From: Phycisphaerales bacterium
GTDB taxonomy: Bacteria; Planctomycetota; Phycisphaerae; Phycisphaerales; UBA1924
Assembly (NCBI GenBank): GCA_029260345.1
Contig: JAJDDK010000003.1
Span: 62,001-126,000, forward strand
DNA length: 64,000 nucleotides
Direction of reading: 5' to 3'
Shown here piece by piece: positions 1-64,000 of this stretch. Both the position numbers and the translations under genes were made by a program. Each line of letters opens with the position of its first letter. Position 1 is the stretch's first letter. A model generated the notes under the pieces. That model searched no databases and was not told the origin of the DNA. It was given only the letters and a program-made list of their open reading frames with translations.

Positions 1-1122
1 ATGGCCGCGGGTTGGGCCGTCTGCTTCGATTCCCCGTTCATGTGGACGAAGCAGGTTCCGGCGAATTACGGCGGCACGCGTCAGGGCACGGTCATGCACT
101 GGCCGAACCGCATTAAAGCGAACGGTGAACTTCGCACGCAATGGCACCACTTCATCGATGTGGCGCCGACTGTGCTTGAGGCCATCGGATTGCCGCAGCC
201 TCGAATTGTCAACGGCATCGGCCAGCGACCGATTGAGGGCGTGAGCATGGCCTATACATGGGACGACGCCAGCGCGGCGGACCGTCACCTTGTGCAGTAC
301 TTCGAAATCCTTGGCAACCGAGGTTTGTACAACGAAGGCTGGTTCGCGGGCACCGTGCATAAGGCGCCATGGGAGGCAAAGCCTCGGCATCCCCTGACAG
401 AAGACGTGTGGGAGCTCTACCACGTCGCCGAAGATTTCAGCATGACCGAGGATGTCTCGAAGAAGTATCCCGACAAACTGAAGGAGCTTCAGGAGCTCTT
501 CCTCGCTGAAGCGGTGAAGTATCAGGTGCTTCCAATTGATGATCGATTCCTGGCGCGACTCGACCCCAAGTCGGCTGGCCGCCCGGACCTCATGGGTGAT
601 CGAACATCAATCACCCTCCACGAAGGCGCCGGGTTCCTGATGGAGAACAGCTTCATCGACACCAAGAACAAGTCCTTCACGATTACGGCGAAATTCGCAA
701 GTGATGGAGCGAAGACGAACGGCGTCCTCGTCAGTCAGGGCGGGCGCTTCGGCGGCTGGAGTTTCTACGTCAAGAACGGCAAGCCGGTCTACATGTACAA
801 CTTCCTGGGCCTCGAACAGTTCAGCGTGACGTCCAACACGACGCTGCCCAGAGGCGATGTGACCGTGACGCTTGAGTTCGACTACGACGGCGGCACAAGC
901 GCGCAGCCGAAGCAAGGCGCCGGCGGGACGGCGACACTGAAGATCAACGGAAAACAAGCTGGCTCCGCAAAGATCGACAAGACGCAATGCTGCGTCTGGT
1001 CCGCCGATGAGTCAGCGAATGTGGGCATCGATCGTGAAACGCCGGTCTCGCCGGACTACCACGACGAGCACAGCAGCCGGTTCAACGGGCGCATTCACGA
1101 GGTCACGATCGATTTGAAGTAA
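1..1122 (+). CDS. Arylsulfatase-family protein, C-terminal part only
   Basis: This is the C-terminal half of a sulfatase. Around residues 20-75 it has typical late sulfatase text (tryptophan-rich FMWTKQV, then GTRQGTVMHWP, then HHFIDVAPTVLEAIGLPQP), followed by the YFEILGNRGLY segment seen in arylsulfatases. The catalytic C-x-P-S-R formylglycine motif and the first metal ligands are absent because the gene starts upstream of base 1. The ATG at base 1 is therefore probably not the true start. The last ~170 residues look like a beta-rich C-terminal domain. Sulfatases hydrolyse sulfate esters, usually in the periplasm, and are abundant in planctomycetes. A strong hairpin terminator follows the stop. 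The substrate cannot be inferred. Confidence 0.85.
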   Translation: MAAGWAVCFDSPFMWTKQVPANYGGTRQGTVMHWPNRIKANGELRTQWHHFIDVAPTVLEAIGLPQPRIVNGIGQRPIEGVSMAYTWDDASAADRHLVQYFEILGNRGLYNEGWFAGTVHKAPWEAKPRHPLTEDVWELYHVAEDFSMTEDVSKKYPDKLKELQELFLAEAVKYQVLPIDDRFLARLDPKSAGRPDLMGDRTSITLHEGAGFLMENSFIDTKNKSFTITAKFASDGAKTNGVLVSQGGRFGGWSFYVKNGKPVYMYNFLGLEQFSVTSNTTLPRGDVTVTLEFDYDGGTSAQPKQGAGGTATLKINGKQAGSAKIDKTQCCVWSADESANVGIDRETPVSPDYHDEHSSRFNGRIHEVTIDLK

Positions 1123-1167
1123 CACCATGCCGATCGCTTGCGGTCGGAGGCCCGTCGTAATGAAGTT

Positions 1168-1210
1168 TGGCCCAAGGCCCTTTTTTCGAAATAGGTCTTG
1201 GGCCATTTTT
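1168..1210 (+). terminator. Rho-independent terminator after the sulfatase
   Basis: A perfect 9-bp inverted repeat (TGGCCCAAG at 1168-1176, CTTGGGCCA at 1197-1205) is followed directly by TTTTT at 1206-1210. It sits 46 bp after the sulfatase stop codon and upstream of the next gene, as expected for an intrinsic terminator. Confidence 0.8.
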
Positions 1211-1341
1211 ATGCTCCGACTATTCTTGCAAAGTCGCCAACGCCTGACGCTGTATAGGTCCGGGAATCGTTGACATAATCCGGCATCAGATTTTCTGACG
1301 CATTCGGGGATTGAGTACAGCCCTGACAAAGGAGTATTTCC

Positions 1342-3084
1342 ATGCGATTTCGCAGACTTATGCTTCTTCTCGTTTACAGCGTCAGTTGTTCCCATGCGCT
1401 TGGCGGGGGACCAGAGCGATTCTGGGCCGGTGGCGATGGCGTATTCCAACTTGATATGAACTGGATCGGTGGCATGGCTCCGAACGCCAGCGACACGGCC
1501 GTCTTTGATCTTGACGATCTCGTTCCGAAGCCTCCCGCCGATCCAATCATCATTGAATTCGATGGCGCCGCCGCCACGAGCGGATTGCGCGTCGATAGTG
1601 GCGACGTCACGCTGCTCACTGAGGGATACAGCCTCGGCGCCAACGGCTTGCGCGTGGACGGCGCCTTGACCATCGTGGGGAACGTCACGCAATCGCCGTC
1701 ACAATCCGGGTCCACTGGCAATTGGTTCGTTGGGCCGACGGGATTCTTGCAATACAGCGGCGCAATTGAGCTCGTGCAAAGCAGTCTTGCCATTTCCGGA
1801 ACCATGATCGGTGGCTCTGTTCAGTCCGAATCCGACGAGAACGCCAGCGTGAGCGTCAGCGGTGTTTGGACTGGAGGATCAGCCAACCTGCTCAGGAGTT
1901 TTTCCTCAAGAGGTGAATTGCACAACGTGAACGTCAACACTGTGTTCAGTTCGTTGAGCGGCGCCATCACGAACACGTCAATTGACGTGTTCGATTCACT
2001 CAATCTCGGAACATGCTTGGCCATCGGCAGCGACGTGAGCGTCGGGACCGGGCTTGGCCTGAGTATGGGTGGCCACCTGACGCTGGACAGTTCGCACTTC
2101 GAAATTCAAGAGATGGAAGATTCCGGAGGCTCGCTCCTCACGATGATAAACGGATCGCATTTTATTCTTGGCGGGTCATTGGATTTCTGTGCAAGCGCCG
2201 TCCACTTAAGTGGAGAAGGGACGCTTTGTGATGGCGGACTGTGGGAGGTCGCCGAGATCACGCTGGATGATCAGGCGATGCTCACCGATGCGCACCTCTC
2301 AGGTGCGCTGACGCTGACCGTCTCGGGGCAGTCGCGCGTTGAACCGGGATCAATCGGCTCCGGCGCCGTCGTCTCGCTCACCATGGATGGCTCTCGAATC
2401 CAGTACGGCAATATCAATTTGGCGAGCTGGGAAGAACTTATTGTGACACTCACCGATCCTGCCGCCACGTTCGATGGTTTTTTTCCTGGTCTCGTTGCCA
2501 CCAATCAAGGAACACTTGGTGGTGATCTGGTTCTCCAAGTCGCCGAAGGTTATGCGCCCGCAGAGTGTGATGTCTGGTTGATTTTTGAATCCGATGATCC
2601 GATCGAGGAAAGTTTTGAATCCATTGACGCGCCGGAGTTAGCGAATGGGCTGGCCTTTGATGTCCAAGTCGACGACCACAAAGTATTCATTGTCGTTGTC
2701 AACGAATCTTCACCAACGCCCGAGTCTTGTGTTCCTTCGGATTGCAATGCGAATTTTATCTCAGATGCGACGGAGATCGCGCAAAATCCTGCGCTCGACT
2801 GCAATGAGAATGGCATGCTTGACGAGTGCGAGATTGCCGCCAATCCCTTGCTCGATCAAAATATGAACGGTGAGTTGGACTGCTGTGAGATGAATTGTCC
2901 GGCCGACTTGAATAATGACGGGCTCACGAATGGTGTAGATTTGGCAATACTTCTTTCCGTCTGGGGCGCCACGACTTCAGCATTTGATGTTAACAATGAC
3001 GGAATTATCAATGGCGCAGACTTAGCGGAGTTGCTGGCCAGGTGGGGCGATTGTCCACCAATCCCTGATCCATGTGCAAAGTGA
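1342..3084 (+). CDS. Exported protein with dockerin-like C-terminal repeats
   Basis: A 580-residue secreted protein. The N-terminus (RFRRLMLLLVYSVSCSHALG) is a signal peptide, and the start is supported by AAAGGAGTA at 1329-1337. The central region is low-complexity, Ser/Gly/Val-rich beta-repeat sequence like passenger or autotransporter-type repeats. After about residue 460 come short calcium-loop motifs (CNANFISDATEIA, DCNENGMLDECEIA, DQNMNGELDCCEM), then two dockerin/EF-hand-like units (ADLNNDGLTNGVDLAILLSVWG and DVNNDGIINGADLAELLARWG). This C-terminal arrangement is typical of exported proteins of Phycisphaerae-type planctomycetes and is the best taxonomic clue in the window. It may serve in surface attachment or sorting; the ligand is unknown. 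Confidence 0.8.
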   Translation: MRFRRLMLLLVYSVSCSHALGGGPERFWAGGDGVFQLDMNWIGGMAPNASDTAVFDLDDLVPKPPADPIIIEFDGAAATSGLRVDSGDVTLLTEGYSLGANGLRVDGALTIVGNVTQSPSQSGSTGNWFVGPTGFLQYSGAIELVQSSLAISGTMIGGSVQSESDENASVSVSGVWTGGSANLLRSFSSRGELHNVNVNTVFSSLSGAITNTSIDVFDSLNLGTCLAIGSDVSVGTGLGLSMGGHLTLDSSHFEIQEMEDSGGSLLTMINGSHFILGGSLDFCASAVHLSGEGTLCDGGLWEVAEITLDDQAMLTDAHLSGALTLTVSGQSRVEPGSIGSGAVVSLTMDGSRIQYGNINLASWEELIVTLTDPAATFDGFFPGLVATNQGTLGGDLVLQVAEGYAPAECDVWLIFESDDPIEESFESIDAPELANGLAFDVQVDDHKVFIVVVNESSPTPESCVPSDCNANFISDATEIAQNPALDCNENGMLDECEIAANPLLDQNMNGELDCCEMNCPADLNNDGLTNGVDLAILLSVWGATTSAFDVNNDGIINGADLAELLARWGDCPPIPDPCAK

Positions 3085-3288
3085 CCGTGCATATTGCTGT
3101 GCCGAACTCCCGAAATCGTATCTGCACGTGGTAAGTGAATAGTGAAAGGGGCGAATTGCGGCCCCATCCCTTTTCCATGGCGAACCCGGAAGAGTCTTGA
3201 TTGGTGACCGCGGGCAGGCCAGCCTGCTTAGGACGACGGCCTTGGGCGCCAATCGTGGCCTGTCCTTACACTCCCCAAAGGTGATTCG

Positions 3289-4479
3289 TTGGACGCGCAG
3301 CAGAATTCAACTGAACCTGAAACGTTCGCTCCGGTCGGTGAAGACCTTCGCCGCGCACTGAACGCCCTCCTTGACGCCATCCCAAACGTTGACCGCCGCC
3401 CCACATCGCTGGCGCGAGCGCTCGACATCAATCGCGTGATTCTCAGCCGGCTGCTCAATGCATTGAAGCGACCCGACCCCCTTGAGGTGCTTCATTACGT
3501 GCCGGGTCCGGACTCGCTGCGATCGATCGCCGAAAGCGCAAGTGCGCTCGACCATATGCCGCGCGAAGTCATCGAAGAGGCAACCCACAGCATTGAACAA
3601 TTCAATGCGCTCATTCGCGACCGCTTCGGCACGCGCGGCGCCTTGAACTCGGCCATCAGCGACGAAAGCCATGTCATTCAGAAGCGCCATGAAGAATTAG
3701 CGCGCTACGAAGTCTACAACGGCATGCGCCATGTCATGGGCGTCGAAGGCGAAACGTGGGTCACCACGATGATCTTCGCGCCCTCTCCTGATGAGGAATT
3801 TCTCTCGGTCACGTCGCTGCATGGTGTGCTTGGTATGCGCCGGCTTCGGCCGGATTCACCGGTTCGCTTTACGTATGGCCCACCCTACCAAGCGCCGGAA
3901 CACGACCACGAACCGCTCGCCGGTTCAATCCATTTGCAGGACTTCTACACGAATGAGCCCGCGCCGATTCACACGGAGGTGCGCCGTGGTCAAGTCCTTC
4001 ATCAGCTTGCTCCGTGCGGCGTTGGCAAAGAGGTCTTGCTCGACATGCTTGCGGTGAGCCGCGACCCGCAGGGCTCCCGTCGTTATGCAAGCCCCGAACG
4101 GCGATTTGGCGGCGTGGCGCTATTTCCAGACGTGCCGGTGAGGACGTTGCACTGCGATGCGATCATGCATGAGAGCGCTTTCCCCGGTGTTGAGCCGCGC
4201 TTGATCGCGTACAACCCCGGCTCGCGCGGCCTTGCGAATCCGAACGACCCGATGCGCGATGCGGATCGGATTGAAACGCGGGAGCGCATTGAAACGCCCG
4301 AGTTTGACCTCGAGCATTTCGAAGCTGCGGGCGTGCCGAATTATGCGTCCATGTTGAAACGGATCTTTGAAGAGATTGATGAGCCGCCGGAGGCGTACCG
4401 TGCCTATCGCGTGCGCATCCCATACCCGGTGCAGGGATTCCAATATGTGCTGGCGTTCGAGGTGCCGGAACATCCCTAA
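3289..4479 (+). CDS. Uncharacterised protein with an N-terminal helix-turn-helix-like segment
   Basis: A 396-residue protein. The start is a TTG at 3289, preceded by AAAGGTG (3278-3284) at normal spacing. Residues ~20-60 (PTSLARALDINRVILSRLLNAL) look like a helix-turn-helix of the kind that reads like a small DNA-binding regulator. The remaining ~330 residues match no family I recognise; they are soluble, have no membrane segments, and include a cysteine in LAPCGVGKEVLLDML. It stands alone on the plus strand and converges on the RND operon, whose last gene ends 10 bp away. It could be a regulator with a ligand-binding domain, but no ligand or target is evident. Confidence 0.6.
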   Translation: MDAQQNSTEPETFAPVGEDLRRALNALLDAIPNVDRRPTSLARALDINRVILSRLLNALKRPDPLEVLHYVPGPDSLRSIAESASALDHMPREVIEEATHSIEQFNALIRDRFGTRGALNSAISDESHVIQKRHEELARYEVYNGMRHVMGVEGETWVTTMIFAPSPDEEFLSVTSLHGVLGMRRLRPDSPVRFTYGPPYQAPEHDHEPLAGSIHLQDFYTNEPAPIHTEVRRGQVLHQLAPCGVGKEVLLDMLAVSRDPQGSRRYASPERRFGGVALFPDVPVRTLHCDAIMHESAFPGVEPRLIAYNPGSRGLANPNDPMRDADRIETRERIETPEFDLEHFEAAGVPNYASMLKRIFEEIDEPPEAYRAYRVRIPYPVQGFQYVLAFEVPEHP

Positions 4480-4489
4480 AGCGCCGATG

Positions 4490-7400
4490 TCAAGTGGTCG
4501 CAGCACTGGGTTGGCGGACGGGTTGCTCCGCACCGGAACGTGACTGCGCCAGATCCATCAAATCTTCAAGGATGAGATAGAGGCACGGCACAAGAACCAG
4601 AATGATCGCCGTCGCAAAGACGATGCCGAAGCCGAGCGAGATCGCCATCGGGACGATGTATTGCGCTTGCAGCGATTTCTCGAGAATGATCGGTCCAAGT
4701 CCGAAGAACGTTGTCGCGGTCGTCAGGAAGATCGGTCGAGCGCGGCGGACGCCGGCTTGCAGAATTGCGTCAAACGCGGTTTGGTCGCGGCGATTGCGAT
4801 TGGCGAAGTCAATCATGATCAGGGCATCGTTCACCACGACACCTGAAAGCGCGATCACACCCATCAGGCTGATCAGCGATAGGTCGTATCCAAGCAGGAT
4901 GTGTCCGATCACGGCGCCGACGATGCCGAACGGGATCGCGGCGAGCACGATCAGCGGCTGCAAGTAATGCCGGAATGCAATGGCGAGCAGCGCATAAATG
5001 ACGAACATCGCCAGTCCGAATCCGCCCCAGAGCGCATTGGTGGCTTCACGCATCTCGGCGTCACTGCCTTCAAACGTCCATGTGACGCCGGGGAAATCGC
5101 GCCCGAGTTGAGGCAATACGTCGGCTTTGATCGCGGCGAGCACCTGGCGCGTCGCTCGCTTGGGTTCGACATCCATCGAGACGTTGACGATGCGCCGTCC
5201 ATCACGCCGATTGATGCTGGTGAACGCCTCAGTTTGGCGCACCTCCGCGATGTCAAGCAGCGGGACCTCGCCGCCGGACGGCGTCATGATCACCAGATCT
5301 TCAAGGTTGTAGATGTCTTCGCGCTCTTCCTCAGGAAGCTTGACGCGCACTTCAATCTCATTGGTGCCGCGCAGCAAGCGCAAGGCAAGTGAGCCATAAA
5401 AGGCGCCGCGCAATTGACCGCCGATGTCCGCCGGGGTCAGTCCCAGCGCGCGACCCTCCGGCAACAGTCGAAAATCGAACTGCGTCTTGCCTTTGTTGTA
5501 GTTGTCGCTGACGTCGCGCGTGTTGGTGAACTGCTCGGCGCGCAGGACGAATGCTTCGGAGGCCTTTTCCAAAACGTCAATATCGCTGTGGCTGAGATCG
5601 ACGCTGATGTCCTGGCGGTGACCGCCGGGGCCGCGTTCAGCTTCAAAGGAGATCTGGTCGACACCGGGAATGTCGCCGATGGAATCGCGCCACAACTGGA
5701 TCACTTCCGCGGCGGTCATGTCGCGCTCGTCCGGCGGCTTCATCACGATCTCAACGTCGATGAAGTTCTGGCCGCGCACGTTGGTCTTCACGCCTTCGGC
5801 GACCTCGTGCAGGTTGTGCTCCTCGAACATGCGGAGGCTTGCCGTCGTCACCATCTCGGCGATGCGCTCCGCCTGATCGGGGGTTGTGCCGACCGGCAGA
5901 CGGATGCCCGCTTCAATCTCATCTGCCGAGACCTCGGGCATGAGGATCAGACCCATATGGGCGCTCAAGCTGTAACTGCCGACGACGAACAACAGTGCCA
6001 GCGCCGCCGTGGTCGTGATGTACCGATAGCGGAGCGCCACGCGCAGCATCGGTCGATAGCACCGATCCACCGTGCGTTTGAACAAGCTTGAAAAACTCTG
6101 CTGAACGCGATGCAGTCGCGCGCCGACTCGCGTGCGGCCTTTGCCGCTCTTCGCATGCGCCAGGTGCGCCGGCAGAATAAAGAGCGCCTCGAGCAGCGAA
6201 ACGGCGAGCACGATGATCACGACGATCGGCAGCGGCCGCCAGAACTTTCCCGTCTCACCCGGGATGAACATCAGCGGAATGAACGCGACGATGTTGGTGA
6301 GAATGCTGAAGGTGACCGGGCCGGAGATTTCGCGGGCGCCGCGGATGGCGGCGCGCATGTGGCTTTCGCCTTCTTCCCTCAGTTCGTACACATTCTCGCC
6401 AACAACAACGGCGTCATCCACAACAATGCCGAGCACCATCAGAAAGCCGAAGAGGGAAATCATGTTGATGCTGAGGTCCACCGCCGGCATGAAGAGCACG
6501 CCGCCAATGAATGAGATGGCCATGCCCATCATGACCCAGAACGCCAGGCGCAATTCAAGGAAGAGGGCCAAAATCAATATCACAATGACTACTGCGAACA
6601 GGCCGTTTTTGATCACCAGCGTCAGGCGGCGCCGGAAGTCCTCCGCGTTGTTGTTGTCAATGCGCCACTGCACCCCCGGCGGAAGTTGGGATTCAAATTG
6701 AGCGAGCGACTCCTCGACGGCTTCAGCGATCTGGAGCGGCGACTGCTCGCCCACGCGGTAAATCTCAATCTCAACCGATGGCTGCTGATTGAATTGCGAG
6801 TGCAGGTTTCCTTCGGTGAAGCCGTCGCGAATGGTTGCGATGTCCGCCAGGGTGACGACCGCCCCACTCTCATTCGTCAATATTTCGATTTCGCCGAACT
6901 GGTCCGCCCACTGCTTGCGCGCCTTGACGCGCAGCAGTATTTCACCGGCGCTGGACTGCACCGCGCCGGCTGCGATGTCCTCGCTGGACGACTCGATCAA
7001 ATTAGCGATGTCCGGAAGCGTCAGTCCATATTCGCGCAGGCGGTGACGTGGAATCTCGACGTGCGTGACGTAATCCGGCACACGATTGAGTTCAACCTGT
7101 GTGATGTACGGATTGGCGAGCAGTTGATCGCGCAGTTGTTCGGCGAGTTGGCGCAGCGTCCAGACATCGACCGGACCATACAGCCCGATGGACATCACTT
7201 CCGTTTGGCGCGACTGCAACCGAACTTCGGGCTGCTCGATGTCATCCGGGAACGTGCGGATGCGGCTGACCGCCTGATCCACATCCTGAAACGCCTTCAT
7301 GCGATTGGCGCCGGCGACAAGTTCAATACTGACTTCACCGCTGCCTTCGCGCGCTTCAGACGTGATCTCGCGAATGCCTTCGACGCCGCGAATGGCTTCT

Positions 7401-7639
7401 TCCACGGGTCGCAGGATGCCTTGCTCAACCTCCGAAGGCGCGGCGCCGGGGTACCCGACATCAACCTCAACAATGTCAAGCTGAAACTGCGGGAAGACTT
7501 CCTTCTGAATACTGAGCGCCGACCAGAATCCGCCGAACAGAAGAATCACCATCAGCAGGTTGGCCGCGATCGGATTGCGCGCCATCCAGGCAATGGGGCC
7601 TCGTTGATCGTCGATCTCGGTGCGATCAGTCTCGCTCAT
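4490..7639 (-). CDS. RND multidrug efflux permease (AcrB/MMPL-type inner membrane pump)
   Basis: A 1049-residue inner membrane proton-driven pump of the HAE1/AcrB class, of normal family length. It has the N-terminal cytoplasmic/TM start ([17 protein letters not shown]), two large periplasmic loops, and the paired TM4/TM10-type helices with the conserved acidic segment [21 protein letters not shown] and its second-half counterpart [22 protein letters not shown]. It exports small molecules together with the membrane fusion protein and outer membrane channel encoded upstream in the same operon. Its ATG overlaps the stop of the fusion-protein gene by 4 bp (ATGA), so translation is probably coupled. 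The substrate is unknown; the sequence looks closer to organic-compound pumps than to CzcA-type metal pumps. Confidence 0.93.
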
Positions 7640-8868
7640 GGCGTGGCCTCTTGATCCGCCTGCGCCGGGCCGTCGGGCGCTTCATCAGCGCGCCGAAGCA
7701 GCAGACCGTTCGTGACGGTTGCGAGGCTCGTCGTCACGACGGCCTCTCCCTCCGCGACGCCGCTACGAATGTAGGCGTGCGTCGCATCGCGGAACACGAC
7801 GTCCGTCTCGCGAATTTCAAGCTTGTCATCCACCATCACCCAGACCGTGTCATTCATGCGGAGGTATTCGCGGTCCAGACGGATGACGTCCTCAAGCGAA
7901 CGTGCTTCCATTTGCAGTTGAACGATTGTGCCGAGGATCATTGGCGGGCCGTCAGCGGTGCGCCCAAGCGGATCTGGCACGGTGACGAGCACGCGCGCCA
8001 GCCGCGTCTCCTGATCGACCACGCCGATGAGCCGCGCAAGTTTTCCTTCGCGAAAGGCGTCCGGCCCCCACGCGGAGACGTGGCGCACACGCACGTTTGA
8101 CGTTTCTTCGCCATCACGCGGAAATTGGAGCCAGCGCAGATCGCGCAACGGCACACTCGCCATGACCCAGTATTCGTCAACACCAACCAATCTGCCGAGC
8201 TGATCGCCCGGCCCAACCTGCGAACCGAGATTGACGGTTCGGGTCAGGATCTGCGCATCGAACGGCGCTCGGACCGCGGTGCGATCGAGATCCAGTTGCG
8301 CCTGTTCAACTGCGGCTTCGGCCGCCTGGAGTCGGGCGCGAATGCTTTCGATCTGCGGCTCGCGCAGCACGAGCGGCTGGTTTTCAGTCGAGACTTCTTC
8401 ACCAAGGAGTTCGAACTCCTGCCGCGCAACGAGTTGGCGCCCCTGCTCAATCGCCAGTTCCGCCTTGACCTGGCGCATTTCGCTTTCTCGCGCGGTGACC
8501 ACGCGCATGAAATCGATCGGGTCGATCTGAAGGAGCTTCTGCCCGCCTTCGACCAGACCGCCGGGAACGAAACCGGCCTCCATTCCAACGATTTCACCAC
8601 TGACGCGCGGACTGAGCACAACGTCGCGTGCCGGCTCGACAACGCCGAGCACTTCAAGTGTGGGTCGATAGTCGCCGCGGGTGAGTTGAATAGTCTCCAC
8701 CAGCGCAGCGGAACGGCGCGTGGCGCTCTCGCTCTGTGCCTTTGGCTCCAGCGCGAAGATGAGATGACTGGCGCCGGCGGCGGCGCCGATCAGGACAACG
8801 CAGACAACAACGCTGACAACGATTCGACCGACGCCGCGCTGCTTGGTTGTCGTGGCACTATCACTCAC
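7636..8868 (-). CDS. RND efflux membrane fusion protein (periplasmic adaptor)
   Basis: A 410-residue HlyD/AcrA-type adaptor. It begins at a GTG (8868) with GGTGGAG upstream inside the end of the preceding gene. An N-terminal membrane anchor ([18 protein letters not shown]) is followed by the lipoyl/beta-barrel half ([20 protein letters not shown]), a coiled-coil hairpin (~residues 110-190, rich in Glu/Arg/Gln) and the return lipoyl motif ([16 protein letters not shown]). It links the RND pump in the inner membrane to the TolC-like channel. Gene order is channel, adaptor, pump, with a 6-bp gap before and a 4-bp overlap after. Confidence 0.92.
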
Positions 8869-8874
8869 GGGCGT

Positions 8875-10335
8875 TCACTCCACCGGGGCGGCCATGGTCT
8901 CATCGTAGAGGCTCGATTCGTCCCGGTCTCTTGGCGTCGTGAAACCTCCCGCGAGGGCGCGATAAAGGTCAATCCGGAAGGCGACCCGATCCAGCTCCGC
9001 CGTCAGGATGCTGCGTTCAAGCTGCTGCTGCTCTCGAAGCGCGGCGAGCACGTCCAGATAGTCCGTCGCGCCATTGAGGTATTGCGTGCGAAGTTGCTGA
9101 TACGTGGTGGTGGCCAGTCGAAGCTGCAACATCAGATTCGTGATGCGCCGCACTTGGTGCGCTTCGAGCGACAGCGCATCTTCAACCTCGCGAAATGCGT
9201 TGAGCACGATCTGTCCGTATTCGGCAAGTCGCTGGCGGCGAATCGCAACGGCGATCTCAACATCGGCGCGGCGGGCGCCGCCGTCGTAGAGCGGCGCGAC
9301 GACCTGGCCAGCAAGCGAAACAAGCCAACTCTCAAAGAGTCCGGATGGATTTTCAGCGGAGGTCGTGATCGCCGCGGCGAGATCAATGCGCGGGTATTGA
9401 TTGCTCACGGCCGCCGCGACATCCGAATCCGCCGCTTCAAGTACAAAGTAGGCGCTGCGCACGTCCGGGCGGCGCACCAGCAATTCCGCCGGAAGACCGG
9501 TGTTTGGAAGCGCCGGCACATTGGGCAGATGAGACTCACGAACGATTGGTTCAGCCTGCGGCGGGCGCCCCTCCAGCACCGCAAGAATGTTCTCGAACAC
9601 ATCAATGCGCGCCTGTGTGATAATCGCCTGCTCGCGCGTCGCCTCGACAAGCTGGCGCTGACGAAGCACATCCGCGCTGCCGGACTGACCAACTTCGAAT
9701 CGGCGCTCAATCACCTCAAGCACGGTGAGGTTCGTTTCGATCTGTGAATTGATCAGCTCAAGTTGCTGATGCTGTTCGGCAAGTTGGCACCAGGTCAGCG
9801 CGACCGCGGCAGAAAGACTGATCGCCGCGGCGTGGTAATCCTCCGCCGTCGCCTCGGCGCGCAAGCGTTGCGCTTCGACCAGTGATCGGATGCGCCCCCA
9901 CAAGTCCACTTCATAGGAAGCGCTGACGCCGAGGCTGAGCTGCGTCTGATCATTGACGCCGGTTCCCTCGCGCAGTTCGCCGGTCGCGAATCCGTCGACG
10001 CTTGGGTACAGGGCGGCTCGCTCACGCCGGGTGATGGCGCGGGCCTCTTGCAGCCGCTCCCACGCCGCGGCGAGGTCGAAATTGTTCGAAAGCGCGATTT
10101 CGACGTGATCGGTGAGGCGCTCGTCGTCGAACGCCGTCCACCAGCGATCGGCCAAGGGCGCCGTCCCGCTGGGCGAGAAATCCGGTGCGGCTTGAAGGGG
10201 AAGCGGCTGGCGCGGTTCGGGCGTCGCGCAACCAGACAGGAGCAAAGCGGCCGCCAAGAGGGAAGCGCAGCGTTCGCCCAATCGGCGCTGCGCGTTATGG
10301 CGATTCAGTCGTGTCATCTTGGTGAATGTGCCCAT
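8875..10335 (-). CDS. Outer membrane efflux lipoprotein (TolC/NodT family)
   Basis: First gene of the RND operon. With the start I prefer (ATG at 10335) it has 486 residues; a longer reading frame continues upstream to 10467, but those codons lack signal-peptide character. A lipoprotein signal (SLLAAALLLSGC) is followed by duplicated TolC-type helical repeats (DRWWTAFDDERLTDHVEIAL, SLGVSASYEVDLWG, LPAELLVRRPDVRSAYFVLE), classic for NodT-type outer membrane factors. It forms the exit duct of the efflux complex. A second in-frame ATG at 10317 is also possible. Confidence 0.9.
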   Translation of the reverse strand: MGTFTKMTRLNRHNAQRRLGERCASLLAAALLLSGCATPEPRQPLPLQAAPDFSPSGTAPLADRWWTAFDDERLTDHVEIALSNNFDLAAAWERLQEARAITRRERAALYPSVDGFATGELREGTGVNDQTQLSLGVSASYEVDLWGRIRSLVEAQRLRAEATAEDYHAAAISLSAAVALTWCQLAEQHQQLELINSQIETNLTVLEVIERRFEVGQSGSADVLRQRQLVEATREQAIITQARIDVFENILAVLEGRPPQAEPIVRESHLPNVPALPNTGLPAELLVRRPDVRSAYFVLEAADSDVAAAVSNQYPRIDLAAAITTSAENPSGLFESWLVSLAGQVVAPLYDGGARRADVEIAVAIRRQRLAEYGQIVLNAFREVEDALSLEAHQVRRITNLMLQLRLATTTYQQLRTQYLNGATDYLDVLAALREQQQLERSILTAELDRVAFRIDLYRALAGGFTTPRDRDESSLYDETMAAPVE

Positions 10336-10746
10336 CACGCTCAGCCATGAGCGTACACGGATTGCACGATCTCCCAAAGTCGAACGGACAGGAGAGCAGG
10401 CCCCAATTTTCGGATGGGTCTTGCACGAAACTGTCGATGGCTGGTCCGCCTGACACGAAGGGCACAATGAAGTTCGACGAATCGAAACCGCAATGGATAG
10501 ACGTCTTTCAATAAGAAAACGGTGTATAGGTAATTCCGCGCGGATTCCGCGCGTTGACCATCATTGCTGGTTTCGCGATAGTACGCAGGCGCGAGCTGTG
10601 ATCCGCGAGCAACGCGCTCGGAGATCGATAATGCCGGGGCTGATTTGCACATGTCCAGTCGAGCGTCGTCCGCTTCGTGAGGATGCATTCTCGATTGGAT
10701 GGGCGACTGCAATGATCATTCCTCTGAAATCACCGGGGTGCGGATA
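10336..10746. other. Divergent intergenic region between the RND and Mla operons
   Basis: About 410 bp with no convincing gene. It must carry promoters for both flanking operons. Visible features are a short tandem repeat ATTCCGCGCGG/ATTCCGCGCGT at about 10533-10554 and a possible promoter toward the Mla operon at 10554-10582. Confidence 0.5.
10554..10582 (+). promoter_or_regulatory. Candidate promoter of the Mla operon
   Basis: TTGACC at 10554-10559, a 17-bp spacer, and GATAGT at 10577-10582 resemble a sigma-70 promoter. It lies about 165 bp upstream of the proposed permease start. This is a by-eye match only. Confidence 0.3.
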
Positions 10747-11880
10747 ATGCCGACCGGTGACGCGACGACCTTTCACTACCAACCGGCCGAAGGCGGCGGC
10801 GTCACGCTCCAACTGGCGGGGCGGCTGAATGCGACTTCGCTTCCAAGCATTTGGAATTCGATCCTGGCGCCCATTCAAAAGAATCCGCCGAGCGCTATCA
10901 CTGTCGATCTTTCAAAGGTCGAATCGTTCGATGGCGCCGGCATCGGTCTGCTGGTCGAGATTGATCGGCAGGTGCGCGGGCGCGGCGGAACCGTTCAATT
11001 TGAGCATCTCAACCCCGAGCAGGCGGGTGTTCTCAACGTCGCGCGGCTGCACGACCCGGCGAAGACTTTCACGCCGCCCCCGCCGCGCGAGGGCTCGATC
11101 GCACAAGTCGGGCGAGCCACGGCGGACATCCTCAATCAAATGCGCTCGATTGTCACCTTCACCGGCGAACTGACGGTCGTGCTCTTCTGGGCGCTGACGC
11201 ATCCGCATCGCGTGCGGTGGCGCGACATGCTTCAGGCGTCAGAAAAAACGGGCGCCAATGCGGTGCCGGTTGTTGCGCTTCTTGGATTTCTGGTCGGATT
11301 GATCATTGCGTTTCAGTGCGCCGGGCCATTAAGCAACTTCGGCGCTGAATCGTTCGTGCCGACGGTCGTGGCGATTTCAATCGTGAGCGAGCTTGGGCCA
11401 CTGATGGCCGCGATTATTTTGGCGGGCCGGTCAGGATCGGCGTTCGCGGCAGAAATTGGCACGATGAAGGTAACCGAAGAAATTAATGCGCTCATTACTT
11501 TTGGTCTGAGCCCGACGAAGTTTCTGGTGCTCCCACGCGTGTTGGCATCACTCTTGGTGACGCCAATGCTTGGCGTCATCTCATCGGTCATGGGCGTGGT
11601 GGGCGGCTATGTCGTCATGGCGGCGCTCGGCTATTCGTTGTCGTTCTATGTGGAGCAGATTCAGTCGGCGGTGAACTATGTGGATTTCCTTCAGGGCGTG
11701 TTGAAGTCGTTCGTATTCGCCATCCTTGTCGCGGCGATCGGTTGTCTTTCGGGATTGCGCACGAACGAAGGCCCTGGCGCCGTGGGCGACAGCACGACGA
11801 AAGCGGTGGTCGCTGGCATTGTGCTCATCGTCCTTGCTGATGCGATCCTTGGCTCGGTCTTCTACTACGTGAGGCTTTGA
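10747..11880 (+). CDS. mlaE: STAS-MlaE fusion: permease of a phospholipid-type ABC transporter
   Basis: A 377-residue protein starting at ATG 10747, with GGGGTG just upstream. Residues ~10-105 form a STAS-like domain (GRLNATSLPSIWNS, AITVDLSKVESFDGAGIGLL), as in the separate MlaB protein. Residues ~125-377 form the MlaE permease, with the hallmark stretch SELGPLMAAIILAGRSGSAF and then EIGTMKVTEEINALITFGLSP. It is the inner-membrane channel of an ABC system that moves phospholipids or other lipids between the inner and outer membranes. The ATPase, MCE protein and auxiliary lipoprotein follow in order. The fusion replaces a free MlaB subunit. Confidence 0.9.
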   Translation: MPTGDATTFHYQPAEGGGVTLQLAGRLNATSLPSIWNSILAPIQKNPPSAITVDLSKVESFDGAGIGLLVEIDRQVRGRGGTVQFEHLNPEQAGVLNVARLHDPAKTFTPPPPREGSIAQVGRATADILNQMRSIVTFTGELTVVLFWALTHPHRVRWRDMLQASEKTGANAVPVVALLGFLVGLIIAFQCAGPLSNFGAESFVPTVVAISIVSELGPLMAAIILAGRSGSAFAAEIGTMKVTEEINALITFGLSPTKFLVLPRVLASLLVTPMLGVISSVMGVVGGYVVMAALGYSLSFYVEQIQSAVNYVDFLQGVLKSFVFAILVAAIGCLSGLRTNEGPGAVGDSTTKAVVAGIVLIVLADAILGSVFYYVRL

Positions 11881-11886
11881 CGGCGT

Positions 11887-12714
11887 ATGGAAGACTTCAG
11901 CCCTCCCGGCATGGCGATAGGCGAGCCGATCATTCGCGTCGTCGACTTCACGGCGGCGTATGGCGATCACGTCGTGATGAAGGACATCAACTTTGAGATC
12001 TATCCCGGCGAAGTGTTTTTCGTCGCCGGCGGTTCGGGGTGCGGCAAGAGCACGCTCCTGAAGCATCTCATCGGCTTGTACAAACCGGCGCGTGGGCAGA
12101 CGATCATCGACGGTGACGACATGGCGACGGCGACCGGCAGCATCAAGGAGCGCATTCTTCGAAAGATCGGGGTCGCCTATCAGGGCGGCGCGCTTTTCGG
12201 CTCAAAGACGTGCCTCGGCAATGTGCGGCTGCCGCTTGAAGAATTCACGGATCTGCCTGGCGATGCCATGGATTCAGTCGCGCTGTCCAAGCTCCGCATG
12301 GTGGATCTTGAACATGCGGCGGACTTGCTGCCATCTGAGATTTCCGGCGGCATGCAGAAGCGGGTCGCGATGGCTCGAGCCAATGCGCTCGACCCGAAGA
12401 TTCTGTTTCTCGATGAGCCGTCGGCTGGGCTGGACCCGATCACGTCGGCGGATCTGGATTCGTTGATCAAGACGTTTTCGACGTTGTTCGGAACGACTTT
12501 CGTGATTGTCTCTCACGAACTGTCGAGCATTTTTTCCATTGCGAGCCGCGTGCTGGTGCTGGACGCGTCCGTCAAGACCATGGTGGCGATTGGCGATCCG
12601 GTGTCGCTGCGCGATCGAAGTGAAAATCAATGGGTGCGCGAGTTCTTCAGCCGCAAGGGGTCAGAAATGCCCGGCGGCGCCTCGACCACGACGGAGGCCA
12701 ATCAGACGTCATGA
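11887..12714 (+). CDS. mlaF: ABC transporter ATPase of the Mla/MCE lipid transporter
   Basis: A 275-residue ATPase. It has Walker A (GGSGCGKST), an ABC signature (ISGGMQKRVAMARA), Walker B (KILFLDEPSAGLDP) and a switch histidine (VIVSHELSS). It energises lipid transport through the adjacent MlaE-type permease, whose gene ends 6 bp upstream. The stop overlaps the next start by 4 bp (ATGA). Similarity is to MlaF rather than to importer ATPases, as shown by the neighbours. Confidence 0.92.
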   Translation: MEDFSPPGMAIGEPIIRVVDFTAAYGDHVVMKDINFEIYPGEVFFVAGGSGCGKSTLLKHLIGLYKPARGQTIIDGDDMATATGSIKERILRKIGVAYQGGALFGSKTCLGNVRLPLEEFTDLPGDAMDSVALSKLRMVDLEHAADLLPSEISGGMQKRVAMARANALDPKILFLDEPSAGLDPITSADLDSLIKTFSTLFGTTFVIVSHELSSIFSIASRVLVLDASVKTMVAIGDPVSLRDRSENQWVREFFSRKGSEMPGGASTTTEANQTS

Positions 12715-13772
12715 ACTCCAATGCAAACTATTTCAAACTCGGCTTGTTCGTGGTGCTCGCCACGGCGCTGCTCTGCGGCGGCATTATTTTCTTCGGCGCC
12801 AGCAAATTGTTCCAGCCGGTCTTCATTGTTGAAACGTACATGAGTGAATCCGTGGACGGCGTCAGTCCGGGAAGTGCGATCAAGTATCGCGGCATTAACT
12901 TCGGCGAAGTGAAAGCAATTGAATTGGCCGCTCGGAAATACAACCCGAATTTTATGGAGGAGGGCGATTTTGGCTCTGAAGTGCTACTCGAACTCGCCGT
13001 GCGGCGCAGCGTCTTGCCACCGGATTCGACGGACGAGAAAGTTGCGAAATGGCTGAAGCAAGCGGCGGACGCCGGGCTACGGGCGCGTGTCGCGTCAAGC
13101 GGTCTGACCGGACCTTCCTACATTGAATTCATCTACTTAGATCCCGAGTATTTCCCTGCGGAGAAGCTTCAATGGACGCCGCCGGAGCTCTATATCCCAT
13201 CAGCGCCCAGCTCCACACAGGTGCTGATTTCGACGGCGCAGAGCATTCTCCGTGAACTTGAACGCATCAACTTTGACCAGATCGCGGACAATGTTGATCA
13301 TTTGATCTCATCGACGCAGTCGGCGATCAATGACCTCAATGCAAAATCGATCGGTGAGAACGCCGTCGCCTTCCTGGAGGAGATTCGAGAGTCGAACCGG
13401 CAGCTCGAGCGAATTCTCAGCAATCCCAATATCGATCCGTCGCTCGCTGACCTTCGCGCCACCTTGGAAAACGCGAAGAACATGACGGCGGACATTCAAG
13501 AGCAGCTTGATGATCCGGCGTTCAAGCAGTTCATTTCCAACATTGAGAACGCCAGTAATGATTTTGGACCGGCGATCACGGACATTCGGCGCATGATTCA
13601 GCGCGTCGATCGCCTCATCGCGTCCCAGCGCGACGGCATTGAACGTGCGCTCATGGAATTGAATCAGGTGCTTGAGAATGTGAAGGACGTGACCGAGGAC
13701 GCCTCGGAGAATCCATCGCGTCTGCTGTTCGGCGATCCACCGCCCAAGATCAAACCGGGAGGCCGTCCATGA
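12711..13772 (+). CDS. mlaD: MCE-domain substrate-binding protein (MlaD-like)
   Basis: A 353-residue protein starting at the ATG that overlaps the ATPase stop. An N-terminal membrane anchor (LGLFVVLATALLCGGIIFFG) is followed by an MCE domain beginning ETYMSESVDGVSPGSAIKYRG and including the region VASSGLTGPSYIEFIYLD. A long C-terminal helical part (residues ~180-340) has repeating LRELERINFDQIADNVDHL-type heptads, suggesting a coiled coil that may span the periplasm. MCE proteins form hexameric lipid channels with the MlaEF complex. The extended tail is more like PqiB/Yeb-type or mycobacterial Mce tails than short E. coli MlaD. Confidence 0.88.
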   Translation: MNSNANYFKLGLFVVLATALLCGGIIFFGASKLFQPVFIVETYMSESVDGVSPGSAIKYRGINFGEVKAIELAARKYNPNFMEEGDFGSEVLLELAVRRSVLPPDSTDEKVAKWLKQAADAGLRARVASSGLTGPSYIEFIYLDPEYFPAEKLQWTPPELYIPSAPSSTQVLISTAQSILRELERINFDQIADNVDHLISSTQSAINDLNAKSIGENAVAFLEEIRESNRQLERILSNPNIDPSLADLRATLENAKNMTADIQEQLDDPAFKQFISNIENASNDFGPAITDIRRMIQRVDRLIASQRDGIERALMELNQVLENVKDVTEDASENPSRLLFGDPPPKIKPGGRP

Positions 13773-14428
13773 AGAGGTTCACGCTGATGAAGTGCATGGG
13801 ACTTGCGGGCGCCACGATGTTGCTTTGTGGTTGCGGCCTTTCGCAGCCATATCCGGCAAAGCAATGGTTCGGTGTTTCCGCAGGCGCACCGGCGAGCACG
13901 AGCGCGACGCCGCGCGATGTGGTGTTGCGGGTGGATTCAGTGCGTGTGGCAGAGCCATTCTCAAATCGCGAGTTTCAGTATCTCGTCGGCGCCGACCGGT
14001 TCGAGCGCGACTATTACGCAAACTTCGTCGCTGATCCGGATCGGCTGCTAACGGCGCAGCTCACGAACTGGCTGACTTCGAGCAACGTGTTTCGCGCCGT
14101 GATCAGCGCCTCGAGCGATGCGGGCGCGGATGTGTCGCTGCATTGCATGGTGACAGAGATGTACGGAGATTTTCAGGACGCGAACGCACCCAAAGCGATC
14201 TTTGCGGCGCGGTTCTTCCTCATCGATGAACGCGGACTGCAAGGCGATGTGCTTTTTATGCGCGACTATCGAAAATTGGAGTCAATGGATTCGAACAACG
14301 CGGAGAGTTTCGCGCAATCGCTCGGCCGTGCGGCGGGGCGTGTGTTTGGGCAGTTGACGAGCGACATTCGCACGGTCCCCTTGAAGAATCCGGCGTCGCC
14401 AGACAATGAAAGCGCCGCCACGCCATGA
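13769..14428 (+). CDS. ABC-type transport auxiliary lipoprotein (PqiC/YmbA-like)
   Basis: A 219-residue lipoprotein, the last gene of the lipid-transport operon. Its ATG overlaps the MCE gene stop by 4 bp. A signal with lipobox-like LLCGCGLS is followed by VLRVDSVRVAEPFSNREFQYLVGADRFERDYYANFVADPDRLL, which matches the auxiliary lipoprotein (DUF330/PqiC) family that partners MCE transporters at the outer membrane. An outer-membrane docking role is inferred from family and operon position. Confidence 0.78.
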   Translation: MKRFTLMKCMGLAGATMLLCGCGLSQPYPAKQWFGVSAGAPASTSATPRDVVLRVDSVRVAEPFSNREFQYLVGADRFERDYYANFVADPDRLLTAQLTNWLTSSNVFRAVISASSDAGADVSLHCMVTEMYGDFQDANAPKAIFAARFFLIDERGLQGDVLFMRDYRKLESMDSNNAESFAQSLGRAAGRVFGQLTSDIRTVPLKNPASPDNESAATP

Positions 14429-14552
14429 GCCTCCCGAAATTTGAGACACTTCGAAATCACAGAGTTCAAAAGCTCTTGGAGGCACACGAGGAATTACAAA
14501 TATCCTCCTCGCGGCTCCACCCACAACGTGTAAACAGACTGAAAGGAAAGAG

Positions 14553-14801
14553 ATGAAAATCAAAATGAATCGATTGGCGCTTGTCGCCACGCTTACGATG
14601 ATTTCCAGCACTGCCCTTGTTGGATGCGCAAAGCACCATCGAGTCACCGATCCATCAACGGGATCGGTGTATTACACGAAGAAGGTCCACCACCGCGACG
14701 GCGCCGTTCGGTTCAAGGACGCGACGACCGGCAAAGAGGTGAATCTCCAGAACGCCGAAGTCGAACGCATCTCGAAGCGTGAGTATCGACACGGCACGTA
14801 G
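14553..14801 (+). CDS. Small lipoprotein
   Basis: An 82-residue protein with a clear ribosome site (GAAAGGAAAGAG at 14540-14551). The signal sequence ends in a lipobox (STALVGC), followed by a short charged beta-rich tail (DPSTGSVYYTKKVHHRDGAVRF, then NAEVERISKREYRHG). This resembles the small, single-domain lipoproteins of the YgdI/YgdR type in size and tail pattern, but I cannot assign a function. It lies 124 bp downstream of the Mla operon and may have its own promoter. Confidence 0.65.
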   Translation: MKIKMNRLALVATLTMISSTALVGCAKHHRVTDPSTGSVYYTKKVHHRDGAVRFKDATTGKEVNLQNAEVERISKREYRHGT

Positions 14802-14917
14802 TCGAATTGCCTGTCAGGAATTCGATAAAGGGCGCCACTGACTGACACGGCCTACATTGACCGTGATGCCTCGGCACACATTGCCGGGCATGATCGCATT
14901 TTTTGAAGGGGCGCCCG

Positions 14918-17900
14918 TTGGAGCACGACGTAGAATCGATCTTTCAAAAAGCTCGAAATCTTTCGGGTCAGGAACTTAATCTGTTCCTCGACGAGGCCTG
15001 CGGCGACGACAACGCCTTGCGCCGCGCCGTTGAATCGCGCCTTGCGGAGGACGCCCCGACGCTCGACCCATCAGAGTTCACGGCGGCGACCAATGCGTTC
15101 AGTGCATCGCCAAGTGGCGACGCTGCCTCTGGACAATTTGAACGTCCGGGGCTTCGAATTGACCGGTATGAGCTTGTTCGAGAATTGGGGCAGGGCGGGT
15201 TCGGCTCCGTGTGGCTTGCGCAACAGCACGAGCCGGTGAAACGACTCGTTGCGCTCAAGATCATCAAACTCGGAATGGACACGCGCGAAGTCATCGCCCG
15301 ATTCGAAGCGGAGCGACAGACCCTTGCGGTCATGGACCATCCGAACATTGCAAAGGTGTTCGATGCCGGCGCCACTGACGCCGGCCGCCCCTATTTCGTC
15401 ATGGAATATGTCGATGGTGTTCCGTTCACCGAATACTGCGATGCGAACCGCCTCGATGTCTCCACGCGTCTGCGGCTCTTCCAACGGGTCTGCCAGGCGG
15501 TGCAGCATGCGCACCAAAAAGGAATTATTCATCGCGATATCAAGCCATCCAATGTCCTGGTCGCAACGGTTGACGGGGGGCCGTCGCCGAAGGTGATTGA
15601 TTTCGGCATTGCGAAGGCCACCGAAGCGCGGCAGACCGAGCAGACGATGTTTACAGAGCAGGGTCAGGTCATCGGCACGCCGATGTACATGTCGCCCGAG
15701 CAGGCCGGGCCTGAATCACACGACATTGACACGCGCAGCGATGTCTATTCACTTGGAGTTCTCCTGTACGAGACGCTGACGGGAGCGACACCATTCAGCC
15801 GGCAGGACTTGCATCGCGCGGCCTTCGGCGAGATTCAGCGCATCATTCGGGAAGTTGATCCGCCGCGACCGAGCACTCGACTAAGTTCGATTGGCGAGTC
15901 GCTTCAAACCGTTGCAGAGAGCCGAGGGCTGCAACCCGGCCGACTCGGCGCTGCGCTTCGGGGAGAATTGGACTGGATCATAATGAAAGCGCTCGAGAAG
16001 GACCGCACGCGTCGGTATCAATCAGCGAGCGGTCTTTCGGAGGACATTGAGCGACACATGACTGGCGAGGCGGTCCTGGCGTCGCCGCCAAGCAAGACGT
16101 ATCAATTAAGAAAGTTTGTAGACAGGAACCGAGGCGCCGTCCTCGCGGCGACGCTCCTCATCGCGGCGCTGCTGGCAGGGACCATTGGAACGAGCGTCGG
16201 TTTCCTTCGTGCGACGCGAGCTGAGGCGCTCGCAATTGATGCGCGTGATGAAGCGGAAATCGAGCGCGACAAAGCGCTCCAAACGGCCGCGTTTCTCTCT
16301 GACATGCTCGCCGGTGTGAGTGCACAGGTGGCACAAGGCGCTGACACCACGCTCCTCCGTGGGATTCTCGCGCGCACGTCGGAGCGCATCGGTGATGAGC
16401 TCGTTTCCAATCCGGAAGTGGAAGCGGAGATTCGCCATCGCCTCGGCGTGACGTATTACGACCTTCGGGATTTCGAGTCAGCCGAGATCAACTTCGAGCG
16501 TGCATTGGAGCTTCGACAACGACTCAATGTTGGAGACGACGTCGATTTGGGGCAAGCGCTCGAGAATCTCGGTGAATTGAGACGCGCCCAGTTCCGACTC
16601 GACGAAGCCGAAACACTCCTTCGTGACGCGCTGGCGATGCGTCTCCGCCTCGAAAATGGTGATTCACCGAGCATCGCGCAGGCGATGACCGATCTCGCGA
16701 ACACCCTAGAGCGCAAGGAATCATACGAAGAAGCTGAAAGTCTTCTGACCGATGCGCTCGCCATGAATCGAAGGCTGCCCGGCGATCAGCGCGAACAGAT
16801 TGGCATCTGTCTGAATAGCCTCGGAAATCTGAAGCAAAATCTCGAAGCGTGGGACGAAGCAGAAGCGTTCTATCGAGAGGCGCTGGAGATTCACCGCTCA
16901 TCGCTCGGCGATACTCACCCATTTGTGGCGACTGACTTGCACAATCTCGCGCTGCTCAAAGAACAACAAGGTGAGGTTCCGGAGGCGATTGAGTTGATTG
17001 AGGATGCGCTGCAACGCAATCGCGCATTGTACCCGGAAGCGCATGAAGAAACGGCGTCGTGCCTGATCACGCTTGGTCGTCTCGTTCGATACGACGATGC
17101 GCGCGCAGCGGAGTCACCGCGTCTGCTCGAAGAAGCCATTGAAATGCAGCGTACGGTGTATGGGCCTGAAAGCGAAGTGGTGGCAGAGTCGTTGGCGGAT
17201 CTCGGCAAGGTCCTGCGCGAGCAGCGTCACTTTGAGGACGCCATTGCACGATACGAAGAATCGGCAAGCCTCTACACACTGATCTACGGGCCGACCCATC
17301 AATATGTTGCGGTGGCGCTTCAAGGGGGCGCATCCAGCCTTTCGTCGGCGGGACGGTATGAAGAGGCGATTGCCCAATTTGAACGTGTGCTTGAGATCCA
17401 GCGCGCTGTATTCGGAGAGTCGCACGCCGAAATTGCGACGACGATCTGGAATCTCGGGGCCATGCAGCAACGACAGGGCAATCTGGAAGAAGCCGAAATG
17501 CAATTTAGCAGCGCCCTCGCTCAATACATCGAACTCGACTTGGGCGAGAGCGGGAGCGCCGCGAGTTGCTACGAACGATTAGCGCAGATTCTCCGAGGAC
17601 GCGGCGACCTCGCGACGTCAATCGAAATGTCACGAAATGCGCTTGAGATTCGTGAAGTGACAGCCGGTCCGAACGCGCGAGACACCATCGGCGCCGCGTA
17701 TGTGCTCGCCGGCGCGCTCATTGACGCCAGCGAATACGCCGAGGCCGAATCGCTCCTAAAACGATGTCTGGCGGCGCCGCGCAACGTTCTTGGGTCGTAT
17801 GTCGTTGCGCTCATCCGGGAACGGTATGCATCACTCCTTTCAGGGATGGAGCGCTACGAGGAATGTGTGGTGGAACTTGAGCAGGTTTACGACGGTTACT

Positions 17901-18070
17901 CATCCACCCGCGGCCCGACGAGTGATAAGGCAATTGCTGCCGCCAAGGAGATGGTCCGCGTGCTCGAGATCATGCATGATGAGGATCTGGAAAATACTGA
18001 CAACGACGCCGTCGAGACTTGGCGACAACGGACCGCAGCGCAGGAAGACTCGAATGATGATTCAGAATAA
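14918..18070 (+). CDS. Membrane Ser/Thr protein kinase with C-terminal TPR repeats
   Basis: About 1050 residues. I start it at TTG 14918, preceded by GAAGGGG (14905-14911). The N-terminal region (EHDVESIFQKARNLSGQELNLFLDEACGDD) is a common leader of planctomycete kinases. The kinase domain has a Gly-rich loop GQGGFGSVWLA (~91), VALKII lysine (114), HRDIKPSN (catalytic Asp ~207), DFGIAK (~228) and GTPMYMSPEQA. A membrane helix lies at ~405-425. The remaining ~600 residues are tandem TPR-type repeats of the pattern EEAE..L..AL.....LG..H, probably a periplasmic or cytoplasmic protein-binding scaffold. Its end overlaps the following lipoprotein gene by 17 bp. The signal and substrates are unknown. 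Confidence 0.9.
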   Translation: MEHDVESIFQKARNLSGQELNLFLDEACGDDNALRRAVESRLAEDAPTLDPSEFTAATNAFSASPSGDAASGQFERPGLRIDRYELVRELGQGGFGSVWLAQQHEPVKRLVALKIIKLGMDTREVIARFEAERQTLAVMDHPNIAKVFDAGATDAGRPYFVMEYVDGVPFTEYCDANRLDVSTRLRLFQRVCQAVQHAHQKGIIHRDIKPSNVLVATVDGGPSPKVIDFGIAKATEARQTEQTMFTEQGQVIGTPMYMSPEQAGPESHDIDTRSDVYSLGVLLYETLTGATPFSRQDLHRAAFGEIQRIIREVDPPRPSTRLSSIGESLQTVAESRGLQPGRLGAALRGELDWIIMKALEKDRTRRYQSASGLSEDIERHMTGEAVLASPPSKTYQLRKFVDRNRGAVLAATLLIAALLAGTIGTSVGFLRATRAEALAIDARDEAEIERDKALQTAAFLSDMLAGVSAQVAQGADTTLLRGILARTSERIGDELVSNPEVEAEIRHRLGVTYYDLRDFESAEINFERALELRQRLNVGDDVDLGQALENLGELRRAQFRLDEAETLLRDALAMRLRLENGDSPSIAQAMTDLANTLERKESYEEAESLLTDALAMNRRLPGDQREQIGICLNSLGNLKQNLEAWDEAEAFYREALEIHRSSLGDTHPFVATDLHNLALLKEQQGEVPEAIELIEDALQRNRALYPEAHEETASCLITLGRLVRYDDARAAESPRLLEEAIEMQRTVYGPESEVVAESLADLGKVLREQRHFEDAIARYEESASLYTLIYGPTHQYVAVALQGGASSLSSAGRYEEAIAQFERVLEIQRAVFGESHAEIATTIWNLGAMQQRQGNLEEAEMQFSSALAQYIELDLGESGSAASCYERLAQILRGRGDLATSIEMSRNALEIREVTAGPNARDTIGAAYVLAGALIDASEYAEAESLLKRCLAAPRNVLGSYVVALIRERYASLLSGMERYEECVVELEQVYDGYSSTRGPTSDKAIAAAKEMVRVLEIMHDEDLENTDNDAVETWRQRTAAQEDSNDDSE

Positions 18071-19085
18071 GACGCGGGCTGCATTTTCTCGGATCGTGTT
18101 TCAGCAACGAATCCAAGCAACGCTGGTGGCGGCCGGGTTCTTCGTCGCTTGTTTGACCGGGCTCGGTTGCGCCGCCGCCAGCCACGGGGAAACGGATTAC
18201 GGCGGAAGTCCTTCTGGATCCTATTTGATCGTTCTGGGCGTGGCCCAGGATGGAGGGTCACCGCAAATCAACTCACCAGCTGATCACCCGGCGCGACTTG
18301 ACCGTGACGAACAACGCTATGCGACAAGTCTCGGCATCGTTGATTCATCGAGCGGTCGCCGCTGGATGTTTGAGGCGACGCCGGATTTTCGCGAGCAGGC
18401 GTGGTTGCTGAGCCGCGCGGCGCCGCCAGCACCGACATCTGTGCAGATCGACGGCATTTTTCTGACCCACGCGCACATTGGTCATTACTCCGGGCTGATG
18501 TTCCTCGGGCATGAGTCCATGGGCGCTCATGACGTTCCGGTATACGCGGCGCCGCGCATGGCTGAGTTTTTGCGCACAAACGGGCCGTGGGATCAGCTCG
18601 TTCGATTTGAGAACATTGAATTGCGCGCGTTGACGCCGCACGAAGGTGTTGAGCTGATCGCGGGGATCACGGTCACGCCGTTTCTTGTGCCGCACCGGCA
18701 GGAGTACAGTGAGGTGGTGGGTTATCGCATTGATGGGCCGACACGGTCGGCGCTATTCATTCCTGATATTGATTCGTGGGATGAGTGGTCGGACGCGGGC
18801 GTGGAACTCATTGAATTCGTGAAGGACGTTGATGTCGCATTCCTTGATGCGACGTTTTATGACGATCACGAAATCCCCGGACGCGACATGAGCACGTTTC
18901 CGCACCCACGCATCACCGAAACGATGGACCTTCTCGAAGATCTACCTATTGCTGATCGCCGCAAGGTGCAATTCATTCACTTGAACCACACGAATCCGGC
19001 GCAGTGGCCGGGGTCCTCTGCGCGGCGGGAGATTGAACGAAGAGGATTCCGCGTCGCCGTGCAGGGTGAACGACTTTCGCTCTGA
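18054..19085 (+). CDS. Lipoprotein metallo-beta-lactamase-fold hydrolase (PqqB-like)
   Basis: A 343-residue protein. The start at ATG 18054 is supported by AGGAAG at 18042-18047 inside the kinase end; a second ATG follows directly. The signal peptide has a lipobox-like LTGLGC. The mature part begins with LGVAQDGGSPQ, closely resembling the start of PqqB, then THAHIGHYSGLMFLGHESMG, a variant of the MBL H-x-H-x-D-H motif with Gly in place of Asp, and later FIHLNHTNP. No other pqq genes are nearby, so PQQ synthesis is doubtful; a secreted hydrolase is more likely. The overlap with the kinase gene suggests coupling. Confidence 0.78.
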   Translation: MMIQNKTRAAFSRIVFQQRIQATLVAAGFFVACLTGLGCAAASHGETDYGGSPSGSYLIVLGVAQDGGSPQINSPADHPARLDRDEQRYATSLGIVDSSSGRRWMFEATPDFREQAWLLSRAAPPAPTSVQIDGIFLTHAHIGHYSGLMFLGHESMGAHDVPVYAAPRMAEFLRTNGPWDQLVRFENIELRALTPHEGVELIAGITVTPFLVPHRQEYSEVVGYRIDGPTRSALFIPDIDSWDEWSDAGVELIEFVKDVDVAFLDATFYDDHEIPGRDMSTFPHPRITETMDLLEDLPIADRRKVQFIHLNHTNPAQWPGSSARREIERRGFRVAVQGERLSL

Positions 19086-19173
19086 CCCCATTCAATCACC
19101 ATGAATTCCTGCGGGTCTCTTCGGCTGCCCGGCACTATGCTCTGCGCACAAGACGAATCCGGAGGACAGCACG

Positions 19174-20235
19174 ATGACCCAGGCCAAGGCCTATTCCGTT
19201 GACAACCCGACCGCGCCATTCAAACCCACGTCGATCCCGCGGCGCACGCCGACGGATCGTGATGTGCAGATTGAAATTCTCTTTTGCGGCATTTGCCATT
19301 CCGACCTGCATACGGCCCGCGACGAATGGCATGACGTGATGCCAACGGTGTACCCGTGCGTGCCGGGGCATGAGATTGTCGGGCGGGTGACGGCGGTCGG
19401 GAAAGGCGTAAAGTCGTTCAAGGTCGGCGACACCGTCGGCGTCGGGTGTCTGGTCGATTCCGATCACACTTGCCCGAACTGCATGGCGAATCTTGAACAG
19501 TGCTGCCCGAACATGGTTTTGACGTACAACTCGCCGGATGCGCATGGCGCCGCGCCGGTGACGTATGGCGGGTATTCGGAAAGCATTGTGGTCGATGAGC
19601 GGTTCGTGCTGAGCATTCCGGAGAATCTCGACCTCGCCGCGACGGCGCCGTTGTTGTGCGCGGGGATCACGACGTATTCGCCCTTGAAGCGCGGCGACGT
19701 CGGTCCGGGCAAGAAAGTTGGCATTGTGGGTCTCGGCGGGCTCGGTCACATGGGTGTGAAGATCGCCAAGGCGATGGGCGCTCATGTGGTGGTGTTCACG
19801 ACGTCGCCGAGCAAGAAAGAGGATGCGCTGCGGCTCGGAGCGGATGAGGTTGTGCTCTCGAAGAATCCGGATGAGATGAATGCGCACGCGGGCACATTCA
19901 ATTACATCCTGGATTGTGTCTCCGCTGACCACGACATCAACGCATACCTGAATCTGCTGATGCACGATGGCGAACTGACGCTCGTTGGCGCCCCGGAGAA
20001 GCCATTGCAGATTTCGGCGTTCGCGCTGCTGTTCGGGCGCAAGAAGCTGTCCGGCTCGCTGATCGGCGGCATTGCTGAGACGCAGGAAATGCTCGACTTC
20101 TGCGGCGAGCACAACATCACAGCGGATGTCGAAGTCATTCCGATTCAGAAGCTGAATGAGGCGTATGGGCGGCTGGCCAAGAGCGATGTGAAATATCGAT
20201 TCTCGATCGATATGGCATCGCTGAAGTCGGGCTAA
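19174..20235 (+). CDS. Zinc-dependent NAD(P) alcohol dehydrogenase (YahK/cinnamyl-ADH type)
   Basis: A 353-residue medium-chain dehydrogenase with a good ribosome site (GGAGGAC, about 19161). The catalytic zinc region is CGICHSDLH and GHEIVGRVTAVG; the structural zinc cysteines are in DHTCPNCMANLEQCC; the nucleotide-binding loop is GLGGLGHMGVKIAKAMG. The layout matches YahK/YjgB-like aldehyde reductases, usually NADPH-dependent and of broad aldehyde specificity. It stands alone and converges on the RpiR gene. Confidence 0.9.
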   Translation: MTQAKAYSVDNPTAPFKPTSIPRRTPTDRDVQIEILFCGICHSDLHTARDEWHDVMPTVYPCVPGHEIVGRVTAVGKGVKSFKVGDTVGVGCLVDSDHTCPNCMANLEQCCPNMVLTYNSPDAHGAAPVTYGGYSESIVVDERFVLSIPENLDLAATAPLLCAGITTYSPLKRGDVGPGKKVGIVGLGGLGHMGVKIAKAMGAHVVVFTTSPSKKEDALRLGADEVVLSKNPDEMNAHAGTFNYILDCVSADHDINAYLNLLMHDGELTLVGAPEKPLQISAFALLFGRKKLSGSLIGGIAETQEMLDFCGEHNITADVEVIPIQKLNEAYGRLAKSDVKYRFSIDMASLKSG

Positions 20236-20271
20236 GGCCGGGGCAATTAAGAGCGTGGCGGTTGCGCTGCG

Positions 20272-21105
20272 TTACTGTTCCACACCCCAAAATGTCTGCG
20301 TTGCGATCCACAATTGTTCAAGGCGATCAATGCGCTCGCGGGCATCAGCGCCGAGTTGGCTGACCACTTCCAGTACGAGCAATTCCGCGACGAGGACCGA
20401 CGGCAGCGAACTGTCGAACGGGCCGACGGCGGGGATGTGCAGTTCGCACCAGTTCTCCGTCATAGATGCGAGCGGCGAGAGCGGGCCGTCCGTGATGGCG
20501 ACGAGGTCGACGCCGAGATCGACGAGTGCTTTGGCGGCGAGGACGGAGTTGCGCCGGTAGCGCGCAAAGTCGAAGACGACAGCGGCGTCCCCCTTCCCGG
20601 CGCCGCTGAGATCACGGCCAAGATCATGTTCTTCAACGAGCAGCACTTGATCGCGCACCATGGACAGGCCGCTGTGCAGCACGATGGCACCGGCGCGGGA
20701 AGTTTCGCCGGAGAGCACCCAGACGCTATTGCTGTTGATGAGGGGCGCCGCGAGACGTTTCAGACGCTGCACGTCGAGCAGGGCAAGCGTGTTGTGGACC
20801 GCCTGTTCGATCTCGCGGTGAATGCGCGATTGCACATCCTGGGCGTGGCGGATGCGCTGGCCGGGGGTCTGAAGCTGCTGAGCGACGCCGTCCCGCACCC
20901 ATCGCTGGAGGTCGGTGTAGCCCTCAAAGCCGAGCTTGGTCGCGAAACGGACGATGGACGGGCGGCTGGTGTCCACCCGGGTGGCGAGGTCCGATACGGT
21001 TCCGAAGGCCAGCAGCGTCGGGTCGGCAAGCACGGCTTCGGCGATTCGGCGCTCGGTCGGCGTGAGTCGTTCCCCGACTCCGGCGATGAGATCCTGAATC
21101 GACAA
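20272..21105 (-). CDS. MurR/RpiR-family transcriptional regulator
   Basis: A 277-residue regulator starting at TTG 21105, with GGAGG 7-8 bp upstream. The N-terminal HTH_6 domain (LTPTERRIAEAVL, TRVDTSRPSIVRFATKLGFEGY) is followed by a C-terminal SIS-like domain (~residues 120-260; VWVLSGETSRAGAIVLHSGLS, VAITDGPLSPLA). RpiR regulators usually sense phosphosugars or related metabolites. It is divergent from the KamA-like gene across ~104 bp and is the likely regulator of that catabolic operon. An amino-acid-derived effector would be unusual for the family. Confidence 0.87.
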   Translation of the reverse strand: MSIQDLIAGVGERLTPTERRIAEAVLADPTLLAFGTVSDLATRVDTSRPSIVRFATKLGFEGYTDLQRWVRDGVAQQLQTPGQRIRHAQDVQSRIHREIEQAVHNTLALLDVQRLKRLAAPLINSNSVWVLSGETSRAGAIVLHSGLSMVRDQVLLVEEHDLGRDLSGAGKGDAAVVFDFARYRRNSVLAAKALVDLGVDLVAITDGPLSPLASMTENWCELHIPAVGPFDSSLPSVLVAELLVLEVVSQLGADARERIDRLEQLWIATQTFWGVEQ

Positions 21106-21131
21106 TGTCGCGCCTCCGAGTGGACAATCTG

Positions 21132-21159
21132 TTGCACTGGCCTAGCCTAATTGTACACT
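21132..21159 (+). promoter_or_regulatory. Candidate promoter of the aminomutase operon
   Basis: TTGCAC at 21132-21137 and TACACT at 21154-21159 are separated by 16 bp in the short RpiR/KamA divergent region. This is a plausible sigma-70 promoter directed at the aminomutase gene, whose ATG is 51 bp downstream. Match is by eye. Confidence 0.4.
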
Positions 21160-21167
21160 CCATTACA
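21152..21167. promoter_or_regulatory. Possible RpiR operator (TGTA-N8-TACA)
   Basis: An inverted repeat TGTA...TACA with an 8-bp spacer overlaps the proposed -10 element. A repressor bound here would block the operon promoter. It is short, so chance occurrence is possible; assignment to the adjacent RpiR protein is inference. Confidence 0.25.
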
Positions 21168-21209
21168 GAATCGGCGACCCCGCCCCACTGTTTTTGAAGG
21201 ATTCCGACC

Positions 21210-22676
21210 ATGTCCAGCCCGAATGAGTATGTCCAGACGGATCGCGAGCGCGCGTTCCTGGAGAGCGTTGAGGAAGCGCGCTACGAGCGCGAAATCATCA
21301 ATGGCCTGGCCCCCTTCTTTAATGAGAAGGCGCCGGCGGACATGATGAGCTTCTACAACAACGACGAAGTCGTCACCCTGAAGCAACTCAAGGGTTCGGA
21401 TCGCGATGTTGAGTCGCGCATGCCGGTGAAGCTGACGCGCCATTATTACGAGATTGCCAAGACGAGCCCGTCCATTCAGCGCATCGTCAAGGCGAGCCCG
21501 GATGAAACGAACGACCTTGCCGGCTCGGAAGACCCCGGCAATCAGATGGATTACAGCCCGGTCGAGGGCCTGCTCCACAAATACGAAATGGGCCTGATGT
21601 ATGTCGTTTCGACGTGCTCAGCGCATTGCCGCTTTTGTTACCGCGAAGAACTGATCGCGCGCAAGGAAATTCAGCGTCAGGACGGCACGGTCAAGAAGAA
21701 GGGCCTTGCCAAGATCCCCGAGATCACCGCGTACATCCGCGAGCACAACGAAGCGGTCGAGCGCAACGGCGGCGTGCATCCTGATTCCGGGCGCGAGAAA
21801 CTGCGCGAGATTCTGCTGTCCGGCGGCGATCCGATGGTGCTGAACAACGGCAAGATCGCCGCGTGGCTGGCGGCTCTCGCGGAATCCGGCGTTGAGTCCA
21901 TCCGCATCGGCACCAAGGAAATGGCGTTCTACCCGCAGCGGTTCGATCGCACGTTCCTTGAAATGCTCGATCGGTTCCACGAGGTGTACCCGCAAGTTGG
22001 CCTGCACATGATGCTGCACTTTGAGCATCCCGATGAGATCCTCGCGAAGACGCCGGATCAGGAATACATCAAAGATGAGCACGGGTTTTTGCAGTGGATT
22101 CCGGAGACCGGCGCCGCGATGCGAAACCTTGTGTCGCGCGGGTGGCTGACGGTCGAAAATCAGGCGCCGATCATTCGCGGCATCAATGACGACGCCGATG
22201 CGCTGCGCATTCTGCAGCGTGAATTCAAACGCGCCGGCGGCGAGAACCACTACTTCTTCTGCGGCCGCGACATCGTCGCGTACAAGGCCTTCAATGTGCC
22301 GATCGAACGCGCGTGGCAGATTTTGAACGATTCGCAGAAGGGTCTGTCCGGTGTGGAAACGCACGCGCGGCTGTCGATCACGCACTACAAGGGCAAGACG
22401 GAAGTCAACGCGGTCACGAACGAGCCGATCCCAGGCCTGAAGGGCAGCGAGAACGGCGTCGTGATCTTCAAGATTCTGCGCAACGCCGGCCCGGCGCCGG
22501 ATCGCGGCAAAGTCTGCATCGTTGGACGCAATCCCAATGCGGTGTGGTTCAACGATTACGAAGATCGTGTGCTGTTCGATGAAGCCGGTTTGTTCGACTA
22601 TGCACGCGTCTCGAAGCCGGGTCAGGCACCGAGCAAAGCCGCGGCGTTTGTTCCCCAGCAGGCCATGTGCAGATGA
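21210..22676 (+). CDS. KamA-family radical-SAM amino acid 2,3-aminomutase
   Basis: A 488-residue PLP/radical-SAM enzyme. The CxxxCxxC cluster motif is at C136-C140-C143 (CSAHCRFCYRE), the SAM-binding GGD-like segment is ILLSGGDPM (201-209), and the later core IIRGINDDAD matches the lysine 2,3-aminomutase family. The probable PLP lysine is K396 in HYKGKTEV, aligned by eye with the PGGGGK loop of lysine aminomutase, but the glycine loop is shortened. The two aspartates that hold the lysine side chain in lysine 2,3-aminomutase appear replaced (R353 at one; Thr/His at the other), so the substrate is probably not lysine. The downstream genes suggest the beta-amino acid product is degraded. The stop overlaps the CoA-transferase start. 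Confidence 0.87.
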   Translation: MSSPNEYVQTDRERAFLESVEEARYEREIINGLAPFFNEKAPADMMSFYNNDEVVTLKQLKGSDRDVESRMPVKLTRHYYEIAKTSPSIQRIVKASPDETNDLAGSEDPGNQMDYSPVEGLLHKYEMGLMYVVSTCSAHCRFCYREELIARKEIQRQDGTVKKKGLAKIPEITAYIREHNEAVERNGGVHPDSGREKLREILLSGGDPMVLNNGKIAAWLAALAESGVESIRIGTKEMAFYPQRFDRTFLEMLDRFHEVYPQVGLHMMLHFEHPDEILAKTPDQEYIKDEHGFLQWIPETGAAMRNLVSRGWLTVENQAPIIRGINDDADALRILQREFKRAGGENHYFFCGRDIVAYKAFNVPIERAWQILNDSQKGLSGVETHARLSITHYKGKTEVNAVTNEPIPGLKGSENGVVIFKILRNAGPAPDRGKVCIVGRNPNAVWFNDYEDRVLFDEAGLFDYARVSKPGQAPSKAAAFVPQQAMCR

Positions 22677-23383
22677 TCGACAAGAGGGTGTCCAGCGCCG
22701 CAGAGGCGGTCGCGGACGTCAGGGACGGCGCGACGGTCATGATCGGGGGATTCGGCGAGGCGGGCAGCCCCGTCGAACTCATCCATGCGCTTATCGATCA
22801 GGGCGTGCGCGGTCTGACCGTCATCAGCAACAACACCGGAAGTGGCGAGGTTGGCCTGGCGGCGCTTCTGAAAGAAAAGCGCGTCAGCAAGGTGATCTGC
22901 TCGTTCCCGCGCACGGCGAATTCGACGGTTTTTCCGGAGTTGTATCGCTCTGGCTTCACTGAGCTTGAGCTTGTGCCTCAGGGAACGCTGGCGGAGCGCA
23001 TTCGCGCGGGCGGCGCCGGCATCCCCGCGTTCTTCACACCTACGGGGGTTGGCACGCCGCTGGGTGAAGGCAAGGAATTGCGGACGATCGACGGGCGTGA
23101 GTACCTGCTTGAGTACGGCCTGCATGCGGACTTTGCTTTGATCAAGGGGCGAGCCGCGGACACGCACGGCAACGTGCTTTACAACAAGACGGCGCGCAAC
23201 TTTGGGCCGATCATGGCGATGGCGGCGAAGACGTCCGTCGTTCAGGTGGAGCACATCGTCGCGGCAGGCGAACTTGACCCGGAGACGATCGTCACGCCGG
23301 GTATTTTTGTGTCGCGCGTGATTGAAATCGCCAAGCCGGCGCATGAGTCGGAGCTGGTCGCCGCGGGGGTGACGTATCCATGA
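22673..23383 (+). CDS. 3-oxoacid CoA-transferase subunit A
   Basis: A 236-residue alpha subunit. The start at ATG 22673 overlaps the aminomutase stop (ATGA); an in-frame GTG at 22667 is an alternative. It has the family signature ATVMIGGFGEAGSPVELIHAL and the ISNNTG segment, as in succinyl-CoA:3-ketoacid or acetoacetate CoA-transferases (AtoD/ScoA). It works with the B subunit to move CoA from a donor such as succinyl-CoA or acetyl-CoA onto a 3-oxoacid. The exact 3-oxoacid is unknown, but the context suggests the keto acid formed by the neighbouring aminotransferase. Confidence 0.92.
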   Translation: MIDKRVSSAAEAVADVRDGATVMIGGFGEAGSPVELIHALIDQGVRGLTVISNNTGSGEVGLAALLKEKRVSKVICSFPRTANSTVFPELYRSGFTELELVPQGTLAERIRAGGAGIPAFFTPTGVGTPLGEGKELRTIDGREYLLEYGLHADFALIKGRAADTHGNVLYNKTARNFGPIMAMAAKTSVVQVEHIVAAGELDPETIVTPGIFVSRVIEIAKPAHESELVAAGVTYP

Positions 23384-24039
23384 CCACTGAAGCCTCCACG
23401 ATCGGCTGGACGCGCGACGAAATGGCGCAGCGCCTGGCGCTGGACATCGCCAACGGCTTGTATGTGAATCTGGGCATCGGGATTCCGGAGCTTGTCGCCA
23501 AACATGTGCCCGAAGGGCGCACGCTGATCTATCACACGGAGAACGGTCTGCTTGGGATGGGTCCGTCACCGCGAGATGGTGATGGTGATCCGGAACTCAT
23601 AAACGCGGGCAAACGGCAGGTCAGCGCCAATCCCGGCGCGGCGTACTTTCATCACGCCGACAGCTTTTCAATGATTCGCGGCGGGCATCTTGATCTCAGC
23701 GTGCTGGGCGCTCTGCAGGTTGCGCAGAATGGCGATCTTGCGAACTGGTCCACGGGTGAGCCGGATGCGATCCCCGCCGTTGGCGGCGCCATGGATCTTG
23801 TTGCAGGCGTCAAGATGGTCTACGTCATTACGCAGCACACAACCAAAACTGGCGAGCCGAAGCTGGTGGAATCCTGCACCTACCCGCTCACCGGGCGCGG
23901 CGTTGTGGATCGCATTTACACTGATCTTGCGGTGATTGATGTGACACCGGATGGGTTTCAGGTGGTTGAATTGGGGCCGGGCGTCGAATTCGAAACAGTG
24001 AAGGCACAAACGGGCGCGCCGCTTCGGCCCGCTCCATAA
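23380..24039 (+). CDS. 3-oxoacid CoA-transferase subunit B
   Basis: A 219-residue beta subunit; its ATG overlaps the A-subunit stop by 4 bp. The catalytic glutamate is E54 in HTENGLLGMGP, which forms the covalent CoA thioester in this family. Other family text includes YVNLGIGIPELVAKHVPEG and the C-terminal LTGRGVVDRIYTDLAVIDV. Together with subunit A it activates a 3-oxoacid so that the thiolase encoded nearby can cleave it. Confidence 0.93.
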   Translation: MTTEASTIGWTRDEMAQRLALDIANGLYVNLGIGIPELVAKHVPEGRTLIYHTENGLLGMGPSPRDGDGDPELINAGKRQVSANPGAAYFHHADSFSMIRGGHLDLSVLGALQVAQNGDLANWSTGEPDAIPAVGGAMDLVAGVKMVYVITQHTTKTGEPKLVESCTYPLTGRGVVDRIYTDLAVIDVTPDGFQVVELGPGVEFETVKAQTGAPLRPAP

Positions 24040-24057
24040 CACACAGGGCGAGCTGAC

Positions 24058-25380
24058 ATGAGCACTCAAACGCACACTTCGCGCAGCGCCGAGCTCTTTG
24101 AACGAGCGAAGCGGGTTCTTCCCGGCGGCGTCAGTCGCAATGCGATCCTCCGCTCGCCGCATCCGACGTATGTTGATTTTGCCGAAGGCTGCCGCATCAC
24201 GGACCTCGACGGCGTGTCGCGCTTCGACTTCTCGAACAACATGGCGTCGCTGATTCACGGTCATGCGTGCCCGGAGATCGTCAGCGCCGTCACCGAACAA
24301 CTCCAGCGCGGCACGGCGTTCATGATGGCGACGGAAATCGAAGTCGAATACGCCGAGCATCTGTGCTCGCGTTCGCCTTCGTTCGAAAAACTTCGCTTCG
24401 TCAATTCAGGGACCGAGGCGATCATCGTGGCGCTGAAGGCGTCGCGCGCCTTTACGGGCCGGCCGAAGATCGCCAAGGTCGAAGGCGCCTACCACGGCGG
24501 GTACGACTACGCCGAGGTGAGCCAGTCGCCGAATCCGAACACGTGGGGCAGTCTGGATCATCCGAACAGTGTGCCGCTGACGCACGGCACGCCGCAATCG
24601 GCGCTGGGCGACGTGGTGATTCTGCCGTTCAACGATGTTGAAAGATCAATCGCAATTCTTGATGAGCACGCAGATGACTTGGCGTGCGTGCTGCTTGATC
24701 TGATGCCGCACCGCGTTGGATTGAATCCGGCGGATTCAGAATTTGCGCATGCGCTTCGCGACTGGACGCGGCGGAACGGCGCGCTGCTGGTGCTGGACGA
24801 GGTCATCACGTTCCGTTCCGAGTATGGCGGACTCGCTGAGCGGTACGGTCTTGAGGCGGACCTGACGGCTTTGGGCAAAGTCATCGGCGGCGGGTTCCCT
24901 GTCGGCGCCGTCGCTGGGCGCGGCGAGATTCTCGACATCATGAACCCGAGCGGCGGACGCTATCTGTTCCCGCATTCGGGAACGTTCTCAGCGAATCCGA
25001 TCAGCATGACGGCTGGCCTGGCGGCGATGCAGCGATTTGATCGTGACGCGGTCGCACGGCTCAATGAACTGGCGACACGCGCACGGAATGGAATCGACGC
25101 CGCGGCTCGGGAGACGGGCGCCAAAGCATGCGTAACCGGGTGCGGCTCGATGTTCCGCGTGCATATGAAGGAACGCCCGCCGCGCGATTTCCGTGAGGCG
25201 TATCCAACGGCGGAAGAAACGCGCCGATTGAAAGCCCTGCTGGATCACCTGTTCGAAGCGGGCATGCTGATGATCGGCACGGGTTCGGCGACGCTGTCGA
25301 CACCGATGACCGAAACTGAGATTGATGAACTGATCAGCGCCATGCGCGGCGGGTTCGAACGGATCGCGCCCATGGACTGA
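24058..25380 (+). CDS. Class-III PLP aminotransferase (glutamate-1-semialdehyde-aminomutase-like)
   Basis: A 440-residue fold-type I PLP enzyme. The probable Schiff-base lysine is K274 (TALGKVIGGGFPVGAV); the cofactor aspartate is D247 (LLVLDEVITF); the phosphate/substrate loop is NSGTEAIIVALKASR. It resembles glutamate-1-semialdehyde aminomutase, a subgroup that also contains beta-amino acid transaminases. Position directly after a CoA-transferase and an aminomutase, rather than among haem genes, favours transamination of a beta-amino acid to a beta-keto acid. That role is inference from context. It follows the CoA-transferase B gene by 18 bp and converges on the thiolase. Confidence 0.85.
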   Translation: MSTQTHTSRSAELFERAKRVLPGGVSRNAILRSPHPTYVDFAEGCRITDLDGVSRFDFSNNMASLIHGHACPEIVSAVTEQLQRGTAFMMATEIEVEYAEHLCSRSPSFEKLRFVNSGTEAIIVALKASRAFTGRPKIAKVEGAYHGGYDYAEVSQSPNPNTWGSLDHPNSVPLTHGTPQSALGDVVILPFNDVERSIAILDEHADDLACVLLDLMPHRVGLNPADSEFAHALRDWTRRNGALLVLDEVITFRSEYGGLAERYGLEADLTALGKVIGGGFPVGAVAGRGEILDIMNPSGGRYLFPHSGTFSANPISMTAGLAAMQRFDRDAVARLNELATRARNGIDAAARETGAKACVTGCGSMFRVHMKERPPRDFREAYPTAEETRRLKALLDHLFEAGMLMIGTGSATLSTPMTETEIDELISAMRGGFERIAPMD

Positions 25381-25383
25381 GAC

Positions 25384-26586
25384 TTACTCGCGTTCGAAAA
25401 CGGTTGCGAGACCCTGTCCGACGCCGACGCAGAGAGAGGCGACGCCGCAATTGGCGCCGCGCCTGTTCATTTCGTGAATGAGCGTGGCCGCGAGGCGGGC
25501 GCCGCTGCATCCGAGCGGGTGTCCGATCGCGATGGCGCCGCCGTTGACGTTGAGTTTGTCTTCGTCGATCTTGAGTTCGCGCATGCATGCGACGGACTGA
25601 GCCGCGAACGCTTCGTTAATTTCGAAGAGGTCGATGTCGCTGATGTTGAGTTGCGCGCGCCCGAGCGCTTTGCGAATGGCGGGCACGGGGCCGATGCCCA
25701 TGGAGGCCGGGTCGACACCGGCTGACGCGCTGGGGCCGATGAAGGCGATCGGCTTGAGGCCGAGTGATTTGGCCATTCCCGCTTCGACGATCAACAGCGC
25801 TGCGGCGCCGTCGTTGACGCCGGAGGAATTCCCCGCCGTCACGGTCGCATCGTCCGCTTTGGAAAACACCGGTTTGAGACTCGCGAGTTTTTCGAGCGTT
25901 GTATCCGGGCGAGGGTGCTCATCCATATCGAAAACGACCGGGTCGCCCTTGCGCTGCGGGATTTCGACGGGGAGCAGTTCATCGGCGAACATACCTTTCT
26001 CGTTCGCGGCGCCCCAGCGCTGCTGGCTGCGCAACGCGAAGCGGTCCTGGTCGTCGCGGCTGACTTTGTACTGCCGCGCGACGTTCTCCGCGGTCTCGCC
26101 CATGGAATACGGATGATGCATCGCCGCGAGTCTCGGGTTGACGAAGCGCCACCCGATGGACGTATCGAAGATTTCCTGATTGCGGTCAAAGGCGGACTCT
26201 GCTTTGCTCAGCACCATCGGCGCGCGGCTCATGGATTCGACGCCGCCAGCGATGAAGACATCACCATGATTCGCTTCGATCATCCGTGCGGCGATGTTGA
26301 CGGCTTCAAGGCCGGAGGCGCACAGGCGATTCACCGTCGCGCCGGGGATCGTCTCAGGAAGGCCAGCCAACAGCGCCGCCATGCGCGCGACGTTGCGGTT
26401 GTCCTCCCCCGCTTGGTTTGCAGCGCCGAAATAGACGTCGTCAATCAACGCCGGATCAACGCCGGACCGATCGATTGCGGCTCGAATGACGTGCGCGGCG
26501 AGGTCATCGGGACGCACGCTCGCCAGCGCGCCCCCGTACCGGCCAATCGGAGTTCGCAAAGCGCTGATGATGGCGGCTCGTCGCAT
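25384..26586 (-). CDS. Acetyl-CoA acyltransferase (thiolase)
   Basis: A 400-residue thiolase; I start it at ATG 26586 (MRRAAIISALRTPIGRYGG), the normal family start, although the frame is open further upstream. The nucleophile is C89 (VNRLCASGLEAVN), followed by GGVESMSRAPM, the NGGAIAIGHPLGCSGAR histidine loop and the C-terminal CVGVGQG acid-base cysteine. It resembles beta-ketoadipyl-CoA/acetyl-CoA thiolases. It is encoded tail-to-tail with the aminotransferase (3-bp gap), so it is not in the same transcript but probably completes the same pathway by cleaving a 3-oxoacyl-CoA to acetyl-CoA plus a shorter acyl-CoA. Confidence 0.92.
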   Translation of the reverse strand: MRRAAIISALRTPIGRYGGALASVRPDDLAAHVIRAAIDRSGVDPALIDDVYFGAANQAGEDNRNVARMAALLAGLPETIPGATVNRLCASGLEAVNIAARMIEANHGDVFIAGGVESMSRAPMVLSKAESAFDRNQEIFDTSIGWRFVNPRLAAMHHPYSMGETAENVARQYKVSRDDQDRFALRSQQRWGAANEKGMFADELLPVEIPQRKGDPVVFDMDEHPRPDTTLEKLASLKPVFSKADDATVTAGNSSGVNDGAAALLIVEAGMAKSLGLKPIAFIGPSASAGVDPASMGIGPVPAIRKALGRAQLNISDIDLFEINEAFAAQSVACMRELKIDEDKLNVNGGAIAIGHPLGCSGARLAATLIHEMNRRGANCGVASLCVGVGQGLATVFERE

Positions 26587-26707
26587 CACTAGATGGTAGC
26601 GAATGGGGGCCATGATCGAGCGGGTTTCACTACCATGAGTCGCCGCTGAGCACGGCGCGCGAGCGATGGCTCGGCAACACTCACCACCGTGCAATGGAGA
26701 CCAACTC

Positions 26708-27910
26708 TTGCATGAGCTCCTCGCACTCCTTGCCCTCTTCGCACTGATTTATAGCTCTGTTGCCGGCGGTATTGAACGAACGAGGATCAGCGGCCCCATG
26801 GTGTTTGTCGTGTTCGGGCTCATTTTCGGCCCGATTGGGCTCGGAAGGCTTGGGCTCCGATTCGACGCCGAACTGCTCGCCGTACTCGCCGAGCTCACGC
26901 TTGCGCTGGTGTTGTTCACTGACGCCGCCGGGACGGATCTCGTTGCGCTGAATCGAGTCCGAAAGTTGCCGATTCGCTTGCTTGGACTCGGGTTGCCGCT
27001 GACGATCCTGCTTGGCTTTGGTGTCGGGACGCTCTTATTCGGCAGCCTCTCCCTTCTTGAGATCTCGCTCATTGCCACGATCTTGGCGCCGACGGATGCT
27101 GCGCTCGGCCAAGCGGTGATTACGAATAAGGCCGTTCCCAATTCGTATCGGCAGGTGCTCAGCGCGGAGAGTGGTCTCAACGACGGCATTTGCGTTCCCA
27201 TTCTCTTTCTGTTTCTCATTCTCATCAATGATCACAGCGGCGAAGCGGTTCCATGGCAGGTCGGGCTTGGATTGTTTGCCAAGGTGGTTGGCATCGGGCT
27301 CCTTGTGGGCGTCGGCTGTGCATTCTCAGCAGCAATCCTTCTGCGCTTCAGCAGCCAGCGCGGCTGGCTTTCGAAGGGTTGGAGTCAGATCTCGGTGGTC
27401 GCGCTCGCGTTCACGTGTTTCGCAGCAGCGGAGTCACTCGGCGGCAGCGGATTCATCGCATCGTTCTCCGGCGGCCTGCTCTTTGGCGTCCTTGTTAAGG
27501 ATCATCACGAAACGCTGCTCGAAGCAGGTGAGGATCTTGGAAGGGCGTTTGCCTTATTGACTTGGATCTTGTTTGGCGCGGGCGTCGTTGGTCAATCATT
27601 CAGTTATCTCACGTGGCCGATCGTGCTTTATGCGCTGCTCAGCTTGACGGTCATCCGCATGTTGCCAGCTTTTCTGGTGACGGCGGGACTGGGAATGAGC
27701 AAGGAGAGCCGGCTGTTTGTGGGTTGGTTTGGGCCGCGCGGCTTGGCGAGCATTGTGTTTGGTGTCATCGTGCTTGAGGAGCATCTCGAGCACAGCGACA
27801 CCATTAGCGCTGTCGTCGTCTGCACAGTGATGCTGAGCATTGTGCTGCACGGCGTGACGGCGAACCCGTGGGCGAAGACGTTTGGCGTGCGGGAAGCGCG
27901 CCGGAGCTAG
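26708..27910 (+). CDS. Cation:proton antiporter (CPA1/NhaP-like)
   Basis: A 400-residue membrane protein of about 12 helices. I choose TTG 26708 with GGAGA at 26696-26700; in-frame codons continue upstream but are not membrane-like. The conserved ion-site motifs APTDAALGQAV and AESGLNDGICVP (an Asp in the half-membrane helix) identify a CPA1-type Na+(K+)/H+ exchanger. It starts divergently from the thiolase and is followed by ohr. No cytoplasmic tail is present, unlike many NhaP2 proteins. Confidence 0.87.
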   Translation: MHELLALLALFALIYSSVAGGIERTRISGPMVFVVFGLIFGPIGLGRLGLRFDAELLAVLAELTLALVLFTDAAGTDLVALNRVRKLPIRLLGLGLPLTILLGFGVGTLLFGSLSLLEISLIATILAPTDAALGQAVITNKAVPNSYRQVLSAESGLNDGICVPILFLFLILINDHSGEAVPWQVGLGLFAKVVGIGLLVGVGCAFSAAILLRFSSQRGWLSKGWSQISVVALAFTCFAAAESLGGSGFIASFSGGLLFGVLVKDHHETLLEAGEDLGRAFALLTWILFGAGVVGQSFSYLTWPIVLYALLSLTVIRMLPAFLVTAGLGMSKESRLFVGWFGPRGLASIVFGVIVLEEHLEHSDTISAVVVCTVMLSIVLHGVTANPWAKTFGVREARRS

Positions 27911-27992
27911 AATGGCGTAGCGTCGGTTCGTCTGAATGTCGTGGAAAGCGGTAAGAATGTCGGATGGCGTCTATCTCTTGAGAGGGATAAAT

Positions 27993-28418
27993 ATGAACGT
28001 ACTCGCAACAGAAACAGCAAGCACAACCGGCGGTCGCGACGGCCGCTCAAAGAGTGCGGACGGAAAACTTGATCACCTGATTTCGCCGCCGGGATCAAAC
28101 GGGCCCGGAACCAATCCTGAGCAGCTCTTCGCAGCCGGATACTCGGCCTGTTTCGGCGGCGCAATTGGCGCCGCAGCGGGCATGGCGAAGATTCCGCTGC
28201 GCGGGAAAGACATCAGGGTGACCGCAACAGTAAGGCTTCATCAAGACGACAGCGGATATTTTATCTCGGTGGCGCTGAATGCTGAACTCACGACTGTCGA
28301 ACAGGCGAAAGCTGAAGAATTGGTTGTGAAAGCGCATACGATTTGCCCGTATTCGAAGGCGACGCGCGGGAATGTTGAGGTGACGCTGCTGGCGAATGGC
28401 GAGCCTGTGCATCGTTGA
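27993..28418 (+). CDS. ohr: Organic hydroperoxide resistance protein (OsmC/Ohr family)
   Basis: A 141-residue thiol peroxidase, starting at ATG 27993 with AGAGGG just upstream. The start matches Ohr length better than two in-frame ATGs further up. The opening ETASTTGGRDGRSKS and NPEQLFAAGYSACFGGA, with the peroxidatic cysteine in SACF and a second in HTICPYSKATRGN, are the Ohr hallmarks. It reduces organic hydroperoxides, usually with lipoylated partners. No OhrR-type regulator is adjacent. Confidence 0.93.
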   Translation: MNVLATETASTTGGRDGRSKSADGKLDHLISPPGSNGPGTNPEQLFAAGYSACFGGAIGAAAGMAKIPLRGKDIRVTATVRLHQDDSGYFISVALNAELTTVEQAKAEELVVKAHTICPYSKATRGNVEVTLLANGEPVHR

Positions 28419-28753
28419 TCAGAAGAACGCAAAAGAGTGGCGACCGCGCCCCCGCTGAAGTTCACCTACGAAAAAGATCCACAACCGGTCATGCGCCGCA
28501 CGAGGATCGAAGTCCAAAATCACTGGCCAAAGCGCTGAATACTTCTTAATTGAATCCGAGCATCCGTTGAATTCTCCATTCTCGTTCATCGCGCCGTTCC
28601 CCAAATGACGACCGCCACCTGAAGGAATGGTGGTTTTTGGCGACGAGACCGACCTCGTTGACGAGATCACATCGATTGTATTCAAGCGAGCGCCCTGCCA
28701 TAATAGAATTCGATCTTGTAAGTACTTGAAACTGCAGAGACAAGGGGTCGAGT
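28419..28753. other. Intergenic stretch upstream of the DUF3604 gene
   Basis: About 335 bp without a supported gene. A TAGAAT (about 28703-28708) could be a -10 element for the DUF3604 operon but lacks a good -35. The ribosome site AAGGGG (about 28742) belongs to the DUF3604 gene. Confidence 0.4.
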
Positions 28754-30691
28754 ATGCACCGTTTTCATCGAGTCCTACGCGGGCTGGTCGGACTCTTGGC
28801 GATCACCGCATCGCACGCCGCGATCGCCCAAGATTCGGGAACGCTTCATAAGGCTGACGCCGAGCGCGTCCACGGATCGGAGCCGGTGTACTCTCCCTAC
28901 GCCAATCGAAACTTTCCGACGCGGCCGTTCTTTGGCGACACGCACATGCATACGTCGTTCTCGATGGATGCGGGCGCGTTCGGTGCGCGGCTCACGCCGC
29001 GCAATGCCTATCAGTTTGCGAGGGGCGAGCAGGTGATGGCTTCAAGCGGGCAGCCGGTGAAGCTGTCACGTCCTCTGGATTTTCTTGTCGTCGCTGACCA
29101 CTCCGACAACATGGGCTTTTTTCCGGATCTGTTCGCCGGCTCGCCAAATCTGCTTGCCGATCCGACTGGGAAAAAGTGGTACGACATGATCCAAAGCGGC
29201 AAGGGCGCCGACGCCGCCATTGAAATCATCGTCGCTTTTTCCCACGGAACTTTCCCGAAGGATCTCATGTACTTCCCAGGAACACCGGGATACAAGGGCG
29301 CCTGGAAGAAGACCATTGACGCCGCTGAAGAATTCAACGATCCCGGACGATTCACTGCCTTCATCGGCTATGAGTGGACCTCCAACACAGATGGAAACAA
29401 TTTGCATCGCAATGTGATTTTTCGCGACAACGGGGATATGGCAATCCGCGTTGAGCCATACACGGTGTACCCGCCATATGGCAGCGACAATCCGGTGGAC
29501 CTTTGGAAGTGGATGGCGGCATACGAGGACAAAATCGGCGGCGATGTGCTGGCCATCCCCCACAATGGCAATTTGTCCAACGGCCTGATGTTTCCGCTGG
29601 TGGAAGCATTCCAGCAAGAGCTGGACGAAGGCTATGTGCAAGCTCGGGCCAAGTGGGAGCCGCTGTACGAAGTCGCGCAAACCAAGGGCGATGGCGAAGC
29701 GCATCCGAGTTTGTCGCCGAACGATGAATTTGCGAACTTTGAAACGTGGGACAAAGGCAACCTTGACGGGAGCGTCGCCAAGACGCCGGAGATGCTTCCG
29801 CACGAATACGCACGCTCCGCGCTGAAGCTCGGCTTGAAACTTGAAGACGAGCTTGGAACGAATCCATACAAGTTTGGATTGATCGGAAGCAGCGATGCGC
29901 ACACCGGCCTCGCCGCTTTGGCGGAGGACAATTTCTTTGGAAAGACGACGCCGCAAGAGCCCAGCCCCGAGCGCATGACTGCGACATTCGTCGACAACCA
30001 ATCAACCGGCGTCAAGATCATGGACTGGGAAGTCTCGGCGGCGGGATACGCCGCGGTGTGGGCGACGGAGAACACGCGCGAATCCATTTTCGACGCGATG
30101 GAGCGAAAAGAAACGTATGCGACGACGGGCACGCGCCTGATCGTTCGTTTCTTCGGCGGATGGGATTTCACATCAGAGGATGCCCTGACGCGGGCGCCAG
30201 CGGTCATCGGTTATTCCAAGGGTGTTCCGATGGGCGGCGATTTGCGATCCGCCCCGGATGGGAAGTCACCGAGCTTTCTTGTGATGGCGCTGCGAGATCC
30301 GATCGGCGCCAATCTTGATCGAATTCAGATCGTCAAGGGCTGGATGGACGCCAACGGCGAACTACAAGAGAAAATTTACGACGTCGTTTGGGGCGACGCC
30401 GAAACGCGCACTCCGGGGCGGGACGGAAAGCTGCCGCCCGTCGGCAGCACGGTGGATGTCGAGAACGCGATATGGACGAACACCATCGGCGACCCAGAGT
30501 TGATTGGGGTCTGGACCGACCCCGATTTCGATCCGAATCAGCGCGCGTTCTATTACACCCGGGTGTTGGAGATTCCGACGCCGCGCTGGACGGCGTATGA
30601 CGCGGCGTTCTATGACATCGAACCGCTGCCCGGGACTGTGATGACGCTGCAAGAGCGCGCCTACACCTCCCCTATCTGGTACACGCCGTAA
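28754..30691 (+). CDS. DUF3604 exported PHP-like metal hydrolase
   Basis: A 645-residue exported protein; the signal peptide ends near SHAAIAQDSG. It begins the mature domain with FFGDTHMHTSFSMDAG, whose histidines resemble the first metal motif of PHP/amidohydrolase-type enzymes, followed by FLVVADHSDNMGF and later LIGSSDAHTGLAAL, which supply further His/Asp ligands. Length and motifs fit the DUF3604 family, whose substrate is unknown. It forms a tight unit with a membrane-anchored parvulin (3-bp gap) and a HupE/UreJ-type membrane protein. Confidence 0.88.
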   Translation: MHRFHRVLRGLVGLLAITASHAAIAQDSGTLHKADAERVHGSEPVYSPYANRNFPTRPFFGDTHMHTSFSMDAGAFGARLTPRNAYQFARGEQVMASSGQPVKLSRPLDFLVVADHSDNMGFFPDLFAGSPNLLADPTGKKWYDMIQSGKGADAAIEIIVAFSHGTFPKDLMYFPGTPGYKGAWKKTIDAAEEFNDPGRFTAFIGYEWTSNTDGNNLHRNVIFRDNGDMAIRVEPYTVYPPYGSDNPVDLWKWMAAYEDKIGGDVLAIPHNGNLSNGLMFPLVEAFQQELDEGYVQARAKWEPLYEVAQTKGDGEAHPSLSPNDEFANFETWDKGNLDGSVAKTPEMLPHEYARSALKLGLKLEDELGTNPYKFGLIGSSDAHTGLAALAEDNFFGKTTPQEPSPERMTATFVDNQSTGVKIMDWEVSAAGYAAVWATENTRESIFDAMERKETYATTGTRLIVRFFGGWDFTSEDALTRAPAVIGYSKGVPMGGDLRSAPDGKSPSFLVMALRDPIGANLDRIQIVKGWMDANGELQEKIYDVVWGDAETRTPGRDGKLPPVGSTVDVENAIWTNTIGDPELIGVWTDPDFDPNQRAFYYTRVLEIPTPRWTAYDAAFYDIEPLPGTVMTLQERAYTSPIWYTP

Positions 30692-30694
30692 GTC

Positions 30695-31555
30695 ATGAAG
30701 TGGCTGTTGAAGGAACCGTTGGTTCATTTCCTCGCACTTGGTGCTGCTCTGTTCGCAGCGTTCGCCGTGCTGGGATCGCGCGAGGAATCGCCGCGGGACA
30801 ATGAGATTGTGATTTCCGAAGGCGCCATTGAGCATTTCACGGCGCTCTTTGTGAGAACGTGGCAGCGACCGCCGACGCGTCAGGAACTCGATGCGTTAAT
30901 TCAAGAGCACGTGCGCGAGGAGATCGCCTACCGGGAAGGGCTTGCGATGGGCCTTGACCGGGATGACACTGTCATCCGCCGGCGTGTGCGTCAGAAACTC
31001 GAGTTCCTCACCGAAGACCTCGTTGAACAGGTGCAGCCGACGGACGCTGATCTGGAAACGTTTCTTCAGGCCTACCCCGAGGAGTTTCGTGGCGCTGGGC
31101 GGCTTTCCTTTCGTCATGTATTTCTAAATCCGGAGTTCCGTGGCGAGCGGCTGGCTGCGGACGCCGACGAGATCCAAGAATCGCTGAATGGCGATTCGAC
31201 GATTGACGCCGGCGCGCTTGGCGACCGGATCATGCTCGAGCATGCATACGCGGACGCTTCGCCGCGCGATGTTGAAGCGATATTTGGATCTGAATTCTCG
31301 ACGGCTGTCATTGAACTTGAGCCGGGAACCTGGCATGGGCCAATCGCATCGAGTTACGGCGCGCATTTGGTGATCGTCGATGCGCGCGATGACGGCAGCG
31401 CGTTGACACTCGCGGATGTGCGCGCCGAAGTGCTTCGCGCGTGGAAGAGCGAACGGCGGAATCAGCTCTTCGCACAGTTCTATGACCAATTGCAGAGCAA
31501 GTACGAGATTGTTGTGGAATGGCCGCGCCGCGATGAAGAGCGTGCGCCGCAATGA
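30695..31555 (+). CDS. Membrane-anchored parvulin-type peptidyl-prolyl isomerase
   Basis: A 286-residue protein with an N-terminal membrane anchor (LVHFLALGAALFAAFAVLG). It has a SurA/PrsA-like helical section (PPTRQELDALIQEHVREEIAYREGLAMGLDRDDTVIRRRVRQ) and a rotamase region (GRLSFRHVFLNPE, then ELEPGTWHGPIASSYGAHLVIVD). It probably folds exported partners, perhaps the DUF3604 protein encoded just upstream. Its stop overlaps the next start by 4 bp. Confidence 0.85.
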   Translation: MKWLLKEPLVHFLALGAALFAAFAVLGSREESPRDNEIVISEGAIEHFTALFVRTWQRPPTRQELDALIQEHVREEIAYREGLAMGLDRDDTVIRRRVRQKLEFLTEDLVEQVQPTDADLETFLQAYPEEFRGAGRLSFRHVFLNPEFRGERLAADADEIQESLNGDSTIDAGALGDRIMLEHAYADASPRDVEAIFGSEFSTAVIELEPGTWHGPIASSYGAHLVIVDARDDGSALTLADVRAEVLRAWKSERRNQLFAQFYDQLQSKYEIVVEWPRRDEERAPQ

Positions 31556-32559
31556 CCTGGCGATGGGTCTGGATGCTGACCGTCTGCGCCGCGTTCGCCG
31601 CACGCTCCCATGGTCACGAAGTGCGCCCGGCATATCTTGAGTTGCAACAAACGTCGGCCGACACGTTTGATGTGCTTTGGAAAGTTCCGGCGCGTGGCGA
31701 CCTTCGGCTTGGGCTTTACGTTCGATTGCCAGAGGATTGCGAGGCGACCAGTGAGCCGTGGGCCGCGCTCGCGGATGGGGCGCACATCGAACGCTGGAGC
31801 GTGCGTCACGCCGGCGCCTTGGTTGGCGAGACGATTTACATCGATGGCCTTCAAACAACGCTCACCGATGTGCTCGTGCGAATCTCTCGGCTGGACGGAG
31901 CCACACAGGTGGCGCGGCTGTCCCCAGCGTCGCCGTCGATCGTCGTCGCGGCGTCCCCCAGCGCCTGGAATGTAGCGCTGACGTACTTCGTGCTTGGCGT
32001 TGAGCACATTCTTTTGGGAACCGACCACTTGCTGTTTGTGCTGGCGCTGCTGCTGCTCGTCAGCGGATGGAAACGAATCATTGGCACGGTCACGGCGTTT
32101 ACTGTGGCGCACAGCGTCACGCTGGCGCTGGCGACGCTTGGCGTCGTGCATGTGCCTGCGGCGCCGGTCGAGGCGATCATCGCGCTGAGCATTGTTTTCG
32201 TCGCAGCGGAGATTGTGCGCAGCGTGAACGGCCATCCCGGCATGGCGGAGCGCTGGCCGTGGATCGTCGCGTTTCTTTTCGGCCTGTTGCACGGGCTGGG
32301 GTTTGCGGGAGCCTTGCGTGAGATTGGGCTGCCGCACAACGCGATTCCGCTGGCGCTATTGCAATTCAACGTTGGTGTTGAGGTGGGGCAGCTCATGTTC
32401 ATCGCGGCGGTCTACATCGTTTGGAGCGCTTTGCGGCGACTTCCGGTTGAGCCGTCGCCCCGCTGGGCACTGGCGCCCGCCTACCTGATCGGCGCCGTCG
32501 CAATGTTTTGGGTCATCGATCGCATTGCGGGATTCTCCGATCTAACCGGCGTCGCATAA
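31552..32559 (+). CDS. HupE/UreJ-family membrane protein
   Basis: A 335-residue protein. An N-terminal signal and ~150-residue extracytoplasmic domain (HEVRPAYLELQQTSADTFDVLW) are followed by about six membrane helices carrying the HupE/UreJ hallmarks VEHILLGTDHLLFVLALLLL and GLLHGLGFAGAL, in which the conserved histidines could bind metal. HupE/UreJ proteins are proposed nickel or cobalt permeases, but this long-N-terminus subgroup sits with DUF3604 and parvulin genes rather than hydrogenase or urease, so the cargo is uncertain. Confidence 0.85.
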   Translation: MTWRWVWMLTVCAAFAARSHGHEVRPAYLELQQTSADTFDVLWKVPARGDLRLGLYVRLPEDCEATSEPWAALADGAHIERWSVRHAGALVGETIYIDGLQTTLTDVLVRISRLDGATQVARLSPASPSIVVAASPSAWNVALTYFVLGVEHILLGTDHLLFVLALLLLVSGWKRIIGTVTAFTVAHSVTLALATLGVVHVPAAPVEAIIALSIVFVAAEIVRSVNGHPGMAERWPWIVAFLFGLLHGLGFAGALREIGLPHNAIPLALLQFNVGVEVGQLMFIAAVYIVWSALRRLPVEPSPRWALAPAYLIGAVAMFWVIDRIAGFSDLTGVA

Positions 32560-32734
32560 ACCACGCCATGCACATACTTGTCGTTCCGCCACTGCAAGAA
32601 CGACTCGGCGTTTGCGCAGCGGTGGCTGACCATTGACCACTCATGTGAAGCCCGCGCGTCAGACCCCGTCGCAGCCGCGGAGCCATCGAAACGACGTCCT
32701 CGGCTCTCGTGCATCTGTGAACAAGCTCGACCGT

Positions 32735-33421
32735 TCAATCACGCAGCTTGAGCAAGACCACCACCGCCTGGAAGGGCGAGTCGGTGTTCGTGCGAAGCTC
32801 GATTCGCCCCGACTCGCACCATTGCGCATCACCAAACTTGAGTGAAGTCTCCTTGCTCTGGGCGACGACGACGCCTGCGGACTCCGCGACGATGACCACC
32901 GGTGTTGCGGTCTCAAAGACCACAGGAACGTCTTGGAGCGCTTCAACACGTGCAAGGCGCGCTTTCGCATTCTCAAGAAGTGTTTCACCGATGACGAAAA
33001 TTTCGGTGTTCACCGCCGGCGGCTGCAGGCTGAAGATCTCGACCGTGACGACTCGGACAGTGTTTTTCCCGATGTTGGCGGTCTGATGAACAATGGCGGA
33101 GTCCCCGAACGCAACAGCGCCCTGTTCGACGCTTTCCTCCTGCACTGATCCATCGTCAAGGGTGATGCGGAATCTCCCGTCTGTCAGAAAGACGACGGCC
33201 GATTCAATGGGATGCGAATGCAGGAGCGTTTCCTCGCCAGGAGCAAGGCGGGTCTCCATGACGCGGACGTATCCGTTCTGAAAGCGCACGTGGTGATGTG
33301 ATTCGAGAGAGCCCGGCATTGATGAATGCGGCGCCGCGCACGACGAGAGCGCCAGTGTTGAGGACAGGAAAGTCAGCCGTGCCAGGCACGTCGAAGGACG
33401 ACAAATTGGTGCGATTCGCAT
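32735..33421 (-). CDS. Cupin-domain lipoprotein
   Basis: A 228-residue protein, starting at ATG 33421. The signal peptide ends in a lipobox-like ALSSC. A cupin fold is indicated by VRVMETRLAPGEETLLHSHPIESAVVFLTDGRFRI, with the H-x-H, Glu and Gly pattern of cupin motif 1, and by GAVAFGDSAIVHQTANIG for motif 2. The C-terminal half repeats a beta-rich pattern and may be a second, degenerate cupin. The function is unknown; related cupins are often enzymes or ligand sensors. It stands alone on the minus strand. Confidence 0.7.
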   Translation of the reverse strand: MRIAPICRPSTCLARLTFLSSTLALSSCAAPHSSMPGSLESHHHVRFQNGYVRVMETRLAPGEETLLHSHPIESAVVFLTDGRFRITLDDGSVQEESVEQGAVAFGDSAIVHQTANIGKNTVRVVTVEIFSLQPPAVNTEIFVIGETLLENAKARLARVEALQDVPVVFETATPVVIVAESAGVVVAQSKETSLKFGDAQWCESGRIELRTNTDSPFQAVVVLLKLRD

Positions 33422-33573
33422 GCGTTGCGGCTCTCTTCGATTGAACTCAGTCTGAATGGAATGATGTTCGCGAGCGTTCAAGATACCTTGGTTCGCGGTG
33501 AGGCGGATGAGGCGTGGATGCGTGGATGCGTGACCTCGCCTTGGAGTATGCACGCATTGCCGATGGAGGCGCC

Positions 33574-34092
33574 ATGCAAAAGATTGAAAGAATGATTGTG
33601 AGCCTGATCCTTGCGTCACTGCTTGTCGGATGTCACGCGAGCTCCACGCAGCAGTTGAGGGGTCTCCAACATGACGAGCCATTGCGCATCGCCGGCGTCT
33701 GGCAACTGGTCGAACTTCACGACTGGAATTCTGAGGGCGAAGATGTTAGTTCGCTTGGCGTTCATGCGCCCGGCCTGTTCGTCTATACGCCCAATGGGAA
33801 TCTGTCCCTTCACATCATGACCGAACACGAGCGCGACCTGATCGATCGCGACACAAGCGATGCCGAGTTGGGGCGGATTTTTCGCCCCTACATCGGATAC
33901 TTCGGGACCTATGACGTGGACTATGAGAATATGACCATCACGCACCACATCGAGGGCGCCAAACTCCCCAATCGCATCGGGCGCTCAGCGGTTCGGACCT
34001 TCTACTTCGAAGAGGGCGATCTGATCCTCGACTTCACAAATGCGAACGGGTGGCGGTTCTTTCGGCGCCTGAAGCGCATTGAATCGCTCTGA
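33574..34092 (+). CDS. Lipocalin-like lipoprotein
   Basis: A 172-residue lipoprotein, starting at ATG 33574 with a clean GGAGG at 33565-33569; longer in-frame starts are unlikely. Signal peptide VSLILASLLVGC. The mature part (GVWQLVELHDWNSEG, GLFVYTPNGNLSLHIM, IGYFGTYDVDYENMTITHHIEG) matches the lipocalin-like domain seen in many small exported proteins. It may bind a small hydrophobic ligand. It is the last gene before the island. Confidence 0.75.
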   Translation: MQKIERMIVSLILASLLVGCHASSTQQLRGLQHDEPLRIAGVWQLVELHDWNSEGEDVSSLGVHAPGLFVYTPNGNLSLHIMTEHERDLIDRDTSDAELGRIFRPYIGYFGTYDVDYENMTITHHIEGAKLPNRIGRSAVRTFYFEEGDLILDFTNANGWRFFRRLKRIESL

Positions 34093-34237
34093 TATTCGGC
34101 GCCTTGTTCAGCGACGACGCGTACGCCGGTCCATTCGGCGCCACCGAGCCCTACGCCAACATCACCTACTGAATTCTCAACCAGCTATGGAAATGCGAGT
34201 CGGTGCGCATAAGCGCGGCTCAACACAAAACGAATAA

Positions 34238-34271
34238 CCGCGTTTCTCGGCACTTCGACCGAGAAACGCGG
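34238..34271 (-). terminator. 13-bp hairpin downstream of the tRNA-Asp fragment
   Basis: A perfect inverted repeat, CCGCGTTTCTCGG at 34238-34250 and CCGAGAAACGCGG at 34259-34271 with an 8-nt loop. It lies just past the 3' end of the tRNA remnant read on the minus strand and is probably the original tRNA terminator. The following T-run is interrupted, so efficiency is uncertain. Confidence 0.55.
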
Positions 34272-34280
34272 CATTCAAAA

Positions 34281-34322
34281 CGAGGCGGACGGGACTCGAA
34301 CCCGCAACCTCCGGATCGACAG
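34281..34322 (-). other. tRNA-Asp(GTC) 3'-end fragment, probable attachment-site scar
   Basis: On the minus strand the 42 bases read, from the anticodon loop, CTGTCGATCC, then the variable loop, T-arm GCGGGTTCGAGTCCCGT, acceptor strand CCGCCTC and discriminator G. This is the 3' half of tRNA-Asp with anticodon GTC. The expected 5' half (acceptor, D-arm and 5' anticodon stem) is missing at higher coordinates. CCA is not encoded. Such a fragment marks the distal end of an element that integrated into a tRNA 3' end; the intact copy should lie to the right and is not in this window. Confidence 0.75.
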
Positions 34323-34630
34323 GCGCGTTCGGAGCAGAGCCAAGATCGCCGACAAGCACTGATTTGGGCGTAGTTTACGTATTCAGAACCAATTCGCAAC
34401 CGCTAATGTTCTACCGCCGTTCTGAGTGTCCTGAGGCAGTATTTGCTTGAGTGGCCGGTAGGATCCGGTATTGATTTCCGCGCTCCAGGAGACTTTGGTT
34501 TTGCTCCGGCAGGACTACTCAATTCGGCCGGACAACCGCGCAACTGAGTTTGTCTAAGGCGGTGGTTGCGATGTGCGGCAAACATTCTCGCATTCGGCGT
34601 CGACACGAGCCGTTTGCAATAATTCGGCGT

Positions 34631-35896
34631 ATGTCGACTATCCCGGCCCATGGCTACCGCACCGTCGGTATCGATACACAGATTCCGTGGCCAGATCAAG
34701 AACGTGCGATCGCATTTCAAGGTCGGGAGCTTCATCTTCTTCCCGGCTCTGACACACTGTCGTCCATGATCCGGGTAAGAACTGAAGAGGGATTCAATCA
34801 GATCGATGCCGACAAGCTGATTCTCGAATTTCTCAGCGCGGCCGCATGGGCCGAGCAAGCCGATGCGGCCACAACCTTCTCGAACTGGTGCACGGTCCCG
34901 CTCAATATCGGCAAGCGGCCTACGGGCGTCATCGGCTCAGGAGACTTCGGCTATCTGCCCGATCCGCCAGATCCAAAGGCAAAGCTGGCTCTTGCGTTGT
35001 TTCGCGAGGGACTGTCCGTCAACCTCACGCCATATCAGTTCCTCGGCTTTTTCAAGGTAATCAACATTATACGAGACAAGGGAACCGACCAGAAACAATG
35101 GATAAGAGACAATCTTCAACACACCACCGACAAGCGCGCACTCGCGCGCATCAAGGCGATCAAATCCGTCGAATCCGACGTGGCCGACTATCTATACGGC
35201 TCAGGCAGGTGTGCGGTGGCCCATGCTTTTGACCAGAACAGCGTCGTCAACCCGGATGATCCCGTCGATCTCATCCGCTTATCCGAAGACCTGCCGGTAA
35301 TCCGTGAACTCGCGCGGATCGCCATCGAGCGGGAGCTCAAAGTTCAGTCGGAACGGGACTTTCACCGCGAACACCTCTACGAATTGGACGGATTCCGCAC
35401 GATCTTTCGCGATGCACTCGTGAGGCGAGTCAAATCGGGAGAGACGATATCTGCAACTGACGTGCCGCTTCCCAAGCTCCTCTCGCTTCGCATACGCGGC
35501 CGGGACCAGATCGAACTGTTCGAGTCGATGGACGCTGCCGTCGTGTACGTCCGCGACGGATGTGTACGCGTTCGCCTTGGTTCGGCATGTCGCCGCTTGG
35601 TCGTGTTCGCAACACTCGACTTCGGGCGTGAGAGCTTTGTATCCAACCCACTCGCTGATATCCAGTACTACGATGATGGCACACCGGAAGCTGCGAGGAT
35701 GATCCTCCGGCAATTGCAACTTTATCGGTGGTGGTTCGGAGGAAACGGAGTCGTCGAGCTCTGGGCGCCAGCGACGAACAAGCGCCTTGCCCATTCTCAG
35801 CCTTACATGCCACCCATAAACTCTCGCTTTCCACACGATGAGTTCGAGAGGATGGTATCCGAGCTTCGAGCGAGGATCGGCAAGTATCCTCCATGA
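34631..35896 (+). CDS. HEPN-motif protein, possibly MauJ-like
   Basis: 421 residues from ATG 34631; no clear ribosome site, and an in-frame non-ATG start at 34550 is possible. The middle of the protein has a HEPN-like R-x4-H (RCAVAH, residues 193-198) preceded by VADYLYGSG, as in abortive-infection HEPN RNases. The N-terminal region (FNQIDADKLILEFLSAAAWAEQ) resembles uncharacterised MauJ-type proteins, which share a HEPN-like helix. No membrane segments. It is convergent with the CBASS phospholipase (15-bp gap). A toxin/effector role is inferred only from the motif and location. Confidence 0.5.
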   Translation: MSTIPAHGYRTVGIDTQIPWPDQERAIAFQGRELHLLPGSDTLSSMIRVRTEEGFNQIDADKLILEFLSAAAWAEQADAATTFSNWCTVPLNIGKRPTGVIGSGDFGYLPDPPDPKAKLALALFREGLSVNLTPYQFLGFFKVINIIRDKGTDQKQWIRDNLQHTTDKRALARIKAIKSVESDVADYLYGSGRCAVAHAFDQNSVVNPDDPVDLIRLSEDLPVIRELARIAIERELKVQSERDFHREHLYELDGFRTIFRDALVRRVKSGETISATDVPLPKLLSLRIRGRDQIELFESMDAAVVYVRDGCVRVRLGSACRRLVVFATLDFGRESFVSNPLADIQYYDDGTPEAARMILRQLQLYRWWFGGNGVVELWAPATNKRLAHSQPYMPPINSRFPHDEFERMVSELRARIGKYPP

Positions 35897-35911
35897 TCTT
35901 CCAGTCACAAT

Positions 35912-36976
35912 TCAATAACCGGTTCCTAAATTGGTCAAAGATTGCATCTTTGGCTTTTCATTCTCTAAAATCGGGATCGATATGAATGGATCCGCCTTCG
36001 CGCGTAAAAACCGATCTCGAATTCTTGCGCAATGCGCTCGGCCCGCGTGCTCGCCCAGTCCGATGAGGTCATCCAAGCGACGGCAATCGTCCATCGCAAA
36101 TCGCTTCTTGTTCTCGACGTTGTCAATTCGAATCAGCGCCTCGTCATGTCCGTTCTCGGGGCGCAGCACGATCGACGCCTGTTGGTGGATGGAGGATGCT
36201 GTCGCTTGCATGAGCAACTCCAGTAGTCGCGGACCGGACGTCAGGAATCCTCGCCGGCTCGTGGGCGGGAGAATCTGTCCGAATCGGCGTTTGTCGTCCA
36301 AGTAGAAAGGCGAAGAAATCGTGCCCACGGAGAGCACATCGATCTCCGAATGCGACTTGCCGAGATATTTCGTCGCCTCGATTACACCTACGAGCGCCGG
36401 ACAATTCGCCCATACTCCACCGTCAACGTACAACGTCCCCCAACTCGCCCGATGGGCGGGGAAAAAGGTCGGCGCCGCCGAGGTCGCCATCGCAATCTCC
36501 CATACCGGTCGCAAATGGTCATGGATGAATGAGGGATGATGGCGCGTTTTGAAGCACGTGACTTCGCCCCGCGTGACGTTGAATGCGGGGATCACAAGAC
36601 GACTTTTTGATGCGCCAAGAAGCGTCTTTTCGCCCAGCAGATCGATGACTGCCGTTTGTAATCCACCTGCTCGATACTTGCTCGACCAGAGAACTTGACG
36701 CACCCAGCGACCTCTATCACCAATAATCGAAGACGGAAATATCCGTGGACCGTGAGATCGATAGAACTCCAGTATCTCTTCTGCGGAATGACCAAGGCCG
36801 AGCCCAAGCGCGATCAGTCCTCCAGTGGACGTGCCGACGATCAAGTCAAAGCAATCCGCGATTCGTTCATTGGTCGCATGCTCGAATTCGCGCAGGACTG
36901 CCGCTGTGTAAGCGCCGCGAATGCCGCCTCCGTCCAAAGCCAGCACTCGGAATTTCAGGTTGTGTTCATTCATCAA
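35912..36976 (-). CDS. capV: CBASS effector: patatin-like phospholipase (CapV type)
   Basis: A 354-residue patatin-fold lipase. The oxyanion motif is DGGGIRG (15-21), the nucleophile is S50 in GTSTG, and the catalytic Asp is D185 in DGGVWAN. Context (CD-NTase and E2 genes immediately upstream) identifies it as the CBASS effector that is switched on by a cyclic nucleotide and degrades the membrane during infection. Its ATG overlaps the E2 stop by 4 bp. The C-terminal ~150 residues are the likely nucleotide-sensing part. The cyclic nucleotide cannot be read from sequence; CapV relatives respond to cGAMP. Confidence 0.9.
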   Translation of the reverse strand: MMNEHNLKFRVLALDGGGIRGAYTAAVLREFEHATNERIADCFDLIVGTSTGGLIALGLGLGHSAEEILEFYRSHGPRIFPSSIIGDRGRWVRQVLWSSKYRAGGLQTAVIDLLGEKTLLGASKSRLVIPAFNVTRGEVTCFKTRHHPSFIHDHLRPVWEIAMATSAAPTFFPAHRASWGTLYVDGGVWANCPALVGVIEATKYLGKSHSEIDVLSVGTISSPFYLDDKRRFGQILPPTSRRGFLTSGPRLLELLMQATASSIHQQASIVLRPENGHDEALIRIDNVENKKRFAMDDCRRLDDLIGLGEHAGRAHCARIRDRFLRAKADPFISIPILENEKPKMQSLTNLGTGY

Positions 36977-37404
36977 TTGCTTTCATTCGCGGCGTACTGC
37001 GCCAACAGCTCCTCCAAGGTAACCCCGCCGCCGTGCCAGGTTCCTGACGCGAGCCACCACTCGTAGAACAAGAGCCACTCACACGTCCATGGAATGATGG
37101 TCAAAGCAATCGGATGACCGTCATTCCACTCATTCGCATCGGGATCGTATAAACAGATTGTTCCATCCCCATTGAGGTGCGGGTTTCGCTGTCCATGCGC
37201 TACTTTGACCGGCGCCGGATCGAGCACCCGCACGACAGGGCGCACCCCCTCTGCATACGCCACAACGATCAAATATTCTTCGCAGAGATTGCAAGGCTGC
37301 ACCGAACCGCGGGCGATAAGGACGTTGTCTTTGATCGCTGTCTCGAACTTGTCGAAGTGCATCGCAATGAGACGCTCTTGCGCTCTCAATCCGTCATGCT
37401 TCAT
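36973..37404 (-). CDS. CBASS E2-like ubiquitin-conjugating-fold protein (no E1)
   Basis: A 143-residue protein starting at ATG 37404, one base after the CD-NTase stop. The E2-type active site is C84 in HLNGDGTICLYDP, with H76 upstream and the following NEWNDGHPIALTIIPWTCEWL helix; this matches prokaryotic E2 proteins of short type II CBASS. In those systems the E2 forms a covalent link with the CD-NTase C-terminus without a separate E1 or JAB protease. Neither gene is nearby here. The 4-bp overlap with the phospholipase implies a single transcript. Confidence 0.85.
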   Translation of the reverse strand: MKHDGLRAQERLIAMHFDKFETAIKDNVLIARGSVQPCNLCEEYLIVVAYAEGVRPVVRVLDPAPVKVAHGQRNPHLNGDGTICLYDPDANEWNDGHPIALTIIPWTCEWLLFYEWWLASGTWHGGGVTLEELLAQYAANESN

Positions 37405-37405
37405 C

Positions 37406-38575
37406 TCAGGGCTCGCAGTGGAATGTGTGTCGCGGATTCGGAACACCCTGCGGACGTCGATCTGCCGCGCCGGTGACAGTCACGATGCCGGAGGGAAGCG
37501 TTCGCAACGCTTGCCGAGTGCCGCTGTCCTTGAAGTCAGCAAATACGGAATCGACCGCAGATGAAACTGGACGCGACCCGAATGTTCCTTCCAACGCCTC
37601 CTTGACGCGGTGAATTCCGGCGACCGACCCGAGATTGTCCAGCGATTTGCGCAGCGCGGAAATAAAAACACGGAATCGCCGGTATGTCTCGTCATCCAAG
37701 CACTCGACCAGATCGTCATGCGGATAGGCGGGGTTACAGATCACGATCCTAAACGGAGCGGCCGCTTCGATCTCGTCGTCTATTTCCGCAACGACGTTGC
37801 TCAACCCTTCGTAGAGCGAGACTTCGCCCTCATAGCGATTGGCCGCCAGCGTAGTCAACAGGATTGAGCTCGGCGCCGGATTGGTCCCGAACGCCACGTT
37901 GCGCGCTTGCTTGATGAGCTGCACGATGATCTGCAGTGGCAGCTTTTCGCCATTCTCATTTCCCACAGGAACAGGCTCGACCGACGCGACCGCACGCCGT
38001 TCCAACCGCACATCAACTGCGCATCGAGAGCGGAACCACAATTGAAACCCTCGCGGATCCGTCTCTCGCCATGAGGAGTTCGGCGGCGTGTTCGCCTCCG
38101 CCTTTGGGTGCTTGATCAAGTGTCCTTCCGCGCTCGGATTGGCGCACGCCGGCACCACATCCAAATGAAAGCCGTCCGTCAAGTAATTGAGTCGAATGCA
38201 ATTGGGCTTCTCTTCGAGAATGTCTCTGTAGACGCCATGCGCGCGCAATCGAGCAAGAACGTCTTTGTACAATTTGAAGCTGTTGTCACTGCTCGGATCC
38301 CATGAGTATCCGGCCACAAGATCAATGTCGAATTCATTGCCGGCGGCCGGCTTGACAGTCGTGCCGAGCGCCATCGATCCTTGGGCGAAAATCTCTTCAT
38401 GGCGCCCAGCCAGTGTCCCATCGTCATCAGCGAGCCAGGCGCCCACGGCTTCGTAACTCTTGATCGCCCGCTTTCGTTGAGTGTCGCTCAGTTCCACTGA
38501 GGCCGCCAAAGCTGCCAACATCCGATCCCGCTCGTCATGGAACACAACGCGTTGCCCTTGCTTCACTACGGTCAT
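37406..38575 (-). CDS. CBASS CD-NTase (cyclic oligonucleotide synthase)
   Basis: A 389-residue nucleotidyltransferase with an excellent ribosome site (GGAGGTG before ATG 38575). The active site is G66-S67 (QGSMALGTTVKP), D83 and D85 (EFDIDLV) and D139 (FHLDVVPA), so all three metal carboxylates are present. The C-terminal part is typical of CD-NTase helical lobes. The C-terminal residues end PRHTFHCEP. In type II CBASS the extreme C-terminus is the E2 target; that this tail serves so is inference. First gene of the CBASS operon and divergent from the sigma gene. Confidence 0.92.
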   Translation of the reverse strand: MTVVKQGQRVVFHDERDRMLAALAASVELSDTQRKRAIKSYEAVGAWLADDDGTLAGRHEEIFAQGSMALGTTVKPAAGNEFDIDLVAGYSWDPSSDNSFKLYKDVLARLRAHGVYRDILEEKPNCIRLNYLTDGFHLDVVPACANPSAEGHLIKHPKAEANTPPNSSWRETDPRGFQLWFRSRCAVDVRLERRAVASVEPVPVGNENGEKLPLQIIVQLIKQARNVAFGTNPAPSSILLTTLAANRYEGEVSLYEGLSNVVAEIDDEIEAAAPFRIVICNPAYPHDDLVECLDDETYRRFRVFISALRKSLDNLGSVAGIHRVKEALEGTFGSRPVSSAVDSVFADFKDSGTRQALRTLPSGIVTVTGAADRRPQGVPNPRHTFHCEP

Positions 38576-38772
38576 TTTTCACCTCCAAGCGACGCCCTCA
38601 CTACCATGGCGTCACCAGTCTTTGAATCCACGATCCTGACGCCTCTCCGTGACACGGATCACAACCTGTTCTTCTCCGCCGCTACTCTTAGAATACGTTC
38701 GGACCTCACTCGGATTCCCGGCCGACGGACCGGGTGAGCATCTCCCGTATCGCATTCATAAGGAGGGATGTC
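38576..38772. promoter_or_regulatory. Shared regulatory region of the CBASS and sigma-factor operons
   Basis: The 197 bp between the divergent CD-NTase (minus) and sigma (plus) starts must carry both promoters. It includes the strong Shine-Dalgarno GGAGGTG for the CD-NTase and AAGGAGGG (38760-38767) for the sigma gene. I see no convincing canonical -35/-10 pair, which would be consistent with alternative-sigma promoters. Confidence 0.5.
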
Positions 38773-39393
38773 GTGGCAGACGACTCGCTCTCAAAGGATG
38801 AGCAGTTCGAGATCGCATGTCTTCTGCTCGATCGACGTGAGGAAGGCGCGGTGCGCCTTCTGGCGGCGTATGGGGGAAGGGTGAAGTGGCTCTTGAAGCG
38901 AAAACTCGGGGACTTCCTGACTGACCACGACCTCAAATCTGTACTCAACCTGGCAGTCGCCAAAGCGGTCAATGCCGCAGCCACATTCAACGACACCCAC
39001 ACGCTCGGAGGCTGGTTCTACACAATCGCACATCACGCAGCGATCGACACTCTACGTGAACAACCGACATCCCCTGAGAATGGGGAGATTCTTCCGCTGG
39101 AGATTGAACCTTCCATCGCTGGTCGGACTCCGGCGTCCATCGACGATCCGCCGCCCGATGATCCTCTCATCGCGGACTTGCTGCAGGTTATTGACGAGCT
39201 CGGACCTGCTCAGAAGCTCGTCGCCAAGGCCGACCTGCTCGTGGGAGGCGAAGCTGACGCGGAAGTCCTCGCTGCGAAACTCGGGCTCTCCAAATCGCAC
39301 GTCTACTCCTACCGCAACAAGTACCGAGAGTCGATTCGCAAGCGCATGGAGCGACGCGGGCATACGGCCGAAACAATCGGGAGGCGAAAATGA
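38773..39393 (+). CDS. ECF-type RNA polymerase sigma factor
   Basis: 206 residues from GTG 38773, 5 bp after a strong AAGGAGGG site. Region 2 is visible as LRAAYGGRVKWLLKR-like text (LLAAYGGRVKWLLKRKLGDFLTDHDLKSVLNLAVAKAV), then LGGWFYTIAHHAAIDTLRE, which matches sigma2.2-2.4. Region 4 HTH appears as EVLAAKLGLSKSHVYSYRNKYRESIRKR. It has no extra domain. The stop overlaps the next ATG by 4 bp. It is divergent from CBASS and likely controls nearby promoters; that target is inference. Confidence 0.85.
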   Translation: MADDSLSKDEQFEIACLLLDRREEGAVRLLAAYGGRVKWLLKRKLGDFLTDHDLKSVLNLAVAKAVNAAATFNDTHTLGGWFYTIAHHAAIDTLREQPTSPENGEILPLEIEPSIAGRTPASIDDPPPDDPLIADLLQVIDELGPAQKLVAKADLLVGGEADAEVLAAKLGLSKSHVYSYRNKYRESIRKRMERRGHTAETIGRRK

Positions 39394-39782
39394 TCAACGA
39401 AACACACGATTGGTCGCAGATCGTTGAAAAACTTCGCCGTGCAGCGGGTCTTGCTCCGCCCACACTCGATGAGGCCGACGCCGCAATGGCGTCAGCGGGC
39501 GAGATCCCGTTGAGCGACGGACAAATCAGGGATATGGCTCAACAAGCCATCGAACAAGGCGAAGTCCGGCCTGACCTTGAGCTTGATCTAGGCTGGCTAG
39601 AAAGTTCGGCAGAAGACTCGGCCATTGCAGAATCCATGCTGGTGTTGAATCGGAATAAGGGTGAGAGCGACGAAGAGATTCAACGACGCCTCGAAGAGCT
39701 GCGACGACAGGTATTGGAATCAAGCGATTATGACGAAGAAGATGAACAAGGCGGAATGGAAGGCGATCGAAACGCGCCTTGA
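39390..39782 (+). CDS. Small acidic protein between sigma factor and metallopeptidase
   Basis: A 130-residue protein with no recognised family. It is strongly acidic, with a charged helical C-terminus (ESDEEIQRRLEELRRQVLE, then SSDYDEEDEQ) and no signal peptide or membrane helix. Its ATG overlaps the sigma stop, and its end overlaps the metallopeptidase start by 53 bp, so the three are translationally coupled. This position suits an anti-sigma or peptidase-substrate role, by analogy with ImmA/IrrE systems that cleave a repressor, but nothing in the sequence proves it. Confidence 0.6.
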   Translation: MINETHDWSQIVEKLRRAAGLAPPTLDEADAAMASAGEIPLSDGQIRDMAQQAIEQGEVRPDLELDLGWLESSAEDSAIAESMLVLNRNKGESDEEIQRRLEELRRQVLESSDYDEEDEQGGMEGDRNAP

Positions 39783-40620
39783 GCGCGCTACATCTGCTGC
39801 GGAAGCTATTGTAAAAGATGTTGCAGCGCCTCCGATCGATCCGCTCACGATCGCAGCAGAAGAGCGGCGGTTTCTTCGATGTATGGGTGAAGATTTCGGC
39901 CTCGACTTTGATGGGCAATTGGAATACCACCCCAAGCAGCGCCTCTTCCTGCTGTTCTACAACACCCGTTATGACAATCCGCAGGCTGGCGATCATCATC
40001 CGCGCACACGGTTCTCGATTGCGCACGAACTCGGACATTTTTTTCTTGAACAACATCGGGCGTACTATCTCCGGGGTGGAAAGCCGCTGCCATCGCACAG
40101 TGAATTCGCCACTCCTGTCATCATGGAGCGAGAGGCGGATGCTTTCGCATCGGGGCTGCTGCTTCCGTCGCATTTGGTGCGCCCGCTCGTGAACTTAGGC
40201 GAGCCAACTGCGGAGTTGATTGACGATCTGGCGTCGAGTTTTCGCACGAGTCGAATCAGCACAGCGATCCGCACAGTGCAACTCTCCGATTTCCCGTGCG
40301 CGCTTGTTGGATTGAGAGACGGCGTCATTGCATGGTCTACACGATCTTCGGCACTCATTGATGCAAATCTCTATCCGCCGTCTCGGGGCTCGGCGCCATC
40401 AGCAGCATCCAAGCGCCAATGGGAACTCTTCATCGGCAGCGGGCAAACCGCAAGAGGCGGCTCAGCTCTTGCAAGCGAATGGTTTCGGACGTTCGACAAC
40501 GATTACCTTGAGCACCTCTCGGTCGAGGAGCACTACCTTGCCGTCTCTGTGATGGATACGCTTGTCGTCCTCCTCAATGTTCCGGAAGATGAACTGCCCG
40601 GACTCGATGATGACGACTGA
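39730..40620 (+). CDS. ImmA/IrrE-family zinc metallopeptidase
   Basis: A 296-residue protein starting at ATG 39730 inside the preceding gene. The zinc site is H99-E100-L-G-H103 (FSIAHELGHFFLEQH), with the third ligand likely the glutamate region EREADAFASGLLLP (133-146), as in ImmA/IrrE. The C-terminal ~150 residues form a mixed domain often seen after ImmA folds and may sense a signal. Such peptidases release repressed genes by cleaving a repressor; a peptidase of this family (CapP) can switch on CBASS. Here the likely partner is the adjacent 130-residue protein. Confidence 0.85.
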   Translation: MTKKMNKAEWKAIETRLERATSAAEAIVKDVAAPPIDPLTIAAEERRFLRCMGEDFGLDFDGQLEYHPKQRLFLLFYNTRYDNPQAGDHHPRTRFSIAHELGHFFLEQHRAYYLRGGKPLPSHSEFATPVIMEREADAFASGLLLPSHLVRPLVNLGEPTAELIDDLASSFRTSRISTAIRTVQLSDFPCALVGLRDGVIAWSTRSSALIDANLYPPSRGSAPSAASKRQWELFIGSGQTARGGSALASEWFRTFDNDYLEHLSVEEHYLAVSVMDTLVVLLNVPEDELPGLDDDD

Positions 40621-41041
40621 AGTTCAACGCTAGTTCAGACAGGAATTTCACAAGAAGAATCCCGGTCGAAGCTGGCTTCCTGTGCGACTCAGTTCAAAGA
40701 ACCAAGTGGGATTGGGCGGCACTTTGCAGCGAGAGGATCGATCGTTTCGCACTTCCGCACAACTCCGGCAATATCAATTCAATGGCCAGGTCGATAACAA
40801 TGTATGCCGACTCCAATCCTTGTGTACCCGGAGAGATTCATGGCACCTCGGGAAATTCTGACCTGGGTAACGATGACCTGACTTTACAGCCGAAGTTCGC
40901 AGCCGGTCATGCACTGCTCAACCAAAGGAACCGGGTAAAACGTCCATCGTGCTCTGAGCGCCGCGTGCAGCGTCCCGAACCGCGCCTTGCCGAAGTGCGA
41001 AAGGGAGTAACCAATCAGCCATGTTTCCAATGATCTGTACA
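40621..41041. other. Intergenic gap between metallopeptidase and DUF4420 remnant
   Basis: About 420 bp between convergent genes. No open frame here looks coding, and I see no terminator hairpin, tRNA or repeat of note. Confidence 0.5.
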
Positions 41042-41902
41042 TCAACGTGATCTTTTTTCACTGCTGCAGTTCTGCAGCAGCCGGTCTGTCGGACTGGAAG
41101 CAACCATCCACTCATGATATGCCGACATTTCAAGCGCATGTTCAATCGCAGCAATACCGCTCGGCAGCGTTGCAGGCAGGAAGCTCTTCCGGGTAAGTCG
41201 AGGGAACTCCGTTCCTACGTGATAAAGACGCTCTGCGAGAATACGGAGCGGCCGGGCCGGAGCTTGCTGGTCCGTCGGCGAATAACCGCGTGCTGCCAGC
41301 CTGTCGTTGAAGTTGCTCAGCGCCTGGAAGTGGGCCTGAAGATCGGCCGTCAGAGACGCAACCAAGCTGTGAAGCGTATTCCCGGCAAGCGCGTCATCAC
41401 AGACCTGAAGGCTGAAGAGATACAACTGTCCCTGTTCCGAGTCGGCAAGCTGTTCCAAGCTACTAACGCGATGAACGGGGGGACCGGCGACCTGTGTGGC
41501 AGCGGTCTTCACTTCCACGGAAGCCAACTGTCACTGAAAGTCATGACGAGCCAGATCGGTTGCCTGCCAGCACTCTACGGTCGCGGCATTCACAGTGCCA
41601 AGCCATCGGCGCAGAAAGCAGAGTTCGCCGAACAGGCCGAGTGCATCTTTGCGACTAATCCCCCCGGCTTTAACCGTCCAGAAAGCCCGCCATCTGGCAA
41701 GCGAACTGACAATCGAATCCCGCAACGGGTCATTGGATTGGCCAACCGAACGGATGAGCTCCTGGGCAATTGCGGAGAAAGTCGTGTGCTGCGCTGAATC
41801 CGTGCAGATCAGGTCTACAGAGAGCGATTCGGGGTTCGAGCCGACTTGGAAGCGCGCCGTCGATCTTGCTGCCGAATGTCCGGTGTATCTCGCCGTGGAC
41901 AT
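41042..41902 (-). pseudogene. Decayed PD-(D/E)XK (DUF4420) nuclease gene
   Basis: The minus-strand frame reads as a DUF4420 protein: AQELIRSV, SSLARWRAFW, ALGLFGELCFLRRWLG, ECWQATDLARHDFQ, then SVEVKTAATQV (nuclease D and E-x-K), then RGYSPTDQQ, HVGTEFPRLTRKSFLPATLPSGI. Two lesions are visible. An in-frame TGA at 41533-41531 falls between HDFQ and the SVEVK motif in one continuous frame. The first ATG (41902) is preceded in frame by a TGA at 41926-41924, so the usual N-terminal ~60-90 residues are missing. It follows the ABC-3C ATPase gene and was probably part of that operon. Confidence 0.75.
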
Positions 41903-41961
41903 CCCGCACTTAGCGCTGCGATTTCAAAGGTGTATCGTCCAACCATTCGGTCCTGAATAGG

Positions 41962-43911
41962 TCACCCGGTAATCCAGGTATCAGGGATTAGTGCCACGCC
42001 CTCGCGCCATCGCTCAGTGATGCTGTCCTGGAACCATGGTTCATCGATGTTTGCATGGTCTGTGACAATGACTTGCATTCGCCCGTTGAGTCCGGTGACG
42101 ACTCGCTTTATCAGTGAATACATCCTCGCTACGGCCTGCCGATCCTCACTGACGGCTCCAGAGTTATCTTCCCAGTCTCGGTCCTCGGGGAAGTACACCT
42201 GAGAAGGCTGATCGATGAACAGCAGGCGCGGTACTGGCCGATTGCGCTCGGTGAACCACTTGTGTAGTGCCAGGTGAGCTATCAGGTGGTACCCCACCCA
42301 GTTTTCGCCGCTGCCCATCCGCTCCATTGGGATTGGGCCGGTTTCACCATCGGCAACGACCGTCAATCGCTTCAAGTCGAGTCGGAGTGGGTATTCTGAG
42401 TGCTCGAGCCTCAAAGCTGCTGACCAAGCGCTCATATCCCTCCCCAGCAGAGCAAGGATGGATTGAAGTCGCTCCTCAATCGCATCGTCTCCGACTTCCC
42501 CAGACAATTCATTGATCTGCCTTTGAAGAGTGCTGATCTCGGAGCGAAGTTCACTGGTATCTTCGAGTTGCGGGACACTTTCCAAGTACAGACTGACACG
42601 CCCCAGCACGTGGGCGCGTCTCGATTCTCGATCCCGGAGCTCTTGGATCCGCGCATTCTCGACCTGGATCGCGTTGAGCTCCGCTCGATTTGTTCGAAGC
42701 CGTACCTGCAGACTATCAATGCGTCGCTCAATGGCCTGAACCACAGACTCCATTCTTGGGCCACTGTCATCGACGGCACGCACCTGCTCGTCGAGTTGTT
42801 CTATCGCCGCTCTCATCTGTTGTACGGCGGGCAGGGCTGCGGAAGGTGTCAACTCTGACTCGCACAATGGGCACCGAGTGCTTGCGTCGTCTTCATCCTG
42901 ATCAATGAGGTCAATGCTTCGCAGCCTCTGTTGCTGTGCATGGGCTTCCCGAGAGTAACCGTCCCGGTCTTGTGCGAGTGCGCGGGCGGCCTCAAGTTGG
43001 CCTCTCTCAACTCGCAGTTCGCTTAGCAGTTCCTGCCGCTGTTCCTGGAGCCGCTCGTACTCAACGCCGATCTCATCCACTGCCGCGTCGTCCACGATCG
43101 GAGCCTGGGCCTGTACGGCGCGCAGAGCCTCGACCTGCTCTTCCCACGACGCTGAGTCCACGCGTGCACGACCGAGGCCTTGGTCGCGCGCTTCAGAAAG
43201 CAACTCCTGTGCTTTTGAGAGCCCCTTACCACGAACTGCTTCGAATTCCGCCAGCCTTCGGTTGGCGGCACGCAGCTCTTGCCGCAGGCGTCTCAACGTC
43301 GCCAACTTGGCAATGTGTTCGTCGTCAACGGCGCCCAAGAAATATGGCAGCGTGTCCTTGATCGCCTGCGGAATCCACTGTTCACTTTGCTTGTGGAAGA
43401 GGTGCCGGTTGCTGATGACTTCACTCTGTTGCTGAAAGCAGTAAAACAGTGCGTGACGGATTGTCGCGGTCAGTGGATCACGAGTCTGCCCCGCCGGTGG
43501 CTGATGGACGTTGGGACCAATCCCGGCATGCATTGATAGGAGGCCTTCCAGACCCGCAGGATTCGTCGTTTGGACAAGGTCGTCATACTCTGGTATCGCA
43601 AGATCTGCCCCTGTCGCATAGAAGATGTCTGACGATGACGCACGTCCGCTCTCCGGCAACCTTCGAGCGATGACGATGTGCCCCCCATCCGTGACGAGCC
43701 GGACCCCTACCCATTCCACAGTCTGGCGGATGACACCCTCAGGTACATCGCAACTGCCCGAAGCCAGGCAGTAGTCCAAGATAGAGATCAGTGCAGTCTT
43801 ACCTGTCTTGGACGATCCGGTGATGACGTTGACGGTCCCTGGGCGGAACGTGACTTCCCGGAGCTCACCGTCGAAGCTATACAGGAAAATGTCGCTGACC
43901 TGGAAGCTCAT
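41962..43911 (-). CDS. ABC-three-component ATPase with DUF3732 and zinc-hook-like motif
   Basis: 649 residues, starting at ATG 43911, overlapping the preceding stop by 4 bp (ATGA). Walker A is G32-S-S-K-T-G-K-T (VITGSSKTGKTAL); Walker B is RLLFIDQPSQVYFP; the ABC-type signature region is GSGENWVGYHL. Between them is a long coiled-coil arm that carries a zinc-hook-like CPLC motif (RCPLCESELT). This is the DUF3732 ATPase of ABC-three-component (ABC-3C) conflict systems, distantly similar to Rad50/SMC. It probably senses DNA or RNA and drives the effector encoded upstream. Third gene of a tightly coupled operon. Confidence 0.87.
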   Translation of the reverse strand: MSFQVSDIFLYSFDGELREVTFRPGTVNVITGSSKTGKTALISILDYCLASGSCDVPEGVIRQTVEWVGVRLVTDGGHIVIARRLPESGRASSSDIFYATGADLAIPEYDDLVQTTNPAGLEGLLSMHAGIGPNVHQPPAGQTRDPLTATIRHALFYCFQQQSEVISNRHLFHKQSEQWIPQAIKDTLPYFLGAVDDEHIAKLATLRRLRQELRAANRRLAEFEAVRGKGLSKAQELLSEARDQGLGRARVDSASWEEQVEALRAVQAQAPIVDDAAVDEIGVEYERLQEQRQELLSELRVERGQLEAARALAQDRDGYSREAHAQQQRLRSIDLIDQDEDDASTRCPLCESELTPSAALPAVQQMRAAIEQLDEQVRAVDDSGPRMESVVQAIERRIDSLQVRLRTNRAELNAIQVENARIQELRDRESRRAHVLGRVSLYLESVPQLEDTSELRSEISTLQRQINELSGEVGDDAIEERLQSILALLGRDMSAWSAALRLEHSEYPLRLDLKRLTVVADGETGPIPMERMGSGENWVGYHLIAHLALHKWFTERNRPVPRLLFIDQPSQVYFPEDRDWEDNSGAVSEDRQAVARMYSLIKRVVTGLNGRMQVIVTDHANIDEPWFQDSITERWREGVALIPDTWITG

Positions 43912-44390
43912 GGTCGTACTCCCCAGAGGGCCATCACTGTGGATGGAGCCCCTGCTCTCGCAAACCAGCGCCCTACGAACCGAGCCTGCTTGAGGCACTC
44001 CTGCGCCTCATCTGACAGCACGCGGGTACCACGCCGATAAAGGTCGAGTTCCGGATTCGCCGTCAGTCGCCCCTCGGAATCAGACGACAGCCATGCTTGA
44101 CTCATGGCAAACACTACTCCTCGCCGGGTATGTGGCTTGAGAGAGACCGTTCGCTCAGTGAACAAGACGCGGGATTCGGAATTCTCTTGAATCCAAGTGA
44201 CAAATGTCGTTCGTATGCTGCGCGGCAAGTCATCCCGCGTTCGCTTGTGTAGCACGGTGGGCAGCAAGAGAAAGCTTACAGGGACTGGCATCGGTCCGTA
44301 CTCGCCGATCGCAGTCGCGAGCAATAGACCGCAAAACGGAGGATTAAAGAGAAACGCCTCCTCTCTCGGCTGATCGACCCAAGCCTTCAT
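43908..44390 (-). CDS. ABC-three-component middle component
   Basis: A 160-residue protein starting at ATG 44390, overlapping the effector stop by 4 bp. It reads EEAFLFNPPFCGLLLATAIGEYG, SFLLLPTVLHKRTRDDLPRSIRTTF and VVFAMSQAWLSSDSEGRL; this combination matches the middle component (MC) family of ABC-3C systems, small helical proteins with no catalytic motif that bridge ATPase and effector. Overlaps on both sides (4 bp each) show strict coupling. Assignment is by sequence resemblance and by context. Confidence 0.75.
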   Translation of the reverse strand: MKAWVDQPREEAFLFNPPFCGLLLATAIGEYGPMPVPVSFLLLPTVLHKRTRDDLPRSIRTTFVTWIQENSESRVLFTERTVSLKPHTRRGVVFAMSQAWLSSDSEGRLTANPELDLYRRGTRVLSDEAQECLKQARFVGRWFARAGAPSTVMALWGVRP

Positions 44391-45607
44391 GACTCCTTCT
44401 CCGCGGATGTAAGAAGAACTGCGAGCCGATCGCGGAAGTCGAGGTGCCACCCTACACGTTGGTCATCTGCGAGCATCTGATAGCTGCCTCTAGCAATAGT
44501 TGGCTCTTGCATCCCGCCTCGAATCGGTGGATGCATGCCATTCTCCACCCACTTGAAGATGGACTGCGCCGCGGCGCGCTTTGCGTCGTCTGCGGCATCA
44601 TCGCCAAGCTCATCGCGCATTTGCTCAAAGAGTCGCTCCCACTCGTCGATGAGCCGGCTCTCGTACTGATCCAGCTCTCCTACGAGAAGAAGTTCTTCTC
44701 GCATCCAGCGTGAACGCTGCTCGAATGCTCTGAAGTAGTCTTGGATCGCCAGCACAATGCGCCGGGAGCTAATCTCGATCAGACGCATCTGATGCACGAA
44801 GATCGTGTCCTGATAGCCAGATGCATCAATGCTCGCGGTCATGATGTCGGAATCGATGGGCAACTGATCGCGCTTGAACTGCTCTCGGAGTTCGGCTTGC
44901 TGGGATTCCAGTTCGTCACCGTGGATCTGATCGCCATTCCGGGATAAATGCAGAATGACCCTACGAAACCACCACCCTTCAAGACGTTGAAGGAATGCGT
45001 CTAAGTGCTCTCTGGCCACGGCGAAGAACAGGATCTGGCGCAGTTCATCGTCTAAGCCTTCGATTGTGGCTGCCGAGGCAAAGACAGTGGCTCGCTTTAT
45101 CAGATCCTTCCGCTGCTGTTCGGTCAGGCTTCTGAAAGCGGCATATGCCGCCGTATTTGTCTGGTTGGTTGAGGTAGTAGAGGCAGCCGATAGCCGCCGC
45201 AGCGCGGCTGATTCATCTCGACTGGTTGCTCCGAGATAAGAGGCCGCCGACCCGTCCGGAGCTGAGCTTGTCGTCAGCAGGTACACCATCGCATCCTCTG
45301 GGAGGGTACCGGCGGTGAGCGTCTCGCACCAGATACGCAGGGCGGACCAGAGTTCGGGAGAGCTATCGGTCAGATTGGCGGCGCTGCCGATGTGGTGCTT
45401 TGCTTGCAACAGTTCCACGGCGTCGCCGTCGTTATCAAAGACGACATCATCGAGTGTCTCGATTGAGAGTGTGAAGGACCGACCTGTCGCGAGTTTTCGC
45501 AGCGCGTGGACCAATGCAAGTCGGCATTGGTAGATGTAGCCAAGTGCTGAGGCGGGAGCCGAGTGCACCGTATTACGGTCGTGTGGCATAGGAAGGCTGT
45601 CAGCCAT
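44387..45607 (-). CDS. ABC-three-component effector with nuclease-like N-terminus
   Basis: A 406-residue protein, the first of the three ABC-3C genes. The N-terminal ~100 residues (ALGYIYQCRLALVHAL, SIETLDDVVF, AVELLQAKHH) resemble PD-(D/E)XK-type nuclease domains of the DUF4297/Cap4 kind, with Glu/Asp and the E-x-x-Q-x-K segment. The C-terminal half is helical, including WWFRRVILHLSRN and a conserved ABC-3C C-terminal region. It is the likely DNA-targeting effector. The start ATG overlaps by one base the stop of a small upstream frame (TAATG). Confidence 0.72.
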   Translation of the reverse strand: MADSLPMPHDRNTVHSAPASALGYIYQCRLALVHALRKLATGRSFTLSIETLDDVVFDNDGDAVELLQAKHHIGSAANLTDSSPELWSALRIWCETLTAGTLPEDAMVYLLTTSSAPDGSAASYLGATSRDESAALRRLSAASTTSTNQTNTAAYAAFRSLTEQQRKDLIKRATVFASAATIEGLDDELRQILFFAVAREHLDAFLQRLEGWWFRRVILHLSRNGDQIHGDELESQQAELREQFKRDQLPIDSDIMTASIDASGYQDTIFVHQMRLIEISSRRIVLAIQDYFRAFEQRSRWMREELLLVGELDQYESRLIDEWERLFEQMRDELGDDAADDAKRAAAQSIFKWVENGMHPPIRGGMQEPTIARGSYQMLADDQRVGWHLDFRDRLAVLLTSAEKES

Positions 45608-45804
45608 TACAGCTCCCCGCTGTCGAGGACACTCGCCATGGCTATGTCACGCGCCGACACGGGCTCAGTCAAGCTCATCGGAAGGGCCTCCTCGATTCGG
45701 CTCCGGAGGTGCCGCGATTTCAGCGTGAATGTACCGCCTGAGGAGTCATGACGTTGAGAAGGCCGCCGTGCCGGTGACTGACCGCTGAGTGTCCTATTCA
45801 TCAT
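45607..45804 (-). CDS. Possible small protein coupled to the ABC-3C effector
   Basis: A 65-codon frame whose TAA overlaps the effector ATG by one base (TAATG), an arrangement common in coupled genes. Its C-terminal part (RIEEALPMSLTEPVSARDIAM) looks protein-like, but the N-terminal half is Arg/Ser-rich and could be noise. No known family. It could be a leader or non-coding. Confidence 0.3.
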   Translation of the reverse strand: MMNRTLSGQSPARRPSQRHDSSGGTFTLKSRHLRSRIEEALPMSLTEPVSARDIAMASVLDSGEL

Positions 45805-45810
45805 CCACGA

Positions 45811-46149
45811 TCACCCGTAACGGTGATCGTCCTCGTCGCTCTCGTCGGGCAGATATTCCGCGAGCAGCTTCGAGACCTCATCGACTACGGCCTTGATCGG
45901 TCGCTCGCCCTGATACGCCGCCTCGCACGCCAGCAGCGCCTCGCGAAGGTGCGGCTGCGGCAACCACAGGCCGGAGTCGTTGTGCGTGAACTGATCGGAC
46001 AGCGGCAGCATGACGAACGGATTGAATATGTGCCGGGCGCGGCTCCCTTCCGGCAGAGCGTCGTGAATGATCTTCGCATTCTTCAATCTGGTCCGAAGCT
46101 CGTCCGCGTACCGCTTGCGCCGGGACAGGCTGAACTCTTTGACTCGCAT
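45811..46149 (-). CDS. Small uncharacterised protein
   Basis: A 112-residue protein starting at ATG 46149 with GAGGAG upstream. Soluble, basic N-terminus (MRVKEFSLSRRKRYADELRTRL) and helical C-terminus ending in an acidic tail (DESDEDDHRYG). No recognised family. It is oriented with the ABC-3C operon and may be its first gene, separated from the effector by ~200 bp. Confidence 0.5.
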   Translation of the reverse strand: MRVKEFSLSRRKRYADELRTRLKNAKIIHDALPEGSRARHIFNPFVMLPLSDQFTHNDSGLWLPQPHLREALLACEAAYQGERPIKAVVDEVSKLLAEYLPDESDEDDHRYG

Positions 46150-46273
46150 GGCGTTCTCCTCGCTGGTTCTCACAGCGTTTGATGTGTCACAACGTCGCCG
46201 CGGTTGTCAACACTTTTGTGCCGGGAGGCGCGCCATGCGCGCATAGCGCCGCACATTCCTGCCGGAGCGGGAT

Positions 46274-46310
46274 CGCCGTCGGGGCCTCGCCCGAACCGGC
46301 CCCGACGGCG
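46274..46310. repeat. Perfect 13-bp GC-rich inverted repeat
   Basis: CGCCGTCGGGGCC (46274-46286) pairs perfectly with GGCCCCGACGGCG (46298-46310) around an 11-nt loop. It has no T-run, so a simple terminator is unlikely. In a divergent region of an island it could be an operator, a recombination or replication site, or a transcript end structure. Confidence 0.6.
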
Positions 46311-46477
46311 AGCCCGCGCAGGCGGATGGACTCTGACTCCCCCACCGCTGCCGGACGGGTTGAGCCTGAGGGGCCTCACCCTGACATCGTTCGATTGATA
46401 TTCGCGTTCGGGCACGCCCGCCTGAACGCTCCTGCATGCGTCAAACGCACACAATCGTCGGTTTGTCAACGATGTAT

Positions 46478-46505
46478 TTGATTCGCGCTTTAGTTGCGAT
46501 ACACA
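46478..46505 (+). promoter_or_regulatory. Candidate promoter, possibly giving a leaderless transcript
   Basis: TTGATT (46478-46483), a 16-bp spacer and TACACA (46500-46505) lie with the -10 ending only 7 bp before the ATG at 46513. There is no Shine-Dalgarno before that ATG, so the mRNA could begin at or near the start codon. Confidence 0.35.
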
Positions 46506-46512
46506 CTGTCGG

Positions 46513-47013
46513 ATGAAATTAGCTGATTACCTGTTTGAAAACAGTGTGACGCCGACGCAGCTCCGATGGATGCTCGGCGTCAAATGCCGCTCGGTGATCT
46601 GGCGCTGGCTGATCAACGAGCGGATCCCTCGAACGAAGATGATGAAGCGCATCGAAGCGATGTCGGGCGGGAAGGTCACGCGCGCCGACTTCCTTGATCC
46701 GAGATCGCCCACGTGCGCACGCGTCATCATTGATGACCATGGCGAGGAGAAGTGGCTCTTGCCCTGGTCCAGCGACAAAGCGCAGGACAACTCGCCCTTC
46801 GAAAGCCCTCATTCGCGTCTCAGCCCGCCCGTGAAGCGTGCGCTGCAGATTTTGGACGGCCGCGCCTGGTACACACCGACGGGCAAGTTCCTGCTAGATG
46901 GTCGGCTCTCCGATTTGAAGCGGATCATGCGGGCGGCGAACACGGAATTAAATCGCCGCGGCGCCAAGCCCATCCCCTACCCCGGAGTTCATCATCCGGA
47001 GGACGATCAATGA
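46513..47013 (+). CDS. HTH-type DNA-binding protein
   Basis: A 166-residue protein. The first ~60 residues look like a Cro/C1-type helix-turn-helix (FENSVTPTQLRWMLGVKCRSVIWRWLINERIPRTKMMKRIEAM). The C-terminal part (VKRALQILDGRAWYTPTGKFLLDGRLSDLKRIMRAAN) is a second, unassigned domain. It precedes and overlaps (ATGA) the methyltransferase gene and probably controls it, like C-proteins or phage regulators. No ribosome site precedes the ATG. Confidence 0.72.
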   Translation: MKLADYLFENSVTPTQLRWMLGVKCRSVIWRWLINERIPRTKMMKRIEAMSGGKVTRADFLDPRSPTCARVIIDDHGEEKWLLPWSSDKAQDNSPFESPHSRLSPPVKRALQILDGRAWYTPTGKFLLDGRLSDLKRIMRAANTELNRRGAKPIPYPGVHHPEDDQ

Positions 47014-47885
47014 CGGTGCGGGTTTTTCACGGCTTCGCCGAATCGATGCGTCATCTCGCTGACGACGTGGTGGCGCTCACCGTCACCTCGCCCCCCTACT
47101 GGAACGCGATCGACTACGACATCTACGCCAAGGATCCGAGTGAAAACTGGAAGACGCGCCGTTACGCCAAGGGCTTCACGACGTATCACGAGTTCTTGGC
47201 GCTAATGCGACGGTGCTTTGCGGAAGTCCAGCGAGCAACAAGGCCCGGCGGCTTCTGCGCGGTGGTGGTTGGAACGATTCTGCACGAAGGCAAGATGATC
47301 CCCCTCCCCTTTGATCTGGCCCAAGTCATGCTGGATATCGGGTGGATATTCCATCAGGACATCGTTTGGGAGAAAAACTGGTCCTCCAGCAAGCGCGGCG
47401 GGACGCTGATTAAGCATCCATGGCCGGGGAACTTCTACCCCAACACACTCAGCGAATACATCCTCGTCTTTCGCAAGGCGGGAGAGAGTGAATTGAGAAA
47501 GAATCGAACGGACGCCGCTCGCATTCTCATCGACACGTTGTACGCGAAGGAGATCTCGAGCAACGTCTGGCACATCACACCGGTGCGGCCAAAGCAGATC
47601 GCGCACCCTTGCCCTTATCCAGAGGAGATCGTTCATCGCCTCGTGACGTTGTTTTCGAGGGCAGGTGATTTAGTCCTCGATCCCTTCGCTGGATCGGGCC
47701 AAACGCTGAAGGTTGCGAATGCCCTTGGCCGCCGCGTCATCGGCTACGACATCGAACCGGCGTTTGTGGACCTCGCAAATAAGCGTGCAAGCGAGACCTA
47801 CATCCGGGGGCCGCAGCTGATCGTGTCCTACGACAAACTCGAGCCGGGGATCCCGATCGGAAATTCCAAGCGGAGCGCTGCATGA
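47010..47885 (+). CDS. DNA methyltransferase (N4-cytosine/N6-adenine type)
   Basis: A 291-residue beta-type enzyme. The catalytic motif IV is TSPPYW (26-31); the SAM-binding FAGSGQT motif is at ~226-232 near the C-terminus, so motif order is IV then I. The SPPY variant is common in N4-cytosine enzymes. No restriction endonuclease gene is adjacent, so it is orphan. The start overlaps the HTH gene stop by 4 bp, and its stop overlaps the next start. The recognition sequence cannot be deduced. Confidence 0.85.
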   Translation: MTVRVFHGFAESMRHLADDVVALTVTSPPYWNAIDYDIYAKDPSENWKTRRYAKGFTTYHEFLALMRRCFAEVQRATRPGGFCAVVVGTILHEGKMIPLPFDLAQVMLDIGWIFHQDIVWEKNWSSSKRGGTLIKHPWPGNFYPNTLSEYILVFRKAGESELRKNRTDAARILIDTLYAKEISSNVWHITPVRPKQIAHPCPYPEEIVHRLVTLFSRAGDLVLDPFAGSGQTLKVANALGRRVIGYDIEPAFVDLANKRASETYIRGPQLIVSYDKLEPGIPIGNSKRSAA

Positions 47886-48355
47886 GGGAGTGCGCGGATT
47901 CCGCGCCACAGGCGCTGTCGAATCGTAAGTCAACAGACACGATTCCATTGATCTTGAAGGTCGCATCTGCGCGTCCTGAACGTGACAATGCGCCGCGAGC
48001 TGGACTCGATAGTGATAATCACACCACGCTTCTGACACAGGACGAAGCGGCGGATCGTTTGCGGGTCTCGTCGCGGACGCTCGAACGGGAGCGGATGGAG
48101 GGCCGATTGGCCTTCGTCCGCGTCCGCCGGCGGGTCTTCTATACGCCTGCGCTACTGAACGACTACATCGCCAACCAACAACGGAGGGAACATTGTACGA
48201 ACGATCCAACCGACTCTTCGAGTACCAGAATCACTGGCTCGTCAAGCGGAGAGACACGCCCAACTACCACATCTACTGGTGCCGCCCCGGCACACGCCGC
48301 GTCCGCCGCAAGAGCGCGAACACAGACGATTTTGAGAAAGCCAAACGGCAGCTGA
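47882..48355 (+). CDS. Excisionase-like MerR-type HTH protein
   Basis: A 157-residue frame that overlaps the methyltransferase stop (ATGA). Around residues 50-105 is an HTH_17/excisionase-type domain (LLTQDEAADRLRVSSRTLERERMEGRLAFVRVRRRVFYTPALLNDY), the form found in small DNA-architectural recombination proteins. The C-terminal ~50 codons overlap the integrase gene by 163 bp and are low-complexity, so that tail may not be functional. It probably directs integrase activity. Confidence 0.65.
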   Translation: MRECADSAPQALSNRKSTDTIPLILKVASARPERDNAPRAGLDSDNHTTLLTQDEAADRLRVSSRTLERERMEGRLAFVRVRRRVFYTPALLNDYIANQQRREHCTNDPTDSSSTRITGSSSGETRPTTTSTGAAPAHAASAARARTQTILRKPNGS

Positions 48356-49380
48356 TTGAGTTTGCCCACGAGCGAGAACGGCCGCGCAATCAGAAACCAG
48401 AAAATGCGTCTATCCTCGACGCGCTCAACGAATACATCGAACGCTCACTCGATGGAAGGCCGAGCAAGGTCCACGCGCTCTTGGCATTGTCGCACCTTGA
48501 CCGGTTCTTTGAGCGTGAGGGCATTGTCTTCGTTTCGGATCTGACCTTGGACGTCCAGGACGCTTACATCGAATGGCGGCGCTCAACCGGCCGCGGGTGG
48601 AAGGGCCAGACTCTCTCCAACGCCACCATCGCCCGCGAGCTTTCAGTTCTCAAGGCGGCGCTAAAGACATACTGGAAACGCGGCTTGATCAAAGAGATCC
48701 CCTATGTGAAGAGTCTCCCTCCACCGCCGCCACGGAGTCGATTCCTGAATGTCGATGAGGCCCGCCGGCTCATCGACGCCTGCCATGAGGCGCATGTAAG
48801 ACTCTTTGTTCTGCTGGCCCTGCACACGCTGCAGCGCCCATCAGCCATATTGAATCTGCAGACAAGACAGATTGATCTGACCACCGGTCGCATCGACTTC
48901 CTGCCGCCGGGCGCCGTTCAATCACACAAGCGCAAGCCGGTGGTGCCTATCACTGTGACATTACGGCCACACCTGGAGCGCGCCATCACTGAAACTTCAT
49001 CAGGCCACGTCATCGAATATCACGGCATTCCGGTGCTGAGCGTCAAGAAATCATTCAAACGCGCATGCAAGCGCGCGAATCTCCATGACGTCACGCCATA
49101 TACGCTGCGGCACACGGGCGCAACATTGCTGGCCGCCGCAGGCGTCTCTATGCGACAAATCGCGGGCATGCTGGGTCACACAACGCAACGCACGACAGAG
49201 CTTTATGCAAAGCACGCGCCGGAGTTCCTCAAGGACGCGTCCGATCAACTCGATTCGCTTTTTCAGCCAACGCTCTCACTCCCATCCTCGGGCGCCGACA
49301 GTCAACAATTGTCTGAAACGGGCAGTGCGCGCCATTTGCGCGCCAGAGCTGAATTGCCCACACTTGTGGATAACCCCTGA
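48193..49380 (+). CDS. Tyrosine recombinase/integrase
   Basis: A 395-residue integrase starting at TTG 48193, with GGAGGG at 48183-48188. It has an N-terminal SAM-like DNA-binding domain and the catalytic domain. Box I arginine is in HTLQRPSAIL, the LRHTGATLLAAAGVSMRQIAGMLGH segment supplies the second arginine and the GH motif, and the nucleophile is the Tyr of TTELYAKHA. At the H-x-x-R site the histidine position reads Tyr (YTLR), a tolerated substitution. The gene ends 18 bp before a tRNA-Val 3' fragment, the usual place for the att site of such an element. Confidence 0.92.
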   Translation: MYERSNRLFEYQNHWLVKRRDTPNYHIYWCRPGTRRVRRKSANTDDFEKAKRQLIEFAHERERPRNQKPENASILDALNEYIERSLDGRPSKVHALLALSHLDRFFEREGIVFVSDLTLDVQDAYIEWRRSTGRGWKGQTLSNATIARELSVLKAALKTYWKRGLIKEIPYVKSLPPPPPRSRFLNVDEARRLIDACHEAHVRLFVLLALHTLQRPSAILNLQTRQIDLTTGRIDFLPPGAVQSHKRKPVVPITVTLRPHLERAITETSSGHVIEYHGIPVLSVKKSFKRACKRANLHDVTPYTLRHTGATLLAAAGVSMRQIAGMLGHTTQRTTELYAKHAPEFLKDASDQLDSLFQPTLSLPSSGADSQQLSETGSARHLRARAELPTLVDNP

Positions 49381-49398
49381 AACCTTTGATCCGCGAAA

Positions 49399-49447
49399 TG
49401 GTGGGCGCTGAAGGGCTTGAACCTCCGACCCCCTCGGTGTAAACGAG
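49399..49447 (-). other. tRNA-Val(TAC) 3'-end fragment next to the integrase, probable att site
   Basis: On the minus strand these bases read CTCG, loop TTTACAC (anticodon TAC), CGAGG, variable region, T-arm GGAGGTTCAAGCCCTTC, acceptor strand AGCGCCC, discriminator A and encoded CCA. This is the 3' half of tRNA-Val (E. coli tRNA-Val has the related GGGGGTCGGCGGTTCGATCCC run). The 5' half is missing: sequence at higher coordinates shows no acceptor or D-arm. It is not the tRNA-Asp fragment at the left edge, so two integration sites are present. Confidence 0.75.
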
Positions 49448-49657
49448 CACAAAGGATCGTCCGCGAGAGCCTCCAGGTGACTGAACCCGACACGAAACAA
49501 CTTGATCTGACTCCAACCGATTTCTTCGCGCGCCAGGTGCGTGCCAAAGGTCATCAGTTGATTTGAATCATTGGTAGCACAATTTCCGTTGATGCGCAAG
49601 AGTGAATCAGCGATGGGTACCTACCTGCCGCAATAGCCGAGCGCCCGAATCAACAAT

Positions 49658-50176
49658 TTACCGATCGTCGAAGAAAGCGAGGAGCGTTCGTAGATGATGT
49701 TGCCGATGAATTGTAGTGAAATCAAATGGCGCGAATAGCGTTGCCAGCTCCACGAGCCGCGGCGTCAGTGGGTCTTCGTCGTCACGTTTTAGCATCGGAT
49801 GTCGCTGCGCGCCAGTGATTATCCAAGCACGCTGTATGCCTGACGCTCTTGCAAGCAAGGCACATACGACTCGAGTTACATATTCCCGCAGTCAGTCCCA
49901 TGCGTTCAATGGAAATAGACTCCGTCGTTAGCAGCTATGGCGAAACCGCTTCTGTAACTCGGCGTCACGGGCGATATACGCATCGGAATCACGAAATTTC
50001 ACATCGAAGCGATCCCAATTGAAGAGTCGCACGTCTTCAAGAATTGGAAGCATCTGGCACATATATTCCACCCTCTTCTCAGCGATGTCATGGGGATTTC
50101 GATTGTGCCATTCACTCAGCCTTTGAATCGCTGCATTTCCCACCGACTTCGATCGCAAGGCAGGCGCCGGATGCAC
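49658..50176 (-). pseudogene. Possible decayed gene of the prophage remnant
   Basis: One minus-strand frame carries two open segments, 50176-49928 (ends FRDSDAYIARDAELQKRF) and 49858-49658 (GIQRAWIITGAQRHPMLKRDDEDPL), separated by two in-frame stops (49930-49928 and about 49895). The text reads as protein on both sides of the stops, which suggests a mutated gene, but no family is recognised. It lies downstream of the terminase remnant. Confidence 0.25.
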
Positions 50177-50922
50177 CGAACGCCTATGTAGAACGAGCGG
50201 GCCGCCACCGGCCCTGTCGCATTGTCGAACGTCTCATGGCCAGTAGCGATGTGCTCCCAGCGGTTCCACTCTGCCTGAGCGTTGCCAAATCGTTCGACCG
50301 CGGCGAATGCAATTTTGTGCCACCTCGGACGCATTGCGTGGTCGACCAGTTCGGCCAGCATCGAGCGTTCGTGTTGAATGGACCTGCAGGCAATGATCGC
50401 GCCGTCTTTGGGGAGCTCGCGCGCCATACCTTCATCAAGCCATGCGAAGCGCGACATGAATTCCGCGCGGGCATCCTCAGGCGAGCCCTCGACATCATCG
50501 AGGATGAGGAGGTCCGGGCCGCGCCCGGCGCGGCGCAGTGTTCGCCCCAGCGCACCCATCCTAGCGGCGATAATCGTCGCGCCGCTGGCCAATTCGATCT
50601 CAAGTGAACGCGAGCGGCTGCGGCGGGCCAAGCGAACGTCCTGCGACAGTTGCGTCGCGCTGCTCAGCGCGTAGTCGAGTTCGCTGATGCGGCGCTGAGC
50701 CTCGTCCTTGTCAACGGTCAGAATCGCAATGTGCCTGGCGCTCCGGAACGCCGCCGCCCAAATTGGCCGCGCGAGCCCGGAGAGGCTTGTCTAGCCACTG
50801 CGCTGCGGCGCTGCAATCGCGAGGCGAAGCCCGCCGCGTCCAACTGATGCGTCCAGCGCGGCGCTGCTTTCGCCGTGTATCTCACACCACGGCAGATCGA
50901 ATCGATCATCCGCTGATCTCAC
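50116..50922 (-). pseudogene. Phage terminase large subunit remnant with stop at Walker A
   Basis: From a GTG at 50922 the frame reads DDRFDLPWCEIHGE, LAIAAPQRSG, then TAG at 50793-50791, then TSLSGLARPIW, HIAILTVDKDEAQRRISELDYAL, RGPDLLILDDVEG (Walker B), GAIIACRSIQHERSM. The TAG replaces the lysine codon of Walker A (APQRSGKT; AAG to TAG is one base). The C-terminal nuclease half is missing or out of frame. This is a dead phage packaging ATPase, next to a ParB-like gene as in phages. Confidence 0.7.
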
Positions 50923-50989
50923 CCGAACGGATCGCGCGCAACAGCGCTATGGCGCCGCGACCGCTTGAGTCTTCGTTCTCTCGGGACAT
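50906..50989 (-). CDS. Possible 27-residue phage ORF
   Basis: Starts at ATG 50989 after a strong GGGAGGG site and overlaps the terminase start by 17 bp. Twenty-seven codons (MSRENEDSSGRGAIALLRAI...). The ribosome site is good, but the product has no known family. Confidence 0.25.
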   Translation of the reverse strand: MSRENEDSSGRGAIALLRAIRSGEISG

Positions 50990-51288
50990 CCGTTCCCTCC
51001 CCTCAGTCCGTCGTCCATTACGGCGTACTTCGCAACGAGGTCGTCGCCGGCTCGCTCCACGACGCTGACAATGACCGTCTCGGCGCCCTGCGCGAGCAAA
51101 ACCTTGAACCGCTGATGCCCGCCGACAAGCGTCCCAGTCCTCTCGTTCCAGACAAGCGGCTCGACGAGGCCGAACTCCCAGACACTGCGGCTGATCCGCT
51201 CGTATTCCGGGTCGCCGGGCTGCAGATTGCGACGGGGGTTGTAGGGGGCTGGGTTGATGCGATGGACGGGGATCGTTTCGATCCGCAT
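50947..51288 (-). CDS. ParB/Srx-fold domain protein, phage-type
   Basis: A 113-residue protein from ATG 51288 with AGGATGAGG just upstream; a longer in-frame version begins at 51375. It begins IETIPVHRINPAPYNPRRNL and continues ISRSVWEFGLVEPLVWNERTGTLVGGHQRFKVLLAQG, which matches the ParB N-terminal nuclease-like domain seen in phage DNA-modification and packaging loci. The usual helical C-terminus is absent, so it may be truncated. It precedes the terminase remnant. Confidence 0.6.
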   Translation of the reverse strand: MRIETIPVHRINPAPYNPRRNLQPGDPEYERISRSVWEFGLVEPLVWNERTGTLVGGHQRFKVLLAQGAETVIVSVVERAGDDLVAKYAVMDDGLRGGNGCPERTKTQAVAAP

Positions 51289-51697
51289 GACCTCATCCTC
51301 CGTTGACGAGATTGGCGGCGTCCATGCCATGGGCTGGCCCGCGTTCAACGCAGGCCATACAACCTGTTCCGACATGGCAGCGAAAAGCTCTCAACTTGTC
51401 AAGTAAGAATCACGGCAAATGCGAAAAGCGAGATCTACGTCATCTTTATGATGAATTGCACACAAGCGCTGATCTGCTGATTCATTTGCTCTTGGTCCTC
51501 GCAGAATGAGCCGCAAAGCAGTGTCGACATATCCATAATGCTTGCACTCTGATTGATTGGTCCCCGAAGCAGCGTTTGAGGGGACCTCGTTGTTAGTGCC
51601 TGCTTACTAGCGGTTGCCTCAATTTCAATTGATGTCTGCATCCGGAAATGTCCGGCGAGTTCAACGAATCGGTTTGCCTCGGGTATACTCATGAACG
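51289..51697. other. Intergenic gap with one hairpin
   Basis: About 410 bp with no supported gene apart from the possible N-terminal extension of the ParB-like frame. A 7-bp inverted repeat GGTCCCC (51559-51565) and GGGGACC (51580-51586) with a 14-nt loop is visible. It separates the prophage remnant from the metal operon. Confidence 0.45.
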
Positions 51698-52171
51698 ATG
51701 ACCCGATTGTTCCATCTCGCCCGATGGACTGCGGCGGCCACGCTCGTCGCGGGTGTCTCCCTGTGCTGCTGCGAAGGGCAGCAAGCATTCGAGACGATTT
51801 GGAGGGCGTTCAATTCGTCCTTTAATTTCGAGCAGGGTCACCACGGTGACGCTGATCGCCACGCGGAAACGGATCATCACGCGAATAGTGACCATCACGA
51901 TTCGAATCCTGAATCAGCATCAGAGGATTGCGGCGATGGCCCCTGCGACAATGATCACAATTGTAATTGCGGTCATTCGAATCTGCTCGCATTCGTAGAT
52001 TCTGGTCCAAGTTCGCTGAACGCGTTGCCGACTCCGGCGATTGTCACGCCAGCCATTTACGTTGAATTGGTTCGTGTTGATGGCGAAACTTTGGCGTTGC
52101 GGGAATACTCGCTTCATTCTCCTCGACCGCCGACTTCATTGCTGCGCCTGCATTGCGCGCTCTTGACGTAA
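51698..52171 (+). CDS. His/Asp-rich exported protein at the head of the metal cluster
   Basis: A 157-residue protein with a signal peptide ending near GVSLCCCEGQ. The middle is rich in His, Asp and Cys (ADRHAETDHHANSDHHD, then CGDGPCDNDHNCNCGHSN), which should bind heavy metals. The C-terminal part (NLLAFVDSGPSSLNALPTPAIV) resembles small proteins found upstream of Czc- or Cus-type operons. Probably a periplasmic metal sponge or sensor. No strong ribosome site is visible before this ATG. Confidence 0.55.
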   Translation: MTRLFHLARWTAAATLVAGVSLCCCEGQQAFETIWRAFNSSFNFEQGHHGDADRHAETDHHANSDHHDSNPESASEDCGDGPCDNDHNCNCGHSNLLAFVDSGPSSLNALPTPAIVTPAIYVELVRVDGETLALREYSLHSPRPPTSLLRLHCALLT

Positions 52172-52188
52172 TTTCTGCTTGATGAATC

Positions 52189-52210
52189 CCATCGCCTCGT
52201 AAAGCGATGG
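52189..52210 (+). terminator. Weak hairpin after the His-rich gene
   Basis: CCATCGC (52189-52195) pairs with GCGATGG (52204-52210) around an 8-nt loop, followed by TTT. It is 18 bp past the stop. Short T-run, so it may only attenuate. Confidence 0.3.
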
Positions 52211-52323
52211 TTTGTCGCCGTGCGCTCGCGCGGCCATTCCAAACACGAATTTCACACTCCCACCTGCAGCGATCAGATGATCGCCGCCGGTCGCATACTC
52301 AATCCAATTGAAAGGAACTCTCG

Positions 52324-53202
52324 ATGTCACGTTCAGATTTCTTTGGCGCCATTTTCGGATCAATTGTCATTGGCGGTCACCTACTCGTCGCCCCACTGGT
52401 TTATGGCCAAGAACCACGTCCGCACGTCAATGCCACGGCGGTTCAGGCGCCTGACTCGGATGAACATGCCAAACATCATGCAGATGACGAAGCAACCGTT
52501 GAGCGAGTGGCGGAGCCTTATCCATTGCAAGTGTGCCCGATTTCTGGAGGGCGACTGGGATCGATGGGTGAGCCAATCATCAAATCGTATGACGGCCGCG
52601 AAGTGCGGTTCTGCTGCGCCGGGTGTCCTCCAAAATTTGAATCCGATCTTGCGGCGAGCATGAAGAAGCTCGATTCAATGATCATTGCCGACCAAGCTCC
52701 GTACTACCCACTCGACACCTGTGTGGTTTCCGGCGAGCCGCTTCGCATGGATGGTGAGGATATCGGCATCGACGTCGTCTTTGGCAATCGGCTCGTTCGA
52801 CTGTGCTGCAAGGGATGCGTCGCGGATTTGAAAGCGGAGCCTGAGAAATACCTGCCAAAGCTGGACGCGGCGATCGTGAAAGCGCAGCGCGATCGCTACC
52901 CGCTCGACACCTGCGTTGTTTCAGGAGAGGACATGGGCGGTTTGTCGGATGAGGAGATCGTTGAAGTTGTGGTCGCAAATCGACTTTTCCGTCTGTGCTG
53001 CCCGCCGTGCAAGCCCGACTTGATTTCAAATCCGGCGCCATACCTCAAGAAACTCGACGAAGCCTGGACGCAAAGTCCCGGCGGAATGCCCGGCGTTAAT
53101 GACATGTCCACGCGTTCGGAGGAGCATGGCAAGCATCAGCATGGCGAGGCGGCGCCCAAAGAACACATGCATGGCGGGGGCGCGGGTCACGGGAGACTAT
53201 AA
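52324..53202 (+). CDS. Exported protein with three tandem TRASH/YHS-like metal domains
   Basis: 292 residues with a signal peptide (FFGAIFGSIVIGGHLLVAP). After a His/Asp-rich linker, three repeats appear: VCPISGGRL...VRFCCAGCPPKFE, TCVVSGEPL...VRLCCKGCVADLKAEPEKYLPKL, TCVVSGEDM...FRLCCPPCKPDLISNPAPYLKKL. Each has a Cys plus a CCxxC pair, as in TRASH/YHS copper-handling domains. The C-terminus is His-rich (EEHGKHQHGEAAPKEHMHGG). Probably a periplasmic copper-binding or transfer protein. AAAGGAA lies upstream of the ATG. Confidence 0.75.
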   Translation: MSRSDFFGAIFGSIVIGGHLLVAPLVYGQEPRPHVNATAVQAPDSDEHAKHHADDEATVERVAEPYPLQVCPISGGRLGSMGEPIIKSYDGREVRFCCAGCPPKFESDLAASMKKLDSMIIADQAPYYPLDTCVVSGEPLRMDGEDIGIDVVFGNRLVRLCCKGCVADLKAEPEKYLPKLDAAIVKAQRDRYPLDTCVVSGEDMGGLSDEEIVEVVVANRLFRLCCPPCKPDLISNPAPYLKKLDEAWTQSPGGMPGVNDMSTRSEEHGKHQHGEAAPKEHMHGGGAGHGRL

Positions 53203-53231
53203 ACAAGGTCCAAAAGTCGAGGGACATCCAC

Positions 53232-54185
53232 ATGCGAATGCCACTCTTCACCTCTTGCGCGATCATTGCGCTCATGTTCGCCGTCGTCGCACAAAGCGGC
53301 GCTCAGGAGCGAAGTGAGTTTTCATCCGAGCCAGGCGCTCAGGCATCGGCGTCGCCATCATCCGATGCGGAGCGTGGAAATACCGTCTGTCCGGTGATGC
53401 CGGATGAGCCGATCGATCCAAACTTCTTCACGCTCTACAAAGGTCGGAAAGTCTATCTCTGCTGCAAGCGCTGCCGGACGAAGTTCAAAGCGGATCCGGA
53501 GGCATACGCCGCAAACCTTCCGCCGCAGGCCACACTTGCGACTCTTCAGGAGACGGATGGAGGCGCGGCGCCGGAAGGCGACGGAGAGCAACAACGCGAC
53601 GAATCCTCGGAGCATGATGCGAATTCCGAGCACGCTGCTCAGGGCGCACATACGCACGAGGAGGGGCTCGATCACGGTAAGGAAGAGTCCGATGAACGAA
53701 GCGATGCGCACGATCATTCGGCGCATGCCGAGAGCGCATCCGGTCTCACGAAAACGCTTTCGTACATCGGCCGATTCCATGTTTTGGTGACACATTTCCC
53801 GATCGCGCTCCTGGTGTTTGGTGCGCTCTTCGAAGTCGTTTCCATCCTCGGGGCGGGTGCGAACGCAAGAGCTGTGGTTCGCGCCAGCGTTGATCTTGGC
53901 GCCGTCTCCGCAATTGCCGCCTCGGCGCTCGGCCTCATAAATGCGATTGGCGCCGAATATTCCGGCGTGCTCTCGGATGTGTTCTGGTGGCACAGACTCT
54001 TGGGTTTGTCCACCGCCGGCGTCGCGGTTGCGGCAGCAGTGGCCGTGGAATGGCGTGCGCGAAAGCCGTCGTCGAAAGTGAACAGCGCTGCTCGAATCGC
54101 TGTGTTCGCGACGGCGGCTCTCGTAGGAATCACGGGTCACCTTGGCGGATCGCTGGTCTTCGGATGGGAATACCTCGTCCCATGA
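53232..54185 (+). CDS. TRASH-like metal domain fused to a DUF2231 membrane domain
   Basis: 317 residues with a signal peptide. First a single metal domain (VCPVMPDEPIDPNFFTLYKG, KVYLCCKRCRTKFKADPEAYA), then a His/Glu-rich linker (EHDANSEHAAQGAHTHEEG, DAHDHSAHAE), then about four membrane helices of DUF2231 type (RFHVLVTHFPIALLVFGALFEVV). Located in the metal operon, GAGGG before ATG 53232. It may pass copper to the membrane or sense it. Confidence 0.7.
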   Translation: MRMPLFTSCAIIALMFAVVAQSGAQERSEFSSEPGAQASASPSSDAERGNTVCPVMPDEPIDPNFFTLYKGRKVYLCCKRCRTKFKADPEAYAANLPPQATLATLQETDGGAAPEGDGEQQRDESSEHDANSEHAAQGAHTHEEGLDHGKEESDERSDAHDHSAHAESASGLTKTLSYIGRFHVLVTHFPIALLVFGALFEVVSILGAGANARAVVRASVDLGAVSAIAASALGLINAIGAEYSGVLSDVFWWHRLLGLSTAGVAVAAAVAVEWRARKPSSKVNSAARIAVFATAALVGITGHLGGSLVFGWEYLVP

Positions 54186-54226
54186 TTGATTTGACATCCA
54201 TCTGTGGGCATGTGTGGAGATGCAAC

Positions 54227-54574
54227 ATGACCTCCAAGCAGCTTTCGCTATGCGCTTCGACATCGGCCATGCTCGTGCTTGTGGGTTGCGCGCCGCTGTC
54301 GCGTTGGCCCGGACCGGATTCGGGCAGCCCGGCGAATCCGCTTGCTCAAACCGCGCCCTACGTGCCGCCGTCAAATCCATATGACAACAGTGACGCGACA
54401 AGCTCAGGCGTGGGCGAGAGTCACGCCCCGCAAGATGCTGAGAAGACATACACCTGCACCATGCATCCGGAAATCCGACAGGATGAGCCGGGGAGGTGTC
54501 CAAAGTGCGGAATGACGCTCACGCCGCTTGAGGGCACGGAAAAGCACGTGCCGCGAAATGGAGGAGTGCGCTAA
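54227..54574 (+). CDS. Lipoprotein with a heavy-metal-binding (YHS-like) domain
   Basis: A 115-residue lipoprotein. I start at ATG 54227, 6 bp after GGAGA; an upstream in-frame ATG (54182) overlaps the previous stop. Signal with lipobox MLVLVGC. The C-terminal domain YTCTMHPEIRQDEPGRCPKCGMTLTPLE is the heavy-metal binding domain (C-x-M-H-P, C-P-x-C-G-M) found on copper/silver transporters. Its stop overlaps the TolC start by one base. Confidence 0.8.
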   Translation: MTSKQLSLCASTSAMLVLVGCAPLSRWPGPDSGSPANPLAQTAPYVPPSNPYDNSDATSSGVGESHAPQDAEKTYTCTMHPEIRQDEPGRCPKCGMTLTPLEGTEKHVPRNGGVR

Positions 54575-56031
54575 TGCGCCATCTTGTCGTAACTGGCGTC
54601 GTTTTTGCGCTTGTGGGTGTCGTCACGGGTTGTGCGACCGACGCGCCGGACAAGGGTTTCGAACGAGTGCAAGGCGTATTGAGTGGGCGCAGCGAAACCT
54701 TGCCGGAGTGGCCACTAGAGCCTGAGGCAGAGGGTGCAGTGCAGAATCGTGTCAACGAGCTACTGCATCAGCCGTTGACATCTCAGACTGTCACCGAGAT
54801 CGCGCTTTTGAATAACCGGCGACTCCGCGCTGCATTTGCACGAGTCGGAATCGCGTCAGCGGACCTCGTCGAGGCAGGCTTGCTCGAAAATCCGTCGTTG
54901 ACCTCAGCATTCGGATTTCCCGAGGGATCGCCGAGCATCACTGAACTGGATTTTGGTTTGACGTTCAACATTCTGCGGCTGTTGATGACGCCGGCCCGCA
55001 AGCAGATTGCAAACCTTCAACTCGATTCGACGATCTTCGATGTCGCTGATGAAGTGCTGAAAACGAGATCTCATGCGCAGATGGCGTTCTATGAGCTTCA
55101 AGCTGCAGAGCACCTCACCAGCGTTCTCAAGGAGATTATGTCGGCTGCTGAGTCGTCAGCAGAGTTCGCTCGCAAACTCCACGACGCCGGCAATCTGAGC
55201 GATCTTGACCTTGCCAACGAACAGGCGCTCTTCGAAGAAACGCTCTTGGCCTACGGTCGGAGCGTCGCCGATGCGGCGTCGCTCCGCGAACGACTCAATG
55301 TCGCGCTAAGTCTTTGGGGGGATGAGACGGATTGGTCGATCGTGGATCGCCTGCCCGAAGTGCCAGCACGAGAGCCAGACGTGGCTAACCTTGAATCACT
55401 CGCAGTGCGGCAGCGCTTTGATCTGGCGGCGACGGCGAAAGAGGTCGAATCGCTTTACTTCGCACTCGGCTTGCAGCGCCGGTGGCGATATGTCCTCACG
55501 GCTGACGCGGGGTTCATCGCATCACGCGACACTGATGGTCAGTGGGTGTTCGGTCCCTTGCTCTCGATCGAGATCCCAATCTTCAATCAACGGCAGGCCG
55601 ACATCGCTCGGCTGGAGGCAGCGCTGCGGGGGGCGGAAAGCCGCTTGGACGCGATCGCAATCGAAACGCGCGCTGACGTGCGTCGGCTGCTGGACCGCCT
55701 CTATGCGCTGCGCTACGAAGCTGAGCAATACAAATCACGTGTATTGCCCTTGCGGCAGCGTGTGACTGCGCTCACGCAAGAGCAATACAACTTCATGCTC
55801 ATGGACACATTTGATCTGCTCGCCGCGAAACGAGCCGAGATCGCTTCGTATCGCGATTACCTCGACACTGTCCGCGAGTACTGGATCACGCGAGCGGAGC
55901 TTGAGCGCGCCGTCGGCGGCCAATTGCCATACAGCGACGGCGCCGACTCATTGGATGTCCATCCGCCCGCATCGCCAGAGTCTCATCAGTCCGCGAAGAC
56001 GGAACACAATCACACTATCGGAGGCGACTAG
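54574..56031 (+). CDS. TolC-family outer membrane lipoprotein of the metal operon
   Basis: A 485-residue protein, signal and lipobox VVTGC, with TolC helical repeats (ALLNNRRLRAAFARVGIASADLVEAGLLENPSLTS, LAVRQRFDLAATAKEVESLY, DLARQ-like second repeat). Similar to CusC/CzcC-type outer membrane factors of metal efflux. No RND pump or adaptor is adjacent, so it may serve a pump elsewhere, or act with the P-type ATPase products. The start overlaps the preceding stop by 1 bp. Confidence 0.85.
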   Translation: MRHLVVTGVVFALVGVVTGCATDAPDKGFERVQGVLSGRSETLPEWPLEPEAEGAVQNRVNELLHQPLTSQTVTEIALLNNRRLRAAFARVGIASADLVEAGLLENPSLTSAFGFPEGSPSITELDFGLTFNILRLLMTPARKQIANLQLDSTIFDVADEVLKTRSHAQMAFYELQAAEHLTSVLKEIMSAAESSAEFARKLHDAGNLSDLDLANEQALFEETLLAYGRSVADAASLRERLNVALSLWGDETDWSIVDRLPEVPAREPDVANLESLAVRQRFDLAATAKEVESLYFALGLQRRWRYVLTADAGFIASRDTDGQWVFGPLLSIEIPIFNQRQADIARLEAALRGAESRLDAIAIETRADVRRLLDRLYALRYEAEQYKSRVLPLRQRVTALTQEQYNFMLMDTFDLLAAKRAEIASYRDYLDTVREYWITRAELERAVGGQLPYSDGADSLDVHPPASPESHQSAKTEHNHTIGGD

Positions 56032-56032
56032 C

Positions 56033-57379
56033 ATGCTCTCACGCCGCCAATTCATCGCCCACGGAGTGGCCGCCGGCGCCGGCGCCGCAATGCTTGCTCG
56101 ACGAGCGCGAGCTGATGAGATTCCACCAATTGTTCGGCCGAAGCTCAATGCGCCTCGCGCACAACGACCTGATCAAACCTTTGCTTCAGTCGTGACGCCG
56201 AATGGCGTCGCGATGCCGTTTCGTATGAACGACGGCGTCAAGGAGTTTCATATCGTCGCCGAGGCGATTGAGTGCGAATTTGCGCCCGGAATGAACGTCA
56301 AGTGTTGGGGGTACAACGGCCTCACGCCCGGGCCGACCATTGAGTGCGTACAGGGCGATCGAGTGCGGCTCTTCGTGACGAATCGGCTCGAAGAGCACAC
56401 GTCTATTCACTGGCACGGACTGTTCATTCCGTGCGGCATGGATGGCGTCGGCGGTCTCACGCAGCCGCAGATTCGACCAGGCGAAACGTGGCTCTACGAA
56501 TTCACGATTCCAGAGCAGCACGGCACATTCATGTATCACCCGCATGCTGATGAGATGACGCAAATGGCATTCGGCATGATGGGGTTCTTCATTGTGCACC
56601 CGAAGCGGCAGCCATCTGAATCCGCCAACCAGGACTTTGCGATCATGCTTCACAACTGGGCGGTGCATCCGGGGACATACCGTCCTGATCCCGCCGTGAT
56701 GGTTGACTTCAACATGTGGACCTTCAACAGCCGCGTGTTTCCCGGCACGGAGCACTTGGTTGCGCGCACCGGCGACCGCGTGCGCATCCGATTTGGCAAT
56801 CTCAGCATGTGGAATCACCCGATCCACGTGCATGGCCATGCCTGGAGGGTCGTCGCCACAGATGGCGGACAGATCGAGCCTGCTGGCCAATGGCCCGAAA
56901 CGACGGTGCTCGTTCCTGTGGGCACGACGCGAGACGTTGAGTTCATCGCGGACAATCCCGGTGACTGGGCGCTGCATTGCCACATGTCGCATCACACCAT
57001 GAACGCGATGGCGCACAACATCGCCAACACCACAGGAGTGGACCAAACTGGCTTGTCGGACAAGATCTCAGCGTTGTTACCGGGCTACATGCCGATGGGG
57101 CGCGATGGGATGGCCGAGATGCAGGACATGGCCATGCATATGCCTGGGCCAAAGAACACACTTCCCATGATGATGGGAGAGGGTCAGTTCGGAAATATCG
57201 AAATGGGAGGAATGTTCACCGTGCTCAAGGTGCGCGACGACCTCGCAAGCTACGACGACCCGGGATGGTACAGATTCCCAGAGGGCAGCGTTGCGCGCCG
57301 CGTCACCACAAGCGACGTCCCTCATCAGCGTGATCAAATGTTGATGGACGACATGCCAAAGCACAACAGCGGCAGCTAA
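56033..57379 (+). CDS. Tat-exported multicopper oxidase (CopA/CueO-like)
   Basis: A 448-residue enzyme starting at ATG 56033 with GGAGG just upstream. The N-terminus has a Tat motif (SRRQFIAHG). Copper ligands appear in order: HWHG (type 1/3 first motif), HPHADEM, HPIHVHGH and HCHMSHHTMNAM (with a candidate axial Met). This matches the multicopper oxidase fold that oxidises Cu(I) in copper resistance. A Met/His-rich stretch near 57080-57200 (MPMGRDGMAEMQDMAMHMPG) may be a copper-binding region, as in CueO-like enzymes. Confidence 0.9.
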   Translation: MLSRRQFIAHGVAAGAGAAMLARRARADEIPPIVRPKLNAPRAQRPDQTFASVVTPNGVAMPFRMNDGVKEFHIVAEAIECEFAPGMNVKCWGYNGLTPGPTIECVQGDRVRLFVTNRLEEHTSIHWHGLFIPCGMDGVGGLTQPQIRPGETWLYEFTIPEQHGTFMYHPHADEMTQMAFGMMGFFIVHPKRQPSESANQDFAIMLHNWAVHPGTYRPDPAVMVDFNMWTFNSRVFPGTEHLVARTGDRVRIRFGNLSMWNHPIHVHGHAWRVVATDGGQIEPAGQWPETTVLVPVGTTRDVEFIADNPGDWALHCHMSHHTMNAMAHNIANTTGVDQTGLSDKISALLPGYMPMGRDGMAEMQDMAMHMPGPKNTLPMMMGEGQFGNIEMGGMFTVLKVRDDLASYDDPGWYRFPEGSVARRVTTSDVPHQRDQMLMDDMPKHNSGS

Positions 57380-57433
57380 TCGTCTCAATGGAAAGACGCA
57401 AAACTCCTTGTTTTCCAGACAGAAAGGGGCTCC

Positions 57434-57649
57434 ATGAACAAACGCACCATACGGCATATCCTCGGATGCGCACTGCCTTTGCTGCTCATCTTCGCCCTGC
57501 CGATTCTCGGCTTTAGCGGCGAGGCCGTCATCTTTGTTTTTGTGATCGCCATGTTTGCCTGCCATCTAGTGATGATGCGCGGGCACGACAGCGCACACCA
57601 CACGCGACACTCCAATGGGAGAACCAACCATGAGTCAGATTCACGCTAA
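57434..57649 (+). CDS. Small membrane protein (DUF2933-like)
   Basis: 71 residues with AAAGGGGC ahead of the ATG. One or two membrane segments (LLLIFALPILGF, AVIFVFVIAMFACHLVMM) and a short His-rich C-terminus (GHDSAHHTRHSN). DUF2933-like proteins accompany copper resistance genes; function unknown. Confidence 0.7.
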   Translation: MNKRTIRHILGCALPLLLIFALPILGFSGEAVIFVFVIAMFACHLVMMRGHDSAHHTRHSNGRTNHESDSR

Positions 57650-57920
57650 ACGTATGGGATTGGCGCTTGGCGCCACATTCGCACTCGTGTTCGTTGGATG
57701 CATGGCCGTCATGCTGATGACTCCGCAGGACACCGCCGTGCGCTTCTTTAACAGCCTGACGCACGGCGTTGACTGGGGCCCGATCATGCGCTGGAACATG
57801 CCGTGGTGGGAGGCGCTCCTCGGTGTGATCGAGGCGTTCATCCTCGGTTGGCTGCTCGGCGCGTTCATGGCGGTTGTCTACAACGCATCATCTCCAAGGA
57901 AGCGTCATGACAGTGAATAA
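57630..57920 (+). CDS. Small membrane protein (DUF5676-like)
   Basis: 96 residues from ATG 57630 with GGGAGAA upstream. Two membrane helices ([19 protein letters not shown] and [22 protein letters not shown]) with a short periplasmic loop. It overlaps both neighbours and matches the small proteins typically found just before CopB-type ATPases in metal islands. Role unknown. Confidence 0.68.
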
Positions 57921-60030
57921 CCATGACTCCAACGCTGAAATGCATTCGGTCCAGAAGCATCGCGGCCACGATGAACACAAGACGAATTCGGCTCAAAACA
58001 ATCGAGCACATCACTCAGGGCGGTCAGACCATGAACACCACAGCCATCATGCGCATATGGTTGCGGACTTCCGCCGGCGGTTTTGGATTTGTTTGGCGCT
58101 CTCGGTTCCAGTGATTGCGCTGGCGCCGATGATTCAATCGTGGCTCGGCCTGCGTGAGTCGATGCGCTTCTCCGGCGACAGCTATATCCAATTTGTACTT
58201 GCGACCATTGTCTATTTTTATGGTGGTTGGCCTTTCTTGAAAGGTCTGCTCTCCGAAGTCGCCAAGCGCCAACCCGGCATGATGACGCTCATCGGGCTGG
58301 CGATCTCTGTGGCGTACTTCTACAGCAGTGCTGTTGTATTCGGTGTTCGCGGCGAGGTCTTCTTTTGGGAATTGGCCACGCTCATCGACATCATGCTGTT
58401 GGGGCATTGGATTGAGATGAGGTCGGTGATGGGTGCGTCCGCGGCGCTGGAGAAGCTTGTCAAGCTCATGCCCGCAGATGCGCACCTCGTCACCAACGAC
58501 GGCACACGAGATATTCCCGTCACCGATTTGAAGCACGGCGACCGCGTGCTTGTCAAGCCAGGTGAAAAGATTCCGACAGATGGAACGATCGTCGAAGGGC
58601 GCACAAGCGTCAATGAGTCAATGCTGACCGGTGAAAGCAGGCCGGTCGAAAAGGGCGAAGGCGATCAGGTGATCGGCGGCGCTGTCAACGGCGAAGCCGC
58701 AATCACAGTCGAAGTGTCAAAAACCGGCGATGAGACATACCTTGCGCAGGTAATTGAGATGGTGCGCAAGGCGCAGGAGTCGCGGTCTCGAACCCAGGAT
58801 CTTGCCAATCGGGCGGCGCTGCTGCTGACGATTGTGGCGCTGAGTGTCGGGGCCATCACACTCGTCGTCTGGCTGGCGCTCGGAAAGGAATTTGCGTTCG
58901 CTTTGGAACGCACCGTGACGGTCATGGTGATTGCCTGCCCCCATGCGCTCGGCTTAGCCGTTCCGCTCGTCGTCGCTGTCTCAACAGCAATTTCAGCTCG
59001 CAACGGTTTGCTGATTCGCGATCGCACAGCGTTTGAAGCCGCACGCAGTCTTGATGCCATCGTTTTCGATAAGACCGGAACCCTCACCGAGGGGCGTTTC
59101 GGCGTGACCGACGTGATCCCGCTAGCCGATGTGGACGAAACGCGATTGCTCACGCTCGCCGCCTCGATCGAAAGTCAATCCGAACACCCGATTGCGACGG
59201 GCGTCGTTCACGCCGCCGAGGAGCGAGAGATTCGCCTGCCGCAGCCAAAGGGTTTTCGGGCCATTCCCGGCAAGGGCGCCGAGGCGACGGTCGACGACAT
59301 CAATATCAAGGTCGTCAGCCCCGGCTATCTCCGCGAGCACTCCATCGAGATCAACAACGGCGATGTTCAGCGTGTGAGCGACGAGGGCAAGACCGTCGTC
59401 TTTGTGCTCGCCGAAGATCAACTCATCGGCGCCGTCGCTCTGGCTGATGTGATCCGGCCCGAATCTCGCGAAGCGATCGACCGCCTCAAGGCGATGGGCG
59501 TGCGCGTGATGATGTTGACTGGCGACGCACAGGCTGTCGCCGAATGGGTCTCGCGCGAACTTGGGCTCGACGAAGTCTTTGCGCAAGTGCTTCCGAATCA
59601 AAAGGCTGAAAAAATTAAGGAGATTCAAGACCGCGGTCTGAAGGTCGCCATGACAGGAGATGGCGTCAATGACGCCCCTGCATTGACGCAGGCGGACGTG
59701 GGAATCGCCGTTGGCGCTGGCACCGATGTCGCCATTGAGTCGGCCGACATTGTCCTAGTTCGCTCTGATCCACGCGACGTGACCGCCATCGTCGAACTTG
59801 CTCGCGCCACATATGGAAAAATGGTCCAGAATCTTTGGTGGGCCGCGGGTTACAACATCTTCGCCATTCCTCTCGCAGCTGGCGCTCTGGCGTCAGTTGG
59901 TGTTCTCCTGACGCCCGCATTCGGCGCCGTGCTGATGTCCGCATCGACCGTGATCGTGTCGATCAACGCTCGCCTTTTGCGCGTGCATCGTGGCGACGAG
60001 AACAGTGCTGAAAGTGGTGATGTCACATGA
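57907..60030 (+). CDS. copB: CopB-type P-type ATPase (CPH motif), copper/silver export
   Basis: A 707-residue ATPase starting at ATG 57907 with AAGGAAG upstream. The N-terminus is His-rich (~residues 1-50, many HH/HD), with no CxxC metal domain. Motifs: TGES (241), CPH (344-346), DKTGT (388), then SEHPIATG and GDGVND. The CPH ion motif, in place of CPC, marks the CopB-like P1B-3 group, usually exporting Cu(II)/Ag(I). Its stop overlaps the next start by 4 bp. Confidence 0.9.
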
Positions 60031-61355
60031 GCCAACGCACGCTTGGGGCGCTCATTGTCCTCTTCGTCTTCATCCTGATGATTTTCAGTCTCGGCCATGT
60101 TGGCATGGCGATGGGCGGCGGTTGGACGTGGGTATTCCTCCTGATTGTTTTGATCTCTCTCGTCTTGCTGATTGGCGGAGTGAGTTCGCATGGGGGCCAC
60201 GGAAACAGGGGCAAGCATGTTGACCAGCTCGCTCCGAAAGTCCCCCGACCGCCAGATGTGGAAACGACCGATGTGTTCGCGCCTGAGGTTGAGCGTCGTG
60301 TCGGGGCTGCAATTGTCCAGGAGGGACGATTGTTGACATCAGCCGATGAGGGAATGTCGCGCCTGCGAGAACGCTTTCGGGGCTCGGGCTGGACTCCGCT
60401 TCTCACACCCGCTGAGGATGGCGCGCCGACGCTCGCGTTGCTGCCCGTTTCGCTCGATTGCGCGGAACAGATCAAGCGAAGGCCCTGGCTCCACGCCTTG
60501 CTCCTACTTGCGACCTTCGCCACGACGACGTGGGCGGGCGCTCTCCATCAAGGCGTCAACCTCTTCGAGAGCCCCGATCAGATTGTGCTCGGCTTGCCGT
60601 ACTCACTCGGGCTCATGCTCATTCTCGGCGCGCACGAGATGGGCCACTACATTGCGGCGCGATGGCATGGCATGAATGTGTCGTTGCCATATTTCATCCC
60701 AATTCCGTTCGCGCTTGGCACGTTCGGCGCGTTTATCTCTCTTCGATCGCCTGCGCCTTCACGGCGCGCGCTGTTCGACATGGCCGTCGCCGGGCCGCTC
60801 GCGGGCCTTGTATTCGCCGTGCCCGCGCTCCTGATCGGCTTGCCGATGTCTGCGATTTCCGAATCAGCGCCGAGCGCGATAGAGATGCACGGAGGCGGCG
60901 TCAACATCGATTCATCTCTCCTTCTGGCCACGCTCGCCAGCCTGAGTCTGGACGACAGCGTCGCTGGGCATGTGTTCATTTTGCACCCGCTCGCTTTTGC
61001 CGGATGGCTCGGATTGCTCGTGACGGCGCTCAACCTGCTGCCGATCGGTCAGCTTGATGGCGGACACATTTCAGACGCGATGTTTGGTCAGCGCCGCAGC
61101 GCCATGATCAGCATAGGCGCTCTAGTCGCCCTTTTCGGCCTCGGCGTTTTTGTTTGGTCAGGGCTGCTTTTTTGGGCGTTCATCGTCTGGTTCATCGCGG
61201 GGCGCAAAGGGCTCCCTCCTCTCAATGACATCAGTCGTTTGGGCACTGGCCGAATGGCATTGGGTTGGGTTGCGATCGCGGTCCTCGCAGCGATTCTGAT
61301 TCCAGTTCCGCACGACTTGTTCGCTTCACTTGGGATTCCCTGCCCATACCTCTAG
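60027..61355 (+). CDS. Site-2-protease-type metallopeptidase (M50 family)
   Basis: A 442-residue membrane protein. The zinc site is in [18 protein letters not shown] (HEMGH), and the third ligand is in [18 protein letters not shown] (L-D-G-G-H). An N-terminal soluble segment of ~110 residues, rich in Arg/Glu and Pro, and a helix near residue 10 precede the core. M50 proteases cleave membrane regulators. Its ATG overlaps the ATPase stop by 4 bp, so it is translated with the copper pump, perhaps to control or process a partner. Confidence 0.87.
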
Positions 61356-61371
61356 TTCGAGGAGCATCACC

Positions 61372-62925
61372 GTGAGAAAAGTTGACTTGGCTTCTCGATC
61401 GACGCTTCAAGCTCGCCGCATGGGAATTGACACCTACCGCGAGAACGTCGTTTACATGCACGCCGAGTGCGAAGTGTGCCGGTCGGAAGGATTTGAATCC
61501 CAAGCGCGCGTATTCGTGTCATGTGGATCTGCTGGTATTCCGGCAACGCTCAACGTCATCACTTCCGACTTGCTGCGGCAAGGCGAGGCGGGGCTTTCTG
61601 ACGTGGCTTGGATTGCGCTTAATGCCTCGGATGGTGATGAGCTGAAAGTCGAGCATTTGCCTCCGCCGATCTCCATGAGCCACGTTCGCGCCAAGGTGTA
61701 TGGTCGCCAGCTCGACCTCGCGGAATACAAGGCGATTGTGAACGACGTCGTTGCGGGCCGGCTTTCCAATATCGAGATCGCAGCGTTCCTGACCGCATGT
61801 GCAGTGGACCGGCTGAGCCCTAATGAAGTCGCTTCACTCACCGAAGCCATGCTTGGCGCAGGCGAGCGACTCACGTGGCCGAGTGAGGTCATCGCTGACA
61901 AGCATTGTATAGGCGGTCTTCCGGGCAATCGAACGACGCCCATTGTCGTCGCCATCGTCGCTGCATGCGGCGGCGTCATCCCGAAGACGTCGTCGCGCGC
62001 CATCACTTCACCAGCAGGAACAGCGGACGTGATGGAGACGCTTGCGCCAGTCAATCTCAATCTCGACGCCATGCGTCGAGTCGTCCATGCGGAGGGGGGG
62101 TGCATCGCATGGGGCGGGTCCGTGGCGCTCAGCCCTGCGGACGATGTGTTGATTCGCGTCGAGCGTCCGCTTGATCTTGACAGCGAGGGCCAACTCGTCG
62201 CTTCCGTTCTTTCAAAGAAGGCGGCGGCCGGCGCCACACATGTGGTGATCGACATGCCTGTTGGCCCAACCGCGAAGGTTCGGACTCGAGAGGCGGCTGC
62301 AAGTCTTCGATCGCTTCTTGAAGCCTCGGCGGCGCGAATGGGCCTACAGCTGCAGGTCATTGAAACAGATGGCCGCGCCCCCGTTGGGCGCGGCATTGGA
62401 CCGGCGCTGGAAGCCCGTGATGTGCTCGCCGTGCTTCATCAGCGCCCTGACGCGCCGCTTGATCTGCGCGAGCGAGCCATCTCGCTTGCCGGCGCGGTGC
62501 TCGAACTGACAGGAATTGCGGCTGAGGGCGCAGGAAGCGCCGTCGCACGCCAGACTCTTGAGAGCGGACGCGCGCTCCTGAAATTCGAGCGCATTTGCGA
62601 AGCGCAAGGCGGCATGCGGCAGCCGGGACTCGCTGCACACACTCGCACCTTCGTAGCGCAAGACCACGGACTCATCACAACGATCGACAATCGCAAACTG
62701 GCAAGAGCTGCGAAGCTCGCAGGTGCGCCGCGAGATGCGACGGCTGGAATCACGCTGGACGTTCGTCTCTGCGACGCAGTCGAACCTGCGCAACCGCTCT
62801 TCACGTTGCACGCGAATAGTCCTGGCGAGCTCGCCTACGCAGCGGAATATGTGGAATCTCAAAGCGGCATTGTTGCGATAAATGAGCGCGTCCAGATTGA
62901 CGAGACAAAGGGAGAATCTCCATGA
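61372..62925 (+). CDS. AMP phosphorylase/thymidine phosphorylase-family enzyme
   Basis: A 517-residue enzyme starting at GTG 61372, with GGAG at 61360. It contains a long N-terminal domain and the pyrimidine/nucleoside phosphorylase core, with the phosphate loop KHCIGGLPGNRTTPIVVAIVAA and later AVLELTGIAAEGAG. Length and N-terminal domain match the archaeal-type AMP phosphorylase/thymidine phosphorylase family, which cleaves AMP to adenine and ribose-1,5-bisphosphate. Its stop overlaps the next start by 4 bp. Its substrate in this cell is uncertain. Confidence 0.82.
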   Translation: MRKVDLASRSTLQARRMGIDTYRENVVYMHAECEVCRSEGFESQARVFVSCGSAGIPATLNVITSDLLRQGEAGLSDVAWIALNASDGDELKVEHLPPPISMSHVRAKVYGRQLDLAEYKAIVNDVVAGRLSNIEIAAFLTACAVDRLSPNEVASLTEAMLGAGERLTWPSEVIADKHCIGGLPGNRTTPIVVAIVAACGGVIPKTSSRAITSPAGTADVMETLAPVNLNLDAMRRVVHAEGGCIAWGGSVALSPADDVLIRVERPLDLDSEGQLVASVLSKKAAAGATHVVIDMPVGPTAKVRTREAAASLRSLLEASAARMGLQLQVIETDGRAPVGRGIGPALEARDVLAVLHQRPDAPLDLRERAISLAGAVLELTGIAAEGAGSAVARQTLESGRALLKFERICEAQGGMRQPGLAAHTRTFVAQDHGLITTIDNRKLARAAKLAGAPRDATAGITLDVRLCDAVEPAQPLFTLHANSPGELAYAAEYVESQSGIVAINERVQIDETKGESP

Positions 62926-63860
62926 GCGCCATACTTGTGTCACTGCCCGGCAATGAACGACTCGCAGACGCGCTCGCGGCGCATATGAACGCAGAGATAG
63001 CGCATGTCGTCTTTCATCATTTTCCGGATGGCGAGACGTATGTGCGCTATCAGTCCAAGATGGACAACAAGACCGTCTGGCTCATTTGCACGCTCGATCG
63101 TCCTGATCCGAAATTCGTTCCACTCATGATTGCGGCGGAGACCGCCAAAGATCTGAATGCGGACCGTGTCGGACTTATCGCGCCGTACTTGGCGTATATG
63201 CGCCAAGATGCGCGATTTCGGCCCGGTGAAGCGGTAAGCAGCGAGTACTTTGCGCGCGTCCTTTCATGCGTCGTCGACGCATTGGTCACGGTCGATCCGC
63301 ATCTGCACCGAAGAACCTCCCTCAACGAGATTTATCGCGTGCCTACGTCCGTCGTGCATGCTGCGCCGACGGTGGCGGCCTGGATACGCCGCGAGGTTTC
63401 GAAGCCACTGCTGATTGGCCCAGACGCAGAGAGCGAACAGTGGGTCGGGGAGGTCGCCCGACTTGCAGGGGCGCCGCACATCGTTCTTAAGAAGATTCGA
63501 CATGGCGATCGCGAAGTGGACGTATCAGTTCCCGAAGTCGAACGATGGTCGAATCATACGCCGGTCCTGGTCGATGACATCGTGTCAACGGCTCACACTA
63601 TGATCGAGACCGTTGGCCACCTACTTCAAGCCGGAATGCGTGCGCCCATTTGTGTGGCAGTGCATGCGATTTTCGCTGACGAAGCGCATAGTGAACTCAA
63701 AAACGCGGGCGCCAGTCGTGTTGTCTCTTGCAATACGATCGAACACGTTTCAAATGCTTTGGATATTTCGAACGCCCTCGCTGAGGCTGCGTTGACGCTG
63801 CCTTGGGCCGGTGTTCGATGCTGCCCTCGATGGGAAGAGCGAAAAGAGGGAAGCTCATGA
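62922..63860 (+). CDS. Ribose-phosphate diphosphokinase homologue
   Basis: A 312-residue PRPP-synthetase-type enzyme. The PRPP loop is APVLVDDIVSTAHTM (V-D-D-I-x-x-T), and the N-terminal half reads VFHHFPDGETYVRYQ and YLAYMRQDARFRPGEAVSSEYFARVL, with a KKIRHGDREVDVSVPE segment. It overlaps the phosphorylase by 4 bp. With the phosphorylase it could convert a ribose-bisphosphate to PRPP or the reverse; the direction is inference. Confidence 0.8.
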   Translation: MSAILVSLPGNERLADALAAHMNAEIAHVVFHHFPDGETYVRYQSKMDNKTVWLICTLDRPDPKFVPLMIAAETAKDLNADRVGLIAPYLAYMRQDARFRPGEAVSSEYFARVLSCVVDALVTVDPHLHRRTSLNEIYRVPTSVVHAAPTVAAWIRREVSKPLLIGPDAESEQWVGEVARLAGAPHIVLKKIRHGDREVDVSVPEVERWSNHTPVLVDDIVSTAHTMIETVGHLLQAGMRAPICVAVHAIFADEAHSELKNAGASRVVSCNTIEHVSNALDISNALAEAALTLPWAGVRCCPRWEERKEGSS

Positions 63861-64000
63861 TCAACGACCAATGGGTTTGGCATGTCTGGTCTGCTGCGTT
63901 CCTAGCACTGTGGAGTGTGCTCTTCGCATCCGCGTTTGGCTGTGACTGGCCGGAAGTCTTCGAGCACCTCTTTTGGACTCGCCCCGCCAAAGCCAAAGCG
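63857..64000 (+). CDS. Start of a membrane protein, cut by the window edge
   Basis: Forty-eight codons visible. The ATG overlaps the previous stop by 4 bp. It has a membrane helix (WSAAFLALWSVLFASAFG) and an acidic stretch. Too short to name a family. Confidence 0.45.
   Translation, partial: MINDQWVWHVWSAAFLALWSVLFASAFGCDWPEVFEHLFWTRPAKAKA

Follow-up and report, generated by a model that had tools for sequence, protein, structure and literature searches.

A DUF3604, parvulin and HupE/UreJ-2 gene trio as a candidate mobile envelope module of bacteria

What would bring an exported DUF3604 protein, a membrane parvulin and a HupE/UreJ-type permease together in one tightly packed locus, and does the association concern metal? 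We addressed this question in a 64,000-nucleotide stretch of a Phycisphaerales contig (hereafter the window), for which an earlier note had proposed a hidden extracytoplasmic pathway combining metal import for the hydrolase with a folding helper. The three genes are carried together by many unrelated bacteria, and our analysis suggests that they form one envelope system. Among the open-licence literature searched, we found no description of the trio.

A compact locus of three genes

The trio lies on the + strand in the order DUF3604 (gene A), parvulin (gene B) and HupE/UreJ-2 permease (gene C), an observation confirmed to the base. Its features are as follows.

28754-30691, + strand: gene A, DUF3604, 645 aa; PF12228, 807 bits
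28913-30133, + strand: catalytic domain of A, PHP-like, residues ~54-460, from the VIA-align match to PHP proteins
30134-30688, + strand: beta-sandwich domain at the C-terminus of A, residues ~461-645, from secondary structure of the model
30695-31555, + strand: gene B, parvulin, 286 aa; PF13145, 38 bits
31037-31423, + strand: parvulin domain of B, residues 115-243
31552-31555, + strand: 4-bp ATGA overlap of the B stop and C start
31552-32559, + strand: gene C, HupE/UreJ-2 permease, 335 aa; PF13795, 173 bits
31615-31617, + strand: H22 codon of C; this His is predicted to begin the mature protein
31615-31956, + strand: extracytoplasmic domain of C, ZrgA/anglerase-like, residues 22-135; beta domain in the model
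31957-32556, + strand: membrane domain of C, residues 136-335; helices in the model

Open reading frame coordinates bear out the tight packing described earlier, with a 3-bp gap between A and B (30692-30694) and the 4-bp overlap between B and C. The latter arrangement is widespread, as an in-frame ATGA or GTGA joins B and C in 51 of 62 loci. GC content of the three genes (0.586, 0.589 and 0.628) is like that of the window (0.587) and carries no compositional signal. Composition was therefore rejected as a sign of recent transfer; evidence for transfer of the trio comes instead from its tree and its patchy occurrence, set out below.

Two further ideas were also rejected. Urease_alpha and NiFeSe_Hases profiles found no match in the host genome (96% complete), which dismisses a role in supplying nickel to urease or to a NiFe hydrogenase in this host and extends genome-wide the earlier remark that neither enzyme is encoded nearby. 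Rfam searches at the gathering threshold gave no match in window positions 26000-35000 or at the loci of seven relatives, and a metal-responsive riboswitch was accordingly dropped as a clue.

Predicted folds and conserved residues

At the thresholds used, no solved structure was related by sequence to A, B or C. Protein A matched PF12228 at 807.3 bits (curated cut-off 20.4) over profile positions 2-591 of 591. Its AlphaFold2 model (pLDDT 90.5) was compared with solved structures by VIA-align, and the eight best matches (Z 16.0 to 8.6) are PHP-domain proteins, including 3e38 (Z 16.0, 223 aligned residues, 3.3 Å), 2anu (Z 15.2), 3O0F (Z 10.2) and RNase AM 9ETK (Z 8.7). For the C-terminal domain, VIA-align gave weak matches to numerous Ig-like folds (Z about 4 or below). 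Eight residues, H64, H66, H116, E207, H218, H270, D381 and H383, are putative metal ligands. All eight are invariant in 75/75 aligned rows and are conserved in 10 of the 11 paralogues with 40-59% identity, the other one (L161) being truncated by its contig end. These His/Asp/Glu residues lie in the motifs expected of PHP proteins, a family of enzymes that work with Zn, Mn or Fe. The signal of A is ordinary and Sec-like, with a Tat-like pattern in 1/75 rows and a lipobox in 3/75, so that the protein should fold and acquire metal in the periplasm. Together, modeled fold and conserved ligands support DUF3604 as a putative Sec-exported PHP-type metallohydrolase, presumably active as a hydrolase. 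Where DUF3604 appeared in the open-licence literature, as excerpted, it was named without function in a Chlamydia transposon list.

Protein B matched PF13145 (Rotamase_2) at 38.1 bits (cut-off 27), and all 56 aligned relatives also match this profile. Its N-terminal part includes a conserved membrane-like segment, EPLxHFLxxGAxLF. H224 is invariant (56/56), while position 141 is His in 18/56 and Gln in 38/56 relatives. The window protein has both H141 and H224, the positions where a catalytic His pair like that of Pin1 would be expected, which makes it a candidate isomerase.

Protein C matched PF13795 (HupE_UreJ_2) at 173.2 bits (curated cut-off 24.5) and also PF04955 at 25.5 bits. Its layout comprises a signal peptide, a metal-binding-like N-terminal domain and a membrane domain, and its structure model has a pLDDT of 91.5. 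The long extracytoplasmic N-terminus noticed earlier is borne out: it spans residues 22-135, which the model folds as a beta domain. Directly after the signal-peptide-like stretch comes HEVRPAYLE, whose His would become the mature N-terminus. With cleavage predicted from sequence, 59 of the 66 rows aligned, the window among them, have such a His; the other seven have Asp (five) or apparent misread starts (two).

Foldseek matched the N-terminal domain to 8ezw (probability 1.00) and VIA-align to 8f1b (Z 10.3) and 7bgo (Z 9.7), and zinc proteins are its closest folds by VIA-align. The match to 9gce (Z 8.0, 102 residues, 2.9 Å, 16% identity) is modest, just over that to unrelated ligand-gated channel domains (7.8), and its first aligned pair joins H22 with residue 1. 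This last structure is RbAng-1a, from the anglerases, a class of HupE/UreJ-2 permeases that carry an Ang-1 or Ang-2 domain (PMC12537917, in excerpt). A profile of 47 C rows found 0 matches at E<=1 among PDB sequences, 9GCE included. In the membrane domain, H152, D158, H159, H187, E220, H247 and E277 are invariant in 47/47 rows; VIA-align matches to 7vcf (Z 9.7) and 7tx7 (Z 7.7) fall in the range of common helical arrangements. The modeled fold and the predicted N-terminal His support a metal role for HupE.

Linkage of the genes across bacteria

We surveyed 81 DUF3604 loci, consisting of the window and the best 80 of 206 relatives. A HupE of the trio type lay within 10 kb of DUF3604 in 66/81 loci, and the parvulin was present too in 64/81. 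Ten phyla had DUF3604 among the surveyed loci, and seven named phyla had HupE with it. The 66 HupE-linked loci showed two alternating orders, ABC in 33 and BCA in 30, and another order in 3. The earlier note had anticipated random neighbors if its idea were wrong; the trio genes are not random neighbors, and their linkage is supported. Order changed 12 times on the DUF3604 tree (51 ordered rows), at least seven of them by starred, well-supported branches. Phyla are interleaved too: they change 17 times, where the minimum possible is 9 and shuffling gives 22.4 on average. The distribution of the trio is patchy and often plasmid-borne.

Linkage is tightest between B and C. The parvulin lies directly upstream of trio-type HupE in 82 of 86 copies, and this parvulin was found at 0/14 generic HupE/UreJ-2 control loci, one of which is cut upstream by a contig end. 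Distance correlations over 59 loci were highest for B-C (r 0.66), compared with A-B (0.37) and A-C (0.41); for pairs less than 80% identical in A, values were 0.53, 0.15 and 0.23, respectively. Neither B nor C occurred in the stretch examined at 15/81 loci, although in seven of these the contig extends 5 kb or more to either side. Fourteen genomes with no HupE at their DUF3604 locus were searched further, and 10 carried trio-type HupE elsewhere, as 15 copies that all follow the parvulin (15/15). A DUF3604 paralogue was nearby at 8 of these 15 loci; because the other 7 have no DUF3604 nearby, the B-C pair has other roles as well. Trio-type HupE was absent from the remaining 4/14 genomes searched, all of them MAGs, one giving only a 76-bit and a 64-bit match. 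Collectively, these data suggest that the trio is horizontally mobile, with the parvulin-HupE pair as its fixed core and DUF3604 as the main client.

Co-occurrence across genomes was equally examined in two groups. Among 199 genomes of a rhizobial family, all 19 with trio-type HupE also have DUF3604, which is present in 22 and in 0/14 genomes with only a generic HupE/UreJ-2 match; three of the 22 DUF3604 genomes are without trio-type HupE. Among 392 planctomycete genomes, DUF3604 accompanies trio-type HupE in 10 of 11, and in the eleventh (G599) the contig ends after B-C. Of the 14 planctomycete genomes with DUF3604, three are without an intact HupE of the trio type and one more has it only in fragments.

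Other genes recur beside the trio. The commonest is an outer-membrane-barrel-like family (20/81 loci), and a second HupE-family gene is close by in some loci. Further neighbors are sulfatase, FGE, DUF2092, DUF2950, DUF3300, FadL, patatin, DUF1254/1214, Ysc84 and DUF4410, each in at most 11/81 loci. Names come from one scanned member per cluster, for 20 of 41 listed clusters; these 20 members named neither a metallophore nor a copper-resistance gene.

The three genes might be mere passengers of shared mobile islands, with separate jobs in a larger exported cluster that includes sulfatase, FGE, DUF2092, DUF2950, DUF3300, FadL and patatin. Patchy, often plasmid-borne occurrence and recurrence of these exported neighbors agree with such an explanation. 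We nonetheless consider it improbable, given that other neighbor clusters reach at most 20/81 loci versus 64-66 for B and C, that gene order changed 12 times, at least seven of them by starred branches, and that trio-type HupE was found elsewhere in 10/14 genomes without it at the DUF3604 locus.

Metal scavenging is another explanation, in which DUF3604 hydrolyses a metal-holding phosphoester or other chelate in the periplasm. HupE would then capture the metal so released and bring it into the cytoplasm, the enzyme feeding the permease. A Sec-exported enzyme and a permease with a periplasmic capture domain fit this topology, as do the barrel-like family and second HupE-family gene near some loci and the ability of B-C to stand without adjacent DUF3604. 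Scavenging leaves the strict parvulin-HupE pairing unexplained, however; DUF3604 would be idle in genomes without HupE (3/22 and 3-4/14), and the absence of a named metallophore gene among the 20 scanned clusters also tells against it. On balance this explanation appears somewhat unlikely.

Clearance rather than supply could also link the proteins, if HupE cleared the periplasm of a metal that binds wrongly, for example copper, and DUF3604 thereby kept its own. A preference for Cu by the related anglerase domain, with RbAng-1a binding Cu at 74 nM against 220 nM for Ni, favors this idea (PMC12537917, in excerpt). The closest folds of the HupE domain are zinc proteins, however, and the scanned neighbor clusters named no copper-resistance gene; we consider clearance improbable. 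Given a Cu-preferring related domain and the metals used by PHP enzymes, HupE might capture a metal other than the one that the enzyme uses.

A possible envelope module and its known relatives

Our preferred, still tentative reading, to which we assign a probability of roughly 0.4, is that the trio is one mobile envelope module that keeps a periplasmic PHP metallohydrolase folded and metal-loaded. DUF3604 would be exported unfolded through Sec and bind transition-metal ions in its PHP active site. The anglerase-like domain of HupE/UreJ-2 would use its mature N-terminal His to capture a transition metal on the periplasmic side, a step suggested by the fold and by characterized RbAng-1a, and the metal would then pass to or from the membrane domain. 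The membrane-anchored parvulin, made together with HupE, may help fold HupE, DUF3604 or both; coupling of the two genes is observed, whereas the folding function is a prediction. Parvulin and HupE would jointly see to it that periplasmic DUF3604 is properly folded and stays loaded with metal, with HupE supplying the metal or only setting its level. Several observations run against the module: HupE is known as an importer and would take metal out of the enzyme's compartment, 15/81 loci are without B-C, 7/66 HupE rows have no N-terminal His, and parvulin position 141 is mostly Gln.

The pathway proposed in the earlier note is thus partly retained. A metal role for HupE is supported, and so, by its full set of PHP-like ligands, is a metal-dependent DUF3604. 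Import for the hydrolase meets a topology problem, because the enzyme is predicted to be periplasmic and a HupE importer would carry metal to the cytoplasm; simple metal import for DUF3604 is hypothetical. A bolder version, which we regard as unlikely, makes the parvulin-HupE pair a dedicated periplasmic metallation and folding machine whose His domain hands metal to the Sec-exported enzyme while the coupled parvulin folds that enzyme beside it. If true, this cassette, spread over seven or more phyla, would do after export what the metallochaperone-plus-Tat route does in the cytoplasm. The trio makes metal selection by Sec-exported metalloenzymes a testable question.

Known systems resemble single parts of the trio. 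PHP phosphoesterases (3E38, 2ANU, 3O0F and RNase AM 9ETK) share with A the fold and a conserved His/Asp/Glu set, whereas A is exported and, at about 600 residues, has insertions and a C-terminal beta domain. The classical HupE nickel permease of Rhizobium leguminosarum (Brito et al. 2010, cited in PMC12537917, in excerpt) has a membrane domain of the same family as C; in contrast to it, C has a large N-terminal domain, other partner genes and a host without a urease alpha or NiFe hydrogenase match. ZrgA and PA4063 (8F1B, 7BGO), periplasmic zinc-binding proteins, are the best structural matches of the C domain. The first zinc site of ZrgA uses His35 and His37 (PMC9820375, in excerpt), and the first aligned pair joins residue 23 of the C model with ZrgA residue 36. 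ZrgA is a free protein with an ABC transporter partner and a His-rich loop (PMC9820375, in excerpt), whereas in C the domain forms one chain with a HupE permease.

Anglerases resemble C in layout. As far as the excerpted description goes, they share with the predicted layout of C a signal peptide, a His directly behind it as mature N-terminus, a beta-sandwich domain and a PF13795 membrane domain, although the C domain has about 114 residues versus 168 in anglerase. These permeases were described in 2025, with neighbors mostly of unknown function: the commonest beside Ang-1 are such proteins, then DUF4198, indigoidine A-like and PfkB proteins, and beside Ang-2 are metallophosphatases and DUF916 (PMC12537917, in excerpt). 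C differs in having a parvulin partner and a DUF3604 neighbor, neither named in the main text of that paper, as excerpted. The trio therefore offers a candidate partner enzyme for an anglerase-like permease and ties that permease to a parvulin of its own.

Linkage of the DUF3604, parvulin and HupE/UreJ genes

The trio is packed as an earlier note had claimed, with a 3-bp gap between A and B and a 4-bp overlap (ATGA) between B and C.

28754-30691, plus strand: A, DUF3604 gene (Pfam, 807 bits)
30695-31555, plus strand: B, Rotamase_2 parvulin gene (Pfam, 38 bits)
31552-32559, plus strand: C, HupE_UreJ_2 gene (Pfam, 173 bits)

Consistent with the same note, neither urease alpha nor NiFe hydrogenase has a match in the host genome. 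The flanking genes are not obviously related to the trio: upstream lie genes for an Na/H-exchanger and an OsmC-like protein, downstream a cupin gene on the opposite strand. Nearby, the window also encodes a MauJ-domain protein (34550-35896), with a methylamine gene among none of the seven other scanned window genes around the trio, and a CBASS-like anti-phage operon (35912-38575, minus strand) comprising a patatin phospholipase effector, an E2-like protein and an oligonucleotide cyclase, all strong PADLOC matches (322, 115 and 252 bits, respectively).

Relatives of A were sought in one genome per species, and the best 80 of 206 were surveyed together with the window (81 loci). These are near relatives, their best segments being 61-79% identical to protein A of the window, and span ten named phyla, 56 of the 80 being from Pseudomonadota. 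Neighbours in this survey, which the earlier note had proposed, were non-random: C was found in 66/81 loci and B in 64/81, and the 65 named loci with C represent seven named phyla. Gene order was A-B-C in 33 loci, B-C-A in 30 and another close arrangement in 3. Fifteen had neither B nor C, 8 of them with less than 5 kb of contig on one or both sides and 7 without this limit. On a quick A tree (68 rows, no bootstrap) phyla were interleaved, with 17 phylum changes, where the minimum possible is 9 and shuffling gives 22.4 on average; the window row fell near alphaproteobacteria on a branch that is not starred. Gene order (51 rows) changed 12 times on this tree (shuffled mean, 16.4), with starred branches supporting at least 7 of the changes, indicating that the trio genes joined repeatedly, not a single time. 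The trio genes are linked across phyla, were re-linked in two orders and have a B-C stop/start overlap.

Co-occurrence was also scored by taxonomic draws, separating trio-type HupE from generic HupE/UreJ-2 matches. Of 392 planctomycete genomes, 14 had DUF3604 (E<=1e-30) and 67 a HupE/UreJ-2 match of any type (E<=1e-20), only 11 being of trio type (full length or split, >200 bits). Ten genomes carried both DUF3604 and trio-type HupE; the contig of the eleventh trio-type genome (G599) stops right after B-C, and a further genome (G452) has only adjacent fragments of DUF3604 and HupE. Split or broken DUF3604 and HupE copies were seen in some planctomycete genomes (loci L110, L111 and L102:7017-7936), the broken copy at L102 lying beside an intact DUF3604 copy. 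Among 199 genomes from the family of Mesorhizobium locus L004, DUF3604 occurred in 22 (E<=1e-60) and HupE/UreJ-2 in 33 (E<=1e-30); all 19 trio-type genomes carry DUF3604, as do none of the 14 generic ones. Plasmids in PLSDB gave A in 78 records and C in 77. The best 60 A and best 60 C records had 52 in common, 51 of these with A and C starts less than 6 kb apart on one strand, and the 8 unshared records per side possibly fall under the other list's best-60 cut. Because relatives are non-independent, counts are given rather than probabilities. On a conjugative Sinorhizobium meliloti plasmid (L177:5282-10981), two tandem DUF3604 genes, parvulin and HupE lie between type IV secretion and TraA genes.

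The parvulin-HupE/UreJ pair and other neighbours

Within the trio, the closest association is that of B with C. Among 86 trio-type C genes from three locus sets (65 named, 6 planctomycete and 15 trans), B was directly upstream of C in 82 and within ~600 bp in 3 more, with 1 cut by a contig end. In 51 of 62 loci, the B stop and a C start share an ATGA or GTGA overlap. Distance correlation over 59 loci was 0.66 for B-C, 0.37 for A-B and 0.41 for A-C; for pairs <80% identical in A, the respective values were 0.53, 0.15 and 0.23. No such parvulin was present at 14 generic control loci (membrane domain, <200 bits), one of which is cut on the upstream side. With the genome of relative L077 left out, trio-type HupE was found elsewhere in 10 of 14 genomes whose DUF3604 locus is without B-C; the remaining 4 are all MAGs. 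All 15 trans copies come after a B gene, and 8 of these loci also have a DUF3604 paralogue. The other 7 are without DUF3604 and have AsmA-like, Omp85-like, NosD-like and MIP-channel genes among their neighbours, thus B-C is not exclusive to DUF3604.

The commonest neighbour cluster after B and C (20/81 loci) is a family resembling, by eye, outer-membrane barrels, often directly beside DUF3604 (e.g., L030:11970-12773 and 20 other members); the one member scanned had no Pfam match. Exported neighbours of unknown role, namely sulfatase, sulfatase-modifying factor, DUF2092, DUF2950, DUF3300, DUF1254/1214, DUF4410 and HAD, recur around the trio (loci L003, L007, L017, L044, L052, L058, L060, L061 and others), and may signal a wider envelope catabolic cluster.

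Predicted roles of the trio proteins

A is modelled (75-row alignment, pLDDT 90.5) as a PHP fold with a C-terminal beta domain. Metal-dependent phosphoesterases of the PHP family are the closest solved structures (3e38, Z 16.0; 2anu, Z 15.2; 3o0f, Z 10.2; RNase AM 9etk, Z 8.7), and the Foldseek top ranks are 3e0f and 3o0f. Residues H64, H66, H116, E207, H218, H270, D381 and H383, the putative PHP metal-ligand set, are invariant in 75/75 rows and kept in 10/11 paralogues at 40-59% identity, a contig end cutting the eleventh (L161). The signal peptide is Sec-type, by pattern Tat-like in 1/75 and with a lipobox in 3/75. Fold and conservation support A as a predicted periplasmic metallohydrolase.

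B combines a parvulin domain with a conserved, membrane-like segment at its N-terminus, and Rotamase_2 matched 56/56 aligned members. H224, presumably the last of the parvulin catalytic His residues, is invariant; the presumed first catalytic position is His in the window and Gln in 38/56. B may be more chaperone than isomerase.

The model of C (47 rows, pLDDT 91.5) combines a beta domain (residues 22-135) with a helical membrane domain where H152, D158, H159, H187, E220, H247 and E277 are kept in 47/47; HX5DH is a pattern of nickel/cobalt permeases. The beta domain resembles two zinc proteins, ZrgA (8f1b, Z 10.3; Foldseek prob 1.00 for 8ezw) and PA4063 (7bgo, Z 9.7), as well as the copper-bound Ang-1 domain of a HupE/UreJ-2 protein (9gce; 102 residues, 2.9 A), whose Z of 8.0 barely exceeds that of ligand-gated channel domains (7.8). 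The first pair aligned to 9gce is C residue 22 and chain residue 1, and H22 is predicted to begin the mature protein once the signal is cleaved. In 59/66 aligned C rows, HEVRPAYLE or a similar sequence follows a hydrophobic stretch and a small residue; of the other seven, five have Asp and two are apparently misread starts. Collectively, fold and conservation support C as a predicted metal-capturing permease. Several relatives have an additional short gene of the HupE/UreJ family close to the trio (L176:14138-14737 and L035:14360-15040 by annotation and Pfam match; L164:8325-8924 by eye), which hints further at a metal role.

The earlier note proposed a hidden pathway with metal import for the hydrolase. 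Trio linkage and the support for metallohydrolase A and metal-capturing C agree with this proposal, but the direction of import is a problem: a HupE importer would remove metal from the compartment of A, which is the main difficulty for a metal-supply reading. Scavenging, where A would release metal from a chelate for subsequent import by C, escapes this problem and is in our judgment less likely than maturation. We favor, tentatively (probability about 0.42), a broad maturation role for the trio. B would help fold A and the C domain, and C would control the supply of metal to A in the periplasm, conceivably by a hand-over at the periplasmic face, which avoids the direction problem.

Relation to anglerases

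A, B and C each belong to a known family; no description of the linked trio or B-C pair was found in the open-licence papers searched. The C profile had no PDB sequence match, so C counts as an anglerase on architecture and fold rather than on any sequence similarity found. The anglerase RbAng-1a binds copper (Kd 74 nM) through His1 and Asn41, and nickel with a Kd of 220 nM, and Ang-1 neighbours are mostly of unknown function (PMC12537917); the main text of that paper mentions neither DUF3604, parvulin nor isomerase. The trio supplies a partner enzyme for an anglerase-like permease and gives DUF3604 a testable setting. The closest fold of RbAng-1a is ZrgA (PMC12537917), also found here for the C domain.
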